IMG/VR virus record: IMGVR_UViG_3300047157_000021
Span: 1-54,951 of that record
Length of the DNA stretch: 54,951 nt
Source of the DNA: a virus
Strand: one strand, 5' to 3'
Position numbers and translations under genes: made by a program. This document shows positions 1 to 54,951 of this stretch, in pieces; positions within the stretch are counted from its first letter, which is position 1, and every line of letters starts with the position of its first letter. The notes beneath the pieces were generated by a model, which saw nothing but the letters and a program-made list of their open reading frames with translations, was not told where the DNA came from and searched no databases.

Positions 1-1685
1 CAGCAGACCAAACTGCTGCTGAAATAAGAGTTTTGGTAGAGTCTGCTACAGACAGTAATGTTTTTACTGATGCAGATCACTCTAAGTTAAACGCCATAGA
101 AGCATCTGCTACGGCAGATCAGACAGGCGCAGAAATAAAAACTTTGTATGAAGCAGAAGCTAATGCTTACACAGATGCTAAAGATACTAAACTGTCAGGT
201 ATTGAAACAGGTGCCACAGCAGACCAGACTGCGGCTGAGATACGCACTCTTGTAGAGTCTGCTACAGACAGTAACGTCTTCACTGACGCTGATCATACTA
301 AGCTTAACGCTATTGAAGCAGGAGCAACTGGCGATCAAACTAACGCTGAAATCAGGGCGGCGGTAGAAGCCGCTACTGACAGTAATGTGTTTACAGATGC
401 AGACCATACAAAGCTAAATGGTATTGAAGCTAGTGCAGATGTAACAGATACTACTAACGTAACTTCCGCTGGTGCCTTAATGGATAGCGAGGTTACTAAC
501 CTAGCACAAGTTAAAGCATTTGATAGCTCCGACTACGCTACAGCCGCACAGGGTGCTACTGCTGATGCCGCACTGCCTAAAGCTGGCGGCACTATGACTG
601 GTAATATTAATTTAGGCGACAACGACAAAGCCATCTTTGGTGCTGGGTCTGACCTACAGATTTACCATGATGGTAGTCGGAGCATTATTCAAGATAACGG
701 CACTGGAAACCTAAGAATACAGGCAAATAATCTTGAATTAAATAACGCTGACAATAGTGAAAACTATTTGTTTGCTGGTAATAACGGTGCAGTAACTCTG
801 TATTATGACAATGCTGAAAAGTTAAACACCACCAGCACAGGCATTGACGTAACAGGAAACATTGCAGCAAGCGGAACCGTCGATGGTCGTGACGTTGCAG
901 CGGATGGCACGAAGCTGGATGGTATTGAGGCTTCTGCTAATGTTACAGATAGTGCAAACGTAGGCACTTCTCTTACTGGTTTCCCTACCAATACGGACGC
1001 AACAGGTTCAGATCTTATTCCTGTATATGATGTGTCTGCTAGTAGATGGGAAAAGCAAACAATTACCAATGCGGCATTGCAAGGTCCAACTGGCCCTACA
1101 GGTCCAACGGGTCCAGCAGGATCTAATGGTTCTAATGGCTCTACGGGGCCAACTGGCCCTACTGGTCCGACTGGCCCTACGGGTCCAGCGGGTGCTGACG
1201 GTGATGATGGTGCTACTGGCCCTACGGGTCCAACAGGACCAACTGGCCCTCAAGGTAATTCTGTCACAGGTCCGACTGGACCAACAGGGCCAACAGGGCC
1301 ACAAGGTAACTCTGTTACTGGACCAACGGGGCCAACGGGGCCAACAGGGCCGCAGGGAAATACAGGAGCAACAGGCTCACAGGGTCCAACAGGGGCTACT
1401 GGCCCAACGGGTCCAACGGGTCCAACGGGTCCAGCAGCTTCTGCGTCTAATACTTGGCAAGCCTACGGCCTATCTAACAATACTCAATATCAAAATACTA
1501 CTGGCGAAATTATGCAAGTAGCTGGAATTGGCTTTTCATATGTAGGAACAAGCTCTGCTTCTGCTCCAGCGGGAGACCCAGGGGTTCCTGGTGTTGATTA
1601 CCCAACATTTCACTCCGTCATTCCAAACAACCAATATTTTCAAATAAGTTATGTTGCCAATGCAACAGTAAGGGCTTTAAAGTAA
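1..1685 (+). CDS. Collagen-like tail fibre 1, C-terminal part (gene continues from 54243)
   Basis: This is the 3' part of a fibre gene whose 5' part is at 54243-54951. Joining the ends gives one open frame of 797 residues, in which base 54951 plus bases 1-2 form a Thr codon. The frame has no start codon of its own at the left edge, only an internal TTG at 33. It begins with three or four copies of a roughly 34-residue repeat (consensus TADQTxAEIR, then [17 protein letters not shown]). A shaft segment follows, then a collagen-like domain of about 39 Gly-Pro-Thr/Gly-X-Y triplets encoded by about 1083-1436, then an 85-residue C-terminal head. Such fibres trimerise and bind the host surface. Fibre 2 at 2684 shares the repeats and collagen region. 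The role as a fibre is clear; the receptor is unknown. Confidence 0.85.
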
Positions 1686-2065
1686 TGAGACATTTTTACA
1701 GTCAGATTAAAGGACAATATTGGGTTACGCTTACAGATGATCTTGGGCCTCATATTACTGACGCATACCCATCAGATACGATAGAAGTAGAGCCGCAACC
1801 TACCCCTATACACACTTATGAAAATGGCGTTTGGGTAGAGCCTGACGCTCAAACTTCTTATGATTATTATTCTAATGAAGTTAGACAGTTAAGAAACTAT
1901 TTATTATTTGCTGAAGTTGATGCTATCTCTAACACACCGCTAAAATGGCAAGATCTTTCAGAAGAAAAAAAGGCTGAGTGGGCGCAATATCGCAGGGATT
2001 TATTAAACATTACAGAGCAGTCTGGATTTCCGCAAAATGTGATTTGGCCCACTAAACCTGCATGA
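1685..2065 (+). CDS. Tail fibre assembly chaperone-like protein
   Basis: This 126-residue protein overlaps the last base of the fibre stop codon (TAATG). Its C-terminal half has the signature of the phage tail assembly chaperone family (Pfam Phage_tail_APC): an RxLRNYLL-like helix, then Asp, a short loop, and a YRRDLL...GFP..V.WPTKP ending. Proteins of this kind lie directly after fibre genes and help fold or attach them. The N-terminal half is acidic and has no motif I recognise. Position and C-terminal pattern agree; the family call is from memory of the motif. Confidence 0.65.
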   Translation: MRHFYSQIKGQYWVTLTDDLGPHITDAYPSDTIEVEPQPTPIHTYENGVWVEPDAQTSYDYYSNEVRQLRNYLLFAEVDAISNTPLKWQDLSEEKKAEWAQYRRDLLNITEQSGFPQNVIWPTKPA

Positions 2066-2117
2066 CGTAACGTTGGAGTAATTTTATGTATAATAATAAA
2101 AACAATAAGGATAACTT

Positions 2118-2666
2118 ATGGACAATGTAAGACAAAACTGGCAGCTATTTTCTGCTGCACTATCAGAAGATATAGTAGATAATATTGTAAAACAAGCTGG
2201 TGAAACAGCAGAAGCTTGTACCTTTAATAGCAGCGGTGCAGATATACGGAAGAGTAAAGTATCTTGGCTTACAAATAATAAACCTGTATTAGATTTACTT
2301 TATGACTTTGTAGATATAGCAAATAGAAATGCTTTTAACGCTCATATTTATAAAAAAGCGGATATACAATTTACAGAATACTTAGGCTCAGAAGGTGGTC
2401 ACTACTCTTGGCATCATGACATTAATTGGAACCGCAATGATGGTTTAGATCGTAAGCTATCTGTAACTGTACAGCTTTCTCATGTAGATGAATATAAAGG
2501 TGGTGCCTTTTCTTTTAGCGAGTGCACATCACCTGACCCAGTAATAAGTAAGCAAAAAGGAACAGTATTAGTATTTCCTTCTTATTTACAACATTCAGTA
2601 CAACCCGTAACGAGCGGAACACGAAGAAGTTTAGTAGCTTGGTTTGAAGGCCCAAAGTGGGTTTAA
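2118..2666 (+). CDS. Fe(II)/2-oxoglutarate dioxygenase, prolyl 4-hydroxylase-like
   Basis: This 182-residue protein has the double-stranded beta-helix signature of 2OG-Fe(II) oxygenases of the prolyl hydroxylase/PKHD group. The HxD iron ligands are His99 and Asp101, in a GGHYSWHHD stretch. The distal His159 lies in a YLQHSVQPV segment, and Arg169/Arg170 follow to bind 2-oxoglutarate. All ligands are present, so activity is expected. Start ATG 2118 has AAGGA 7 bases upstream. It sits between two fibre genes with collagen-like Gly-Pro-Thr repeats, which makes fibre proline the obvious candidate substrate. That link is inference; related oxygenases occur in many marine phages with unknown targets. 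Confidence 0.85.
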   Translation: MDNVRQNWQLFSAALSEDIVDNIVKQAGETAEACTFNSSGADIRKSKVSWLTNNKPVLDLLYDFVDIANRNAFNAHIYKKADIQFTEYLGSEGGHYSWHHDINWNRNDGLDRKLSVTVQLSHVDEYKGGAFSFSECTSPDPVISKQKGTVLVFPSYLQHSVQPVTSGTRRSLVAWFEGPKWV

Positions 2667-2683
2667 CTAAATAGGATACGTAG

Positions 2684-5167
2684 ATGACCAGTAAGGCAAG
2701 AGAGTTAGCAGATCTTTTAGATGCTAGTGGTAACATCAAAACAAAATCAGGTAGGACTACACAAGGTCGTAACTTGAGTAATGATGGTACTAAGTTAGAT
2801 GGTATTGAAAGTGGGGCAACTGCAGATCAAACGCACTCAGAGATTCGTGCGTTAATTGTTGCTGGTAGTGATACTAATGTATTTACTGATACTGATCACT
2901 CTAAGCTAGATGGAATAGAAGCTGGTGCAACAGCGGATCAGACAGATGCAGAAATAAGAGCAGCAGTAGAAGCAGCTACAGATAGTAATGTTTTTACAGA
3001 TGCTGACCATACGAAGCTTAACGCTATTGAGGCGGGTGCTACTGCTGACCAAACAGATGCTGAGATTAGAGCGGCTGTAGAGGCTGCTACAGATTCTAAC
3101 GTATTTACTGACGCAGATCACTCTAAGCTAAATGCGATTGAAGCAGGTGCTACTGCTGACCAGACTAAAGCTGACATTGATGCACTAAACATTGATGCAG
3201 ATACTTTAGATGGTAAGCAACTAGCTACTATTGAATCTGAGTATCAGTCATATGCAAATACGGCTGCAGCTAACGTAGTTGACTCAGCACCTGCTGCACT
3301 TAACACACTTAACGAATTAGCTGCAGCATTAGGTGACGATGCTAACTTTGCTACAACTACAGCAACTAGCTTAGGAGAAAAACTACCTAAGTCTGGTGGT
3401 CAAATGACTGGTAACATTACTATGTCAGGATCACAAACTGTAGACGGTAGAGACTTATCTGTAGATGGTGCAAAGCTAGATGGCATAGAAAGCGGTGCTA
3501 CTGCTGACCAAAGCGCTGCAGAAATAAGAGCATTAGTGGAAAGTGCATCTGATAGTAATGTATTTACTAATGCAGATCATAGTAAACTAAATGGAATTGA
3601 AGCCTCTGCTAATGTTACAGATAGTGCTAATGTAGGTTCATCTCTTACTGGTTTCCCTACTAATACAGATGCAGTATCTAGTGATTTAATTCCAGTGTAT
3701 GACGTTAGTGCAAGCAGATGGGAAAAGCAGACTATAGCTAATGCAGCTTTGGTTGGACCTACAGGCCCGACTGGTCCTACGGGTGCTACTGGACCTACAG
3801 GCCCACAAGGTTCTACAGGCCCACAAGGTTCTACGGGTCCAACAGGTTCAACAGGCCCAACAGGTTCAGATGGTGATGATGGAGCTACTGGACCTACGGG
3901 TCCAACGGGGCCAGCGGGTAATAACGGTGGTACTGGACCAACTGGACCAACTGGCCCGACAGGACCACAAGGGCCAACGGGTCCACAAGGAAACTCTGTC
4001 ACTGGACCTACGGGGCCACAAGGGCCAACAGGTAATACTGGCTCAACAGGCCCAACAGGCCCGACTGGACCAACTGGACCTTCTGGTAATCCCTTTGGTG
4101 GCGGTACGTTTACAGGTAATGTAAGTTTTGGAAACAACTCCATTACAGACGTTGAGAGCATTACTGTTGATAATGCTATTTATTCAACTGGCGATACTGA
4201 TACTTACATGCAGTTTCACTCAGGCAATCAATGGCGGGTAGTAGCTGGGGGTAATGAGAGCCTAGAGGTTCGCAGCGGTGTTGTTAACGTCGATATGCTT
4301 GAAATTCAGGGAACCGACGTAATTAGCTCAGGTCGGCAATTACAGAACATTGCTTCTTTAGACAGCACAACGCAATCAACTATTGCGAGTGCTTTAGGGT
4401 TTTTAACGGTTGATGTGTTGGTTGTAGCTGGCGGCGGTGCAGGAGGGATTAACAGATCTGGCGGCGGTGGCGCTGGTGGCGCTCTTGAAATAAACGGTGC
4501 GTTAGCATCAGGATCATCCGCTATAGTTATTGGTGGTGGTGGAGCATCCTCTGGTTCTGTATCAAGCGGAAGTAATAGCGCTGCGGGCGCTCTAGGCACT
4601 GCAACTGGTGGAGGTAGAGGCGCTACTCTTGGAACCCCTGCGGGTCAGGCTTTATCTGGTGGATCAGGCGGCGGCGGTGCTGCGCATGGCTCATATAGTA
4701 GTGGTGCATCTGGTACATCTGGGCAAGGTAACTCAGGAGGAAATGGCTCTACAGCTGCTGGCGGTGGTGGCGGCAAAAGTAGCTCTGGCAGCAATGGGTC
4801 GGGCAATAATGGCGGTGCTGGTGGCTCAGGTTTTGTCTGGAATGGCTTTATAACCGTAGCTGGCGGCGGCGGTGGCGGCCAGAATGGCAACAGTGGCGGT
4901 GGTGGTGCTGGTGGCTCTGGTGGTGGCGGCACAGGGGCTAGAGGCTATGTTGTTGCTGCAACTGGGGGATCTGCAAACACTGGCGGCGGCGGCGGTGGTG
5001 GATCTGGTCAAAGCGGTGTTGCAACTGGTTTTGGTGCTGGTGGTGGTTCTGGGGTTGTTGTTATCAGATATGCTGGCGGTACTGCTGCAACAGGCGGCAC
5101 TATAACTTCATCTGGTGGCTACACATATCATAAGTTTACGTCCTCTGGTACTTTCACGGTAAGTTAG
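2684..5167 (+). CDS. Collagen-like tail fibre 2 with glycine-rich tip
   Basis: This is an 827-residue fibre. Its N-terminal third holds four or five copies of the TADQTxAEIR / [17 protein letters not shown] repeat, also present in fibre 1. A short block nearly identical to fibre 1 ([12 protein letters not shown]...[15 protein letters not shown]) leads into a collagen-like Gly-Pro-Thr domain encoded by about 3754-4089. A middle beta-rich region follows, then a roughly 230-residue glycine-rich tip starting with [13 protein letters not shown] and ending VVIRYAGG, typical of glycine-rich phage adhesin tips. The two fibres therefore share shaft modules but end in different heads. Start ATG 2684 has AGGA upstream. 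Long antisense frames over the repeats are composition shadows. Confidence 0.85.
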
Positions 5168-5179
5168 TAGGAAAATAAA

Positions 5180-5566
5180 ATGGGTCATTATGCAAAAGTA
5201 TTAGATGGAACAGTAACAAATGTTATCGTAGCTAAAGCAGATTTTTTTGACACCTTTGTCGATACATCTGCGGGTGATTGGATAAAGTGTTCATATAACA
5301 CTAGGGGTGGGGTTCATTACGAACCTAATAGCAACACCCCATCCTCTGACCAGACAAAGGCTTTGCGAAAAAACTATGCTGGTGTTGATTGGAAATATGA
5401 TGGCGTAGGATTTTACGAGCCACAGCCATACCCTAGCTGGACACTTAATTCAGAAACATATCTTTGGGAGCCGCCTATTCCAGCCCCAGTCGTAGAAGAT
5501 ACACTTTTTTATTGGGATGAGAGTGCTTATCAGGCTGACAACTCTACAGGATGGGTGGCTTATTGA
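5180..5566 (+). CDS. Fibre-associated structural protein of cyanophage type
   Basis: This 128-residue protein matches a family I recognise from marine myoviruses and podoviruses next to fibre genes: an N-terminal HYAKVLDGTVTNVIV strand, a central SYNTRGGVHY motif, then RKNYAGVDW and YPSWTL...WEPPIPAP. No biochemical function is established as far as I know. It is probably a small accessory virion or fibre protein. Start ATG has AGGAAAAT upstream, 12 bases after the fibre 2 stop. Confidence 0.6.
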   Translation: MGHYAKVLDGTVTNVIVAKADFFDTFVDTSAGDWIKCSYNTRGGVHYEPNSNTPSSDQTKALRKNYAGVDWKYDGVGFYEPQPYPSWTLNSETYLWEPPIPAPVVEDTLFYWDESAYQADNSTGWVAY

Positions 5567-5607
5567 TGGGCTTAAAAGTCAGAATAACTTTAAGGTAATT
5601 ATAGAAC

Positions 5608-6471
5608 ATGTTTGGTTTTACACCGTTAGCAACTACTACTCTAGCATCATCTGTATCAGGTGTTTCTGCAGAAGTACCTATTACAGGTGTAGTTGCTACG
5701 GGTGCAGTCTCTACTGTTGTAGAACATGTTACTGAGCGCCTTGCTAGTGTAACTGCTACAGGTGCAATAGGTACACCTTCTATAAACCCTGACGAAGTTA
5801 CAAACTCTGTAAGTGCTACAACAGCCGTAGGCACAGTAACTGTAAATATTTCTGAATTACTTGCTAGTGTAGCAGCCACAGGTACAGTAGTAACTGTAGG
5901 GTTTGATGCTAAAGGTAATCATACATTAGCATCTGTAAGTGCTACAGGATCTATTGAGCCAGTTTCTGTTGGTGGCTTTGAAGTTGATGTATCTGAAAAC
6001 TTACTATCTGTTTCAGCTACAGGTGCAGTAGGTAGCCTAACAGTTAATGTATCTGAGTTACTAAATAGTGTAGCTGCTACAGGTACAATAACAAATGTAA
6101 TACCTTCTGGTGACGCTAATCAAACACTTGTAGGTGTATCAGCATCTGGTGCAATTGAAGCCGTTAGCTTCGATGGATTTGAAATTGATATATCTGAAAA
6201 ATTACTATCTGTTTCAGCTACAGGTACAGTAGCAAGTGTAAAAGCAAATATAGCAGAGATACTCAATAGTGTAGCCGCTAATACAAATGTAGGAAGTGTA
6301 GTTGCTACAGGAGTTACATTCCAGTTTGATATAAACGCATTTGATAAAGATAGAGTTATTTATGCAGTAGCAGTACCAAGAGAAAACGTAGTACATATTA
6401 GACCAGATAATAGAACCATTGTGATTAATGAAATAAGTAGGATTAATCAAACAATTAGAGTTGCAGCCTAA
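5608..6471 (+). CDS. Repetitive beta-rich structural protein
   Basis: This 287-residue protein is built almost wholly of degenerate repeats of about 30 residues with the core SVSATGAVGTVTVN (LLNSVAATGTI in alternate units). There are roughly eight units, rich in Ala, Thr, Val and Ser, and no Cys. The final 60 residues (from FQFDINAFDKDR) are non-repetitive and may be the attachment end. It is probably a fibre, spike or decoration protein. No enzymatic motif is seen. Confidence 0.6.
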   Translation: MFGFTPLATTTLASSVSGVSAEVPITGVVATGAVSTVVEHVTERLASVTATGAIGTPSINPDEVTNSVSATTAVGTVTVNISELLASVAATGTVVTVGFDAKGNHTLASVSATGSIEPVSVGGFEVDVSENLLSVSATGAVGSLTVNVSELLNSVAATGTITNVIPSGDANQTLVGVSASGAIEAVSFDGFEIDISEKLLSVSATGTVASVKANIAEILNSVAANTNVGSVVATGVTFQFDINAFDKDRVIYAVAVPRENVVHIRPDNRTIVINEISRINQTIRVAA

Positions 6472-6481
6472 AGGATAACAA

Positions 6482-6799
6482 ATGTCATATAAGTGGCCTG
6501 ATAAAGATAAAGATGAATTGCTTGACTACAGCATTGATTGGTCACGCTTTTTAGGTACAGATACTATTTCTGCTGTTACTTGGTTTATAGATGCTGCAGA
6601 TGGTACTAAAACACAAGTTAATGCTACTGATATTGTTGATGGATTACAGTTTGTACAGGGTACATATACTAATACTGTTGCTACAATTAGATTAAGTTTA
6701 GGCACTAATAATAAACGTTATAAGATTACGTGTAAAATAACTACAGTAGGCGCACTACAGTATGAGCGTTCTGTGTTGTTGCGCGTGAGGGAGAAGTAA
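6482..6799 (+). CDS. Phage structural protein, Ig-like fold suspected
   Basis: This is a 105-residue protein with the pattern KWPDKDKDELLDYSIDWS near the N-terminus and a beta-rich remainder ending YERSVLLRVREK. Proteins with this DxDExLDYxIDW opening occur in many phage and prophage structural clusters next to head-tail connection genes. It ends two bases before the tail tube gene at 6801. Function unknown; a small virion or fibre-linked protein is likely. Confidence 0.5.
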   Translation: MSYKWPDKDKDELLDYSIDWSRFLGTDTISAVTWFIDAADGTKTQVNATDIVDGLQFVQGTYTNTVATIRLSLGTNNKRYKITCKITTVGALQYERSVLLRVREK

Positions 6800-6800
6800 T

Positions 6801-7277
6801 ATGGCATACGATTATCTTGGGTTAGTTAATGATGTAAATCGTAGGCTTAATGAAGTAGAATTAACCTCTGCTAACTTTGCTACTACTACAGGTTTTTATA
6901 GTTTTGCTAAAGATGCAGTAAACTCTTCTATTCGTCACATTCAACAAGAAGAGTACGAGTGGCCTTGGAATCATGTAGAGCAAGAAGAAGTTCTACTTGC
7001 TGGTGAAACTCGCTATAGCTATCCTTATGATGCAAAAACAATTAACATGAATAGTTTTAGAATTAAACGTGATGATAACCTAGCAACGAATACTATTAAA
7101 CTTAAAGTACTTAGTTATGAAGAATACCTTGACAAACATGTAGATACTGAGTATAACTCTAGTAATACAGGAACTCCACGTTATATAGTACGTGCCCCTA
7201 GTCGAGAGTTATTAGTAGTACCTAGTCCTGATAAAGCATATGAATTAATATATGAGTATTACTACTACAGGATTTGA
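6801..7277 (+). CDS. Tail tubular protein A-like (T7 gp11 type), N-terminal fragment
   Basis: The 158-residue frame looks like the first two thirds of a T7 gp11-like tail adaptor: AYDYLGLVNDVNRRLNEV start, a central WPWNH segment, then a strand-rich end. The frame stops at TGA 7275, just after YEYYYY. The protein clearly continues in the frame that carries 7252-7485 (TTGFDLELFSDVPNLPEQY). One surplus base near 7260-7270, in the TAC TAC TAC run, would restore a protein of about 228 residues. I treat the two as one gene broken by a sequence error or a true mutation. Confidence 0.7.
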   Translation: MAYDYLGLVNDVNRRLNEVELTSANFATTTGFYSFAKDAVNSSIRHIQQEEYEWPWNHVEQEEVLLAGETRYSYPYDAKTINMNSFRIKRDDNLATNTIKLKVLSYEEYLDKHVDTEYNSSNTGTPRYIVRAPSRELLVVPSPDKAYELIYEYYYYRI

Positions 7278-7485
7278 CTTAGAACTTTTTTCTGACGTAC
7301 CAAATCTTCCTGAACAGTATCGTTACGTTATTGTAGATGGTGCAATGTATTACGCATATCAATTTAGAGGCGATATGCAAGCAGCACAATTGTCTATGCA
7401 AAAATTTACACAGGGTATTAAACATTTACGTAGTATAAATATAAATCGTACAGAGTATGTACGTGACTTGAGAGTACACTTTTAA
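7252..7485 (+). CDS. Tail tubular protein A-like, C-terminal fragment
   Basis: This is the second part of the tail tubular protein A-like gene, in the +1 frame relative to 6801-7277. The ATG at 7252 is an in-frame codon inside the upstream gene and has no ribosome-binding site, so it is unlikely to be a real start. The segment FDLELFSDVPNLPEQYRYVI, then YYAYQFRGD, is typical of the C-terminal half of this adaptor family. The stop TAA overlaps the next ATG (TAATG at 7483-7487). Confidence 0.65.
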   Translation: MSITTTGFDLELFSDVPNLPEQYRYVIVDGAMYYAYQFRGDMQAAQLSMQKFTQGIKHLRSININRTEYVRDLRVHF

Positions 7486-7677
7486 TGGCAACACAATGGC
7501 AGACATTTCCTATTGAGTTTAGAGGTGGTCTTATCTCTAATCTTACTGCACTTACAGCAAGGTACTAATGCTGTAGGCTCTGCTACGTTACTACAAAACT
7601 TTGAAGTAAATAAAGAGGGTGGCTATTCTAAGATACGTGGATATCTCAAAGTACAGCGCACAACAAGTTACGGGTAG
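7485..7677 (+). pseudogene. Tail tubular protein B-like, N-terminal part broken by two frameshifts
   Basis: The true start of the gp12-like gene appears to be ATG 7485, giving MATQWQTFPIEFRGGLISNL. This frame ends at TAA 7566. The expected sequence (LQQGTNAVGSATLLQNFEVN) continues in the +1 frame from about 7552 to a stop at 7675. A second +1 step in the AAA run at 7648-7650 then joins it to the long frame ending at 9034 (KYSAQQVTGSGPIL). Two surplus bases, near 7551 and 7650, explain everything. A working gene would span 7485-9034, about 516 residues. Confidence 0.65.
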
Positions 7678-9034
7678 TGGTCCTATACTTGCATTAAAAG
7701 TTATTAGTTCAGGTCGGATTGTTGCAGCACGTAAAAATGGAAGTAACTACACTCAGTATTATTACAGTACAGGTGGCGCATGGACTAGCATGGCTACTAG
7801 CGCAGCTACAAATGGTGGTAAAGCTAAGAGTGTTTTATTTAATTTGGATGGTGACGATAAAGTTATATTTGTAGATGGTACTAATTATCCTGCAATATAT
7901 AATACATCTGGTAACAGTACTACCTTTATGACTTCTTCAAATAGTACGGATGTTTTAGGTGCACAGCATGTGGCTATATTTAAAAATACAGCTTTTTATG
8001 CAAAAGGCAATACAATATTTTTTACTGCTCCTTTTACCGTAGATGATTTTAGTGTAGCAAATGGCGCAGGTTCCATTAACGTAGCTAATGATATTACAGG
8101 ACTAGCAGTATTTCGTGAACAACTTATTATATTTACTACTGATACAATTAAAAGACTTACTGGGAGTAGTTCCGCAGACTTTCAAGTATCACCTATTACA
8201 GATCGTATTGGTTGTATCAACGGTGATACTATTCAGGAGGTTGGCGGTGATATTATGTATCTATCCCCTGATGGTATAAGATTACTAAGCGCTACAGATC
8301 GTATTGGTGATTTTGGTTTAGACATTGCTTCTGATACTATTGTAAAAGATGCTACTACATTTTTAAGCCAGACTCCTGAGTTTTGTTCAGTTGTGTTAAA
8401 AGAAAAAGCTCAGTATCGTATTTTTGCATATGTACTATCAGAACAAACAGAAGCTGCAAAAGGATTAATAGCAACAAAGTTTGTATCACAGGGTGCTGGC
8501 GGTTTAGCGTGGTCTACTACAAAAGGTATAAAAGCATTTATTGCAGACAGTAGATATACAGGAACATCTGAAACTTTAGCGTTTGCTAATGAAGATGGTT
8601 ATGTGTATGTAATGGAAACAGGCTCTAATTTTGATGGGGGCAATATAGAGGCTATCTATGAATCTCCATTTATGCCTATCTCAGATCCTCAGATTCGTAA
8701 AACATTTTACAAAATGACACTTTACGCAGAGCCATCTGCAAGTATGACACTAGACTTAAACATTAAGTATGATTTTGCTTCTGCTACAAATACAAAAGTT
8801 GTTCAACCTTCTACACAACAAATATCAAGTACAGGTAGTCAAGTGTTTTTATTTGGAGCTTCGTCTTCTGTGTTTAATAGCTCTACATATGGTGGAGAGT
8901 TAGATAAAGTTTATAATACAAATTTAATTGGGTCTGGTAAAACTGTAGCAATACGATTAGAAGATTTATCTACCAACCCTACTTTTACTTTAGATACTGC
9001 GCTGTTGGAATACAGCCAAGAAGATAGACAATAA
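7619..9034 (+). CDS. Tail tubular protein B-like (T7 gp12 type), main part
   Basis: The 471-residue frame opens at GTG 7619, but its first 11 residues are out of frame with the family. Genuine protein starts near KYSAQQVTGSGPIL at about 7649. The remainder has the features of podoviral tail nozzle/tubular protein B: alternating strands, VFREQLIIFTTDTIKRLTGS, a DRIGCINGDTIQEVGGDIMYLSPDG block, and a C-terminal beta domain. It forms the tail nozzle with protein A in the virion. See the entry at 7485 for the missing N-terminus. Confidence 0.75.
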   Translation: MAILRYVDISKYSAQQVTGSGPILALKVISSGRIVAARKNGSNYTQYYYSTGGAWTSMATSAATNGGKAKSVLFNLDGDDKVIFVDGTNYPAIYNTSGNSTTFMTSSNSTDVLGAQHVAIFKNTAFYAKGNTIFFTAPFTVDDFSVANGAGSINVANDITGLAVFREQLIIFTTDTIKRLTGSSSADFQVSPITDRIGCINGDTIQEVGGDIMYLSPDGIRLLSATDRIGDFGLDIASDTIVKDATTFLSQTPEFCSVVLKEKAQYRIFAYVLSEQTEAAKGLIATKFVSQGAGGLAWSTTKGIKAFIADSRYTGTSETLAFANEDGYVYVMETGSNFDGGNIEAIYESPFMPISDPQIRKTFYKMTLYAEPSASMTLDLNIKYDFASATNTKVVQPSTQQISSTGSQVFLFGASSSVFNSSTYGGELDKVYNTNLIGSGKTVAIRLEDLSTNPTFTLDTALLEYSQEDRQ

Positions 9035-9043
9035 GGAAACACT

Positions 9044-10615
9044 ATGGCAGGTTATACTAGACAAGATACCGCAAACAACATTGCTAATGGTAATGTTATT
9101 GACGCTGACGATTTTGATGCAGAGTACAACGCTATTGAATCAGGGTTTAATGCTTCTACAGGCCATAAGCACGATGGTACTGCAGGTGAAGGTGCACCTA
9201 TTACAAAGGTAGGACCAAGCCAAGATCTTATTGTATCAGGATCGCAAGTGCTGCCTAAGACTGCAAACACGTTAGATCTGGGATCTAATAGTACTAGATT
9301 TAAAAATGCATATATAGATGGTACTACAGTATCAGATGCACTAACTGTTACAGACAACGCTACTGTAGGTGGTACACTAGGTGTGACAGGAGCAACAACG
9401 TTATCTAGCACAGCAGCTATTACAGGTAACACTACAGTAGGTGGTACATTAGGGGTTACGGGTGCATCTACATTAGCTAGTGCTGCAGTTACCAATAACG
9501 CCACAGTAGGCGGTACTCTTGGTGTTACTGGTAATAGTACTATTGGTGGCACTCTTGGTGTGACAGGACAGATTACAGGCAATATTACAGGTGCCGTAAC
9601 AGGTAATGCATCTACTGCAACTGCATTACAAACTGCAAGAAGCATTACTATTGATGGTGATGTAGATGCTAGTGCTACAGATTTTGATGGCACAGGTAAC
9701 ATTACCCTTACAACAACTTTGGATACAGTAAACTCTAATGTAGGCTCGTTTGGTAGCTCTACAGCTATACCTGTTGTTACTGTAAATGGTAAAGGTTTAG
9801 TTACTGCTGTAAGCACTGCTTCTATTACTACCGCACTAACTGTAGGTGCTGATAGTGGTTCTGACGATAGTGTGGCTTTAGCTACAGACACTTTAAACTT
9901 TGCTGGTACTGCTAATGAAATTGAGACTGCAGTAAGCAACAACCAGATTCAAATTGGTTTACCTAGTGCAGTTACCGTAGGTAGCCTTAATACATCAGGT
10001 AATGTTATTGTTGGAGGAAACTTAACTGTATCAGGCACAACTACTACAGTAAACACTGAGACTATTAACTTAGCTGATAATCAGATATTATTAAATTCTA
10101 ATGAGACAGGAACCCCCTCACAAAATGGTGGTATTGAAATTGAACGTGGTACATCTGATAACAAAACTCTTGTATGGAATGAGACAAGTGATAAGTGGAC
10201 TATAGGTAGTGAAACGTTTGTAGCAAGTACGTTTGAAGGCGCATTAAGTGGCAATGCATCTACTGCTACAGCATTAGCTACATCACGTACTATCAGTCTT
10301 ACAGGCGATGTTTCAGGTAGTGCTTCTTTTAATGGTACAGCTAATGCTACTATTACTGCAACTGTAGCGGATGACAGTCATAACCATGTTATATCAAATG
10401 TTGATGGGTTACAGACTGCGTTAGACGGTAAGGCTGCTCTTGCTGGTAGTTCCTCACAATCATTTCAAGCATCTACTATTGATTTAGGTGACTGGACAAT
10501 TACTCAATCTGGTTCTGATTTAAAGTTTGCTTATCAAGGCACAGACAGACTTAAACTAACAAGTGCAGGTGCGCTTACTGTAGAGAACGATGTAACAGCA
10601 TTTGGTAGCGCGTAA
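9044..10615 (+). CDS. Tail fibre protein with GGTLGVTG repeats
   Basis: This 523-residue protein starts with a conserved phage fibre N-terminus (AGYTRQDTANNIANGNVIDADDFDAEYNAI, with a GHKHDG motif near residue 60). A shaft of repeats NxTVGGTLGVTGxxTL follows, then two NASTATALxTxRxIxL repeats. The N-terminal domain probably docks to the tail, since it lies directly after the tail tube genes. It lacks collagen triplets, unlike the fibres at 1 and 2684. Start ATG 9044 has AAGGAAAC upstream. Confidence 0.8.
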   Translation: MAGYTRQDTANNIANGNVIDADDFDAEYNAIESGFNASTGHKHDGTAGEGAPITKVGPSQDLIVSGSQVLPKTANTLDLGSNSTRFKNAYIDGTTVSDALTVTDNATVGGTLGVTGATTLSSTAAITGNTTVGGTLGVTGASTLASAAVTNNATVGGTLGVTGNSTIGGTLGVTGQITGNITGAVTGNASTATALQTARSITIDGDVDASATDFDGTGNITLTTTLDTVNSNVGSFGSSTAIPVVTVNGKGLVTAVSTASITTALTVGADSGSDDSVALATDTLNFAGTANEIETAVSNNQIQIGLPSAVTVGSLNTSGNVIVGGNLTVSGTTTTVNTETINLADNQILLNSNETGTPSQNGGIEIERGTSDNKTLVWNETSDKWTIGSETFVASTFEGALSGNASTATALATSRTISLTGDVSGSASFNGTANATITATVADDSHNHVISNVDGLQTALDGKAALAGSSSQSFQASTIDLGDWTITQSGSDLKFAYQGTDRLKLTSAGALTVENDVTAFGSA

Positions 10616-11673
10616 TGACAATAACCGCAATAGATAACTTTGGTCACGCTTCTGGCTCAATATCTATGAGTGAGTTGCGCGACTACTATGGACAGTCTGG
10701 TGCTGTATCCCTTAATGCAAATCTAAATAGTGGTACGAATCCTGTGCCCAGCGATTTGCCAGCATCAGGCGCTACTACTTCTTTTTCTAACTACCGCAAT
10801 AAAACTAGGATACTTAGAAAGAAAGGCACAACAGAAACAAAAGCTAGTGGTACTTCTTGGTCGCCAGCACAGTCAGGTTGTGTTCAGTATCATGTATATG
10901 TTGTAGGTGGCGGTGGCTCTGGCGGTGGAGGCTCTACAGATTCTGGTCGTGAAAAGGTAAGCTCTGGCGGGGGTGCAGGTGGTACAGCATTTCGTAGATA
11001 CTCTGTGCAGGATCATGGTATCACTTCTGCCAGTATTAGTATTGGTGCTGGCGGTGGATCCATTGTCTATCCTGCTAGTAGTGGCACTAGAAAATCAGGG
11101 CGTAACGGGGGCACAACCACATTTAACCCTAACGGCACAGGCACAACAATTTCTGCAAGTGGTGGGCTGCGTGGTTTTGGTCAGGCACAAGGTAATCCTA
11201 GCACCACAGCTACTGCAACCACCCCTGTAGGAGAAAACTCTTCAACTGCTACAACTACTTGGGGGCACTGCTCTGCATCTGAGGGTGGTACAGGCTCTGG
11301 CGGTGAGAGTAATTTTACTGGTGGTAAGTCTGTTGGTTTCTTAATTGGTGGAGATGCATCTGCGTCTAGCGGTGGGGGTTCTCCAAATTTAGGATCTGGT
11401 GGTCATAATGGAACAACAGTTTCAGCAGCGGGTTACTCTAAAGGTGCTACTACTGCGGCTCCCACTAAACCCTCAGAATGGGGTTCTGACGTAAGTGCTA
11501 CCTTCCAAGGTGGCGCGGGTGTACAACACTCAAGCGGTGCGGCGGGTGCTTCTGATGCAGGGAACGATTACGGTGCAGGATCTGGAGGTTCTTCCTCAGA
11601 AAGTGGTGCAGGTTCTACAGGTAGCGGATCTAGTGGTGCTATATTTGTTACTTATTATGAGGTAAACACATGA
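10615..11673 (+). CDS. Glycine-rich tail fibre tip / adhesin
   Basis: This 352-residue protein overlaps the preceding fibre stop (TAATG). An N-terminal ISMSELRDYYG segment is followed by a glycine-rich domain starting VYVVGGGGSGGGG and ending SSGAIFVTYYEV. The organisation matches glycine-rich receptor-binding tips, as at the end of fibre 2. It is probably a separate tip protein assembled on the 9044 fibre. Confidence 0.7.
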   Translation: MTITAIDNFGHASGSISMSELRDYYGQSGAVSLNANLNSGTNPVPSDLPASGATTSFSNYRNKTRILRKKGTTETKASGTSWSPAQSGCVQYHVYVVGGGGSGGGGSTDSGREKVSSGGGAGGTAFRRYSVQDHGITSASISIGAGGGSIVYPASSGTRKSGRNGGTTTFNPNGTGTTISASGGLRGFGQAQGNPSTTATATTPVGENSSTATTTWGHCSASEGGTGSGGESNFTGGKSVGFLIGGDASASSGGGSPNLGSGGHNGTTVSAAGYSKGATTAAPTKPSEWGSDVSATFQGGAGVQHSSGAAGASDAGNDYGAGSGGSSSESGAGSTGSGSSGAIFVTYYEVNT

Positions 11674-11918
11674 CCCCGCTAACGCCAGAGCAACTAGAAG
11701 CTATGATGGATAGAGCCGCTAAGAAGGGTGCTAGGCAAGCCTTGTGTGACTTAGGATTGGCTGACTTAGATGCAGCTACTGATATTAGAGAATTACGTAG
11801 TCTATTAGACTCATGGCGTGACACAAAGAAAAGTATATGGAAAACACTCATACAATTAGGTACAGTTGCAGTACTGACATTTATAGCTACTGCTGTGTGG
11901 ATGCAAGTAGGAAAATAA
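11670..11918 (+). CDS. DUF6127-like small membrane protein
   Basis: This 82-residue protein has the pattern GARQALCDLGLADLDAATDI..LRSLLDSWRDTKKS followed by one C-terminal membrane helix. That arrangement matches DUF6127 proteins of alphaproteobacterial prophages, as I recall them. It overlaps the preceding stop by ATGA. The role is unknown; the position before another membrane protein suggests an envelope function late in infection. Confidence 0.55.
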   Translation: MTPLTPEQLEAMMDRAAKKGARQALCDLGLADLDAATDIRELRSLLDSWRDTKKSIWKTLIQLGTVAVLTFIATAVWMQVGK

Positions 11919-12386
11919 ATGATTGAAGTACTAGCACTTGCTGGCGCAGTAACTAAGATAGCAGGTGCAGTTAGCTCTGCAGTTAAGGCTGGTGGTGATG
12001 TAGCTGATTTACTACCTCACTTTGGTAGACTAGCAAAACTTGATTCTGAAATACAGCTTGCTGAAAAGGGTAAACACAAAGGCCCACTAGGTAGACTGTC
12101 TTCATCTGAAGAAGAAGGGTTTGCTATCGCCCAAGCTAAGATGAAACACAAAGAAGCAATGGATGAATTGCGTTCAGCGTGTCAGTTATATGGACCACCA
12201 GGAATGTGGGATTTAGTAGTCAAGGAGCAAGCTGCTGCTAGACAACGCCACAAAGAGGCATTAGAGAAACAGGCTGCAGCTAGAGATAGATTATTTTGGG
12301 GTTTATCCTTGACAGCAGGTGTATTAGTATTTATAATAGGCTTGGCCGCTATGACTTGGGGATTAAACGAAGTAGTAAATGGATAA
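11919..12386 (+). CDS. Membrane-anchored coiled-coil protein
   Basis: This 155-residue protein has a hydrophobic Ala/Val-rich N-terminus, a long charged helical middle (about residues 60-125, rich in Lys, Glu, Gln, Ala) and a C-terminal membrane helix (LSLTAGVLVFIIGLAAM). Similar proteins lie between fibre and internal virion genes in other marine podoviruses. A spanin-like or virion membrane role is possible but not shown. The start directly follows the previous stop. Confidence 0.5.
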   Translation: MIEVLALAGAVTKIAGAVSSAVKAGGDVADLLPHFGRLAKLDSEIQLAEKGKHKGPLGRLSSSEEEGFAIAQAKMKHKEAMDELRSACQLYGPPGMWDLVVKEQAAARQRHKEALEKQAAARDRLFWGLSLTAGVLVFIIGLAAMTWGLNEVVNG

Positions 12387-12401
12387 TAAGGAAGTAACAC
12401 A

Positions 12402-14633
12402 ATGATGCAGTTTAAAGGATTTAAGCCAGAGGCAATGAAACGTATTGCGGGTTCACTTGGTTATCAAGGTGATATGGATAAGTTTGATCAGTACTTACAG
12501 AGTAACCCCAGTGCTATGCAAAAAATGGATACTTACAGAAAGTCTGCTATGAAAATGGCAAGTGGAGGTTATGTACAAAACTATCGCGCTGGTGGTGCTA
12601 TACCTGCAAATCCTACAGGAGTATTAAATTCTGCATATAACTTAATGTCAGAAGAAGCAAAGGCTGCTGCTAGTGTACCGACTTCTAACATATTTCAACC
12701 TTTAAATGCTAGTTTACCAAATACGGGTATGGTTCTTGAAGACCCAAACGCTTCTTTATATCAAAGACCCCTTCAAAGACCTGGATCTGAGAATCTTGTT
12801 GTTAATCCTGATGAAAAACTATTGAGTGCTGGCATGGTAGCTTTAGGGCAAGACCCCATTAAAACTTCAGCTTCTACACCAGCCTCCCCACCTACTACTA
12901 CACCACCAGAAGATGAACCAGAAAATAAACCAGAAGATAAACCAAAAGGTAAGTCTGCTGCAGAAGTTACTATTGAAAGATTACAAGATCCTACGGGATC
13001 AATGCCAGAAGGTACAACTGTAGAAGCTACTAAGATAGAAACATCAGATGATCAAATCGTAGATGATACTGCTGGTCAGGTTGGTGAAGCTAAAACAGGA
13101 ACTACTACAGAGGCTACTACAACAGATGCAACTGCTCCTGAAGCAAAGGCTGCGGCGACAGTGGAAGCTGAAACAACTAAGGATGATGTTGATGCCGCTG
13201 CTAAAGTAGACGTAGCTAAAGGTGAAGTGTCAGATAAAGCTCAGGTAGAAGCTGCTCAAGAAACAGAAAGTTCCGTATCTGATTTAGAAGCTGCTCAAGG
13301 CAAAGCTATTTTAATGAAGAATCCTGTACAACGTGAGATACAGGACGGTGAAATTATATCAGGGGCAGCTAATGCACAAAAGGCTGCTAAGTTTACAGAA
13401 GAAGTACAAGCAGCAACAGCTACACCTTCTGAAAAAGCTACAGTACAAGGACAGCTAGGCGAGCTAACAAAAGACTTTGATGCCAACAATCCTCCTGCAT
13501 GGGCAGCGGGTGCACTACGTGGTGTCATGTCTAAAATGGCATCTCGTGGTATATCTGCATCTAGTATGGCAGGTCAGGCTATGGTTCAAGCTGCAATGGA
13601 AAGTGCGCTACCTATTGCACAAGCTGATGCATCTACATTTGCAAAGTTTGAAGCTCAAAACTTATCGAACCGCCAGCAACGTGCTATGCTCGCAGCGCAA
13701 CAACGTGCACAGTTTATGGGCCAAGAGTTTGATCAAGCATTCCAAGCTCGTGTAATGAATGCATCTAAAATATCTGACGTAGCTAACATGAATTTTACAG
13801 CAGAGCAAACGGTAGCCCTTGAAAATAGTCGTATCGCTAACACGATGAACATGGCTAATTTAAATAATAGACAAGCTATGGTTATGGCTGAAGCTGCTGC
13901 GTTATCTAACTTAGATATGGCTAACCTTAGCAATCGTCAACAAGCTGCTGTGCAAAACGCACAGAACTTTATGTCTATGGATATGGCTAACCTTTCTAAT
14001 CAGCAAGCTGCTAATATGTTTGCTGCTCAGTCTAGGGTACAGAGTATGTTTACAGATGCTGCCGCACGTAACGCTGCTAATGCATTTAATGCAACATCAG
14101 AAAACCAGACTAATCAATTTTATGATAGCTTAAGTGCACAAGTAAGTCAGTTCAATGCTTCTCAAAGTAATGCAATGTCACAATATAATGCTGGTCAAAA
14201 GAATGCTATGTCTCAGTTTAACGCTAATGTTCAAAATCAACGTGAGCAATTCAATGCTAATAACAGATTAGTAGTAGATCAATTTAATGCTAACTGGCGC
14301 AGACAAGTTGCTACAGTAGATAATGCTACTGTAAATAGAGTGAACGAATTAAACGCAAAAAATGCTTTAGATGTATCCAATACTGCCTACAATAATTTGT
14401 TTAGCTTCTATAGTGACACAATGAAGTGGGCATTTGATTCCTCTGAAAATGAAAAGGATCGAATTGCAAATATGACTATGGAAGAAATGCGTCAAAAGGG
14501 ATATAAAGATCGTGCTAATGATTCTAATAATTCCTCTTGGTGGAGCGCAGCAGGTAACCTAGTAGGTAATCTTTTAATGGCAGATTCAGATTCTGTAGTA
14601 GGAACTTGGATGGGCTATAACGAAGGGGGTTAA
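12402..14633 (+). CDS. Internal virion protein, Ala/Gln/Asn-rich
   Basis: This is a 743-residue protein. It starts with a FKGFKPEAMKRIAGSLGYQG domain and a MASGGYVQNY motif that I associate with marine podovirus virion proteins. A low-complexity Pro/Glu/Thr/Ala region (about 155-300) follows, then a long helical part with repeated MANLSNRQQAA and FNASQSNAMSQ units. It resembles the helical internal proteins ejected with DNA by T7-like phages (gp14/gp15 role). That role is inferred from position, before 15356 and 16558. Confidence 0.6.
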   Translation: MMQFKGFKPEAMKRIAGSLGYQGDMDKFDQYLQSNPSAMQKMDTYRKSAMKMASGGYVQNYRAGGAIPANPTGVLNSAYNLMSEEAKAAASVPTSNIFQPLNASLPNTGMVLEDPNASLYQRPLQRPGSENLVVNPDEKLLSAGMVALGQDPIKTSASTPASPPTTTPPEDEPENKPEDKPKGKSAAEVTIERLQDPTGSMPEGTTVEATKIETSDDQIVDDTAGQVGEAKTGTTTEATTTDATAPEAKAAATVEAETTKDDVDAAAKVDVAKGEVSDKAQVEAAQETESSVSDLEAAQGKAILMKNPVQREIQDGEIISGAANAQKAAKFTEEVQAATATPSEKATVQGQLGELTKDFDANNPPAWAAGALRGVMSKMASRGISASSMAGQAMVQAAMESALPIAQADASTFAKFEAQNLSNRQQRAMLAAQQRAQFMGQEFDQAFQARVMNASKISDVANMNFTAEQTVALENSRIANTMNMANLNNRQAMVMAEAAALSNLDMANLSNRQQAAVQNAQNFMSMDMANLSNQQAANMFAAQSRVQSMFTDAAARNAANAFNATSENQTNQFYDSLSAQVSQFNASQSNAMSQYNAGQKNAMSQFNANVQNQREQFNANNRLVVDQFNANWRRQVATVDNATVNRVNELNAKNALDVSNTAYNNLFSFYSDTMKWAFDSSENEKDRIANMTMEEMRQKGYKDRANDSNNSSWWSAAGNLVGNLLMADSDSVVGTWMGYNEGG

Positions 14634-14635
14634 TA

Positions 14636-14848
14636 ATGAGCTATAATAATCATAGAACAGCGTATTTAAATGTACTGCGTAAAGCACAGGCTAAAAAAGT
14701 AGCTACAGGAACTACATCAGAAAAGGGTGGACTGTTACGTAGAACAATGAAACCAGAAGAAACTGAGGCTACTAAAGATCCTAGTGAAATGGTTGTTGAA
14801 TATGTACGTGAAATTAACATGGCAAGAAAGGCACTAGCAGATGGATAA
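14636..14848 (+). CDS. Small hypothetical protein in the internal virion cluster
   Basis: This is a 70-residue basic, helical protein with no motif I recognise. It starts two bases after the 743-residue gene, and its stop overlaps the start of 14841. Tight packing in the late operon supports it as a real gene. Confidence 0.5.
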   Translation: MSYNNHRTAYLNVLRKAQAKKVATGTTSEKGGLLRRTMKPEETEATKDPSEMVVEYVREINMARKALADG

Positions 14849-15353
14849 GGGGCCAAGCTTTGACGCACCTGTAGGTGGGCAGGGAATAGTAGCTGAGATG
14901 GGCAGTATGCCTTGGCAGCAACCAGCTAAGTATGATACAATAGATGAAGCGTTGGAGTTCTATTCTTCTCGTTTGTTAGAACCACAGTTTCAAGATCAAC
15001 TTCTTGATGTTATGGAACTAGGTACGCCACTCGCTGCGCTATCAAACTCACTTCAACTAGGCGGTGTAATGCAGGGGCTGCACACACTAGACGTGGGTAT
15101 ACTTATACAACCAGTCCTACTAGAAATGCTTGCTTTTGTAGGCGATAAAAATGGTGTTAAATACGACATGGGATTGCGTGATCCCGACATTGATCCTGAT
15201 AAGTTTCCAGATTCCAAGATTGCTCTGGCAGTAAAACGTGCTAGAAAAAACATGAAGGAAGATGATGAGGTAGAGCAGGGTGAGGAAGAAAACGTAGAAG
15301 CTGTTGCAGAGAATGTAGTAGACAGCGTAAAAGGTTTAATGGCTAGGAGATAA
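14841..15353 (+). CDS. Hypothetical late protein
   Basis: This is a 170-residue acidic protein with a Glu-rich C-terminus (DDEVEQGEEENVEAVAENV). The middle has the pattern LSNSLQLGGVMQGLHTLDVGILIQPVLLEMLAFVGD (broken here into recognisable LGGVMQG and IQPVLLEMLAF), seen in structural clusters of marine podoviruses. Function unknown. It overlaps 14636-14848 by 8 bases, so translation is probably coupled. Confidence 0.5.
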   Translation: MDKGPSFDAPVGGQGIVAEMGSMPWQQPAKYDTIDEALEFYSSRLLEPQFQDQLLDVMELGTPLAALSNSLQLGGVMQGLHTLDVGILIQPVLLEMLAFVGDKNGVKYDMGLRDPDIDPDKFPDSKIALAVKRARKNMKEDDEVEQGEEENVEAVAENVVDSVKGLMARR

Positions 15354-15355
15354 CA

Positions 15356-16543
15356 ATGGCGTTTAATGCAGGTGCATTCATAGGTGGCTTTTCACAGGCC
15401 GTATCAGCACGTATACAGGAAAGCAACAAAGAAGCTGCACGTATGCGTGAGGAAGAGCGTCTTGAACAAAGATCTATAGACAGAGAAGCTCGTGCTGCAC
15501 AAAGAGAAGATGAGAAGTTAGCACGTGAACGTGAGCGTGAACTTATAGATCTAACACAAAGCCTTGCGCTACACTATGATGAAGCACAAATGACTAGTAT
15601 ACTTAAGACAGGTAAAGCTGGCGCTAAGTATGCGCTGGAACAGGCAAACGCATATAGAGCAGAAGACCTAGATCCTAGAACTATGTATGATTTAAAAGAA
15701 TTTGAAATTGAAAGAGCAGAGGTTGCTCCTGTAGCTACATCACTACGTACTGAAGCAGAAGCTGGACCTGCAGTTAAGCAGGGTGATGCTATTCCTTTTG
15801 CTTCTAGGTTTAAAAGTTTACCTACTAAAGTTCGTACTAAAGCAAAAACATTTGAAGCTAGACTAGTTGAACTATCTGACAGAATGGCTAGTGCTGAAGA
15901 CGCGGAATCTAAAGAACGTTATAAAGAACAATATGCTAAGGTAACAGAACAGTATGTAGCTTTCAAAAAAGAAAATAAAGTACCTGATGACTTATCTATT
16001 CCTGATCGTAATAGCTTACTTAAAAATACTTTAAACAGAAAGTTAAGTGGCGTTCCTAGTGTATCTTTTGGTCTTGATGGCACCCCTACATATGTTGAGG
16101 GTGACGCACTTCTAGTTGCAAGGGCACATCAAGTAGCATATGAGGAGCTAATGGAACTTAACGATGTGGCTGAATGGAAAGATAATAGAGAAATGTTAGT
16201 TCAAATACAAGGTATAGGAGAAACAGCAAGAGAAATTTTTGGTACTAAAATTAATCCTGCTTTAGCGGATTACAGAGTTGCACTTGCAGGCGCAGAAAAT
16301 GAGGCACTAAAAAATGAAATTAGAAAAACAGGTGTTGAAGGCTATGTTCCGTTAAAAAAATATTCTGTAGAGGATGAAGATTCACCCGTCGATTATGCTT
16401 ACGTAGACCCTAACTATATAAGAAATAATGTAAATTTATACAGAGATGGTGACGTAATTGCATACGCCTACAATGGTAATATGTATCATGCAATTAGAGT
16501 TGGGCAAGAAATTATTTATGGACACACTTTTTATAGAAAATAG
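15356..16543 (+). CDS. Internal virion protein, coiled-coil
   Basis: This 395-residue protein has a strongly helical, Arg/Glu-rich N-terminal third (about residues 18-75: REEERLEQRSIDREARAAQ) that looks like a coiled coil. A mixed alpha/beta C-terminal half follows. It sits between the 743- and 1209-residue virion proteins, matching the place of the T7 gp15 gene. No enzymatic motif is visible. Confidence 0.5.
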   Translation: MAFNAGAFIGGFSQAVSARIQESNKEAARMREEERLEQRSIDREARAAQREDEKLARERERELIDLTQSLALHYDEAQMTSILKTGKAGAKYALEQANAYRAEDLDPRTMYDLKEFEIERAEVAPVATSLRTEAEAGPAVKQGDAIPFASRFKSLPTKVRTKAKTFEARLVELSDRMASAEDAESKERYKEQYAKVTEQYVAFKKENKVPDDLSIPDRNSLLKNTLNRKLSGVPSVSFGLDGTPTYVEGDALLVARAHQVAYEELMELNDVAEWKDNREMLVQIQGIGETAREIFGTKINPALADYRVALAGAENEALKNEIRKTGVEGYVPLKKYSVEDEDSPVDYAYVDPNYIRNNVNLYRDGDVIAYAYNGNMYHAIRVGQEIIYGHTFYRK

Positions 16544-16557
16544 TAGGGAATATAACT

Positions 16558-19500
16558 TTGGATATGAATAGCAATTATACTTTACCTCCATTAGATGATC
16601 TACTTAGTGTAGACGAGGAGGAGAAAGATAATAAAATAGATATGTTTCCTGATGTAGCAGATACTGCTATACAAGAAAACACTGGCCTTTCAGAAAGCAC
16701 TAATGAGGATGCAGACTCAGTGCTAGAAGATCCTGTTGCGCCTTCTCTTACTGAGGACACACTAACTACATATGAACCACAAGAGCTACTATCACTAGAT
16801 GACATACCATCTGTTGATGATGTACCTTCTACAGATATACCAGTAGATACTGAGGTACTTGACCCACGTGTAGATGCTTTAATGAATGATGACTTTGATT
16901 TTGCTGAAGAAAATATTGATAACATTTATAATGAAGCAGTTAAGATCTGGGAAAGAGAACGTGCGTTAAAGGATGGCAGATATTATAAAGTAGAAGTAGA
17001 AGATATTACTAATATACAATTAGGTGACGATGTAAGGAAACCTACACGCGAAGAAGCTTTACGTGATTACATGATAGAACGTGAAGATCGTGCCTACATG
17101 GTAAACGACATGCTACAGGGTGATAATCCTATACGTAAAGAGTTGGCGTCTACATTAGTAGACCAAGGTTACTCACCTTTAACTATTACATACATAATCG
17201 AAGGTGCAGAGTGGTCACCCTTTTTAGGTGCTGCTTTAGGTATTGCTGACATACCTGAAAATGTAGCCAACGCAAGACAGGCTTATGAAGACGGTGAGTA
17301 TGGTGTTATGGCTGCTAATCTTGGTATCAGTGCAGCAGAACTTGCCTTTACTATTACAGGAACTAAACAACTAGCACAGCCCATAGTTGGTGCACTAAAA
17401 AATAAAACACTTGGCGCTCGCCGCATGGCGAAAATAAATGAGGCCACAGACGCAGAGTTACGTGTAAAAGCAGAAGCCGCTAAAAAAGTAGCAGATGAAA
17501 ATCAAGATATTGCAGAGCAGATTATAACTGAGTACGAAGAAACTATGGTAGATGCTACTGGCAAGCAGGTAACTGTGTCTACTGTAGTAGATGGTAGAAA
17601 GGTTATGGATTTTGAGGCTGCTAAGGAACATGGGCGTACTGTAGCTGAAGATGTTAAAGCTATGCAGGATCTACGTGCCGCTGAGTTTGCTAAAAGTTCT
17701 ACAGAAGCTAATGCTAAATGGGGTGTTGGTGAAGTAGAAGCATTTAGTGGGTTGACAGAAGAGGTAGATGAATTAGTAACACCATTACTTAACGCTGAAA
17801 AGTTTAATGCTATTGTAGCTATCGCATCTGACTTAAAGAAAACAAACCCGTCAGCATTCTCTAAAGATAAAACTATTATTGAAAGTCTATTCGATTTAAC
17901 TACAGATAATAAAATAGGGTTTAAAGACTCTCAAGAATTAGCTGACATGTTAAATAAATATGGACTAAGTTTTGATGACTACGTAAACATGGTCGTTACT
18001 GGTGGCTCAGAGGCAGGTAAGATATTACAGAAACTATCTCAAATACGTAGAGCAGGTTCTGTAGATGATCTTAGGGCTATGAAGGAAAAGCTTCGCCAAG
18101 AGGGTCAGAATGATATACTTAAAACGTGGCGGCGTATAGAAAACTTACGGCGCGGTGGTATGGTATCTATGGTTAAGACTGCCTTTCGTAACGCAGGTTC
18201 GTTTGCCATTCGCGCACCATTAGAAACTCTTGAAAATGTTTCTGATTCTATTATGTATGAAATGAGTCAGAAGTTTCAAAAAAGAAATGATATAGGTTAC
18301 AGAAAAGCTGTTATGCAAGCTACATGGGCAGGAGCTAAAACAGCTATCAGTCCTAAGCAATGGTACAACAGCACTAAAATGTTACAGCGCGTGGTTGCTA
18401 ACCCCGTTATGGCAAGAGATGTAACTGACTTTATACTTAAGCGTCCTGAGTTTATAGACAAACATAAAAACTTGTTTGACATGGTAAATGAGTATCAGGT
18501 AGCAACAGGTAGAGGTGAAGGTGGTGCAGTTGACGCCACACTTACAAAGTTAGAAGACGTAGTTAATGTCTTAAACACACCAAACAGAATACAAGAATTT
18601 ACTATTCGTAGGGCTGCTTTTATGGGTGAGCTTGAGCGTCTAGTAAGTAGACACTACGACAAGAGCTTAATGACTATGCTAGAAGAAGGTAAGATAGGTG
18701 ATCTTATCGCAAATGCATCTAGCGTAAGACCTAAAGGCGCACCTACATTTGAACAGCTTATAGAAGACAGTACTAAAAAAGCACTGGACATTACCTATGC
18801 TAGTCCACCTGAGATAACTGCACTGGCAGATCTTAGTAACTGGCTTACTCGTAATGGTTTGACTGCTGTAACTACACCTTTCCCACGTTTTATGTTTAAG
18901 TCTATGGAACTTATGGGTCAGTATGGTGGCGGTGCACTTAACGTAGGCATACGTAAGGCATTCAATGTTAATGGTAAAAAGTGGGGTGATGCCTTAGATG
19001 CTAAGGACAGGCAGCTAATAGGGCGCAACTTAACTGGTTGGTCTGCTATATACGCAGCTTATCAATATCGTATCTCTGAGGGGTCACCCGCTGACCACAA
19101 AGAAATGGTTACAGACGAAGGTAAAGTCTGGGATACTACCTCATTCTTTCCCTTACGTCAGGCTATGTGGATTGGTGAAGCTATTAAGCGTGGGATGTGG
19201 ACCCCTTTTGGTACAAGGGATGAGGGTGAGTCTGCTAAAACTCTAGCTGAGTGGATAGACGTTAAAGAAGTACAGGAAGTATTTTTAGGTACTGCTGCTA
19301 GAACAGGTACTGCAAATATATACGTAGAAGAAATAACAAATATTATTGCAGACTCTGGCGATCCTGCTAGTAGTGAGTCGTTTAAAAAATTACTATCACG
19401 AAACCTAGCTAACTATCTACGCACATGGACGATACCTTTAACGCAAGTTCCTGAACTACAAAGGGCTACAGGGTACAGGCCAGCTACATACACTGAGCAA

Positions 19501-20187
19501 GCAGAAGATAGAGACACACTAAACGAAAACTATCTACAAGCTGCTATTTCTGAAACTGCTAGAAGTATGCGTACCGCTGGCGTTAGTAATATTTTTACGC
19601 CATCTAAAGAGTTTGAACGTGAACAGCGTGTAGATGTGTTTACACCTGACAGGCAACGGCTTAACATGGGTCTTGGTTTAGTTGCGGGTGTAACTCAATA
19701 CACTATGGACTCAGATGATGGTGAGTACTTAAAGCGCAAAGGGTTAAGTAAGTGGGAAATGTCTAGTAAATCTAGGATACCATCAAGACAGGCTGTGGAA
19801 AATTTATACCTACAAAAATACTTACCTAAGATTATTGATGGTGCTAGAAGCTTTGAAACTATTTTACGTAAAGATTATTTAAAGGAACCTAGTTTAAAAG
19901 AAGAAGGTATTAGCATAGATAAGTATGTAAATCAAAGAATAGTTCCTTATTTAAACAAACAAAAAGGTGCTTTACTTAAAGCGTCAGAAAGTGTTAGTGC
20001 TAAGGATACGGATAAACTACTTGTTGCTCACGAAGACTATAGAAGGATGGGTAAAAAGACTAGAGCGCTGGGCTTTAGTGAATACATCAGAAGGTTTGGT
20101 GAACCGCCCAACATGGCAGAGCTAAAAGACGTATTAAAATTAATAGAAACATCTAAGAAAGCGTCTAGTGCTTTTGGTAGTAAATAA
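16558..20187 (+). CDS. Large internal virion protein
   Basis: This 1209-residue protein is the last gene of the rightward unit, in the place of T7 gp16. It has an acidic low-complexity N-terminus (about 1-110), hydrophobic helical segments near 215-260, and long helical regions after. I see no lytic transglycosylase motif, unlike T7 gp16. Start: TTG 16558 has AGGGAA 8 bases upstream, while ATG 16564 is two codons in with poorer spacing; either could be used. It is probably ejected into the cell envelope with the DNA. Confidence 0.6.
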   Translation: MDMNSNYTLPPLDDLLSVDEEEKDNKIDMFPDVADTAIQENTGLSESTNEDADSVLEDPVAPSLTEDTLTTYEPQELLSLDDIPSVDDVPSTDIPVDTEVLDPRVDALMNDDFDFAEENIDNIYNEAVKIWERERALKDGRYYKVEVEDITNIQLGDDVRKPTREEALRDYMIEREDRAYMVNDMLQGDNPIRKELASTLVDQGYSPLTITYIIEGAEWSPFLGAALGIADIPENVANARQAYEDGEYGVMAANLGISAAELAFTITGTKQLAQPIVGALKNKTLGARRMAKINEATDAELRVKAEAAKKVADENQDIAEQIITEYEETMVDATGKQVTVSTVVDGRKVMDFEAAKEHGRTVAEDVKAMQDLRAAEFAKSSTEANAKWGVGEVEAFSGLTEEVDELVTPLLNAEKFNAIVAIASDLKKTNPSAFSKDKTIIESLFDLTTDNKIGFKDSQELADMLNKYGLSFDDYVNMVVTGGSEAGKILQKLSQIRRAGSVDDLRAMKEKLRQEGQNDILKTWRRIENLRRGGMVSMVKTAFRNAGSFAIRAPLETLENVSDSIMYEMSQKFQKRNDIGYRKAVMQATWAGAKTAISPKQWYNSTKMLQRVVANPVMARDVTDFILKRPEFIDKHKNLFDMVNEYQVATGRGEGGAVDATLTKLEDVVNVLNTPNRIQEFTIRRAAFMGELERLVSRHYDKSLMTMLEEGKIGDLIANASSVRPKGAPTFEQLIEDSTKKALDITYASPPEITALADLSNWLTRNGLTAVTTPFPRFMFKSMELMGQYGGGALNVGIRKAFNVNGKKWGDALDAKDRQLIGRNLTGWSAIYAAYQYRISEGSPADHKEMVTDEGKVWDTTSFFPLRQAMWIGEAIKRGMWTPFGTRDEGESAKTLAEWIDVKEVQEVFLGTAARTGTANIYVEEITNIIADSGDPASSESFKKLLSRNLANYLRTWTIPLTQVPELQRATGYRPATYTEQAEDRDTLNENYLQAAISETARSMRTAGVSNIFTPSKEFEREQRVDVFTPDRQRLNMGLGLVAGVTQYTMDSDDGEYLKRKGLSKWEMSSKSRIPSRQAVENLYLQKYLPKIIDGARSFETILRKDYLKEPSLKEEGISIDKYVNQRIVPYLNKQKGALLKASESVSAKDTDKLLVAHEDYRRMGKKTRALGFSEYIRRFGEPPNMAELKDVLKLIETSKKASSAFGSK

Positions 20188-20190
20188 AAG

Positions 20191-20210
20191 AGGGGGCAAT
20201 TAAGCCCCCT
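20191..20210. terminator. Bidirectional intrinsic terminator
   Basis: A perfect 7-bp G/C stem (AGGGGGC / GCCCCCT) with loop AATTAA. Runs of A lie on the left and T on the right, so it can terminate from both sides. It lies between the converging ends of the late unit (stop at 20187) and the early unit (stop at 20216). Confidence 0.9.
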
Positions 20211-20215
20211 TTAGT

Positions 20216-20545
20216 TTATCGTGTGTCACCACTACCGCCTAGAGTTCCAGATTGTTTTCGTTGCCCTAGTTTCTTTTCGTTCTGTCCTGCTATCATACCT
20301 AATGACAAGTTCAAATCAGTAGCTAGTGCAGCGCAGTACCAGAGTACATCACCAATCTCACTGGCTATGTCCTCTCGCCATGTGTCAGGACGCTTATCAG
20401 GACCGTCACGTATGAGCTTCTTTACCTTGTTGGCTACTTCACCTGCTTCACCAGCTAACCCTAACGCAGGGTAGAGGATACGATGCTCCTCTGGGTAGAT
20501 GGCAGTTGAACTTGCGTTGCGCTGATACGAATTAAAGTCAGACAT
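20216..20545 (-). CDS. mazG: MazG-like nucleotide pyrophosphohydrolase
   Basis: This protein hydrolyses NTPs or dNTPs to monophosphates, or possibly (p)ppGpp. From ATG 20545 it has 109 residues with the family pattern: FNSYQRNASSTAIYP, then GLAGEAGEVANKVKK (metal-binding Glu), EIGDVLWYCAALA (Glu/Asp) and a C-terminal KLGQRKQSGT. An upstream in-frame ATG at 20593 exists, but 20545 has AGGAG 9 bases before it and matches the family start. It overlaps the upstream gene by 8 bases. It is the last gene of the leftward unit and fits the nucleotide genes nearby. Confidence 0.85.
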   Translation of the reverse strand: MSDFNSYQRNASSTAIYPEEHRILYPALGLAGEAGEVANKVKKLIRDGPDKRPDTWREDIASEIGDVLWYCAALATDLNLSLGMIAGQNEKKLGQRKQSGTLGGSGDTR

Positions 20546-20795
20546 GCTGTACTTCTCCTGTAGAAATTTGGTTGCTTCTTCTTTTAGATTCATATTCCTT
20601 CTGCCGTTTCAATGTTTCAAAATAGGATTTGCTAAACCCTCTCTCCCATTCCCTGTACTGCATTGTGTCTTTATGGAATGGGTTAGTGACACGCCCTGCT
20701 CTGAAGTCTTGTGACCCCTGATTGTACTGGACACGCAATGGTGCATCGTGCTTCCCTAGTCCACGTTGCTTTCTCATGTTTTTATTGTTGCCCAT
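20538..20795 (-). CDS. RMF/CrpP-like small basic protein
   Basis: This is an 85-residue basic protein. Its middle (about residues 24-62) has the spaced pattern QGSQDFRAGR, NPF, then REWERGFSKS. That resembles ribosome modulation factor (QRGYQAGIAGR, CPY, SQWLGGWREA). RMF binds ribosomes and drives 100S dimers; the related CrpP fold is seen in phage and plasmid proteins. The match is by eye only. Start ATG 20795 has AAGGAGAG upstream. Alternatively it is an unrelated nucleic-acid-binding peptide. Confidence 0.5.
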   Translation of the reverse strand: MGNNKNMRKQRGLGKHDAPLRVQYNQGSQDFRAGRVTNPFHKDTMQYREWERGFSKSYFETLKRQKEYESKRRSNQISTGEVQHV

Positions 20796-20805
20796 TATAC
20801 TCTCC

Positions 20806-21306
20806 TTATGCTGCTTCTTTTAATACATCTATAGGCTTAAGATCACCTATCTTCATTTCGTAGTTATCTCTACGGTATTCGATTTCTCTAGTACCTGCGT
20901 AAAACTTCTCACCCTTACGCTTTAGTACACCATCCTTTACGAACCCGTCACGTTCATACGTACCACACACCCACACCTTAGACAAGTCTTTCTTTACGTT
21001 TGTGAACACAAAGTAATCGCAGCCTTGTTTCTCAGAGTACTTAAAGATCGTAGCTGCATACTCAGGTTTAGGTTTGTAGTTGGTACTCTTAGCTTTTACG
21101 TCTATCTTCTTACCATTGAGAAGGATGTCATAATCATATGTATTATGGATCTCCCCACCCAACAGAGAATGCACTGCCAGTTCTCCTAGAAAGCCAGAAA
21201 GATTGCGCCCACCGTTCATCATTGAACCTTTAAGTTGGCCCATCTCTCTGGCTTTTTTTGTTGCTTCAATAATCATTTCTTCTGTAACTGGTACTTCAAT
21301 AATCAT
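20806..21306 (-). CDS. PD-(D/E)XK nuclease-like protein
   Basis: This 166-residue protein carries a plausible PD-(D/E)XK core: Glu in LSGFLGELAV (about residue 43), Asp in TYDYDILLNG, and the DVKAK strand at about residue 69. A beta-rich C-terminus follows. Such proteins cleave DNA, for instance host DNA for nucleotide salvage. It overlaps the glutaredoxin stop by ATGA. Activity is inferred from motif spacing only. Confidence 0.6.
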   Translation of the reverse strand: MIIEVPVTEEMIIEATKKAREMGQLKGSMMNGGRNLSGFLGELAVHSLLGGEIHNTYDYDILLNGKKIDVKAKSTNYKPKPEYAATIFKYSEKQGCDYFVFTNVKKDLSKVWVCGTYERDGFVKDGVLKRKGEKFYAGTREIEYRRDNYEMKIGDLKPIDVLKEAA

Positions 21307-21527
21307 TTTAAATACTCCTTGAGTTCAGTGTACCCACCAATATGTTTTCCATTACTGTCAAATATCTGAGGTACAGTTTTTATGTTTGCTTGTTTTAAAA
21401 GATGCAACAACCACTTGCTGCTGGGGGATTGTATATTGTACTCCACGTAACCAATGCGATCTACATTTAACAACTCCTTAGCCTTGTCACAGAAGATGCA
21501 TTCATTACGTGAAATTACAACATACAT
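21303..21527 (-). CDS. Glutaredoxin
   Basis: This 74-residue protein has the redox motif CIFC (residues 11-14), the cis-proline segment KTVPQIF and the GGYTELKEYL end of glutaredoxins. It probably reduces the phage ribonucleotide reductase encoded just upstream (21637-23544) in the same transcript. The gene starts four bases after the stop of the membrane peptide at 21531. Confidence 0.9.
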   Translation of the reverse strand: MYVVISRNECIFCDKAKELLNVDRIGYVEYNIQSPSSKWLLHLLKQANIKTVPQIFDSNGKHIGGYTELKEYLK

Positions 21528-21530
21528 TAG

Positions 21531-21623
21531 TTACAGGAACCCACTGACAAACTCTATTGTAGTTGGGATGATTAGGTCAGCTACTACTACTGCCCCTGCT
21601 AAAAATGTAATTACTTCAAACAT
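21531..21623 (-). CDS. 30-residue membrane peptide
   Basis: A short frame, MFEVITFLAG..., with a single hydrophobic helix of about 20 residues. ATG 21623 has GGAG at 8 bases, a strong ribosome-binding site. It fills the gap between the reductase stop and glutaredoxin. It is one of three such peptides in the early unit; function unknown. Confidence 0.5.
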   Translation of the reverse strand: MFEVITFLAGAVVVADLIIPTTIEFVSGFL

Positions 21624-21636
21624 ATTATATCTCCTT

Positions 21637-21963
21637 CTATGTTATGTCTACTATTTCACATGCATCACCAGTACAAGCCATAGTTTGCATTGCAGCGGTG
21701 TTATCGTCTTTCTCGTACTCAGACAGCCCAGCCCAATCAATCTTCTTAGGCATAGACTTTAGTAGCACACTATATGTATCCTTGTCTACATCTTGGTATG
21801 GTGCCTGTTGATATGTATGATCTGAGTGTGGCAAGAAAGACACACCTGACATTTCATCAAAGTGTTTGTAAACAAATGCACCCACTTCCATCCACTCATC
21901 ATCACGAACTGAAATAGTCACGCTTGGTTTATGCTCACACCAGTGCCGTTGGTACATAGCCAA
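21637..21963 (-). CDS. nrdJ: Ribonucleotide reductase class II, C-terminal fragment
   Basis: This is the last part of the B12-dependent ribonucleotide reductase. It begins in frame near YQRHWCEHKPSVTI and ends with the redox pair CTGDAC (Cys-x4-Cys), expected for the C-terminal shuttle cysteines of Lactobacillus-type reductase. It is out of frame with 21918-22655. A missing G near 21960 (TTGG read instead of TTGGG) would give LETWAMYQRHW and join them. Confidence 0.8.
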   Translation of the reverse strand: MAMYQRHWCEHKPSVTISVRDDEWMEVGAFVYKHFDEMSGVSFLPHSDHTYQQAPYQDVDKDTYSVLLKSMPKKIDWAGLSEYEKDDNTAAMQTMACTGDACEIVDIT

Positions 21964-22655
21964 GTCTCTAGTTGCTCAATCGCTGTCATATCATTGCGAG
22001 TGATTGACTTACGGGGTGACTTGACAGGGAAGCTAAACACAGTAGTCGTGTCTCCCTTCATAACACATGGCTCATTAGGAATGCCTTGATCCATCATAAA
22101 CTGTGTCAATGGATCTTTGTTATCACCACGAACAGTACGGATATAATAGGCACTATGGCGAGCATGTATCCCAGAGGCTGAATCCACCAGTTGCGAGACT
22201 GTGCCTGATGGTTTGACGCACGTAATTGCAGTGCTATGAGGTATACCAAGAGTGTCAGCAAGTTCAGCGTTAGTATTGACAGCAACTCCACGAAGATGTG
22301 CAAGGGTCTTCTCCAATCCTTTGTTCTCTGATGTAGTAATAGGGTTGTCCATGATACCCGTCAGTGATACCCCAAGCAAACGCTCTTCTTCTGTATTGTT
22401 CTTCCATACCTTACGTAAGTAAGGAAAGTTAGTTAAGGAAGACTGAATAGTACCAAGTGCGGTTGCAATCCTTACCTTTCGCTCCAAATCTGCGAGTGTA
22501 TCTGTCGCTCTGATAACAACTTCAGTAAGGTTGCAAAACTGATACGGACGTAGTATGATTTCGCTACATGGGTTAGTTCCAAACTCGATAGTCAGGGTTA
22601 CGTCTACCGTACTTCTTAGCTTGATTCTTACTAGCTTGCCTGTTGAATACACCAC
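21918..22655 (-). CDS. nrdJ: Ribonucleotide reductase class II, central fragment
   Basis: This is the central part of the reductase, with active-site motif NPCSE (radical Cys and catalytic Glu) and QFCNLTE just after it (partner Cys). A substrate-site stretch CVKPSGTVSQLVDSASG follows. True coding runs from about 22586; the first 23 residues of the frame, up to about 22588, are an out-of-frame overlap with the N-terminal fragment. An extra C at 22587 separates the two frames. Confidence 0.85.
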   Translation of the reverse strand: MVYSTGKLVRIKLRSTVDVTLTIEFGTNPCSEIILRPYQFCNLTEVVIRATDTLADLERKVRIATALGTIQSSLTNFPYLRKVWKNNTEEERLLGVSLTGIMDNPITTSENKGLEKTLAHLRGVAVNTNAELADTLGIPHSTAITCVKPSGTVSQLVDSASGIHARHSAYYIRTVRGDNKDPLTQFMMDQGIPNEPCVMKGDTTTVFSFPVKSPRKSITRNDMTAIEQLETWLCTNGTGVSINQA

Positions 22656-23544
22656 GCTCTCCTGATTTACTTTCTACTAATGCTTGCCACTCACGCATGA
22701 ATGTTTCCATGTCAGGCTTCTCTGTATAACTAACTGAGTTATTAGCTAACGCTCGCCAAGCTGCAGTCTCCCACCACTGGCCTGACTTAGCGTGACGCAT
22801 ACGGTCATCAGAGAGGTTAGACAAACTAATCATAGCACTACGGCGTACACCACCGACCACAACAATCTGACCAATGAAACACATAAGATCATGGCACTCA
22901 ATGCTTGTAAGCTTACGGCCCTGTGCATTCTTGAACGTTGTGATAGCGAAGTTAAACAGTTCGACTAACGGCGCTGGGCCACTGGCTCTGCCACCAAATA
23001 TTTTTAGTCTAGCACCAGCAGGACGAACACGAGAGACATCCCACTTGGGGATCTCACCAGCCCAGAGGAGAGCAAGAACTTGACGGAACGCTTTAGCCCA
23101 ACCTTCCTTACTGTCTTTGACAACGACTGTAGTATCACTGTAGAACAGCTCAGGGATCTCAGGAAGTTTAGTAACGTACTGACGCTCGACACTGAACCCG
23201 ACACCAGTTCCACACAAGAGGATGTACATAGCCTCATCGAAGGACTTAGGGTCATCTACGGGTAGATAGCTACAGTTGTAGCCAGCAGTGTTATCTCTGT
23301 CGAGGGCTGGCCCTGCAGTCATCATAGCTCGCATGGAAGGTGCTACCTCTAAGCCTAAGATAGCTTGCTCACATTCTAATGCAAGGTTATGTAAGCTGTC
23401 AGGTAGGACACGTCTTACTACGTTGTCTATGTATCTGCCTACAGTTTCATCCCATGTCTCACGTCTTCCTGCATCCTGTATCCACCTAGCATAGCGGGAT
23501 TTGTGGATGAACGACTGATAGTCGGTTGGTAAATAGTTATTCAT
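22573..23544 (-). CDS. nrdJ: Ribonucleotide reductase class II, N-terminal fragment
   Basis: This is the N-terminal part of an adenosylcobalamin-dependent ribonucleoside triphosphate reductase of the monomeric Lactobacillus type. Seen: DNTAGYNCSYLPVDD with the first redox Cys, LLCGTGVGFSVER, and GGVRRSAMISL. The frame ends VWN-stop at 22573. The family continues EFGTNPCSEI in the +1 frame from 22586. The complete gene would span 21637-23544, about 635 residues. It makes dNTPs from NTPs using B12, which the host must supply. Confidence 0.9.
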   Translation of the reverse strand: MNNYLPTDYQSFIHKSRYARWIQDAGRRETWDETVGRYIDNVVRRVLPDSLHNLALECEQAILGLEVAPSMRAMMTAGPALDRDNTAGYNCSYLPVDDPKSFDEAMYILLCGTGVGFSVERQYVTKLPEIPELFYSDTTVVVKDSKEGWAKAFRQVLALLWAGEIPKWDVSRVRPAGARLKIFGGRASGPAPLVELFNFAITTFKNAQGRKLTSIECHDLMCFIGQIVVVGGVRRSAMISLSNLSDDRMRHAKSGQWWETAAWRALANNSVSYTEKPDMETFMREWQALVESKSGERGVFNRQASKNQAKKYGRRNPDYRVWN

Positions 23545-23551
23545 ATTATCA

Positions 23552-23710
23552 TCACTCCATAAATAGTTTCAAATGTTTTACGTCTAGGCCATCAATATCA
23601 TATATGTATTCAAGAATCAATGCCCTAATTTCTTCTTCAATATTTCCGTCAGATGGTACAGGGTATTCGTCTTCATCAAGCTCAAGTGTAAGAAATGTTT
23701 TGATTATCAT
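23552..23710 (-). CDS. 52-residue hypothetical acidic protein
   Basis: A short frame (MIIKTFLTLELDEDEYPVPS...) linked by ATGA overlap to the DUF3310 stop at 23707. It ends just before the reductase start. It is acidic and helical in its second half. The coupling and gap-filling position support it; function unknown. Confidence 0.5.
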   Translation of the reverse strand: MIIKTFLTLELDEDEYPVPSDGNIEEEIRALILEYIYDIDGLDVKHLKLFME

Positions 23711-23937
23711 TTCCTACTGTCCACTTCCTCAATCAAACGCTCTATGTACCACTTAGCTTTTTGTAGATCCTCTATTCCATTCTTGTAGTTCCAGCGCCAC
23801 AGATACTTGAAGCTATTCTGCCAGCAGTATGCTTCGTGTGCTGTTACATCAGCGTCCTCTACCATAGCTGCCATAGCGTCAATGCATTCTATGTTGGATG
23901 TATTGTAATGTGGTGGCTTGTTTACTACGTCAACCAT
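23707..23937 (-). CDS. DUF3310 protein
   Basis: This 76-residue protein has the DUF3310 signature: KPPHYNTSNIECIDAM, then NSFKYLWRWNYKNGIEDLQKAKWYIERLI. The family is widespread in phages and is often annotated as a nucleotide kinase-like or SaV-like protein without firm function. It lies among nucleotide metabolism genes and overlaps 23930 by 8 bases. Confidence 0.8.
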   Translation of the reverse strand: MVDVVNKPPHYNTSNIECIDAMAAMVEDADVTAHEAYCWQNSFKYLWRWNYKNGIEDLQKAKWYIERLIEEVDSRK

Positions 23938-24298
23938 CTGTGTCTCCTTTGCTATTAAATAATACAGATATTACATTATCTGATACCCCTGCAACCTCAA
24001 TGGCTGGCTTAACTTTTTCCTTCTCTTCTTCTAGTGCATCGTCGATAGTTCTCTCTACCTCGTTCTCTAGTAACCTACGTACTGCTGAGTCTTCTTCCAT
24101 TACAGGAAGCGATGCACACATCATATGAGACAGCTTCATTAGTTGTGCATGGTCAAAGTCTGATAGCACATTGTCATCTGTAGTGCAAGTGCCTACCATT
24201 ATTTCTCCTGTCCACTCACCTTTTTTATTTAAGAAGGGGCTGATCCGTATGATGTAATCGTTCTGATCAAAGTCCATAAATATTTTTTCACTACTCAT
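23930..24298 (-). CDS. Hypothetical early protein
   Basis: This 122-residue acidic protein has a beta-rich first half (DYIIRISPFLNKKGEWTGEIMVG) and a helical, Glu-rich second half. The overall pattern recurs in marine podoviruses, but I know no function. It starts one base before the stop region of endonuclease I and overlaps DUF3310. Confidence 0.5.
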   Translation of the reverse strand: MSSEKIFMDFDQNDYIIRISPFLNKKGEWTGEIMVGTCTTDDNVLSDFDHAQLMKLSHMMCASLPVMEEDSAVRRLLENEVERTIDDALEEEKEKVKPAIEVAGVSDNVISVLFNSKGDTDG

Positions 24299-24299
24299 C

Positions 24300-24752
24300 T
24301 TATCTCCTTTTTATTTTCTTTAGAGGAAACTGTATCAAGGGTGGATGTTTGTCCTTACCCTTTTCATGCAGCCATTCCTCTGGAATAATGCGATCATGGT
24401 ACAGGAATTTATTCTTCTCGCACCACTGTCCATACGTAGTCTTAGCACCCTTACTTAGTTTAGCTCTGCTACTGGTAAATACAAAACGTATATCCAACTT
24501 AGGATGTTGCTTCTGTATCATTAAATGTTTGCGCCTATCGTCTGCTGTGAACCTGCCTTTAGTTTCAATTATAATACCATTCTTTAGAATAAAGTCAGGA
24601 GTATAGGTGCGGTACATGAGATCTTCCCACTCTATCTTAATGGCTTCGTACTTGAATGGATGTCCAAGTTCGTTAAGATAGTCTTTGTTTCTTACCTCAA
24701 GGCCGCTCCTATACCCATGTTTTAGGGCAGCAGAGTATTGCTTACCCCGCAT
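24300..24752 (-). CDS. T7 endonuclease I-like Holliday junction resolvase
   Basis: This 150-residue protein matches T7 gp3 (Phage_endo_I): YRSGLEVRNKDYL, YTPDFILKNGIIIETKGR (Asp, Glu and Lys of the nuclease core), then RRKHLMIQKQHPKLDIRFVF. It resolves branched DNA and helps degrade host DNA. Length agrees with the T7 enzyme (149). It lies between the polymerase and reductase groups. Confidence 0.9.
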   Translation of the reverse strand: MRGKQYSAALKHGYRSGLEVRNKDYLNELGHPFKYEAIKIEWEDLMYRTYTPDFILKNGIIIETKGRFTADDRRKHLMIQKQHPKLDIRFVFTSSRAKLSKGAKTTYGQWCEKNKFLYHDRIIPEEWLHEKGKDKHPPLIQFPLKKIKRR

Positions 24753-24980
24753 TTAGATACGCCACAATCCATTCCAAGGACTAGGCAAACTACTTACAGT
24801 AGATACACCTAGTGATCGTAGCTCCTGCCGTATTACATCGTCTGCAGCCTTACGTGCTTCCATAGCTGAACGTAGTCCTGCATACTTAGCTTCGTGTAGC
24901 TGCTTCTTACGCTCTACAAGATCCTTTTCCATAGCAGTAATCTGATCTTGCATCTCTTTGATTTCGTCATCACCTAACAT
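24753..24980 (-). CDS. Small coiled-coil protein
   Basis: This 75-residue protein has a charged helix over residues 5-50 (EIKEMQDQITAMEKDLVERK) predicted as coiled coil, and a short tail ending SPWNGLWRI. It abuts the endonuclease I gene, whose ATG is the next base. It may be a partner of a neighbouring enzyme; no family recognised. Confidence 0.5.
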   Translation of the reverse strand: MLGDDEIKEMQDQITAMEKDLVERKKQLHEAKYAGLRSAMEARKAADDVIRQELRSLGVSTVSSLPSPWNGLWRI

Positions 24981-24991
24981 ATGTTTCTCCT

Positions 24992-25831
24992 TTAATCTAT
25001 GTACGCAACTGTAGGTTTGTTCTTAGCCTGTGATACTCGTGATTCAGTCTCTGTCAACCCTTCAAAGCAACTGAACCTGTAGTCACAGAACTTACAGCTA
25101 TCATTGAGAATGGTATTACCCGTTGCCTTCCCCCTGAATGTCTCAGGTACAGGGCTGAAGCAACGCTTAAACTCATTACTCTCGACAGTATCAACTGTCT
25201 TATTCAATGTGGTAATTTCTTCTTTCATGTCAAGGGTATCAGCAGGAACATATTTAATATTTCCATTAGCTTTATTTACTACCCACCAGCCACCAGCCTT
25301 AGTGTCTGATGCCTTAGCGTAGCCAGCTAACTGACCTACATATCCAAATGGATCACTGTTCTTTAGTGTATCAAAAGACTCGAACTTGTTTCTATAACTC
25401 CAATCAGAGGCAGACTTAACATCGTCTACGGCACCGTCTATAATTAGATCATACGTACCGTTTACTTTTGTCTTGTCTAACTCAAGAGTTACATGCTCTG
25501 CATCACGATATGATACACCTGCTTCTTTTAGTATGCCCTTGAAAGCAGCCTCAACTATGTCTCCTATCAACATGTTCATTACAAATGTGGTTGGCTTGGG
25601 CAACGCAGTCTCTGGCTTGTTCTTCTCAAACCAAAGCTGACAGGTTGGCCTACCTATGTTAGACATACGTAAGCGAAACCCGTCACGCTTATTGCCCCCG
25701 CCAAACTGTTTACGCATTGCTTCCATAACCTCTGCGCCTACTTGTTGGATGGTGTCCTCTGACATAGAGGACTCACCCTTAGTCGCATTGACCAAGTAAG
25801 AATGAATAGACAGTTCAGCAGGATGGTTCAT
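24992..25831 (-). CDS. Cas4-like PD-(D/E)XK exonuclease with iron-sulfur cysteines
   Basis: This 279-residue protein has the nuclease core GTYDLII (Asp128), VDDVKSA (Asp137, Lys139) and Gln167 in YVGQLAGY, the RecB motif. A lone Cys64 near the N-terminus plus Cys246, Cys249 and Cys255 (C-x2-C-x5-C) match the four ligands of the [4Fe-4S] cluster in Cas4 and AddB. It probably resects DNA ends, doing the job of T7 gp6 exonuclease. It is coupled to the gene at 25831 by one-base overlap. There is no CRISPR array in the window. Confidence 0.75.
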   Translation of the reverse strand: MNHPAELSIHSYLVNATKGESSMSEDTIQQVGAEVMEAMRKQFGGGNKRDGFRLRMSNIGRPTCQLWFEKNKPETALPKPTTFVMNMLIGDIVEAAFKGILKEAGVSYRDAEHVTLELDKTKVNGTYDLIIDGAVDDVKSASDWSYRNKFESFDTLKNSDPFGYVGQLAGYAKASDTKAGGWWVVNKANGNIKYVPADTLDMKEEITTLNKTVDTVESNEFKRCFSPVPETFRGKATGNTILNDSCKFCDYRFSCFEGLTETESRVSQAKNKPTVAYID

Positions 25832-26727
25832 TACACGAACTCGTCAGCGTCGATGTCAACGAAAGAGTCAACAAGCTCTTCGTCAACGTCATCATTCTTA
25901 TGCTTGTTCTCATCCCAAGCACCTAAGATGTACTCGTTGTAGTTTGAGATCCAAGCTAGGAAGTTAGCCAACGTTTCCTGTGAGTCACTATCTGCAATGT
26001 CGATAGTGTTTGCAGCATCTAACTGCACGTTAGGCAGATAGAAACAATTACCATTAGGTAACTCACGCTTCTCTGTGGTAGCAGAGAAGGTGTGCTGCGG
26101 TGGTAGACGCCGCATTTTTGTGAGTTGAGTAAAGATGCCGCCAACTGTTTTGAAGGCGTCACGATTCTCAATCTCCCAGATGAATGGGCTGGGCGCAAGT
26201 GTTACGCTGTTACCATCTTCATCTACAGGATCTACAAGCTCTACTGTACCAAGTAGAACACGCGCTCGTTTGATAGAGCGAATAAGATCCTTCATCGTGT
26301 CAGGCAACGCAGCGAAGTCTTCAATCCAACCAGAAGGTTTACCACAGTTGAAGCCGCCGTCGTTGTCCTTCATGTCACTGTTAAGGTCATTAGCCATAAC
26401 AGTTTTGACATAACGATTAGGTGAGTTGTCAGTGCCCATGATAAAACGCTTGTACATAAAGCGCTGTAAGAATGGGCGAATGATTGCACTACCAGCATAG
26501 TAGGTCTGGTCTTCTGGTACTTCTAGTTTGTATGTACCACCATCAACTACCTCAACCTTTACCATCTTACCTTTGACTTCCATCTCACCCATCAATGGGT
26601 TGTGGTGGATACGCAAACGTGGAAGGTTGCTAGACTTCTTCTTCTCAGAGGAAGGCATAGCGGTTGACATGCCCATCTGTTGGGCCATTGCTGCATAGTT
26701 ATCTGTTGCTGTTGTTACTTGTGTCAT
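25831..26727 (-). CDS. Probable ssDNA-binding protein
   Basis: This 298-residue protein has a flexible N-terminus (about 1-40), a mixed beta core, and a very acidic tail (EELVDSFVDIDADEFV) ending in an aromatic residue plus Val. That tail resembles T7 gp2.5 and other single-strand binding proteins. Its place between polymerase and exonuclease fits. No OB-fold signature can be proven by eye; a polymerase accessory role is the alternative. Confidence 0.5.
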   Translation of the reverse strand: MTQVTTATDNYAAMAQQMGMSTAMPSSEKKKSSNLPRLRIHHNPLMGEMEVKGKMVKVEVVDGGTYKLEVPEDQTYYAGSAIIRPFLQRFMYKRFIMGTDNSPNRYVKTVMANDLNSDMKDNDGGFNCGKPSGWIEDFAALPDTMKDLIRSIKRARVLLGTVELVDPVDEDGNSVTLAPSPFIWEIENRDAFKTVGGIFTQLTKMRRLPPQHTFSATTEKRELPNGNCFYLPNVQLDAANTIDIADSDSQETLANFLAWISNYNEYILGAWDENKHKNDDVDEELVDSFVDIDADEFV

Positions 26728-26771
26728 GTTTATATTCTCCTATATTTCATTTAAGACAGACGGTGGTTATA

Positions 26772-28814
26772 TCACAGTACGTCTTTTGTGTCAAGCCAAT
26801 TTGGGCCTATCTTTGCTTCTAATAATAAGGGTACGTTAAAGTCTATACCCCACTTAACATTTACCAGTTCTGCCAACCTGTCGTTTGCAGAGTTGATAAT
26901 GCGTAGTACTTTGTCCTCTTCATCTGGATGTACATCTATCACTAAGGAATCGTGTACAGAGTTTACGACACATGATTGCATCTTGTTAGCTGTAAGCATC
27001 TTGTCTACATATATCAGAGATATAGGTACGATGTCAGCGGTTGCGAACGATTGCACAGGATAATTTTTAATCTGTGTGAAAAATGTCACACCCCCATGCT
27101 TACGTCTGGTTACATCTGGGAATGCGAACTCACGTCCAGATGGTGTAGTGATCTTGCCTGTGTTGAGGGCTTCTTTGGCTAGAGCCTGATGCCACATACC
27201 AATACCAGAATACTTAGTAGTGAACTGGTTGTAGTACGCAGCCTCTGCCTTGGATCTACCAAAGCCACTGGCACCATACAGAGGTGCGAATGTGTGGGCC
27301 TTAGCTTCCTGTCTGGTCATAGGCTGACCCGCCTCGCTGATAACCTTGGCGGTGTAGCTATGAACGTCGAAGCCAGTAGATACTTCCTTGATGGCTGTAG
27401 TGTCTTGCGCTAGGAATGCAGCGACACGAAACTCAAGCTGGGCCATGTCAGCTTCAATAACTTTACCACCTTCCCAACGTGATATGAATACACGCTTGAC
27501 TGGGAACGTACCACCACGTGGCATGTTCTGCATGTTAGGATTGCGACCTGACAACCGACCAGTAGAGGTGCGGTGCTGTTGCAAGTTCACGTGCAGCATA
27601 CCGTTAGACTTAGTAAAGTCCTCGATGCCACCGACAAAACTCTTGAGGTATGTCTCGACAGCAGACAATCTACGCACGTTCTGTAAGAAGCGCTCAGCAT
27701 CCTTCATGCCTTTGGATCTAGCCACACCCTCAAGGTGCACGAGGTTGTCTTTGCTAGTGCCCCAGCCAGCGTTACTGATCCACTTAGCTGTAGGTGCTAC
27801 GAACCTCAGTCCAGCAACAGTATTGGTATCAGTGTATATAAAGCCAGTAGCGTCACAATTAGTACATCTATTAGTTCTAGCGAATGGAGTTCCATCTTTC
27901 TTTACCTTTCGTACTTGTCCTGTACCATAGCAATCTCTGCATTGATGTGCTTTCTGTTTGAATAGTTTCTCTGAGTGCTGCGATACAGTGGATCTGTACT
28001 CAGAGTCAGGCATACGCTCATCAAATAGATCTGCCCAAACCTTCTTGTCGTATGGCTTGCGGCTGTAGATAACCATAGACAACTGCTCTGTGCTGTTGAC
28101 GTTGACAGGTCTGTCACCCATGAGGTCACTGGCCTGTTCTTCCAAGGCAAACAGTAGCTCATTACGCTCACGCTCAAAGTCATCCTTAACCCTGTACAAC
28201 TCTTCCATGTCAACCTTGAAGCCCCGCTGATAGATACGGGCAAGGTGTACGACAAGCTGTTGCGTCAGCTTGAGTGTGGGTATAAGACCCATAGCATCTT
28301 CGTAACGTGCACTCTGGTTCTGATACAACTGATATGTAGCCTGAAGGTCAGAGATTAGGTACGAAGATAGTTCGTCGTGTGGCATCTCACGTACTGAGTT
28401 ACCATCCTTGAGCCACGCCTTGAGGCTGTCCTGCTTCTGTGTCTCAAGCTCATGTCGTTCAGCACATGCCTCAAGTGACAGAGGTTCTTTCTGTCCACGC
28501 TGCAGTATGTACTCACCCAGCATGGTGTCGTAGACAGGCCCATCATAGGTGAAGCCTGACTCCCACAACCATACTAGATCGTGTGTAGCATTGTGGGCAA
28601 TGAGCAGTGTAGTGAGGTCAAGAGTATCTTGTACCATCTTGTGCCCATCAGGTGTAGGCTCTACGTCTGCATGATCAAATGTAATTACATCTGTAGTGCC
28701 GTCAGTACCTAGCATACCCACCATAACCAAAGAGTTCTCTGGTTCAAATGGATCTAGGTGTAGTTTCTTGTTACGTTTTACTGTTGTGTTTTCTACGTCG
28801 AGGGTCAGTATCAT
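26772..28814 (-). CDS. Family A DNA polymerase with DnaJ-type zinc finger
   Basis: A 680-residue replicative polymerase with 3'-5' exonuclease. Exo motifs: DVE (Asp6, Glu8), Asn75/Asp79, Tyr152/Asp156. Polymerase motifs: A with Asp456, B with Arg501, Lys505, Phe509 and Tyr513, C with His621-Asp622. Between the exonuclease and polymerase domains (about 290-322) is a zinc-binding insert, CRDCYGTG and CTNCDATGF (Cys292, 295, 317, 320), like the DnaJ central repeat. I recall this as a hallmark of HMO-2011-type phages. Phe509 is at the E. coli Phe762 position. All catalytic residues are intact. Confidence 0.95.
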   Translation of the reverse strand: MILTLDVENTTVKRNKKLHLDPFEPENSLVMVGMLGTDGTTDVITFDHADVEPTPDGHKMVQDTLDLTTLLIAHNATHDLVWLWESGFTYDGPVYDTMLGEYILQRGQKEPLSLEACAERHELETQKQDSLKAWLKDGNSVREMPHDELSSYLISDLQATYQLYQNQSARYEDAMGLIPTLKLTQQLVVHLARIYQRGFKVDMEELYRVKDDFERERNELLFALEEQASDLMGDRPVNVNSTEQLSMVIYSRKPYDKKVWADLFDERMPDSEYRSTVSQHSEKLFKQKAHQCRDCYGTGQVRKVKKDGTPFARTNRCTNCDATGFIYTDTNTVAGLRFVAPTAKWISNAGWGTSKDNLVHLEGVARSKGMKDAERFLQNVRRLSAVETYLKSFVGGIEDFTKSNGMLHVNLQQHRTSTGRLSGRNPNMQNMPRGGTFPVKRVFISRWEGGKVIEADMAQLEFRVAAFLAQDTTAIKEVSTGFDVHSYTAKVISEAGQPMTRQEAKAHTFAPLYGASGFGRSKAEAAYYNQFTTKYSGIGMWHQALAKEALNTGKITTPSGREFAFPDVTRRKHGGVTFFTQIKNYPVQSFATADIVPISLIYVDKMLTANKMQSCVVNSVHDSLVIDVHPDEEDKVLRIINSANDRLAELVNVKWGIDFNVPLLLEAKIGPNWLDTKDVL

Positions 28815-28822
28815 ATTATCTC

Positions 28823-29077
28823 CTAAGTTATATTGCCATCATGCCATGTATCCCAATCATCTTCTATTCCATTCTTGTATACCTTGTCAAGATGCTCGTG
28901 AAACTTTTTATCTTCCGCAAAGGAATCTATGGCATTTATGCACTCTTCTAGTGTCAACTCGTTACGTACCATTGCATTGTGTAGGCGTATCTCACATATT
29001 GATTTTGCTGTAGTCATATTACTAAGTCTCCTTTCTGTTGCACGTTCTCTTTCCTCTTGTGTCATAGGTCTAATCAT
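28823..29077 (-). CDS. Hypothetical early protein
   Basis: This 84-residue charged, helical protein lies directly upstream of the polymerase gene. Its N-terminus is Arg/Glu-rich and the C-terminus acidic (EDDWDTWHDGNIT). Overlap by ATGA with 29074 indicates coupling. No family recognised. Confidence 0.5.
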   Translation of the reverse strand: MIRPMTQEERERATERRLSNMTTAKSICEIRLHNAMVRNELTLEECINAIDSFAEDKKFHEHLDKVYKNGIEDDWDTWHDGNIT

Positions 29078-29295
29078 CTACCCGCTTCCTCTAAACAAAA
29101 ACCACAAGTACTATTCTGCGCTGGGCCACCGCAAGTTAAACAAGTCTGCCACTTCTCATCTTCCAGACCTCTCTTTACTAATGTTACAAACCCTACGTCA
29201 AAGATAGCCATGAATGTCTCAGGGTCACACTCTACTTGTAGTGTAGCACTACCGTCCTCGTGTTCTTCTATGTCTGTTACTTTTATTTTACTCAT
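29074..29295 (-). CDS. Small protein with zinc-ribbon-like cysteines
   Basis: This 73-residue protein has a beta-rich first half and a C-terminal CLTCGG...CGFC arrangement (two CxxC pairs, about residues 52-67), likely one zinc ion. It overlaps the membrane peptide at 29288 by eight bases, and 28823 by four. It may bind nucleic acid; no function known. Confidence 0.5.
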   Translation of the reverse strand: MSKIKVTDIEEHEDGSATLQVECDPETFMAIFDVGFVTLVKRGLEDEKWQTCLTCGGPAQNSTCGFCLEEAGR

Positions 29296-29446
29296 TGTTT
29301 ACTCCTATACATGGTAGCAAGATTGATAGCTTACAATACTTTGGATACTCGTCATACGTCATAGCTATCAGTACTGGTGGTGCAGCGATCAGTAAAGCTA
29401 CAATAGCTGACGCCTTGATTGCACCGTTAATGTTACCTCTCATCAT
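29288..29446 (-). CDS. 52-residue membrane peptide
   Basis: ATG 29446 overlaps the ThyX stop (ATGA). The peptide starts MMRGNINGAIKAS and has one membrane helix (about residues 12-29). A polar tail with two Cys follows, and the stop overlaps the 29295 start region. It is tightly coupled on both sides, which supports translation. Function unknown. Confidence 0.55.
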   Translation of the reverse strand: MMRGNINGAIKASAIVALLIAAPPVLIAMTYDEYPKYCKLSILLPCIGVNNE

Positions 29447-30096
29447 TCATTCTCCCTTAATGCTTTCCATGATACAGGGAACAGCTTAGCCATCTCTGTG
29501 TCAATGTGACCAGCTACAACCTGTGTCTCGTACTGTGTGTCAGGCTTACAACGTAGGTTGCACATGTCAGCAAATGCATCCAAGCTACCTGACCAGTACC
29601 ACTCAGTGACCATGCTCTGAGGCAGTACCATACGTGCTTGCTCTGGGCATACACCATGTTCTAATAACTCGTTGTAACTGCGTAGTGTAGTGTGGTTGTA
29701 AAAACTTATGATGTCAGGATCAGGATAAGTGACCCCTTCACTACCCTGTTTAGCATCTACGCTACGTCCACGCCACTCTGTTGGCTGATAGAACTCAGGC
29801 TCATGGTCAACATACCTACGGCTGATCTCATTCCACCGTAGGAACTTATGCTTGACTAGCTGACGTGCCACAAACACAGGTGCCTTAACGTGGAAGCTGG
29901 CAAAGCAGTGCCCAAAGGGGCTGATGTGCTTGTGCTTGGCGAGGTAACGTATGAGCTTGGCATCCTTGTCTTTCAACTTAGGTGGCCCCCATACGTCACT
30001 CGTATCCATCTCGCTACGCTTACCAAAACTTACTCTTGCCGCATTAGCCACAGATAAGTCTGTACCCATGTGGTCTACGTAAAATGTTTGTATCAT
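29443..30096 (-). CDS. thyX: Flavin-dependent thymidylate synthase ThyX
   Basis: This 217-residue enzyme makes dTMP from dUMP with FAD, NADPH and methylene-tetrahydrofolate. Signature: KHK-x7-S at residues 82-92 followed by RRY, the place of the RHR-x7-S motif, here with both Arg changed to Lys. FGHCFASFHVKAPVFVARQL before it and PQSMVTEWYW after it match the family. Length is normal. It overlaps a membrane peptide on each side by ATGA. It feeds the DNA polymerase with dTTP. Confidence 0.9.
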   Translation of the reverse strand: MIQTFYVDHMGTDLSVANAARVSFGKRSEMDTSDVWGPPKLKDKDAKLIRYLAKHKHISPFGHCFASFHVKAPVFVARQLVKHKFLRWNEISRRYVDHEPEFYQPTEWRGRSVDAKQGSEGVTYPDPDIISFYNHTTLRSYNELLEHGVCPEQARMVLPQSMVTEWYWSGSLDAFADMCNLRCKPDTQYETQVVAGHIDTEMAKLFPVSWKALRENE

Positions 30097-30182
30097 TTAT
30101 TTACCTCGCTAATTATTATATATACTATACCGCAGATAAGAAATAACAGTATCATAAGTGCTGTCAATGCTTCTCCTATCAT
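30093..30182 (-). CDS. 29-residue membrane peptide
   Basis: MIGEALTALMILLFLICG...: one hydrophobic helix of about 20 residues with a short charged tail. ATG 30182 overlaps the transporter stop (ATGA), and its TGA overlaps the ThyX ATG. Coupling on both sides is the main evidence that it is made. Confidence 0.5.
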   Translation of the reverse strand: MIGEALTALMILLFLICGIVYIIISEVNK

Positions 30183-30610
30183 CCTACTCTCCCCACAAAC
30201 TTAGCTATGTGGTTTACGAATGGCAATAGACTTAGTGCCATCAAAAGATTAACACCAGTGTGTATCAGTGCAATACGCAAGGTGTCTCCTCTTGGCATAC
30301 CGTCAGACACTAACAGACCAGCCAACCAGATCGTACCTGTAGTACCTATGTTAGCCCCAAGCACAGCAGCCACAGCAGAAGGTAAGGGTAGCACACCTGA
30401 TGCAACCAAGGCGATGATAGCTGTAGTGCTAAGACTACTACTCTGCCATGCCAGTGTCATAACGATTGCCCCAAAGAACATGTAGATAGGATTGCCCAAG
30501 AACCACTGCAAGTGATCTATGTTACCCATGCTTTTCATACCGCCGCTAAACATCTTGAGGCCAATGTAAAATACCACAAGCCCAATGCTTGTATACAAAT
30601 AGTTGTTCAT
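30179..30610 (-). CDS. Na+/phosphate cotransporter half (NptA/PF02690-like)
   Basis: A 143-residue membrane protein with about four helices and the hallmark QSSS motif (residues 56-59) plus GANIGTT (85-91) of type II sodium/phosphate cotransporters. Cellular proteins carry two such repeats and are over twice as long; here only one is present, so it may act as a dimer or modify the host transporter. As an auxiliary gene it could raise phosphate uptake for DNA synthesis. It overlaps the helicase stop by ATGA. Confidence 0.8.
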   Translation of the reverse strand: MNNYLYTSIGLVVFYIGLKMFSGGMKSMGNIDHLQWFLGNPIYMFFGAIVMTLAWQSSSLSTTAIIALVASGVLPLPSAVAAVLGANIGTTGTIWLAGLLVSDGMPRGDTLRIALIHTGVNLLMALSLLPFVNHIAKFVGRVG

Positions 30611-31830
30611 GCTACGTACCTTCCTATCTTGTATTCCAAATCAGTGTGCACAATACCATGCCACCCTGACAATTTGTTCTTTACCACATTGATGTGGCGT
30701 TGGTTATCTTCTTCCTCTTGCCCTTCAACTGTAGGGTTCTTAGAGATCATCAGCATGAGGTCAGCTTCCGCTGCCTTACCTGTACGTGAGCCTTCCATCA
30801 TAGCTTGGTTGAGTACAACCTTACCCTCTGCATCAGCAGATAGCTGAGACATGTAGAACATGGCACACTCTTGCTGCTTGGCAATCTGCCTTGCATGAAT
30901 AGCGTTAGCTTTGAGTGCTTCGTCAGGACGTGAGAAGCCAGCAGTGCGAGCAAACTTGTCACCCATGTCTAGTATAACTATGTCAGGCTTGTATGACTTG
31001 CACACAGACTCGACCCAGTTCATGTCACGTCCTGTTGCATCCTTGAACATCAACTGTGGACGTATCTTGTTGAACATAGCTAGAGCCTTGTCTCTGTTCT
31101 TAGCTACCTCATACTTGTCCATGCCAGTACATGCTGTAATGTAGCGGTGTACTACACGATGATAGCCTTCTTCATTGCACATGATAACGACACGTGCGCC
31201 CTGTGCACAGAAGCCATTAGGCCCAGCTACAAGTGAGGCATGGAAGGATGTCTTACCTGTGTTAGGGCGCGCCCCTACCTCTACCAAGTGACCAGCATTG
31301 ATGCCCTCAACCTTACGTGTAAGGGTTGGGATGTTGAACGTCCAACGTGTCTCAAGGTCATTGAGTGCAAGGATAGTGTCAAGGTCAATGTCTTCCCACT
31401 CCACCTTGAGGTTAGGCGTGAAGTCATCGCCGTACTGCTCAAGCATAAGGCGTAATGGCTCCAACGTAGACTTGCTACCGTTGACATAATCAAAGCCAAG
31501 ATTGGCAATGTCCTCACCAATTACCTGTTGAAATAACTTAGATAGCACCTCTTGTGCTATGTCACTGCCCATAGGTACTTCTTTGGCTACCTTGTAGAAC
31601 AAGGCAGAGTACGCCTGTTTCTGTGCTGTAGTAAGTGTAGGGTTGTTAGCCATGAACAAGGCTTCGATTTCAGCAGGAGTGACGCTACGCTCGTAGGTTG
31701 ACATAGCCTTGTCGATAGACTGCTTGATCTTCTGAACGTCTTTACTGAACAAGCGATCAGGACAACGTGCACCTCGATGCTCGTCGTAAAATTCCTTGTC
31801 CATAAGACTGCGGATGAGTGATAGTTCCAT
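30607..31830 (-). CDS. Replicative DNA helicase, DnaB/T7 gp4 type
   Basis: This 407-residue RecA-fold helicase has Walker A GARPNTGKT (186-194) and Walker B DIVILDMGD (about 283-291). An FYMSQL stretch and an EGSRTGKAAEADLML segment are typical of the DnaB C-terminal domain. The N-terminal 140 residues are helical and lack the primase. It unwinds DNA at the fork. It starts at the stop of the primase gene (one-base overlap), so the two are made together. Confidence 0.9.
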   Translation of the reverse strand: MELSLIRSLMDKEFYDEHRGARCPDRLFSKDVQKIKQSIDKAMSTYERSVTPAEIEALFMANNPTLTTAQKQAYSALFYKVAKEVPMGSDIAQEVLSKLFQQVIGEDIANLGFDYVNGSKSTLEPLRLMLEQYGDDFTPNLKVEWEDIDLDTILALNDLETRWTFNIPTLTRKVEGINAGHLVEVGARPNTGKTSFHASLVAGPNGFCAQGARVVIMCNEEGYHRVVHRYITACTGMDKYEVAKNRDKALAMFNKIRPQLMFKDATGRDMNWVESVCKSYKPDIVILDMGDKFARTAGFSRPDEALKANAIHARQIAKQQECAMFYMSQLSADAEGKVVLNQAMMEGSRTGKAAEADLMLMISKNPTVEGQEEEDNQRHINVVKNKLSGWHGIVHTDLEYKIGRYVA

Positions 31831-32597
31831 TATACATTATCTCCTAGTGTTGTCAGACTTAGTATGTCTGTGGGGTCACGATACTTTAGATCGTCATTGA
31901 TACGTAAAACTTTTATCGTGGATACGTAGCCACGTAACTCTCTTGCGAATTGCAGTGTCTTAGGTAATGCGTCAGGGTCAAGCGCAATAATAATAGTTGA
32001 GAACTGCGACAAGTACGTCTTGTGTGCGTCAGTTAATGATGTACCCAACACTGCCACCCCGACAAATACATCACTACCAATAGCCGCTGCACTTACGCAG
32101 TCCTCAACCACTACAGCCGTTTTACCACATCCATGAGCGTAGGGCAATCTGTTTTTTCCATAGCGTTTCCACTTAGGAATACGGATGCCCAACGATCTGC
32201 CTGTAGCATCGACCATTACTCCATCGTGTATAACAGGGAACACTACACGATGTTCTTTTACATCATACATAAGACCCAATACCTTGGGGTCAAGATCCCA
32301 CTTGTCACAGAAGTCACGTATCTTTAAGTGATCCCGCACCAAATAGTCTGGCTTGGAAAAAGATACAGCGTGTGTCTCTTCTGCAACAGAACCTAAGCTC
32401 TTACGTATGTCATCAGCAGATAGCTGAGTACGTGTACCACCTGACGTACCACACCCAGCCTTGTAACAGTTCCAAATAATTGATCCCATATTGTTAGTGA
32501 TTGTAAACGTATTACGCCCATTACATTTAGGACATGTCATACGTTTAGTTTCACCATTAGATAGTGATATATCATTCAGTATACTGTTAATATTCAT
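31830..32597 (-). CDS. DNA primase, T7 gp4 N-terminal type
   Basis: This 255-residue primase has a zinc-binding domain with Cys22, Cys25, Cys44 and Cys49, and a TOPRIM domain with VVVEDCVSA (Glu) and IIALDPDA (Asp-x-Asp). It synthesises RNA primers for the lagging strand. In T7 this is fused to the helicase; here they are adjacent separate genes. Confidence 0.9.
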   Translation of the reverse strand: MNINSILNDISLSNGETKRMTCPKCNGRNTFTITNNMGSIIWNCYKAGCGTSGGTRTQLSADDIRKSLGSVAEETHAVSFSKPDYLVRDHLKIRDFCDKWDLDPKVLGLMYDVKEHRVVFPVIHDGVMVDATGRSLGIRIPKWKRYGKNRLPYAHGCGKTAVVVEDCVSAAAIGSDVFVGVAVLGTSLTDAHKTYLSQFSTIIIALDPDALPKTLQFARELRGYVSTIKVLRINDDLKYRDPTDILSLTTLGDNV

Positions 32598-32631
32598 TGT
32601 ATAATCTTTCTGTGTTGCTCACTTAGTTCGA

Positions 32632-33723
32632 TTATATAAGCGATTCGTTTCGTTGTGTCAATGCATTATTTGCACTGACGTAAGTATGTTTCACATATGG
32701 TTTCACAGAAGACACATGATTGTGTCCTGTCACCGCCATGACTTGGGGCAATGATACACCTGCCTCAACCATCTGTGTTACACCAGTCCTACGCAAGTCC
32801 ATAAGACGTAGCTCTTCTGGTAGTTCAGCTAACCGCATGACCCTTCTACCCACTTTGGATAGTCGTTCCATAGCATATGGTTTGTACACCCTACCCATAG
32901 GTCTAGGATGAGGTACTACGAAATGAGTAAGCGTCTGATACATAGCCCGTTGCTCCTTCAACATCTCACACAGATCATCTGATACTGGTAGTGACACGTC
33001 AGATCTACGCTTGCTCTGCTCAAGGTTAAGCCTCTTACCTTCAAGATCTAGGCTATGCCATTGTAACATACGCATGTCACCTAGTCGCTGACACCACTCG
33101 TATGCCATCTGAACAATCAGACCCACACTCCTGTACTCAAAGTCACTGTAAGCAACCTCAAGAAATCTAACCACATTGTCGTGTGTCCATACCACCTTTC
33201 GTTGAGGTGGAGACTTACGCTTGATGTTAGCCCAAGGATTATATGTGGTATGCTCCATCTGTATCGCATAGTTGTACACCCTACTTGCACAGGTTGCCGC
33301 ATGATTAGCAAAACTTACACCACGTTTGACCCATTCTTCATATGCCCTCTTTGCAACCTTAGCGGTAACGTGTTCAAACTTACGACCACCCATTGTCTGG
33401 TGCAGTATGGTAAGAAAGTACCTGTAGTCCACCTTAGTTGTATCACGTAACATATTGAAATCATTAGACCTATAGTAAAAGTTAATAAGATCTGTGACCT
33501 TGCTGCTCGACTTGATATGCCCAACCTTAAGTTGTTCTTCACGCCACGCATCAATAGCCTTGTTATGCTTACGGACAATCTGACGCACCTGCTTTAGGTC
33601 ACTCCCATACTCCTCACGTTTAACCAGACCCTCATCGACTAACATCTGAGGTGGGTTGAAGCGGTATGAGATCACCCCAGAGGGTGATTCTCGTTCTTGT
33701 ACATAGCGTGGAAGTTTAGGCAA
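32632..33723 (-). CDS. int: Tyrosine recombinase / integrase
   Basis: A 363-residue phage integrase. The C-terminal catalytic domain has Arg213 (CQRLGDMRML), Lys near 238, Asp-Leu-Arg-Arg at 309-312 (second Arg; Asp replaces the usual His before it), His334 in TGHNH and the probable nucleophile Tyr343 in KPYVKHTY. The N-terminal half is a basic SAM-like DNA-binding domain. It could mediate lysogeny or resolve genome multimers. No excisionase or clear attP is seen beside it. It sits between DUF932 and the primase. Confidence 0.9.
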   Translation of the reverse strand: MPKLPRYVQERESPSGVISYRFNPPQMLVDEGLVKREEYGSDLKQVRQIVRKHNKAIDAWREEQLKVGHIKSSSKVTDLINFYYRSNDFNMLRDTTKVDYRYFLTILHQTMGGRKFEHVTAKVAKRAYEEWVKRGVSFANHAATCASRVYNYAIQMEHTTYNPWANIKRKSPPQRKVVWTHDNVVRFLEVAYSDFEYRSVGLIVQMAYEWCQRLGDMRMLQWHSLDLEGKRLNLEQSKRRSDVSLPVSDDLCEMLKEQRAMYQTLTHFVVPHPRPMGRVYKPYAMERLSKVGRRVMRLAELPEELRLMDLRRTGVTQMVEAGVSLPQVMAVTGHNHVSSVKPYVKHTYVSANNALTQRNESLI

Positions 33724-34572
33724 TTATGCAGCCTCCAACTGAATGAAACGATCATCAGATACCCACTTAGATACCTCTTGCTCACGTGACCACATGCTTA
33801 CAGCCTGTGTGTCATTGCCAGTGTTACGCAGGTTGAAACCATTACGCTCATCAGCATATGATGCATAGTTAGTGAAGGCAGAATATAGTGCCCACTTGTT
33901 GTGACCACGTTGTGAAGCCTCTTGCATGTATAAGCTGTACATCTTCTCAGCCTTGCGCTTAGAGTTAATCATGCTCTCAAGCAGTGAGCTTACATCTACA
34001 TACTTGAGGTCAGTCTGTGCCCACACTTGCATCTTACTGGCTTCTTCGTAGAAGTCCTTACGTGCACGTGTCAGTTCATAGATAAAACTTTCCATAGTAA
34101 AGTTAGATGTATTCTTCTTACGCACCTTGTCATACTCTCCACGTATCATGCCATTGGTACAGTAGAAATCAATAGCACCAAAGTAAACTTGGTTGCTGCA
34201 TGATCCATCAATACCATGTAATGATATAATACGATTGCCAATCTCTGTAGTATGCTTGTCTGTTTCAACAACAGTTTTCATGTTAGGCAGGGTGATGTCG
34301 AGCATAGCCCATGCCCCATTACGTGCGGTACGCCAGTTCATCTGGGCATCTTTCACCTCATCAAAGGATAGTTCATCTGTCACTGTGTCAAGGACACCAC
34401 GATAGAAGTCACCATGTGATGCACAGGTAAACGTGCTACCTACCACGCCAAGGTATTCACCTGACGTAGCATTGATGACATACTTCTTGTCCTTTACTTT
34501 GGTAGGTTCAAACTCTACATCAAAGTCCATGTACTCAGGGATGATGTCATCATTAATTATATCAAAAGCCAT
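33724..34572 (-). CDS. DUF932 protein
   Basis: This 282-residue protein matches the DUF932 phage/plasmid-like family: LGVVGSTFTCASHGDFY, then SLHGIDGSCSN..VYFGAIDFYCTNGM. Members are common on phages and plasmids and often lie near replication genes; their function is not firmly known. It ends one base before the integrase start. Confidence 0.8.
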   Translation of the reverse strand: MAFDIINDDIIPEYMDFDVEFEPTKVKDKKYVINATSGEYLGVVGSTFTCASHGDFYRGVLDTVTDELSFDEVKDAQMNWRTARNGAWAMLDITLPNMKTVVETDKHTTEIGNRIISLHGIDGSCSNQVYFGAIDFYCTNGMIRGEYDKVRKKNTSNFTMESFIYELTRARKDFYEEASKMQVWAQTDLKYVDVSSLLESMINSKRKAEKMYSLYMQEASQRGHNKWALYSAFTNYASYADERNGFNLRNTGNDTQAVSMWSREQEVSKWVSDDRFIQLEAA

Positions 34573-34621
34573 ACTATTATCTCCTTATGTTTAGTATGCG
34601 GCAACTGTGCCATAGTTATGT

Positions 34622-34637
34622 AGGGGATACTACCCCT
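34622..34637. other. Short hairpin between SleB-like and DUF932 genes
   Basis: AGGGG / CCCCT with a 6-base loop in the 82-base gap between 34655 and 34572. There is no T run, so termination is doubtful; it may tune expression of the genes downstream. Confidence 0.3.
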
Positions 34638-34654
34638 GTACTAGTAACGATAAG

Positions 34655-35041
34655 CTATTTGTAGAACAGGTGTGACCCATAAGTCACAGTGTACTCTAGT
34701 TTGTCAGCCCAGTAGGGCCGTACATAGTTTGCATGGTAGTGCGTGGCACCTAATGTGATGTCCGTCACGTCACCCTGCATTACATCTGCTGCTACCATCT
34801 GGGCATAGGCCCATGCATACGGCTCACGTGGTCTGTCGGATCTACCATCACAGTACCAACTGAACTGACAGGTGCCATCACTACGTGACTGCTTGACCAC
34901 AGAGCATACATCATCTGGGAATTTGTCATGCTGTACACGATTGATGACCACATGAGCTACGGCATACTGCCCTGTCATGGTATCACTACGTGCCTCAAAG
35001 TATACGTTCAGTGCAAGGCACATCAATGCTGCTTCAATCAT
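34655..35041 (-). CDS. SleB-type cell wall hydrolase
   Basis: This 128-residue protein matches the Hydrolase_2 (SleB/CwlJ) family: LALNVYFEARSD with catalytic Glu16, AVAHVVINRV, CQFSWYCDG and GATHYHANYVRPYW. It cleaves peptidoglycan (lytic transglycosylase or amidase). It has no signal peptide. It lies in the early unit, away from the holin-GH108 lysis genes, so its timing may differ from the main endolysin. Confidence 0.85.
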   Translation of the reverse strand: MIEAALMCLALNVYFEARSDTMTGQYAVAHVVINRVQHDKFPDDVCSVVKQSRSDGTCQFSWYCDGRSDRPREPYAWAYAQMVAADVMQGDVTDITLGATHYHANYVRPYWADKLEYTVTYGSHLFYK

Positions 35042-35089
35042 TTAGTATTCCTCTTGGGTAAGGGTGTGTCTGACCAATCATCACAGGGG

Positions 35090-35482
35090 TCATCCGTTGG
35101 CACTGGCTTCTTCTCCTGATGTGTAGACTGATATAAATATACGTGTTCCATCGCCATCGCTCTCGCTGTCTGAGATGAGGCGCACTTCATTACCTGCATC
35201 TGCATATTGCTTTAGCTTTTGTATGCTAATGCGTCTATCACCTCGCTTGCCGCTGCGATAGAATGTGATGTCAGCCTCTGTGCCATCAATGTATTCGCCT
35301 GTGATAGTGAACTTGTTACGTTCAAATCTATCTTTCTCAGAGTTATAAAACTGTTCTGTAAAAAACTTGTCGGTGTAGTCCATACCAAAGTCTTCTAGCA
35401 AAAAACTTTGAACAGTTTTGTTGGCGTCAATGATACTCTTATCAAGCATCGTGTTAGTCAGTTTTATTCTAGCGTCTGTCAT
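35090..35482 (-). CDS. Hypothetical early protein
   Basis: This 130-residue mixed alpha/beta protein (TDARIKLTNTMLDKSIIDAN at the start, a basic YRSGKRGDRR stretch near residue 75) matches no family I recognise. Its start overlaps the stop of 35479 by four bases (ATGA). Confidence 0.5.
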   Translation of the reverse strand: MTDARIKLTNTMLDKSIIDANKTVQSFLLEDFGMDYTDKFFTEQFYNSEKDRFERNKFTITGEYIDGTEADITFYRSGKRGDRRISIQKLKQYADAGNEVRLISDSESDGDGTRIFISVYTSGEEASANG

Positions 35483-35721
35483 TGTAACCTCATTGGTGTT
35501 TCATATACATATTCTATGTCTTTGTATTCTTCTGCCTCATACTCTTGGCAGTCGATAAACTCTACGTTGGTTGCATCCTGATGGGCATGACGCGCCATCA
35601 AGATTGCAAAGTTAGCTGCATCCGACCAAGAATTAACAGCAGGATAGGTATCATCTAATGCAATGATACTATCAACACCATCAATCTGTAGGTGGATCTC
35701 ATAAGATTTAATGCTTGGCAT
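35479..35721 (-). CDS. Hypothetical early protein
   Basis: An 80-residue acidic protein from ATG 35721 (MPSIKSYEIHLQIDG). The frame extends upstream to 35796, but that part lies inside the 35708-35998 gene. Start 35721 leaves a 14-base overlap. The C-terminus is Glu/Tyr-rich. Function unknown. Confidence 0.45.
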   Translation of the reverse strand: MPSIKSYEIHLQIDGVDSIIALDDTYPAVNSWSDAANFAILMARHAHQDATNVEFIDCQEYEAEEYKDIEYVYETPMRLQ

Positions 35722-35998
35722 TGTAGTACCACGCACGTTCATCATTAGGTAACACATATTCTTTCCAATGTGCGGGTCTATCTGCATACTCATCATGTTT
35801 CTGTGGCTTAAAACTAAAAGTTTCTTTCAGTCTCCACGTTTGATGTCGTAAGTCACGTAATGTGGACAGGTCTATGTCAAACGTTTCTGATGCCTCATCT
35901 AACATACTGTCTAACGCAATGTACAACTCAAGCATTTCTTGTGCTTTGTCCTCTTGAAGTAGGTATGTTAGTTTCTCTGGTGTTTTTTTCTTAGTCAT
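35708..35998 (-). CDS. Hypothetical early protein
   Basis: A 96-residue helical protein (about residues 10-55), with a Tyr/His-rich C-terminus (RPAHWKEYVLPNDERAWYYN). The start overlaps 35991 by eight bases. No family recognised. Confidence 0.5.
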   Translation of the reverse strand: MTKKKTPEKLTYLLQEDKAQEMLELYIALDSMLDEASETFDIDLSTLRDLRHQTWRLKETFSFKPQKHDEYADRPAHWKEYVLPNDERAWYYNAKH

Positions 35999-36182
35999 AT
36001 TGTACTCCTTTTCTTATTACATCATTATACTCATAGGGGTGTTCTTCCCACTCTCCACCCATAGGTAGATTGATTTCGTCTTTTATACAATCCGCAAAGA
36101 CATCGTACCCATCATAGCACCAACCGTCTTTGTTAGACCACCCTTGCTCGCCATCTTCTTTGTTTATTATAATATAATTCAT
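35991..36182 (-). CDS. Hypothetical early protein
   Basis: A 63-residue acidic protein rich in Trp, Tyr and Asp (GWSNKDGWCYDGYDVF). It overlaps both neighbours, the upstream one by ATGA. Small acidic proteins of this kind are often anti-host factors, but nothing here proves it. Confidence 0.5.
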   Translation of the reverse strand: MNYIIINKEDGEQGWSNKDGWCYDGYDVFADCIKDEINLPMGGEWEEHPYEYNDVIRKGVQYD

Positions 36183-36574
36183 GGTCTTGCTCCTTCTGCA
36201 TATATGTATGGTCTGTTGACGGTATTATACACTACCATACTTGGTTGTATTCTTAGCATTGCACGTTTGGCTGAAAGGACAGGTCTTACGCCCTCTACAT
36301 CAACGAATGTATCCCATTTGTAAGGGTTGTATGACACAAGTGAGTAACCCAAATAGTCTGGATCAAAATCGTTAAACACTGTTATGTCACCACGTACAAA
36401 GGCATGTACATTTTTCTTGCCCTCACGCAGTACACGCTCACGTCCTGCCTTACGTACTACAAACGTAGGATTGTCTATGTGTACTTCATCAGTGTGAAGT
36501 ATCACCCTGCCCGTCTTACACGAACGAACAGACCATATGTATTTGTGTAGATTGAAATATACTTCAACTCTCAT
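36179..36574 (-). CDS. Hypothetical early protein
   Basis: This 131-residue beta-rich, basic protein has a HKYIWSVRSCKTGRVILHTD opening and a VVRKAGRERVLREGKKNVHAFV middle. The pattern suggests a conserved marine phage protein. Function unknown. Confidence 0.5.
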   Translation of the reverse strand: MRVEVYFNLHKYIWSVRSCKTGRVILHTDEVHIDNPTFVVRKAGRERVLREGKKNVHAFVRGDITVFNDFDPDYLGYSLVSYNPYKWDTFVDVEGVRPVLSAKRAMLRIQPSMVVYNTVNRPYIYAEGARP

Positions 36575-36620
36575 CTGACTTACCTTTCAGTCGAAGGGTG
36601 TGAACAATAGGTATATCATA

Positions 36621-36959
36621 TTAACCTGTCTTTTTCAACTGCTGATCCACATCATCCAAGAAGGTGATCAGGATCTTACGCATACGCATCAACTTGCCAC
36701 GCTCCATGTTATACTTGCCTTCGATCATACCAAGGTCTTTGAGTACCTTGACACGATAGGCAATGCGGTTTGGATACTCATTGAGTACCTTGGCAATCTC
36801 AGCCATAGTCATCTCACCCCAAAGCTCATTGATAACCTCGTCAATTACAGCGTAATTGTAAGTGTACTTACGTGCCTTACTCATGTGGAATGTATGGTTT
36901 GCATACAATTCTGGGTGTGCTGTTTTTACTACGGGTGCTGTTGCTGTTGAGTTAGTCAT
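36621..36959 (-). CDS. Winged-helix/HTH DNA-binding protein
   Basis: This 112-residue protein has a central winged-helix pattern, about residues 38-85: DEVINELWGEMTMAEIAKVLN, then IAYRVKVLKDLGMIEGKY, as in MarR/ArsR-type domains. It has a helical C-terminus that could dimerise. It is a candidate regulator of the early palindromes at 37-40 kb, but no target is shown. Confidence 0.55.
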   Translation of the reverse strand: MTNSTATAPVVKTAHPELYANHTFHMSKARKYTYNYAVIDEVINELWGEMTMAEIAKVLNEYPNRIAYRVKVLKDLGMIEGKYNMERGKLMRMRKILITFLDDVDQQLKKTG

Positions 36960-36971
36960 GTGTATATCTCC

Positions 36972-37136
36972 TTAAGATATTTTGTTTGAACGATAGTTAG
37001 TTACGCTATTGCGTAGAGTTAGTTTACGTGAACGATCTTTCTTTCTGTCAATCTTCCACGCTTGCCGCCTTCGATTAGGTCCAACGTTGGACTTAACCTT
37101 AGTCATCTTGATGAAGTTTTGCATTTCGTATCGCAT
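36972..37136 (-). CDS. Small basic protein carrying a KSNVGP element
   Basis: A 54-residue, very basic protein from ATG 37136, chosen because AGGAG lies 7 bases upstream. Residues encoded at 37079-37092 (KSNVGP) come from the repeated palindrome GTCCAACGTTGGAC. The rest is Arg/Lys-rich and may bind nucleic acid. It overlaps the upstream gene by 38 bases. Confidence 0.45.
   Translation of the reverse strand: MRYEMQNFIKMTKVKSNVGPNRRRQAWKIDRKKDRSRKLTLRNSVTNYRSNKIS
37079..37092. repeat. Palindrome GTCCAACGTTGGAC, copy 1
   Basis: Perfect 14-bp palindrome, preceded by AG and followed by TTAA on the plus strand. It lies inside the gene at 36972 and is read there as KSNVGP. Confidence 0.7.
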
Positions 37137-37269
37137 GTTCATTCTCCTGTTTGCGGTTACGTTTAGCCTTGCCACCTTTCTTAGGCGGCACGACCTGTGG
37201 GGATTTGCGCTCCTGTAACATAGCCTTTGCCACAGGATTACGGTATGTTACAGAAGTTTTCTTAGCCAT
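37099..37269 (-). CDS. Small basic protein
   Basis: A 56-residue basic protein from ATG 37269 (MAKKTSVTYRNPVAKAML), with a Lys/Arg-rich middle (PPKKGGKAKRNRKQ). The start overlaps the stop of 37262. Similar short basic MAKK proteins occur in many phages without known function. Confidence 0.5.
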   Translation of the reverse strand: MAKKTSVTYRNPVAKAMLQERKSPQVVPPKKGGKAKRNRKQENEHAIRNAKLHQDD

Positions 37270-37891
37270 GTTCAAATCCATATGTTACACATTCTACGTG
37301 ATACCTAGACACTACGTCACCAGTATCTAAGGCACGATTGGCACGATTGCCAGCCACATATTTGCACCAAGTATCCCACCAATATTCAGCGCCTTCTTTT
37401 TGGCAAAGCTCAACGTAGTCCTCTACCTTGCGGCGTACTGTCGCAGCTTTCATGCCTGATGGTGGTGTCTTGACAAGGTTAGGTGATATACCTAACCGCT
37501 TGATATTGTGGCTGTCAATACATGCCACATTGAAGCCTAAGCATTGAGCTAGGAAGGCAGCTTTTACCATGCCAAGGTTAGGTACAGCCATGAATAACTG
37601 GATGACATCAGCACATGCTTCTACGCTTTCGTATCCTTTGGTGTCCACTATGTGGTAGAGCTTGCCATACAAGAACTCTTTGTGATCGTTTAGATACATG
37701 TAGCCATCAGCTTTCTTACCCCACAAACAATCAGCATGGTATCTGTCACGTTCTACTTTGACCATGCTGCCACGCACTGTGGACAAGCCAGCTTGTATTG
37801 TAAGCAGTACAAACAAGCCAGTGTTTACCAAGGCATCTGGGCCACGCCATTTTACGAAGGCTTTAATTTCATTTACATCACGCTGATACAT
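37262..37891 (-). CDS. HhH-GPD glycosylase-like hypothetical protein
   Basis: This 209-residue protein has a central segment VPNLGMVKAAFLAQCLGFNV followed by ACIDSHNIKRLGI. It resembles the helix-hairpin-helix plus catalytic-Asp pattern of EndoIII-like glycosylases (LPGVGRKTA ... VDTHIFRV), but it is degenerate and lacks the 4Fe-4S cysteines. It might bind or act on DNA bases. The resemblance is by eye and may be only to the HhH fold. Confidence 0.5.
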   Translation of the reverse strand: MYQRDVNEIKAFVKWRGPDALVNTGLFVLLTIQAGLSTVRGSMVKVERDRYHADCLWGKKADGYMYLNDHKEFLYGKLYHIVDTKGYESVEACADVIQLFMAVPNLGMVKAAFLAQCLGFNVACIDSHNIKRLGISPNLVKTPPSGMKAATVRRKVEDYVELCQKEGAEYWWDTWCKYVAGNRANRALDTGDVVSRYHVECVTYGFEHG

Positions 37892-38103
37892 TATACTAAT
37901 TCTCCAATCAATGTTTCACAGGCTTCGACGATATTAGACATGCTTTCTTTTATAGAAGGCGACAGCCAATCGCCATTTGAAATAGGTTCAGCGAAGCTGT
38001 GGATACGTGTCAAGTCACGATGTATGTCACGTAAATCTTGCATCACTTGCCATGCTTCATGGGCGGCTTGTTGCTGAGCGTCAATCTTATCTAAGATTTG
38101 CAT
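37891..38103 (-). CDS. Hypothetical helical protein
   Basis: A 70-residue protein from ATG 38103 (MQILDKIDAQQQAAHEAWQV), with GAGG at 7 bases and a TAATG overlap with the upstream stop. Helical throughout. A longer frame to 38133 exists, but it lacks a ribosome-binding site. Function unknown. Confidence 0.5.
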   Translation of the reverse strand: MQILDKIDAQQQAAHEAWQVMQDLRDIHRDLTRIHSFAEPISNGDWLSPSIKESMSNIVEACETLIGELV

Positions 38104-38303
38104 TATACTTCCTCTCCAAACATACTGTTCCATTCAGCGGGTGTAACCCCTGAGATTATAAACTCACGCTCATCGACAGAGAGGTGAGGCATGACGTTTT
38201 GGATTAACTCACCGTCAACCCATGCGTCTAATTGTGATTGTGTAATGGGCAATTCCATTACGTTAGTGTTACCAGTGAGATGTGAAGTGCGAGTAATTAT
38301 CAT
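38103..38303 (-). CDS. Hypothetical early protein
   Basis: A 66-residue protein (MIITRTSHLTGNTNVMELPI), acidic overall. ATG 38303 is preceded by AAAGGAAAG, and a copy of the palindrome GTCCAACGTTGGAC lies 21 bases upstream of the start (38324-38337). Function unknown. Confidence 0.5.
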   Translation of the reverse strand: MIITRTSHLTGNTNVMELPITQSQLDAWVDGELIQNVMPHLSVDEREFIISGVTPAEWNSMFGEEV

Positions 38304-38323
38304 TTTAACTTTCCTTTAGTTAG

Positions 38324-38337
38324 GTCCAACGTTGGAC
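38324..38337. repeat. Palindrome GTCCAACGTTGGAC, copy 2 (non-coding)
   Basis: Perfect copy with the same flanks (TAG before, TTAAG after). It lies between the stop at 38347 and the start at 38303. Confidence 0.7.
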
Positions 38338-38346
38338 TTAAGTTTC

Positions 38347-38478
38347 TCATTTAAGCAGGGCAGCTTTAGCTTCATCCACATTCTCAAAGAATGAGATTGA
38401 GCGCTGACCTGTGATCTTACAAGTACGGTAAACATGCCAGAAACCATACTGATCTGTGATGACTTTAATCGTATTCAT
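38347..38478 (-). CDS. 43-residue hypothetical protein
   Basis: MNTIKVITDQYGFWHVYRTC...FENVDEAKAALLK: a short alpha/beta protein with AAAGGAAG before ATG 38478. It is the first gene after the 13-bp inverted repeat at 38506-38543. Its good ribosome-binding site and position support it. Confidence 0.55.
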   Translation of the reverse strand: MNTIKVITDQYGFWHVYRTCKITGQRSISFFENVDEAKAALLK

Positions 38479-38505
38479 TTAACTTCCTTTCTAGTATATG
38501 TATAC

Positions 38506-38543
38506 GTTATTTATACTTTCAATAAATATCAAGTATAAATAAC
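38506..38543. promoter_or_regulatory. Perfect 13-bp inverted repeat, probable operator of a leftward promoter
   Basis: GTTATTTATACTT and AAGTATAAATAAC are perfect inverted copies 12 bases apart. On the minus strand a consensus -35 TTGACA lies at 38568-38563. The best -10 (TAAGTT, 38546-38541, spacing 16) overlaps one arm. This layout fits a repressor site over a promoter for the gene at 38478 and those after it. The -10 is weak; a transcript hairpin is the alternative. Confidence 0.55.
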
Positions 38544-38564
38544 TTATACTATACATAGAGTTTG

Positions 38565-38765
38565 TCAAGCTGGGTTCCATTCATGCTGGGGTAATTCCAC
38601 AGCGGCGTCTTTTCTCTCACGAAATTCTACTTCGTAGCCTCGCTTTTCCCATCTGTCAGCACATCTGCGCATAGCTTTCCCAGCCAGTTCACAGGCACCA
38701 TCATATGGCTTGGTTTCAAAGATGGTTTCACCATCATCATTTAATACAATTACAGAGTAATTCAT
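38565..38765 (-). CDS. Hypothetical early protein
   Basis: A 66-residue protein from ATG 38765 (MNYSVIVLNDDGETIFETK). The start overlaps the upstream stop by ATGA and has AGGAA at 5 bases. It has beta strands first, then a helix with conserved-looking RRCADRWEKRGYEVEF. Function unknown. Confidence 0.5.
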   Translation of the reverse strand: MNYSVIVLNDDGETIFETKPYDGACELAGKAMRRCADRWEKRGYEVEFRERKDAAVELPQHEWNPA

Positions 38766-38983
38766 TTGGGTTCCTTCCAACCGCTATCAATCACCATCTT
38801 GCCCATCATTGGCACAAGTGTACCTCTAGGCTTAGATGATTCCATCAGGTCATCCACACTTGTGAAAGGTTTAGGTCCAACGTTGGACTTAAGCTGTCTC
38901 GCCTCATCCAGACGCGCACGAAGGGCATTGGTACGCTGAGAGCGCACCTCTGCCTTGGTTGATGTGTGTTGCTTGTATCTCAT
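38762..38983 (-). CDS. Small basic protein carrying a KSNVGP element
   Basis: A 73-residue basic protein. Residues LKSNVGP are encoded by the palindrome copy at 38875-38888. The N-terminal half is an Arg/Lys-rich helix (KAEVRSQRTNALRARLDEAR). It overlaps the upstream stop by ATGA. No family recognised. Confidence 0.5.
   Translation of the reverse strand: MRYKQHTSTKAEVRSQRTNALRARLDEARQLKSNVGPKPFTSVDDLMESSKPRGTLVPMMGKMVIDSGWKEPK
38875..38888. repeat. Palindrome GTCCAACGTTGGAC, copy 3
   Basis: Perfect copy with flanks TTAG and TTAAG, inside the gene at 38762, read as KSNVGP. Confidence 0.7.
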
Positions 38984-39570
38984 GCCGCAGCCTTTTCTTC
39001 TGAGGCTGATACGCTGTCATATTCCATGAGCATCTCAGCAAGATCCAGAGGATCAATGTTATTTGCCATGCAAACCTTGATAAGCTTGTCGAAGACAACC
39101 TGCTTTGTGACTGGTCCAACGTCGGACTTAACAACAGCTTCGCTGGGTGTTTCAGCTTCGCTGACTGCTACAGCTTCGCTGTTTTCTGTTGTCTCAGCAA
39201 CCTCTTTAGAGGTAGCATCTTTCTGCTTCATTGCTCTCTGCAAAGCAGACAGTGAAGTAAAACCTTTCTTTGAGGTTTCAATGAATGCTCTGCATTCTGA
39301 TTCGTTCTCAACAAACCAAAGAGCTTCGCTCCGACGCCGTTTGTCGATCAAATGAAGATGGCAATCACGAAGCCTTTGGCTTGGGATACGATCACCACCC
39401 TCAGCTTTTAGCTCGACCATCAGCTTTCCAAGCTGTGTATCAAAGCCTTCAGCTTTGGTTGAAAGTTTGAATCTTTTCTTGTCAGCAGCTTCGATTTTAG
39501 CCCACTGTTCTGAAAGAACCTTGCCTTGATCTTCGAGGGTTGAGATGTTTTGAATTTCGAGATTTGCCAT
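38980..39570 (-). CDS. First gene of the leftward unit, hypothetical
   Basis: A 196-residue protein, helical and Glu/Lys/Ala-rich. The middle (about 120-150) has a period-six SEA repeat (SEAVAVSEAETPSEAVV). KSDVGP follows, encoded by the imperfect palindrome at 39114-39127. The C-terminal helix (VFDKLIKVCMANNIDPLDLA) may be a separate domain. Start ATG 39570 has AAAGGAAG upstream. Being first after the control region, it is probably among the earliest proteins made. Confidence 0.6.
   Translation of the reverse strand: MANLEIQNISTLEDQGKVLSEQWAKIEAADKKRFKLSTKAEGFDTQLGKLMVELKAEGGDRIPSQRLRDCHLHLIDKRRRSEALWFVENESECRAFIETSKKGFTSLSALQRAMKQKDATSKEVAETTENSEAVAVSEAETPSEAVVKSDVGPVTKQVVFDKLIKVCMANNIDPLDLAEMLMEYDSVSASEEKAAA
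39114..39127. repeat. Palindrome GTCCAACGTCGGAC, copy 4
   Basis: Copy with one changed base (C for T in the right half), inside the gene at 38980, read as KSDVGP. TTAA follows as in the others. Confidence 0.65.
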
Positions 39571-39613
39571 TTTGAGCTTCCTTTATCTATCTTCTATTTT
39601 TATATGAGAGAAT

Positions 39614-39642
39614 CTATATCTCTCACAAGAAGTGAGATATAG
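39614..39642. promoter_or_regulatory. Inverted repeat in the leader of the first leftward gene
   Basis: CTATATCTCTCAC and GTGAGATATAG pair around AAGAA, with a 2-base bulge. It lies 44 bases upstream of the start at 39570, so it could be a leader hairpin or an operator. Confidence 0.45.
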
Positions 39643-39854
39643 TTCTATCATTAAAAATGTAAGAAGATAGTATAAGTTTTGGAGATTGAAAAGCTGCCTC
39701 GCGATCCTCTGCGCCTGCCGTTTCACACGCTGTTGCAAGAAATAATATTCTCTTCGATAATATTTTTCTGAAACTCATGCGCTAAACTTGCGACCTCAAC
39801 CCACAGCTTCACCACCTTAACTGTGACATTTTAGCAACATCAAAGATGTTATAG

Positions 39855-39868
39855 GTCCAACGTCGGAC
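39855..39868. repeat. Palindrome GTCCAACGTCGGAC, copy 5 (non-coding)
   Basis: Same variant as copy 4, with flanks TAG and TTGA. It lies in the control region, 285 bases upstream of the first leftward gene. Confidence 0.65.
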
Positions 39869-40127
39869 TTGACTTGAACCATTGGCAGAGCAGCACGTGG
39901 CTTGTAGGATCATGTGCATTGCCCCAAAGGGGGTGGGGTAGATTATAAGCATCGTCTTGCCAACACACTAAGAGTGTGACAAATCCCCCTATTCATTCTG
40001 TCTTTAGACAGGCAACTGATTCCATAACAGTTGTCGTAGACAAGTAAGTGGTTGTTTTTAAACACATCTACGATGTAATGGTGGAATGTGACATGCTGTT
40101 TGCTCTCACCACGCGCCATGACCTTGC

Positions 40128-40146
40128 ATTATAGGCGCAATTGCGC
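40128..40146 (-). promoter_or_regulatory. Possible leftward -10 box with adjacent 12-bp palindrome
   Basis: On the minus strand TATAAT occupies 40133-40128. The perfect palindrome GCGCAATTGCGC (40135-40146) sits in the spacer just upstream. No good -35 box is found (GCTCTT or CTCTTC at normal spacing), so a factor binding the palindrome might help or block the polymerase. Confidence 0.35.
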
Positions 40147-40359
40147 GGTGAAGAGCGAGGGGCCGCAGGGGCCAGTGGGGGTAGCGTAGATAGTATGCAT
40201 GAATATACACACAGATCAGGAAAATACACTGGTAACCACTTTACATATAAGGTGGTTTACACACACAATGGTTACATAGTTGTAACAATTCGTGATGAGA
40301 TACACAGGTAACGTAATGTTTCAGTAGATCACATAATGTTACAGTGACGATATTAACAC

Positions 40360-40387
40360 TTGACATATCATATTAGATGTGTAAAAC
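40360..40387 (+). promoter_or_regulatory. Possible rightward promoter
   Basis: TTGACA (40360-40365), 16 bases, then TAAAAC (40382-40387). It is the only consensus -35 on the plus strand noticed in the control region and would drive the gene at 40572 through the repeat cluster. The -10 is weak. Confidence 0.35.
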
Positions 40388-40414
40388 TATGTAATAGTAA
40401 TAGCTAAGGTGCTT

Positions 40415-40519
40415 ACATGTACAATGTAGCATTTAAATGTCCTTACAATGTTACTCTTAAAAATAATTCCTTACAATATTACACATAACATAAACATGTA
40501 CAGTGTAACACTTAAGTGT
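40415..40519. repeat. Diverged 26-bp repeat pair enclosing CCTTACAAT repeats
   Basis: Two 26-bp copies (40415-40440 and 40494-40519) begin ACATGTACARTGTA and match at 22 of 26 positions. Each ends in a perfect palindrome, CATTTAAATG in one and CACTTAAGTG in the other. Between them CCTTACAATGTTAC (40441-40454) and CCTTACAATATTAC (40469-40482) form a second direct repeat. This is iteron-like, or a multi-site operator. Confidence 0.6.
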
Positions 40520-40520
40520 A

Positions 40521-40537
40521 CTCCGCTTTATGCGGAG
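40521..40537. other. GC-rich hairpin before the first late gene
   Basis: CTCCGC / GCGGAG with loop TTTAT, immediately after the repeat cluster. No T run follows, so it is not a clear terminator. It would lie in the leader of the gene at 40572. Confidence 0.45.
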
Positions 40538-40571
40538 GCGTTTGTATATTAATTTAAATTAGGTATTGACA

Positions 40572-40778
40572 ATGGCAAAGAAATCTGTAAAACTATATAC
40601 AGACAATGTTCTTGAAGAGTTTTATAAACACGTATTAGACGGTAATCTTGAGAACTTGCATATCCCCCATAGTGATGTATTCTACGTAAGAGAGGCTGTA
40701 CAGGCTCACTACGGTAGATCTTTTACTTTAGAGCATGTGGAGTGGGCTATGCGTGAAGAAGGATGGACAGATGCCTAA
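40572..40778 (+). CDS. First rightward gene, small hypothetical
   Basis: A 68-residue protein from ATG 40572 (MAKKSVKLYTDNVLEEFYKH). A TTG two codons upstream opens the frame, but the ATG is the likelier start. Helical, with a C-terminal LEHVEWAMREEGW. It overlaps the next gene by 8 bases. Function unknown. Confidence 0.55.
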   Translation: MAKKSVKLYTDNVLEEFYKHVLDGNLENLHIPHSDVFYVREAVQAHYGRSFTLEHVEWAMREEGWTDA

Positions 40779-41055
40779 AGACCCCAGACTAGAACGTGCA
40801 GGTGTATCAGGCTTTAACAAACCTAAGCGTACACCTAACCATCCTAAGAAGTCACACGTAGTTGTAGCTAAAGAGGGTGATACGGTTAAGACTATTCGCT
40901 TTGGTGAGCAAGGCGCTAAGACTGCAGGAAAACCTAAAGCAGGTGAATCAGATAAAATGAAAAAGAAACGTGCAAGCTTTAAAGCACGTCATTCAAAGAA
41001 CATAAAGCGTGGTAAGTTGAGTGCAGCTTACTGGGCTGATAAAGTTAAATGGTAA
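40771..41055 (+). CDS. Basic conserved marine phage protein
   Basis: A 94-residue protein from ATG 40771 (MPKDPRLERAGVSGFNKPKR). A ribosome-binding site AAGGA lies 8 bases upstream. Recognisable blocks: TPNHPKKSHVVVAKEGD, IRFGEQGAKTAGKPKAGESD and RASFKARH...LSAAYWADKVKW. I recall this family from cyanophages and pelagiphages. It is strongly basic. Function unknown; possibly DNA-binding or virion-associated. Confidence 0.65.
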   Translation: MPKDPRLERAGVSGFNKPKRTPNHPKKSHVVVAKEGDTVKTIRFGEQGAKTAGKPKAGESDKMKKKRASFKARHSKNIKRGKLSAAYWADKVKW

Positions 41056-41073
41056 ATAGAAGGAACTATACCA

Positions 41074-41553
41074 ATGGGAAAACTACCTAAGTTTAAACAG
41101 AAACAAACAGGACAAGAGCGTGGACGTGCTGCATCAGGACGTATCTCAGCTATCACAACTAAAGCTGGTGACAAGCCACTATCAATGGCTGCGTACCGTT
41201 CATTTACAGATAAGCAACGTGCAGATGCTATGATACAGGCAGGTAAAGATTTACGTGCAGGTAAAATTACACAAAAAGAATTTGATGCTATCGAAAAGAA
41301 AATTGATGCTGCAGATGCTGCGGAAGCACAAAAGTCAGCTACAAAAGGCGCTAACACAAAAGCTGGTAATAAGAAAGTTAAACCGCTACCTAATCCTTTT
41401 GCAGATATGGCACATGGAGGCATGGCGCATAAAAAGAAAAAGTCATATTCTAAAGGTGGCTATGGTGATGGCAAGAAAAATATGTACGCAAAGGGTGGCT
41501 ATGCAAACGCAGGTGCATCTGTAGGCGGCACACAGAAGTGGACGGCGGGTTAA
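41074..41553 (+). CDS. Basic hypothetical late protein
   Basis: A 159-residue, Lys/Ala/Gly-rich protein. The helical middle has DKQRADAMIQAGKDLRAGK, and the C-terminus has glycine repeats (KGGYGDGKKNMYAKGGYANAG). It is possibly virion or DNA associated. Stop TAA overlaps the next ATG (TAATG). Confidence 0.5.
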   Translation: MGKLPKFKQKQTGQERGRAASGRISAITTKAGDKPLSMAAYRSFTDKQRADAMIQAGKDLRAGKITQKEFDAIEKKIDAADAAEAQKSATKGANTKAGNKKVKPLPNPFADMAHGGMAHKKKKSYSKGGYGDGKKNMYAKGGYANAGASVGGTQKWTAG

Positions 41554-41747
41554 TGTGGCTTGCAGTGTTGCTGGGTTGTTATAGCCCAGCAGCAACATCT
41601 TGTGACGTAATGATACGTACCAGTGGATTGATAGCAACTGAAAAGTTGTGTCAAGAAGAAGTAGCTAATGCAGCTAAAGCTCTAGCACAACAGGGGCTAT
41701 ACATCCGTACAAAATGTTTTAAACTAAAGGTAGGCTCTACAGTTTAA
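41553..41747 (+). CDS. Small exported cysteine protein
   Basis: A 64-residue protein from ATG 41553 (MWLAVLLGCYSPAATSCDVM), translationally coupled by TAATG. The hydrophobic N-terminus looks like a short signal or anchor. Four Cys (residues 9, 17, 33 and 55, approximately) could form two disulfides in the periplasm. Function unknown. Confidence 0.5.
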   Translation: MWLAVLLGCYSPAATSCDVMIRTSGLIATEKLCQEEVANAAKALAQQGLYIRTKCFKLKVGSTV

Positions 41748-41998
41748 TGACTTTAATATCTCACTTTCCTTTACCTAGTTTTCCTTTTCAGACGCATGAA
41801 AACATAGTGTTTGAAAAGGCAGACAAGGATAGGTCCAGTAGAAATAATGAAGAATATAAACCTGAGCAGCCTAACAAAGTAACTCCTGATACACCAGTAG
41901 AAGATCTTAAGCTAGTGAATCAGATGTATGCTTATAACCCCAATCCAAATAAACTACGTAAACCTGACGGTCAGATCGTAGACTTTATAGTAGCGTAG
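41747..41998 (+). CDS. Hypothetical late protein
   Basis: An 83-residue protein, polar and Pro/Asn-rich, with VEDLKLVNQMYAYNPNPNKLR near the end. It overlaps the upstream stop (TAATG). No family recognised. Confidence 0.45.
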   Translation: MTLISHFPLPSFPFQTHENIVFEKADKDRSSRNNEEYKPEQPNKVTPDTPVEDLKLVNQMYAYNPNPNKLRKPDGQIVDFIVA

Positions 41999-42006
41999 GA
42001 AATAAT

Positions 42007-42375
42007 ATGTCAATAGATACACGTACATATACTACAGACACAGCAGCAGTAGCAGTAACAGCTACTTCAGGTGGCGCTAGTGCTAACTTAGTATATACGT
42101 GTCCACCTAACCACGATGCTACTATAGATTTCTTACATATTAGTAATGGTTCTAATTCTACTCATAACGCTACTGTTCAGTGGTATCATGCAGACACAAA
42201 CTCATATCATCACTTAATAAATGCAAAGGCTATAGCTGGGCATGATGTATATAATATTGTAACGTCTGACAGGATTCACCTACATGCTGGCGATAAGATC
42301 TTAGCGTTTGATGGTACTAGTAGTGGGCTAGAAGTATTTATCTCTGTACGTCAGTACTATAACCCTAATAGATAA
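42007..42375 (+). CDS. Beta-rich structural protein
   Basis: A 122-residue protein with mostly beta pattern, Thr/Ser/His-rich, ending FISVRQYYNPNR. Segments such as LVYTCPPNHDATIDFLHISNG resemble small phage decoration or head-fibre proteins. It has AGGA before its ATG and ends the first late sub-block. A 108-base gap with a promoter follows. Confidence 0.5.
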   Translation: MSIDTRTYTTDTAAVAVTATSGGASANLVYTCPPNHDATIDFLHISNGSNSTHNATVQWYHADTNSYHHLINAKAIAGHDVYNIVTSDRIHLHAGDKILAFDGTSSGLEVFISVRQYYNPNR

Positions 42376-42387
42376 TGCATAGCGGGG

Positions 42388-42415
42388 TTGCAAACTTGTC
42401 TATACTATGTTATAA
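42388..42415 (+). promoter_or_regulatory. Sigma-70-like promoter before the DUF1127 gene
   Basis: TTGCAA (42388-42393), 16 bases, then TTATAA (42410-42415). The sequence around the -10 (CTATGTTATAACTA) nearly matches that before the capsid gene (CTATGGTATAACTA). The predicted start near 42422 is just upstream of the structured leader. Confidence 0.6.
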
Positions 42416-42430
42416 CTAAGTATGATATAA

Positions 42431-42480
42431 CTATCTCCATAAGGGTAAGTAATTCTTACCTTAACATATATAGGAGATAG
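42431..42480 (+). promoter_or_regulatory. Structured leader that can hide the ribosome-binding site
   Basis: CTATCTCC (42431-42438) pairs perfectly with GGAGATAG (42473-42480), which contains the GGAG Shine-Dalgarno 7 bases before ATG 42484. Inside, AAGGGTAAG and CTTACCTT (42441-42449 / 42455-42462) form a second hairpin with loop TAATT and a one-base bulge. When folded, translation of the DUF1127 gene should be reduced. Confidence 0.6.
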
Positions 42481-42483
42481 AAC

Positions 42484-42645
42484 ATGTTTAAAAAAGTACT
42501 TAATAAAATTCAAGAACATCAACAGCGCAGAGCAGACTATTGGGTTCTTCAGAATATGTCAGATAAACATCTGCATGATATGGGAATTTCTCGTGGCGAA
42601 ATCTACAACAAAATCTACGGCGAAGAAAGCAAAATCCAAGGTTAA
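42484..42645 (+). CDS. DUF1127 protein
   Basis: A 53-residue protein (MFKKVLNKIQEHQQRRADYW). The C-terminal half VLQNMSDKHLHDMGISRGEI matches the DUF1127 (YjiS-like) domain. The family is abundant in Alphaproteobacteria; in Agrobacterium such small proteins have been linked to RNA turnover and phosphate metabolism. Its presence in a phage suggests interference with host regulation. It has its own promoter and a structured leader. Its 3' end overlaps the next gene by 53 bases in another frame. Confidence 0.7.
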   Translation: MFKKVLNKIQEHQQRRADYWVLQNMSDKHLHDMGISRGEIYNKIYGEESKIQG

Positions 42646-42799
42646 TGAGGCAGGAAATTATACTAAGCCTGCTATGCGTAAACGTTTGTTTGAGCGGATT
42701 AAACGGGGAACCAAAGGCGGGAAGGCGGGTCAATGGTCTGCACGTAAAGCCCAACTCCTCGCAAGTGAATACAAAAAAGCGGGTGGGGGTTATAAATGA
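42593..42799 (+). CDS. DUF5872-like basic protein
   Basis: A 68-residue protein. The family block GNYTKPAMRKRLFERIKRGTKGGKAGQWSARKAQLLASEYKKAGGGYK (seen as GNYTKPAMRKRLF and GQWSARKAQLL) matches DUF5872. GTG 42593 gives the expected VAKSTTKSTAKK start; a TTG or ATA start further up would extend it. It overlaps the DUF1127 gene by 53 bases out of frame. Function unknown; marine phages and giant viruses carry it. Confidence 0.65.
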   Translation: MAKSTTKSTAKKAKSKVNEAGNYTKPAMRKRLFERIKRGTKGGKAGQWSARKAQLLASEYKKAGGGYK

Positions 42800-42963
42800 A
42801 GGTAGAAGCACCTAAAGGCTACCACTGGATGAAACAATCTAATGGTAGCTTTAAACTTATGAAGCACACAGGAAAGTTTGTACCACATAAAGGTGCAAGC
42901 TTGTCTGCTAATTTTGAGGTACAGAAAGTACATGGCACTAGCAAAAAGTCAAAAAAGTCTTAA
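42796..42963 (+). CDS. Small conserved basic protein
   Basis: A 55-residue protein (MKVEAPKGYHWMKQSNGSFK, then LMKHTGKFVPHKGASLSANF). ATG 42796 overlaps the upstream stop by ATGA. I recall similar short proteins beside DUF5872 in cyanophages. The next gene overlaps its end by 32 bases. Function unknown. Confidence 0.55.
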   Translation: MKVEAPKGYHWMKQSNGSFKLMKHTGKFVPHKGASLSANFEVQKVHGTSKKSKKS

Positions 42964-43177
42964 CAAGTGGACTAAGGAAAAGTGGCGTACTAAAAGCGGG
43001 AAGCCTAGTGCTAAAACTGGTGAACGCTATTTACCTACTAAGGCTATCAATGCTCTTAGTTCTAGTGAGTACGCAGCCACTACTAGAGCAAAACGACAAG
43101 GCACTAAGGCAGGTCAGCAGTTTGTGGCTCAACCTAAAGAGATTGCAAAGAAGACCGCTAGATACAGGCGAGGATAA
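42932..43177 (+). CDS. Small conserved basic protein
   Basis: An 81-residue protein from ATG 42932 (MALAKSQKSLNKWTKEKWRT). Blocks KSGKPSAKTGERYLPTKAI and KQGTKAGQQF-like KRQGTKAGQQFVAQPKEIAK recur in marine phages. It is strongly basic. It forms a cluster with the two preceding genes; DNA or virion association is likely but unproven. Confidence 0.55.
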   Translation: MALAKSQKSLNKWTKEKWRTKSGKPSAKTGERYLPTKAINALSSSEYAATTRAKRQGTKAGQQFVAQPKEIAKKTARYRRG

Positions 43178-43180
43178 CTT

Positions 43181-43387
43181 ATGACTATAGCAATGGAAAG
43201 AGTGTTAGCTTGGAAGATTATGCCAAGACTAATGATGTTAGTAATGACATGGATGTACATAGAAGTTTTGTTTTGGTTTATGGCGTTATCTTCTGCTGAT
43301 ATGACATCACAAGCTACTGCACTTACAGCTACTGTAACTGGTGCTATGACTGGTGCGTTTGCTGTTTGGCTGGGGCATGAAAAATGA
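43181..43387 (+). CDS. Small membrane protein, holin or antiholin candidate
   Basis: A 68-residue protein with two membrane helices (about residues 16-35 and 43-63) and short charged ends. It is coupled to the three-TM holin gene by an ATGA overlap and stands in the lysis cassette. It may be a second holin or an antiholin. Confidence 0.6.
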   Translation: MTIAMERVLAWKIMPRLMMLVMTWMYIEVLFWFMALSSADMTSQATALTATVTGAMTGAFAVWLGHEK

Positions 43388-43740
43388 TTGGTCAAATTTT
43401 AGGCGCAGTAGGTGGGCTAGCAACTACGTACCTAGATGGTAAAGTAGCTGTACAGAAAGCTAACGCTGAGATTAAAGTTAAACAAGCTACAGGTGAGATT
43501 GATTGGGATCTTGCTGCAATACAAGCTACACAGAATAGCTGGAAAGATGAATGGATAACTTTACTTTTTTCTATTCCATTAATTCTAGCATTCTGTGGTG
43601 ATTGGGGTAACAACATTGTGCAAGCTGGGTTTGCGGCACTCGAAACTATGCCATCTTGGTATCAGTATTCATTAGGTGGAATCGTTAGTGCCAGTATAGG
43701 CATTCGTTCTGTAAGTAAGTTTTTTGGAGGAAAGAAATAA
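43384..43740 (+). CDS. GTA-type three-TM holin
   Basis: A 118-residue protein. N-terminal helix (ILGAVGGLATTYLDGKVAVQKANAE), then WKDEWITLLFSIPLILAFCG and a C-terminal membrane pair with SWYQYSLGGIVSASIGIRS. It matches the holin family known from gene transfer agents (PF11351). It forms membrane lesions that release or activate the endolysin. Followed by 43740 with TAATG overlap. Confidence 0.8.
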   Translation: MIGQILGAVGGLATTYLDGKVAVQKANAEIKVKQATGEIDWDLAAIQATQNSWKDEWITLLFSIPLILAFCGDWGNNIVQAGFAALETMPSWYQYSLGGIVSASIGIRSVSKFFGGKK

Positions 43741-44195
43741 TGGTAGCACCGTTAGTGGTAGCAGGAGCAGCAGCCGTAGCTAGGTTTATTGCTAGTAGAG
43801 GTATGGCAGCAGCAGTTAAAAAGTATGGTAAGAAACTAGCGCAGCAAGGTGCTAAACACGCCAAAGACATGACTACTAAACCTAAAGCAGGTCAACGTCA
43901 AGTAGAACAAGCAACTAGAGGGCAACGTGCCTCACGTAAAGCGCAGCGTATTGGCTTTGGTGTAGGTGCAGCAGGTGCAGGTTTAACAGGTGCAGCTAAG
44001 ATCGCTGATATGCGTAAGAAGCTTAAAGCTGAAACTGACGCTAAGAAACGCGCGCAGTTACAAGCCCGTATTGAAAAAGAAGTAGCTAAAGCTAACGCAG
44101 CTAAAACTAAAGATGCAGCTAAGATTCCTAACAAACGTCCACCCAAGAAACCTGCATTAGCAGGATCTATGCGTCCACCAAAAAGGCCCAAATAA
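43740..44195 (+). CDS. Lys/Ala-rich hypothetical protein in the lysis cassette
   Basis: A 151-residue protein, very basic. Hydrophobic first 20 residues (LVVAGAAAVARFIASRGMAA), a glycine-rich hydrophobic segment near residue 80, then a Lys/Ala helix and a Pro/Lys tail (KRPPKKPALAGSMRPPKRPK). It may be a membrane-bound DNA- or wall-binding protein. Not recognised. Confidence 0.45.
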   Translation: MVAPLVVAGAAAVARFIASRGMAAAVKKYGKKLAQQGAKHAKDMTTKPKAGQRQVEQATRGQRASRKAQRIGFGVGAAGAGLTGAAKIADMRKKLKAETDAKKRAQLQARIEKEVAKANAAKTKDAAKIPNKRPPKKPALAGSMRPPKRPK

Positions 44196-44196
44196 T

Positions 44197-44712
44197 ATGC
44201 ATAAAAACTTTAACAAATGTTTATCCATGTTACTTCACCATGAAGGTGGCTTTGTAAATCATCCCAAAGACCCAGGGGGTATGACTAACCTTGGTGTTAC
44301 TAAAGCTGTTTACGATAAGTGGATAGGTAGAGAATCTACAGAAGAAGAGATGCGTGAGCTTACCTCAATAGATGTAGCTCCCATCTATAAGAAAAATTAT
44401 TGGGATAGGGTACGAGGTGATGATCTTCCTAGCGGTGTTGACTGGTGCGCCTTTGACTGGGCCGTTAATTCTGGTAGCGGTCGCCCAGCTAAAGCTATTC
44501 AACGTGCTGTCGGAGCAACTGCAGATGGGGCTATAGGACCACGTACACTACAAGCTATTATGAATAAAGAACCTAAAGCTATTATTGAAAATGTATATAC
44601 ACAACGTCAAACATTTTATGAGTCGTTAAAAACATTTGAGACATTTGGTCGCGGTTGGACACGCCGTAATAAAGAAACATTGGAGCAAGCACTCCGTATG
44701 ATAGAGGACTAG
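44197..44712 (+). CDS. Endolysin, GH108 N-acetylmuramidase
   Basis: A 171-residue muramidase. LLHHEGGFVNHPKDPGGMTNLGVT holds the catalytic Glu16 of the EGG motif. GVDWCAFDWAVNSGSGRPAKAIQ and the C-terminal peptidoglycan-binding part (GATADGAIGPRTLQAI) match GH108 enzymes. Length is normal. It has no signal peptide, so export depends on the holin encoded just upstream. Confidence 0.9.
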   Translation: MHKNFNKCLSMLLHHEGGFVNHPKDPGGMTNLGVTKAVYDKWIGRESTEEEMRELTSIDVAPIYKKNYWDRVRGDDLPSGVDWCAFDWAVNSGSGRPAKAIQRAVGATADGAIGPRTLQAIMNKEPKAIIENVYTQRQTFYESLKTFETFGRGWTRRNKETLEQALRMIED

Positions 44713-44713
44713 T

Positions 44714-45088
44714 ATGGCACGAGAACTAACAGAGCGTCAACAAAAGTTTCTTGCAGTCCTTATGGATGAGGCAGGTGGCGATGTCACTATGGCTAAGAAG
44801 CTGGCAGGATACTCACCTAACACTACTAACACTGAAATTACTAATAGTCTTAAGGAAGAGATCCTAGATGTTACGCATAGTTATCTAGCACGTAACGTAC
44901 CTAAAGCTGCTATGGCTATGGTTAGCGCTTTGTATGATCCTACTGAGTTAGGTATTCGTGATAAGATGGCAGCAGCTAAAGAGTTACTAGATCGTACTGG
45001 TTTAGTTAAAACTGAAAAGATGCAAGTAGAAGCTAAGGGTGGTGTTATGCTAATGCCAGCTAAACAAGTACAGGAAGATGATGACTAA
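44714..45088 (+). CDS. terS: Terminase small subunit-like protein
   Basis: A 124-residue protein. N-terminal helix-turn-helix-like part LTERQQKFLAVLMDEAGGDVTMAKKLAGYS resembles small terminase DNA-binding domains. A helical middle follows, then an acidic tail. It starts two bases after the endolysin and overlaps the next gene by 11 bases. It probably recognises phage DNA for packaging. Position just before TerL supports this. Confidence 0.7.
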   Translation: MARELTERQQKFLAVLMDEAGGDVTMAKKLAGYSPNTTNTEITNSLKEEILDVTHSYLARNVPKAAMAMVSALYDPTELGIRDKMAAAKELLDRTGLVKTEKMQVEAKGGVMLMPAKQVQEDDD

Positions 45089-45509
45089 GCCATTAGGTAA
45101 ATGGAAACTACCCCAACCAACGGATCTTAAAGAAGACAATGAGTGGACACCTATTCCACGAGTAGCAAGAACAGTTCCATTTGGATATGAATTAGATCCA
45201 GAAGATGACGGAATACTATTGCCAATTAGTTTAGAACTTGATATGCTTGAGGAAGCGAAACAATATCTTAAACAGTATTCGTATCGTGAAGTAGCGAACT
45301 GGTTGACCAGAAATACAGGTAGAACTATATCGCACGTAGGACTCAAGAAACGGTTGGATAATGAACGAAGAAGAAAAAACAAAGCTGGCAGCTTACGCAG
45401 ATGGGCAGACTATGCGAAAAAGGCAATCGCCAAAGCGGAAGAAATCGAAAATAGCCGCACAGGAGCCACCGCGAAAACGCAAAGCGAAAACGCCCAATCC
45501 GCAGCCTGA
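45078..45509 (+). CDS. Helix-turn-helix protein before TerL
   Basis: A 143-residue protein. Residues about 58-90 (EEAKQYLKQYSYREVANWLTRNTG, then ISHVGLKKRLDNERRR) form a helix-turn-helix typical of resolvase-like DNA binders. A basic helix follows. Related genes lie before TerL in cyanophages. It may help the terminase bind DNA. It overlaps the TerL frame by up to 149 bases. Confidence 0.6.
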   Translation: MMTKPLGKWKLPQPTDLKEDNEWTPIPRVARTVPFGYELDPEDDGILLPISLELDMLEEAKQYLKQYSYREVANWLTRNTGRTISHVGLKKRLDNERRRKNKAGSLRRWADYAKKAIAKAEEIENSRTGATAKTQSENAQSAA

Positions 45510-46938
45510 TATAATAGAAGAGTTTACCCAGCAGGTTGAAGAAGATCATAACGTAATCTTTAAGCCTAATGTTGGACCACAAACAGACTTCTTAGCTGCA
45601 GGTGAACGTGAGGTACTATATGGTGGCTCTGCAGGTGGCGGTAAGTCCTACGCTATGTTGGCTGACCCTTTACGCTTTATGGGTCATCCAGCCTTTTCAG
45701 GATTGCTCCTACGGCATACTACAGAAGAACTAAGAGAACTTATATTTAAGTCTCAAGAAATGTACCCTAAGATCTGGCCTGGGATTAAATGGTCAGAACG
45801 TAAGATGCAGTGGACTGCACCCTCTGGTGCCAGACTGTGGATGTCTTACTTAGATAAAGAAGATGACGTACTACGTTACCAAGGTCTTGCTTTTAGTTGG
45901 ATAGGCTTTGACGAACTAACTCAGTGGCCTACTCCATTCGCTTGGAATTACATGCGAAGTCGCTTGAGATCTACAGCAAGTGATTTACCAGTATACATGA
46001 GGGCTACTACAAACCCAGGAGGTAGGGGGCATCATTGGGTAAAAAAGATGTTTATTGATCCCGCCTCCTCTGGGGAATCTTTTGATGCAACTGATATTGA
46101 AACAAATGAAGTATTACGCTATCCTGCTGGACACTCAAAAGCTGGCAAACCTTTATTCAAGCGTAGGTTTATACCTGCCCGTCTTTCCGACAATCCTTAC
46201 CTAGCAGAAACTGGTGATTATGAAGCAATGCTTCTGTCTTTACCAGAGCAGCAAAGAAGACAGCTACTGGAAGGTGACTGGGATATTAAAGAAGGCGCAG
46301 CATTTACTGAATTTAATAGGCAGATACATGTAGTTGAGCCATTTGCTATACCACATAACTGGGTTAAATTTAGAGCGTGTGATTACGGATATGGAAGTAA
46401 GTCAGGGGTTATTTGGTTTGCAGTATCTCCTAGTGAACAGTTAGTAGTATACAGGGAACTGTATGTAGGCAAAGTATTAGCTACAGATTTAGCTGATATG
46501 GTATTAGATGCAGAGGCTGAAGATGGCTCAATTAGATATGGTGTTTTGGATAGTTCTCTATGGCACAAGCGTGGTGATACTGGCCCGTCATTGGCTGAAC
46601 AAATGATTATGAAGGGCTGTCGCTGGCGTCCATCTGACAGATCAAAAGGCTCTCGTGTAGCTGGTAAAAACGAAGTGCACAGGAGATTGCAAGTTGACGA
46701 ATACACAGAAGAGCCTCGTATGGTTTTCTTTAATACTTGCCACAATCTTATTGCACAGCTTCCAGCCTTACCTATAGATAAACGAAATCCAGAGGATATT
46801 GACACGACCTCAGAAGATCACTTGTACGATGCTTTAAGATATGGTATTATGTCACGACCACGATTTACTAACTTTGAATTTGGTGGGCCTACTATGGCAA
46901 GCGGAATGCAAGTAGCAGACGCAACATTTGGATATTAA
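45361..46938 (+). CDS. terL: Terminase large subunit
   Basis: The DNA packaging motor. ATPase: Walker A GGSAGGGKS (about 88-96), Walker B WIGFDEL, coupling motif TTNPGGRGHHW. Nuclease: DYGYGSKSG, then GVLDSS and DHLYDALRYG. Full length 525 residues from ATG 45361; ATG 45412 is an alternative. Either way the N-terminus (basic, KRQSPKRKKS) overlaps the previous gene out of frame, because no start lies beyond 45509 before the Walker A region. Confidence 0.95.
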   Translation: MNEEEKTKLAAYADGQTMRKRQSPKRKKSKIAAQEPPRKRKAKTPNPQPDIIEEFTQQVEEDHNVIFKPNVGPQTDFLAAGEREVLYGGSAGGGKSYAMLADPLRFMGHPAFSGLLLRHTTEELRELIFKSQEMYPKIWPGIKWSERKMQWTAPSGARLWMSYLDKEDDVLRYQGLAFSWIGFDELTQWPTPFAWNYMRSRLRSTASDLPVYMRATTNPGGRGHHWVKKMFIDPASSGESFDATDIETNEVLRYPAGHSKAGKPLFKRRFIPARLSDNPYLAETGDYEAMLLSLPEQQRRQLLEGDWDIKEGAAFTEFNRQIHVVEPFAIPHNWVKFRACDYGYGSKSGVIWFAVSPSEQLVVYRELYVGKVLATDLADMVLDAEAEDGSIRYGVLDSSLWHKRGDTGPSLAEQMIMKGCRWRPSDRSKGSRVAGKNEVHRRLQVDEYTEEPRMVFFNTCHNLIAQLPALPIDKRNPEDIDTTSEDHLYDALRYGIMSRPRFTNFEFGGPTMASGMQVADATFGY

Positions 46939-46951
46939 GGAAAGAAACTAT

Positions 46952-49075
46952 ATGTCAGATATTGATGAAATTTTTATTGAGGACGATTCCATTGCCCTTG
47001 AAGACACAGAAAACTCTGATGTTGAAGACTATGGTGCATCTAAAATAATTCCATTTATTATGGAAAGATACAAACGTTCTGAGGATTATCGTGAGCAGGA
47101 CGAACAGCGCTGGCTTAAATCATATAGAAACTATAGAGGACTATATGGCTCTGATGTACAATTTACAGAAGCTGAAAAGTCTCGTGTATTTATTAAGGTA
47201 ACTAAAACAAAAACACTGGCTGCATATGGTCAGATGATTGATGTACTATTTGCTAACAATAGATTTCCATTAAGTGTAGATCCTACAGAGCTACCAGATG
47301 GTGTTGTAGCAGATGTTAATTTTGATCCTAAAGAACCTGAACAACTACGTAAAGATACTAAGAATGAGATTGTGTCTCCTTATGGTTACAAGGGAGATGG
47401 CAAAGAGTGGGTTAAGGGTGCGACAGAAAAGACCCTTATGGAAAGTCTTGGCCCACTAAAAGAAAAACTAGAAGATATAGATAATCTAAAAGGTACTACA
47501 GGACTTACACCATCTGCAATCACATTCAGCCCAGCTATGATTGCAGCTAAGAAAATGCAAAAGAAAATACATGACCAGTTAGATGAGTCAAGTGCAGGTA
47601 AACATCTACGTAGTACAGTATTTGAAATGGCGTTGTTTGGTACTGGTGTAATGAAAGGTCCATTTGCTGTAGATAAAGAATATGCTAACTGGAATGAAGA
47701 GGGTGAGTACTCTCCTGTGATTAAAACAGTACCACAGATATCTCACGTATCTGTGTGGAATTTTTATCCAGATCCAGATGCAAGTAATATGGATGAAGCT
47801 CAGTTTGTTATTGAGCGCCATAAACTATCACGCACACAACTACGTGCCCTTAAGAAACGTCCTTACTTTAGATCATCTTTAATTGATGAAGCTATTTCTT
47901 ACGGTGAAGATTATACACGAAAAGATTGGGAGCATGACTTAGCTGACTTTGCACCTGAACATGGTATTGATCGTTTTGAAGTATTAGAGTATTGGGGTAT
48001 GGTAGACGTAGAGCTACTAGAAGAACAAGGTGTAGATATCCCTAACGAACTATCTGGCTTTGATGAGTTACAAGCAAACGTTTGGATATGTAATGGTAAA
48101 CTACTACGTATGGTACTTAATCCTTTCAAACCTGCTAAGATTCCGTACCACGCCTCTCCATATGAACTAAACCCGTATGGTTTTTTTGGTGTGGGTCTTG
48201 CAGAAAATATGGACGATACGCAAACTTTAATGAATGGTTTTATGCGAATGGCAGTTGACAATGCCGTATTGTCTGGTAATCTATTGATTGAAGTAGATGA
48301 AACTAACTTAGTTCCAGGTCAAGACTTATCAGTATATCCTGGTAAAGTATTTAGACGCCAAGGTGGTGCCCCAGGACAAGCAGTGTTTGGAACTAAGTTC
48401 CCTAATGTTGCAGGAGAAAACCTGCAGTTATTTGATAAAGCAAGGGTATTAGCAGATGAGTCAACTGGATTTCCATCTTTCGCTCATGGTCAAACAGGGG
48501 TCAGTGGCGTGGGCCGTACTGCTTCTGGCATTTCTATGCTTATGGGTGCCGCACAAGGCGGTATAAAAACAGTAATTAAAAACATTGATGACTACTTGCT
48601 ACGTCCTTTAGGTGAGGGCTTGTTTAGTTTTAATATGCAGTTTAGTTACGATCCTGAGTTGCGTGGAGATTTAGAAGTTAAAGCTCGTGGCACAGAAAGT
48701 CTTATGGCTAACGAAGTACGTAGTCAACGTTTGATGCAGTTTTTACAAGTAGCATCTAATCCTTCACTAGCGCCGTATGCTAAGTTCCAGTATATTATTA
48801 GGGAGATAGCTAAGTCAATGGAGCTAGACCCAGATAAAGTAACTAACAATATGGATGAGGCAGCAATACAAGCAGAGCTTATGAAAGGCTTTGCAGCCCC
48901 AGCCCAAGAGCAACAACAACAGGGAGCCAACCCTTTAGATCCTACAGGAGCAGGGGGTGGTAACATAGGAACAGGTCAAGTACCTACACCTCAAGAACAA
49001 GGATTTAGTGGAAATGAACAAGGACCAACTGCTCAACCGCCTCAAGCCAACGCTGGGCAACCCCCAACAGGCTAA
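46952..49075 (+). CDS. Portal protein
   Basis: A 707-residue portal from ATG 46952 (MSDIDEIFIEDDS), with AAGGAAAG upstream. The upstream in-frame ATG 46928 is inside TerL. Core segments: DEQRWLKSYRNYRGLYG, then FVIERHKLSRTQLRAL and GVGRTASGISMLMGAAQGG. The C-terminal tail is Gln/Gly/Pro-rich. Size fits large podovirus portals. It forms the DNA gateway at the capsid vertex. Confidence 0.85.
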   Translation: MSDIDEIFIEDDSIALEDTENSDVEDYGASKIIPFIMERYKRSEDYREQDEQRWLKSYRNYRGLYGSDVQFTEAEKSRVFIKVTKTKTLAAYGQMIDVLFANNRFPLSVDPTELPDGVVADVNFDPKEPEQLRKDTKNEIVSPYGYKGDGKEWVKGATEKTLMESLGPLKEKLEDIDNLKGTTGLTPSAITFSPAMIAAKKMQKKIHDQLDESSAGKHLRSTVFEMALFGTGVMKGPFAVDKEYANWNEEGEYSPVIKTVPQISHVSVWNFYPDPDASNMDEAQFVIERHKLSRTQLRALKKRPYFRSSLIDEAISYGEDYTRKDWEHDLADFAPEHGIDRFEVLEYWGMVDVELLEEQGVDIPNELSGFDELQANVWICNGKLLRMVLNPFKPAKIPYHASPYELNPYGFFGVGLAENMDDTQTLMNGFMRMAVDNAVLSGNLLIEVDETNLVPGQDLSVYPGKVFRRQGGAPGQAVFGTKFPNVAGENLQLFDKARVLADESTGFPSFAHGQTGVSGVGRTASGISMLMGAAQGGIKTVIKNIDDYLLRPLGEGLFSFNMQFSYDPELRGDLEVKARGTESLMANEVRSQRLMQFLQVASNPSLAPYAKFQYIIREIAKSMELDPDKVTNNMDEAAIQAELMKGFAAPAQEQQQQGANPLDPTGAGGGNIGTGQVPTPQEQGFSGNEQGPTAQPPQANAGQPPTG

Positions 49076-49229
49076 TGCGTTAGAGGAATACTTTGACTAT
49101 CTTATTACTGAACAACACAGAATAATGGAACAAACAGATAGTATTACTGTTGTGCATAGAGCGCAGGGTGCAATAAATCAATTACGCAGATTAAAGTTAT
49201 TGAAAGATGAAGTACTAAATGGCAGATAA
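49014..49229 (+). CDS. Small helical protein overlapping the portal gene
   Basis: A 71-residue protein from ATG 49014 (GTG 49008 is an alternative), in another frame within the last 62 bases of the portal gene. Strongly helical (LEEYFDYLITEQHRIMEQTD). It ends inside the next gene's start. Could be a head completion or scaffold helper. Confidence 0.5.
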   Translation: MNKDQLLNRLKPTLGNPQQANALEEYFDYLITEQHRIMEQTDSITVVHRAQGAINQLRRLKLLKDEVLNGR

Positions 49230-51381
49230 AAAAGTAGGTACAAGTACAGGTAAAAAAACACAGGCAGGTAGGGATGTTTATAAAACTCCTGAAGGTGAAA
49301 TGGTATCTGAAAAATCTACTACGTTTAAGTATAAGGATATGTGGATAAACATTCCTAGTATACATAATGGTCATAAATACGATGATGCTACATTAAAACT
49401 TATGCTAGAGGCAGAAATTATTAAGCCTACTAGTTCACATAAAAGTAGAGAAGATGCAGAACAAGCTGCACGTAAGCGTAGTGATAATTTAAAATTTAAC
49501 AAAGGTGGAACTGCTATGAAAGATCAAATGAGCTTCTTTGAAGACGGTGGACTAAAAGATGAAGGCGGTATGGTGGATGAGGTATCTGGTAATGAAGTTC
49601 CATCTGGAAGTACACGTAAAGAAGTTCGTGATGACATTCCAGCTAACATCAGCGAAGGTGAATTTATTTTCCCTGCAGATGTAGTTAGGTTTATTGGTCT
49701 TGAAAAACTTATGCAGATGCGTCAGATGGCTAAGATGGGCCTGAAAGAAATGGAAGCTATGGGTCAGATGGGTAACTCTGAAGAAGCTACTATGCCTGAT
49801 GACTTACCGTTTGGTATGGCTGACTTAATTATTGTAGAAGGTGAGGACGATAGCGAAGAGAATAACTTTGCTATTGGTGGTATTCAGTGGCCTGTATCTC
49901 CTGCAGATGTTCCTATTGAAAATAAAGTATATATTAATGAAGCTGGTAATAAAATAAATATTAGGTTCCAAGGCGATAAACCTCTTGACACCATACCTGA
50001 TGGTTATGTATTATTTACAGGTCAACCCATACCCACGCAACCTGCAGCACCCGCGAGTAGTGGTGGTGGTGGATCAGATGAACCCGCACCTAAAAATCCA
50101 TTTGTTGAAGCAGGTGGGTGGGCAGATGCTCCATTAGATATGTATATTAAAGAAATAGAAACTATTAGTGGTGCTACACCAAATATTGTAGCAGGTGTAG
50201 CCAGTGTTTTAGGCGGTCCATTAATAGGTGGCTTAGCATATGCAGCTAATAAATATAATAAAAAAGAAGCGCTAAAACATATAGATGCTCGTATAGAACA
50301 AGCAAAGAAAACTACAGTACCTGGACAAGTAGCAGCATTACGTAGTGCTAAAGAAAAACTATTAGGTAAAAAAGAACGTACTAGTATTATTGGTGCAGTT
50401 ATAGGATCAATAGCTGAGTCTTTAGGGCTAACAGGAGAGCAGCAAGCTGCTGTTACAAATACTGCAACTAAATTAAATAAAGTAGAAACGCCACCTAAAG
50501 ATGTTACACCTGTAGATAGTAGTGCTATTCCTTTATCACCAAGCTTAATTGCAACTTCAAAGCAAACTCCTTTTGAACTTTCTATTGAAGATTATATGTC
50601 TGCAGAAGAAAAAGAAGCTCTAGGAATACCTAAAGAAGATAAAGTTCCAGTTACAGGCGAACAAGGTTCTGCTGCTGTAGAAAAAATATTACAAGAAATA
50701 CCTGCTATGCAGCAAGATCCTATGACTCAAGTTCCTGTTGACAATAGATTAACAGGTATGTCAGGTACGATTAAAGATGCTGGTACTCCTATAACAACAT
50801 TAGGAAAAATAGCAATGCAACCTCCTACTGTAGTACCTACTCCTACTGATCTACAAACAAATGTAGGTGATATAGATAGACAAACTAGAGCAGCTTACGA
50901 AAGTGATCTTATAAATAAAGGTAAAGAGCTAGTTGCACAGCAATCTAAAATGGCTAGTTTAGGCTTAATGGATAAAGTTAAAAATGCAGTTATGAATAAG
51001 AGTGCTATACCTGAAACAGGATTAACTGGAACTGTATTAAGTGAAACAGGCCCAGTAAGTAAGCCAACAGGACGCGCAGGATCACTAACACCTGTATCAG
51101 CTACAGGTAGCGGTAGATCACCTACAACAACTACAGCACCTTCTACTTCAACGGTTTCAAATAATGATAGAGATGACAGAAGTAGTTTTTCTGAAACATT
51201 AGCTAAAACAGGAACAGCAACTAGAATTGGATCTGCTGCACCTAAAACTTCTGTTAAACCGCCATCACGTCCATCAGGTGGCCCTGCACAAGATAATAAT
51301 CCTAACAAACCAGATAAACCCAAACGTGGAGGGGGCGGTGGTAAAGCACATGGAGGTTTAATGAAGAAACGTGGTAAGTAA
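49219..51381 (+). CDS. Large late structural protein
   Basis: A 720-residue protein between portal and scaffold. The N-terminal part includes DMWINIPSIHNGHKYDD and the conserved-looking DDIPANISEGEFIFPADVVR, then a Met-rich helix (MQMRQMAKMGLKEMEAMG). I know these blocks from marine podoviruses. A Gly-rich hydrophobic region (IVAGVASVLGGPLIGGLAYA) and a Ser/Thr/Pro-rich tail follow. Probably a head or internal virion protein. Function unproven. Confidence 0.55.
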   Translation: MADKKVGTSTGKKTQAGRDVYKTPEGEMVSEKSTTFKYKDMWINIPSIHNGHKYDDATLKLMLEAEIIKPTSSHKSREDAEQAARKRSDNLKFNKGGTAMKDQMSFFEDGGLKDEGGMVDEVSGNEVPSGSTRKEVRDDIPANISEGEFIFPADVVRFIGLEKLMQMRQMAKMGLKEMEAMGQMGNSEEATMPDDLPFGMADLIIVEGEDDSEENNFAIGGIQWPVSPADVPIENKVYINEAGNKINIRFQGDKPLDTIPDGYVLFTGQPIPTQPAAPASSGGGGSDEPAPKNPFVEAGGWADAPLDMYIKEIETISGATPNIVAGVASVLGGPLIGGLAYAANKYNKKEALKHIDARIEQAKKTTVPGQVAALRSAKEKLLGKKERTSIIGAVIGSIAESLGLTGEQQAAVTNTATKLNKVETPPKDVTPVDSSAIPLSPSLIATSKQTPFELSIEDYMSAEEKEALGIPKEDKVPVTGEQGSAAVEKILQEIPAMQQDPMTQVPVDNRLTGMSGTIKDAGTPITTLGKIAMQPPTVVPTPTDLQTNVGDIDRQTRAAYESDLINKGKELVAQQSKMASLGLMDKVKNAVMNKSAIPETGLTGTVLSETGPVSKPTGRAGSLTPVSATGSGRSPTTTTAPSTSTVSNNDRDDRSSFSETLAKTGTATRIGSAAPKTSVKPPSRPSGGPAQDNNPNKPDKPKRGGGGGKAHGGLMKKRGK

Positions 51382-51473
51382 CAGCACGTAAGTAATCTGT
51401 TACATTTGTCTGGCTACTCATCCCCCTAACAACAACACTAGGCTACGGTGGCCCCAGAAAAGAAAGTAAATAA

Positions 51474-52349
51474 ATGGACGATACAATAATGGCTGGCGAA
51501 ATGGAAGCGCCAAAAAAAGTAGCATTTGCAAATCGCAAGTACTCAAACGAAGATAAACGAAAGTTAGAAGAAGAAGAACTGCAAAAATTAATGGACGAAC
51601 AAGATGAGTCTGTAAAAGAACAGGGAGTGCAAAAGGAAGAGCAAGTACCTGAAACAGCAGAAGAGCGTAGTTTTAAAAAACGTTATGGTGATTTACGTAG
51701 ACATACTCAAGAAAAAGAACGTAGCTACGAAGATCGAATTAAAAAACTAGAAGAACAACTTAACGAATCTGCAGCACAAGGAATTAAACTACCTACTAGT
51801 GATGAGGACTTAGATAAGTGGGCAGCAGAATATCCTGATGTAGCAGCTATCGTAGAAACTATTGCAATTAAAAAGGCAAGAGAACAGTCAAAGGAATTAG
51901 AAGATCGTGTTAAAGCTATTGATGAAATGCGATATGAGGCCACACGTGAAAAGGCTGAAGCAGAGCTTATGCGACTTCACCCTGACTTTGGCACAATACG
52001 TGACAGCGATGACTTCCACGAATGGGCTGAAGAGCAGCCTAAGTGGGTTCAAGACGCTTTGTATGAAAACACTGAAGATGCTCGTTCAGCTTCTCGTGCT
52101 ATCGACTTATATAAAAGCGATAGAGGCATTGCAAAAACTAAAAGTAAAAATACTGACAAAGATGCGGCGAGATCAGTAGGAACTAAATCTACACGTACTC
52201 GCCCAGAAACTGATGAGACAAGTAACTACCTAAAGGAATCTCAGGTAAATAAAATGTCTCCACAAGAATACGAGAAGTATGCGGATGATATTATGGAATC
52301 TATTCGTACTGGAAAATTTATTTATGATATTTCAGGAAATGCTCGTTAA
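51474..52349 (+). CDS. Capsid scaffolding protein
   Basis: A 291-residue, highly charged, helical protein. Acidic N-terminal half with coiled coil (KKLEEQLNES, EQSKELEDRVKAIDEMR), a basic middle tail and a C-terminal helix that probably touches the capsid. Position directly before the capsid gene and composition fit scaffolding proteins of podoviruses. An ATG at 51489 is an alternative start. Confidence 0.75.
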   Translation: MDDTIMAGEMEAPKKVAFANRKYSNEDKRKLEEEELQKLMDEQDESVKEQGVQKEEQVPETAEERSFKKRYGDLRRHTQEKERSYEDRIKKLEEQLNESAAQGIKLPTSDEDLDKWAAEYPDVAAIVETIAIKKAREQSKELEDRVKAIDEMRYEATREKAEAELMRLHPDFGTIRDSDDFHEWAEEQPKWVQDALYENTEDARSASRAIDLYKSDRGIAKTKSKNTDKDAARSVGTKSTRTRPETDETSNYLKESQVNKMSPQEYEKYADDIMESIRTGKFIYDISGNAR

Positions 52350-52353
52350 GCTA

Positions 52354-52381
52354 TTGACATGTAGAAAAACTATGGTATAAC
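52354..52381 (+). promoter_or_regulatory. Strong sigma-70 promoter of the capsid gene
   Basis: Consensus TTGACA (52354-52359), 16 bases, then TATAAC (52376-52381). It lies directly after the scaffold stop and 235 bases before the capsid start. The predicted transcript start is near 52388. It allows extra capsid mRNA. Confidence 0.75.
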
Positions 52382-52395
52382 TATATGTACAATCC

Positions 52396-52442
52396 TTTAG
52401 TATAGGGTAGCCCTATTAAATAGCAACCTACTCTATACTAAA
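52396..52442 (+). promoter_or_regulatory. 15-bp hairpin at the 5' end of the capsid mRNA
   Basis: TTTAGTATAGGGTAG (52396-52410) pairs with CTACTCTATACTAAA (52428-52442) over all 15 positions, with one G-U. The loop is 17 bases. It starts about 8 bases after the predicted transcript start, a place where hairpins protect mRNA from decay. Without a T run it is not a typical terminator. The rest of the 52350-52615 gap has no gene. Confidence 0.7.
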
Positions 52443-52615
52443 TTAAACTTTACTATTCACAAACAGCAATACTCTTACGGAACTACCTAATCTCTATTGG
52501 CCCATTGCATATAGGAGCGGCCACTCTTGTAAACAATGCACCCAGTATGTTAGCCTCTAAACTTGAAATTGTTTTAGTTTGTATCTTGGAACCAATAATG
52601 CGAAAGGAATAAACA

Positions 52616-53713
52616 ATGGCATTTGGATCAGCGAGTGGATATGGTAACCTTCCCAATGGGGTTTGGTCACCAGTAATCTACAGCAAACAGGTACAACTTG
52701 CATTCCGCAAGTCTGCTATCTGTGAAGCAATTACTAACAACGACTATTTTGGCGAGATTGCCAACATGGGCGATAGCGTGAAAATCGTTAAAGAGCCTGA
52801 AGTAGAAGTTAAACCTTATCTGCGTGGTACAACTGTTGCCGCACAAGATTTGATTGACTCTGACTTTAGTCTTAATATCGACAAAGCCAATTATTTTGCC
52901 TTCAAAGTCGATGATATTGAGGATGCTCATTCCCATGTCAACTTCCAAAGTCTTGCGTCAGATCGCGCAGCCTATCGTTTGGCTGACCAGTTTGACAAAG
53001 ATGTACTTGGTTACATGGCTGGTTATAAGCAAACACCTGCTGCTGGTGCAACTGGTAACATCTTGGAAGATGAATCTGCTGATACTGTAAACAACGTTAT
53101 CAACGGAACCAAAGCTAACTCAGCGGCTGGTACAGACGAGTTGCTCGCAGTTAATAAGCTGAAAAAAGGTGACTTTGGTAACATCACTACATCTTCTGCT
53201 GGTGACCATTCAATCCCAGTAGCTGCACGTCTTTCTGGCGCTACAGCATTGCCAACAGCAACTGTGTCTCCTGCGATGATTGTATCGCGTATGGCACGTT
53301 TGCTGGATCAACAGCAAGTTGACTCACAAGGTCGCTGGTTGGTTATTGATCCCGTAATGATGGAAGTCTTGCGCGATGAAGACTCACGTTTGTTGAATGC
53401 AGACTTTGGTGGTTCAGGGTTACAGAACGGTATGGTTCTGAATAACTTTCATGGCTTCCGCGTCTACGTAACTTCAAACTTGCCAGCAGTTGGTACTGGT
53501 GCAGGAACTTCAGGTTCTGCAAACCAGAACACTAACTTTGGAGTTATCTGTGCTGGACACGACTCAGCCGTTGCATCTGCAGAGCAGATCAACAAAACTG
53601 AGACTTATCGTGACCCAGACTCATTTGCAGATATTGTGCGTGGGATGCACCTTTACGGTCGCAAGATCCTTCGTCCAGAAGCTCTGGTATCAGCGAAATA
53701 TAATATCGCCTGA
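52616..53713 (+). CDS. Major capsid protein
   Basis: A 365-residue capsid protein of HK97-fold podovirus type. N-terminal ASGYGNLPNGVWSPVIYSKQ, then VEVKPYLRGTTVAAQDLIDS and DQFDKDVLGYMAGYKQ. C-terminal FHGFRVYVTSNLP and VRGMHLYGRKILRPEALVSA. Start ATG has AAAGGAAT upstream. It has its own promoter and leader hairpin before it and a terminator after it, so it is likely the most expressed gene. Confidence 0.9.
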   Translation: MAFGSASGYGNLPNGVWSPVIYSKQVQLAFRKSAICEAITNNDYFGEIANMGDSVKIVKEPEVEVKPYLRGTTVAAQDLIDSDFSLNIDKANYFAFKVDDIEDAHSHVNFQSLASDRAAYRLADQFDKDVLGYMAGYKQTPAAGATGNILEDESADTVNNVINGTKANSAAGTDELLAVNKLKKGDFGNITTSSAGDHSIPVAARLSGATALPTATVSPAMIVSRMARLLDQQQVDSQGRWLVIDPVMMEVLRDEDSRLLNADFGGSGLQNGMVLNNFHGFRVYVTSNLPAVGTGAGTSGSANQNTNFGVICAGHDSAVASAEQINKTETYRDPDSFADIVRGMHLYGRKILRPEALVSAKYNIA

Positions 53714-53727
53714 TAATACACTTACAG

Positions 53728-53762
53728 AGATAGGCTGCTTAACTGTGGCCTATCTTTATTTG
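53728..53762 (+). terminator. Intrinsic terminator after the capsid gene
   Basis: AGATAGGC (53728-53735) pairs with GCCTATCT (53748-53755); the loop is 12 bases and TTATTTG follows. It should end part of the capsid transcript and let the rest continue to 53783. Confidence 0.75.
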
Positions 53763-53782
53763 CATATAAAGGACATCTTCAA

Positions 53783-54220
53783 ATGGCAATTACTACAGCA
53801 ATGTGCAACACGTTTAAGCAAGAGCTACTTGGCGGTGTTCACGATCTTGATACTCACTCACTAAAATTGGCTCTAATTAAAGCTTCACCATCAGGTACTT
53901 ATGGTGCAGCTACTACTAACTACTCAAATGTTACTGGTAACTCCGACGAAGCATCAGGAACAAATTACACTGCAGGTGGTCAAGTACTAGATGGCGCTGC
54001 TATTACTTTAGATGGTAGCACAGCTATTGTTGACTTTACTGATGAGGTATTTCAAAATGTAACTATCTCTACAGATGGTTGTATTATTTACAATACTGCA
54101 CAGGCTAACAAAGCAATAGCAGTTATTGACTTTGGTGGTACAGTTAGTGCAACAGCAGGTGATTTAACTATTGAGTTTCCTGCGGCAGCAGCAGGTACAG
54201 CAGTAATTCGTATTGCATAA
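53783..54220 (+). CDS. Head decoration-like structural protein
   Basis: A 145-residue beta-rich protein: AITTAMCNTFKQELLGGVHD, then HSLKLALIKAS, GTNYTAGGQVLDG and CIIYNTAQANKAIAVIDFGG. It belongs to a common phage structural family found after the capsid gene. Probably decorates the head or caps the tail. ATG has AAAGGA upstream. Confidence 0.7.
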   Translation: MAITTAMCNTFKQELLGGVHDLDTHSLKLALIKASPSGTYGAATTNYSNVTGNSDEASGTNYTAGGQVLDGAAITLDGSTAIVDFTDEVFQNVTISTDGCIIYNTAQANKAIAVIDFGGTVSATAGDLTIEFPAAAAGTAVIRIA

Positions 54221-54242
54221 GATACTTTAAGGATACCTATCC

Positions 54243-54951
54243 ATGACAATTAAGTTTGCAAATCGTGTAAAAGTAAGTACGTCTACTACAGGAACAGGTA
54301 CTATTACCCTTGGTTCTGCAGTAGGAGGGTTTCAGACTTTTGCTCAAGGTGGTATCCTTAATGGTAACTCAGTACGCTACACAATTCTTAATGGTAACAA
54401 CTGGGAAGTAGGCACAGGAGTCTACACTCATAGCGGAACCACTATGTCAAGATCTTACGAGGAAAGCTCTACAGGGTCTTTACTTAATTTAACAGGTGAA
54501 TCAGAAGTATTTATTACTACGTCTGCTACTGATATTGAAAACTTAGGTAATCGCTCTATTGATTACTTTTACTTTACTGCTACATCAGGTCAAACAGCGT
54601 TTACAGGTAATGATGGCAATAGCAATCAACTAGCATTTTTTGAAGATAACGTATTAGTATTTCTTAACGGTATTGTCTTAGAAGGTGGTGGTACAGACTA
54701 TAGTGTTTCAGGTGGAAATACTGTTACTCTAAGTACAGGTGCTACTGTTTCAGATGAGTTAAATATTGTAGCGTTTAAGTCCTTTACTGTAGCTGATGCT
54801 GTACCTAAATCTACTGGTGGGCAGTTTGATGCTAATGTAGACTTTGCTGCAGGTATTGACGTTACAGGTAACATTACTGTTACTGGTACTGTAGATGGAA
54901 GAGATGTAGCTGCAGACGGTACTAAGCTAGATGGTATAGAAGCATCTGCTA
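54243..54951 (+). CDS. Collagen-like tail fibre 1, N-terminal part (continues at base 1)
   Basis: Starts at ATG 54243 ([20 protein letters not shown]), with AAGGA upstream. It runs open to the window end: 236 complete codons plus one base. The N-terminal domain (residues about 1-190) has [17 protein letters not shown] and a [17 protein letters not shown] segment, typical of marine phage fibre N-termini that dock to the tail. The last residues ([20 protein letters not shown]) are the start of the repeat that continues at the left end. Confidence 0.85.

What the first reader, a model, noticed from the sequence alone, without database searches (positions are those of the whole stretch)
2118..2666. 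Prolyl-hydroxylase-like oxygenase sandwiched between two collagen-like fibre genes
The gene has a complete HxD...H...R set of a Fe(II)/2OG oxygenase. Its neighbours on both sides encode Gly-Pro-Thr collagen-like shafts (about 1083-1436 and 3754-4089). Collagen in animals and some viruses is stabilised by hydroxylated proline. A phage that hydroxylates its own fibre would be a modification system for virion adhesion. One caution: prolines here are in the X position of Gly-X-Y, which animal prolyl 4-hydroxylase does not prefer, so 3-hydroxylation or a Thr/Asn target is also possible.
Basis: partly seen in the sequence, partly recalled or inferred. Interest (0 to 1): 0.85.

Follow-up and report, generated by a model that had tools for sequence, protein, structure and literature searches.

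The report
Phage prolyl hydroxylase for collagen-like fibres
A marine phage carries an enzyme of the prolyl-hydroxylase fold beside its collagen-like tail fibres, and across hundreds of related viral DNA pieces this enzyme is found almost only where the fibre shaft is rich in proline, so the virus very probably hydroxylates its own fibre much as animals do their collagen.

Summary
Window 2118-2666 is an intact Fe(II)/2OG oxygenase (PF13640) with invariant H99-x-D101...H159...R169. It lies in a structural operon: collagen-like fibre 1, fibre chaperone, oxygenase, collagen-like fibre 2. Its predicted fold matches prolyl hydroxylases best (P. putida EF-Tu prolyl hydroxylase, chlorovirus collagen prolyl hydroxylase, PHD2). 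Every phage relative at >=45% identity with enough upstream sequence has a Pro-rich Gly-X-Y fibre upstream. In two syntenic phage lineages the gene and Gly-Pro-Thr fibres come and go together. A second enzyme, GT25 + PLOD glucosyltransferase + lysyl hydroxylase (like human LH3 and mimivirus L230), gives a natural double dissociation: Pro-only fibres have the oxygenase only (22), Pro+Lys fibres both (16), Lys-only fibres only the PLOD-like gene (11). Proline at X is the best residue predictor of the oxygenase, so Thr/Asn targets are unlikely. Caveats: most Pro-containing fibres elsewhere lack the enzyme; SAR116 bacteria carry an orthologue without any collagen; 3- versus 4-hydroxylation is open. 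Cultured phages (S-CAM9, S-PRM1, S-8S55, CRP-6) make it testable now.

The parts
54243..54951 (+). 5' part of fibre-1 gene (tail-fibre N-terminus); continues in frame at window position 1 (the contig is cut inside the gene)
   Evidence: PHROG tail fibre hits; joined ORF of 797 aa without internal stop; contiguous 797-aa homologue in L002
1..1685 (+). 3' part of fibre-1 gene, tail fibre with collagen-like shaft
   Evidence: PF01391 54.7 bits; PHROG tail fibre families
1083..1436 (+). collagen-like Gly-X-Y shaft of fibre 1: 38 triplets, 26 with Pro at X, 20 GPT; proposed substrate
   Evidence: sequence
1685..2065 (+). tail-fibre assembly chaperone, start overlaps fibre-1 stop
   Evidence: PF16778 Phage_tail_APC 3.5e-11; PHROG tail fiber assembly
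2118..2666 (+). Fe(II)/2OG oxygenase, proposed fibre prolyl hydroxylase; Fe ligands H99 (2412-2414), D101 (2418-2420), H159 (2592-2594); 2OG-binding R169 (2622-2624)
   Evidence: PF13640, PHROG_61, invariant residues, AF2 model pLDDT 93.5, Foldseek to prolyl hydroxylases
2684..5167 (+). fibre-2 gene, tail fibre with collagen-like shaft and Gly-rich C-terminal domain
   Evidence: PHROG tail fibre hits, PF21722 Gly_rich_2 at residues 566-796
3755..4093 (+). collagen-like Gly-X-Y shaft of fibre 2: 36 triplets, 24 with Pro at X, 17 GPT; proposed substrate

Best explanation
The gene encodes a phage prolyl hydroxylase that is produced together with the virion proteins and hydroxylates proline at the X position of the Gly-Pro-Thr shafts of the phage's own two collagen-like tail fibres, using Fe(II), 2-oxoglutarate and O2 in the host cell before or during trimerisation. 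Hydroxyproline would then stabilise the triple helix of the shaft, or change how it is decorated or bound. Shown here: an intact active site, a prolyl-hydroxylase-like fold, operon placement, and residue-specific co-variation with proline in the fibre. Inferred: catalysis, the substrate, timing before folding, and the gain in shaft stability. Not resolved: 3- versus 4-hydroxylation.
For: (1) Catalytic residues invariant; model pLDDT 93.5; top PDB folds are P. putida prolyl hydroxylase/EF-Tu 4iw3, PBCV-1 collagen prolyl hydroxylase 5c5t and PHD-type enzymes. (2) In viral relatives of >=45% identity, each locus with a few kb upstream has a Gly-X-Y, GPT-bearing fibre upstream on the same strand; those without one are cut off within about 1 kb. 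(3) Sampling from the fibre side, blind to the gene: 13 of 122 GPT-repeat loci carry it, always downstream on the same strand, against 1 of 126 GAT-repeat and 0 of 120 GIQ-repeat loci; the single GAT hit has 25% Pro at X. (4) Syntenic replacement: in the window's HMO-2011-type lineage gene and GPT fibre co-occur in 4 loci and are both absent in 27; in a second lineage 6 and 21, with no mixed locus. (5) Double dissociation with a PLOD-like gene over 174 dereplicated fibres: P+K- oxygenase only 22; P+K+ both 16; P-K+ PLOD only 11; P-K- oxygenase 1, none 31. (6) Pro at X separates oxygenase+ from oxygenase- within PLOD+ loci with AUC 1.00. (7) Dose effect: in P+K- fibres, 18 of 37 with X=Pro>=0.6 have the gene, 4 of 65 below that. 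(8) Tree-controlled pairs: 2+4+2 on supported branches (3+5+3 in all), all concordant.
Against: No biochemical or mass-spectrometry evidence. 91 of 129 dereplicated Pro-containing fibres with >=4 kb downstream lack the gene, so it is not required for such fibres. SAR116 bacteria carry orthologues of about 40-48% identity, nested among the phage ones in the tree, and their genomes have no collagen domain or GPT repeat, so some members act on something else. More distant 2OG paralogues sit near tail genes that have no collagen. Independent evolutionary changes number only about 8-11. The thresholds for P and K were chosen after seeing the data, although the gaps are wide (X=Pro 0.09 to 0.14; Lys 0.06 to 0.18).
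Confidence: 0.82

Rival explanations
1. The oxygenase acts on a host protein, for example EF-Tu, as the P. putida and B. anthracis prolyl hydroxylases do, and sits beside the fibre by chance or for regulatory reasons (host take-over gene).
For: Best fold match is the P. putida EF-Tu prolyl hydroxylase; PDB titles for 4iw3 and 5v7y describe EF-Tu binding or modification; SAR116 bacteria keep an orthologue without collagen.
Against: A host-protein target gives no reason for the gene to follow proline content of the neighbouring fibre, nor for its absence beside Lys-only fibres of related phages.
Confidence: 0.08
2. It hydroxylates another fibre residue (Thr at Y, Asn or Asp) or prepares an O-glycosylation site rather than proline.
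For: Thr is the main Y residue; many GPT fibres without the gene have glycosyltransferase and methyltransferase genes nearby; L218 fuses methyltransferase-like, GT2 and 2OG domains.
Against: Thr at Y is common in oxygenase-negative fibres too (mean 0.39 against 0.54; AUC 0.78), whereas Pro at X separates the sets completely; the fold is prolyl-hydroxylase-like.
Confidence: 0.06
3. The association is hitch-hiking: fibre, chaperone and oxygenase move as one cassette and the enzyme has no role in the fibre.
For: The genes are contiguous and replaced together; few independent changes.
Against: The cassette differs between lineages (chaperone absent or different, extra 2OG genes, PLOD-like gene added), yet residue matching persists; PLOD-like and prolyl-type enzymes come and go separately according to Lys and Pro.
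Confidence: 0.04

Closest known systems
PBCV-1 viral collagen prolyl hydroxylase (vCPH, PDB 5c5t)
   Same: Virus-encoded small 2OG prolyl hydroxylase of the same fold (Foldseek rank 2, E 3.6e-11)
   Different: About 18% identity; from a eukaryotic algal virus; here the gene is in a tailed-phage fibre operon and follows fibre composition; X-position Pro in GPT
Mimivirus L230 collagen lysyl hydroxylase-glucosyltransferase and human LH3/PLOD3
   Same: Virus modifies its own collagen-like proteins (L230 activity summarised in PMC9614988); the PLOD-like phage gene that accompanies some relatives matches LH3 and L230 in fold
   Different: The window lacks this enzyme; in phages it has GT25 + PLOD-GT + 2OG domains and is next to Lys-bearing fibres
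Bacillus anthracis P4H
   Same: Prokaryotic prolyl hydroxylase acting on collagen-like peptides, including X-position Pro (PMC8968730)
   Different: Chromosomal bacterial enzyme; not linked to phage fibres
Pseudomonas putida prolyl hydroxylase (4iw3, EF-Tu)
   Same: Best fold match, TM 0.72
   Different: Known partner is EF-Tu; 20% identity
PKHD-type hydroxylases (PiuC; Sbal_3634 3dkq)
   Same: Closest solved structures by sequence (E 1.3e-10 with profile)
   Different: Larger (225-243 aa), no fibre link known to me
PHROG_61 '2OG-Fe(II) oxygenase' of marine phages
   Same: Formal family hit 1e-31
   Different: The PHROG model is 689 positions long because it includes the GT25-PLOD-2OG protein; the window gene matches only its C-terminal third; function listed only as moron/AMG

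Membership tests
2OG-FeII_Oxy_3 (PF13640) | Profile score above curated cut-off | tested here: met
   59.9 bits against cut-off 27
2OG-FeII_Oxy_3 (PF13640) | HxD...H iron triad and basic 2OG-binding residue | tested here: met
   H99, D101, H159, R169 invariant in 39 sequences
Prolyl hydroxylases (P4H/PHD type) | Double-stranded beta-helix fold closest to prolyl hydroxylases | tested here: met
   Top Foldseek hits 4iw3, 5c5t, 4j25, 6t8m, PHD2
Prolyl hydroxylases (P4H/PHD type) | Detectable sequence similarity to a known P4H | tested here: met
   Profile hits Chlamydomonas P4H 2jig at 2.4e-5; PKHD-type score better
Prolyl hydroxylases (P4H/PHD type) | Hydroxylates peptidyl proline | not testable with these tools
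   Only indirect: co-variation with Pro at X
Classical collagen P4H (Lys as 2OG ligand, from general knowledge) | Lys at the 2OG-binding position | tested here: not met
   R169 invariant; Arg is the PHD type, so it is not filed as a classical collagen P4H
Viral collagen prolyl hydroxylase (works like) | Encoded with a collagen-like viral substrate | tested here: met
   Operon and syntenic co-loss
Collagen-like proteins (PF01391) | Profile score above cut-off for the fibres | tested here: inconclusive
   Fibre 1 met (54.7 bits); fibre 2 no PF01391 hit but 36 Gly-X-Y triplets
PLOD/LH-type lysyl hydroxylase | PLOD glucosyltransferase domain with C-terminal 2OG domain | tested here: not met
   The window gene is a 182-aa single domain; the PLOD-like gene is found only in relatives with Lys-bearing fibres
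PKHD/PiuC type | Full-length similarity to PiuC | tested here: not met
   Match covers about residues 86-177 of the 182-aa protein against 225-243 aa chains

The most novel reading that the evidence does not exclude
Tailed phages of aquatic bacteria carry a modular, residue-matched collagen-maturation kit, a prolyl hydroxylase for X-position proline and a three-domain glycosyltransferase-lysyl hydroxylase for lysine, used singly or together according to the fibre's composition; thus the animal-type collagen modification pathway has a phage counterpart that may share ancestry with it.
Probability: 0.7. Interest if true: 0.88.

Novelty: new variant of a known kind. Interest (0 to 1): 0.8.

Why it matters
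Phage 2OG oxygenases are numerous in marine genomes and are usually filed as auxiliary metabolic genes of unknown purpose; one Baltic Sea survey calls viral use of prolyl 4-hydroxylase 'cryptic' (PMC9301287). If this reading is right, a defined clade is a virion-maturation enzyme: the phage post-translationally hardens or decorates its own host-recognition fibre. That would explain how Gly-Pro-Thr shafts fold, could make fibre maturation depend on oxygen and iron, and would supply compact enzymes for making hydroxylated recombinant collagen in bacteria. It also raises the question whether collagen-modifying enzymes of animals and giant viruses have relatives in phages.

Tried and rejected
Considered and set aside: (a) a cyanophage-style oxygenase next to uvsW or of nucleotide/DNA function: those relatives are distant (about 35%) and fall outside the clade. 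(b) Gly-Pro-Thr fibres always having the gene: false, most do not; their neighbours include GT2, TPR and methyltransferase genes, with no 2OG family among the 25 commonest Pfam hits. (c) PF01391 as a fibre detector: misses fibre 2, so Gly-X-Y runs were counted directly. (d) Collagen substrate in SAR116 carriers: none found. (e) A first tree test of the second syntenic lineage mixed in loci of the first and two truncated contigs; repeated cleanly. (g) Literature: searches aimed at phage fibre hydroxylation or Gly-Hyp-Thr helices returned nothing on it; the library lacks most subscription papers, so the Gly-Pro-Thr / Gly-Hyp-Thr peptide stability work (Bann, Mizuno and Bachinger) is a lead from memory only.

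Full report
What is there. ORF 2118-2666(+) encodes a 182-aa protein with Pfam 2OG-FeII_Oxy_3 (59.9 bits) and PHROG_61 (1e-31). H99-x-D101, H159 and R169 are invariant in 39 viral homologues. Upstream is a tail-fibre chaperone (PF16778, 1685-2065) whose start overlaps the stop of fibre 1; downstream is fibre 2 (2684-5167). The shafts hold 38 and 36 Gly-X-Y triplets, mostly GPT, with Pro at X in 26 and 24 and Thr at Y in 25 and 24; only 8 and 5 prolines lie elsewhere in the two ORFs as read in the window. The record is an HMO-2011-type podophage genome: its portal protein is 78-81% identical to those of Puniceispirillum phage HMO-2011 and Roseobacter phages CRP-1 and CRP-345, and the two contig ends join in frame inside fibre 1.

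Fold. An AlphaFold2 model from the 39-sequence alignment has mean pLDDT 93.5. Against the PDB the best hits are prolyl hydroxylases: P. putida prolyl hydroxylase with EF-Tu (4iw3, TM 0.72), PBCV-1 collagen prolyl hydroxylase (5c5t), Dictyostelium PHD and human PHD2; PKHD/PiuC structures are interspersed but do not lead. By sequence alone the nearest solved structures are PKHD-type, then Chlamydomonas P4H. The fold supports a peptidyl-proline hydroxylase but does not fix substrate or regiochemistry.

Association from the enzyme's side. 64 related viral loci were fetched. In loci whose enzyme is at least 45% identical and which hold a few kb of upstream sequence, a GPT-bearing Gly-X-Y fibre gene lies upstream on the same strand; the loci without one are those cut off within about 1 kb of the enzyme.

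Association from the fibre's side, with controls. Loci were drawn by DNA patterns for three kinds of repeat, blind to the enzyme. GPT repeats: 13 of 122 loci have the enzyme (own HMM, at least 80 bits), all downstream on the same strand. GAT repeats: 1 of 126. GIQ repeats: 0 of 120. The one GAT hit (L218) is a large fibre with 25% Pro at X, and its oxygenase is fused to a glycosyltransferase 2 domain and a methyltransferase-like domain.

Syntenic replacement. Using a conserved gene next to the fibre region as anchor in the window's own lineage, 31 loci could be scored: 4 have GPT fibres and the enzyme, 27 have neither, none is mixed. Cultured HMO-2011, CRP-1 and CRP-345 have neither in the stretches read. 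In a second lineage (anchor L024:5397-6923) 6 have both, 21 neither, none mixed. In this lineage lower-scoring 2OG paralogues (123-142 bits) do occur beside non-collagen fibres, so oxygenases in tail clusters are not all of this kind.

A second enzyme and a double dissociation. In some relatives the next gene is a protein of about 600 aa with GT25, PLOD glucosyltransferase and 2OG domains (L030; cyanophages S-CAM9 and S-PRM1). Its model, of moderate confidence (pLDDT 76.9, pTM 0.44), has human LH3 as best match, with human collagen glucosyltransferase, mimivirus L230 lysyl hydroxylase (2.0 A over 170 columns) and COLGALT1 among the hits. 80 more loci with this gene were fetched. Across 174 dereplicated Gly-X-Y fibres with at least 4 kb downstream: fibres with Pro and without Lys have the prolyl-type enzyme alone (22) or neither (80); fibres with Pro and Lys have both (16) or neither (11); fibres with Lys and without Pro have only the PLOD-like gene (11) or neither (2); fibres with neither residue have the prolyl-type enzyme once (L054) and otherwise none (31). 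Within PLOD-positive loci, Pro at X predicts the prolyl-type enzyme perfectly (16 of 16 against 0 of 11, Fisher 8e-8); within enzyme-positive loci, Lys predicts the PLOD-like gene perfectly (16 of 16 against none, 3e-11); Thr at Y separates the first set only partly. Gln and Glu at X also separate the second set, because Lys triplets are largely GQK and GEK. In Pro-only fibres the gene is present in 18 of 37 with X=Pro of at least 0.6 and in 4 of 65 below that.

Relatedness. These Fisher values treat loci as independent, which they are not. Tree-based pairs on well-supported branches number 2 (PLOD tree), 2 and 4 (two syntenic lineages), or 3, 3 and 5 changes on all branches; every scored pair is concordant and none discordant. 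Taken together, 8 of 8 gives a two-sided sign probability of 0.008 (simple arithmetic on those counts).

Evidence that limits the claim. Bacterial orthologues in SAR116 and a few other MAGs (40-55% identical over the best segment) nest among phage sequences in the tree. SAR116 genomes carry no collagen domain and no GPT repeat, so the enzyme can serve another substrate there. Most Pro-containing phage fibres lack the gene; their neighbours often include GT2, TPR and methyltransferase genes, perhaps another way to stabilise GPT shafts through Thr glycosylation. Some viral proteins of this superfamily already carry automatic names such as 'procollagen-proline 3-dioxygenase' and 'procollagen-lysine 5-dioxygenase', so the name is not new, but I found no paper linking such genes to phage fibres; the library is incomplete.

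Mechanism. Proposed order (inference): fibre chains are made late in infection; the oxygenase, encoded in the same gene run, hydroxylates X-position Pro on unfolded chains; the chaperone and non-collagen domains bring three chains together; the shaft folds. That a bacterial P4H can modify X-position Pro is reported for B. anthracis P4H (PMC8968730), and mimivirus L230 shows that a virus can hydroxylate its own collagen-like protein, with hydroxylysine found in particles (PMC9614988). From memory, not checked here: (Gly-Pro-Thr)10 peptides do not form triple helices whereas (Gly-Hyp-Thr)10 do, which would give the modification a direct structural purpose.

Verdict. Observation confirmed, interpretation well supported by comparison but untested at the bench. 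I rate it a new variant of a known kind (virus-encoded collagen hydroxylation), now in tailed phages, in fibre operons, and matched to the residues of the fibre.

Noticed in passing
L030:10522-12282, L410:6561-8402 (S-CAM9), L597:7926-9695 (CRP-6), L600-L679: Phage-encoded three-domain GT25 + PLOD-GT + 2OG protein resembling LH3/L230, beside Lys-bearing Gly-X-Y fibres wherever a fibre could be read; 469 viral stretches encode a relative.
   Followed up: yes
L503-L518: SAR116 and a few other bacteria carry orthologues of the oxygenase, nested among phage genes, with no collagen in the SAR116 genomes; possible capture from phage with a new substrate.
   Followed up: partly
L066-L185 loci without the oxygenase: GPT fibres lacking the oxygenase are often followed by GT2/TPR/methyltransferase genes, suggesting Thr O-glycosylation as an alternative.
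   Followed up: partly
L218:10258-12315: Single protein with methyltransferase-like, GT2 and 2OG domains downstream of a 2836-aa collagen-like fibre (438 triplets).
   Followed up: partly
L024:8959-10645 and L025:5616-7333: Runs of 2OG oxygenase genes of two or three subfamilies behind one GPT fibre.
   Followed up: no
L032:7218-8198: Radical SAM/SPASM protein next to the oxygenase and a collagen-like fibre; possible further fibre modification.
   Followed up: no
window 6801-7485: SU10-type adaptor gene is split (158 aa + 77 aa in another frame), while relatives have an intact 227-229 aa ORF; frameshift or assembly error.
   Followed up: no
window 54243-54951 and 1-1685: The contig is cut inside the fibre-1 gene; ends join in frame, so the record is probably a whole circularly permuted genome.
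   Followed up: yes
window 32632-33723(-): Tyrosine-recombinase-like integrase (PHROG_1, 4e-36) amid the replication genes of an HMO-2011-type phage.
   Followed up: no
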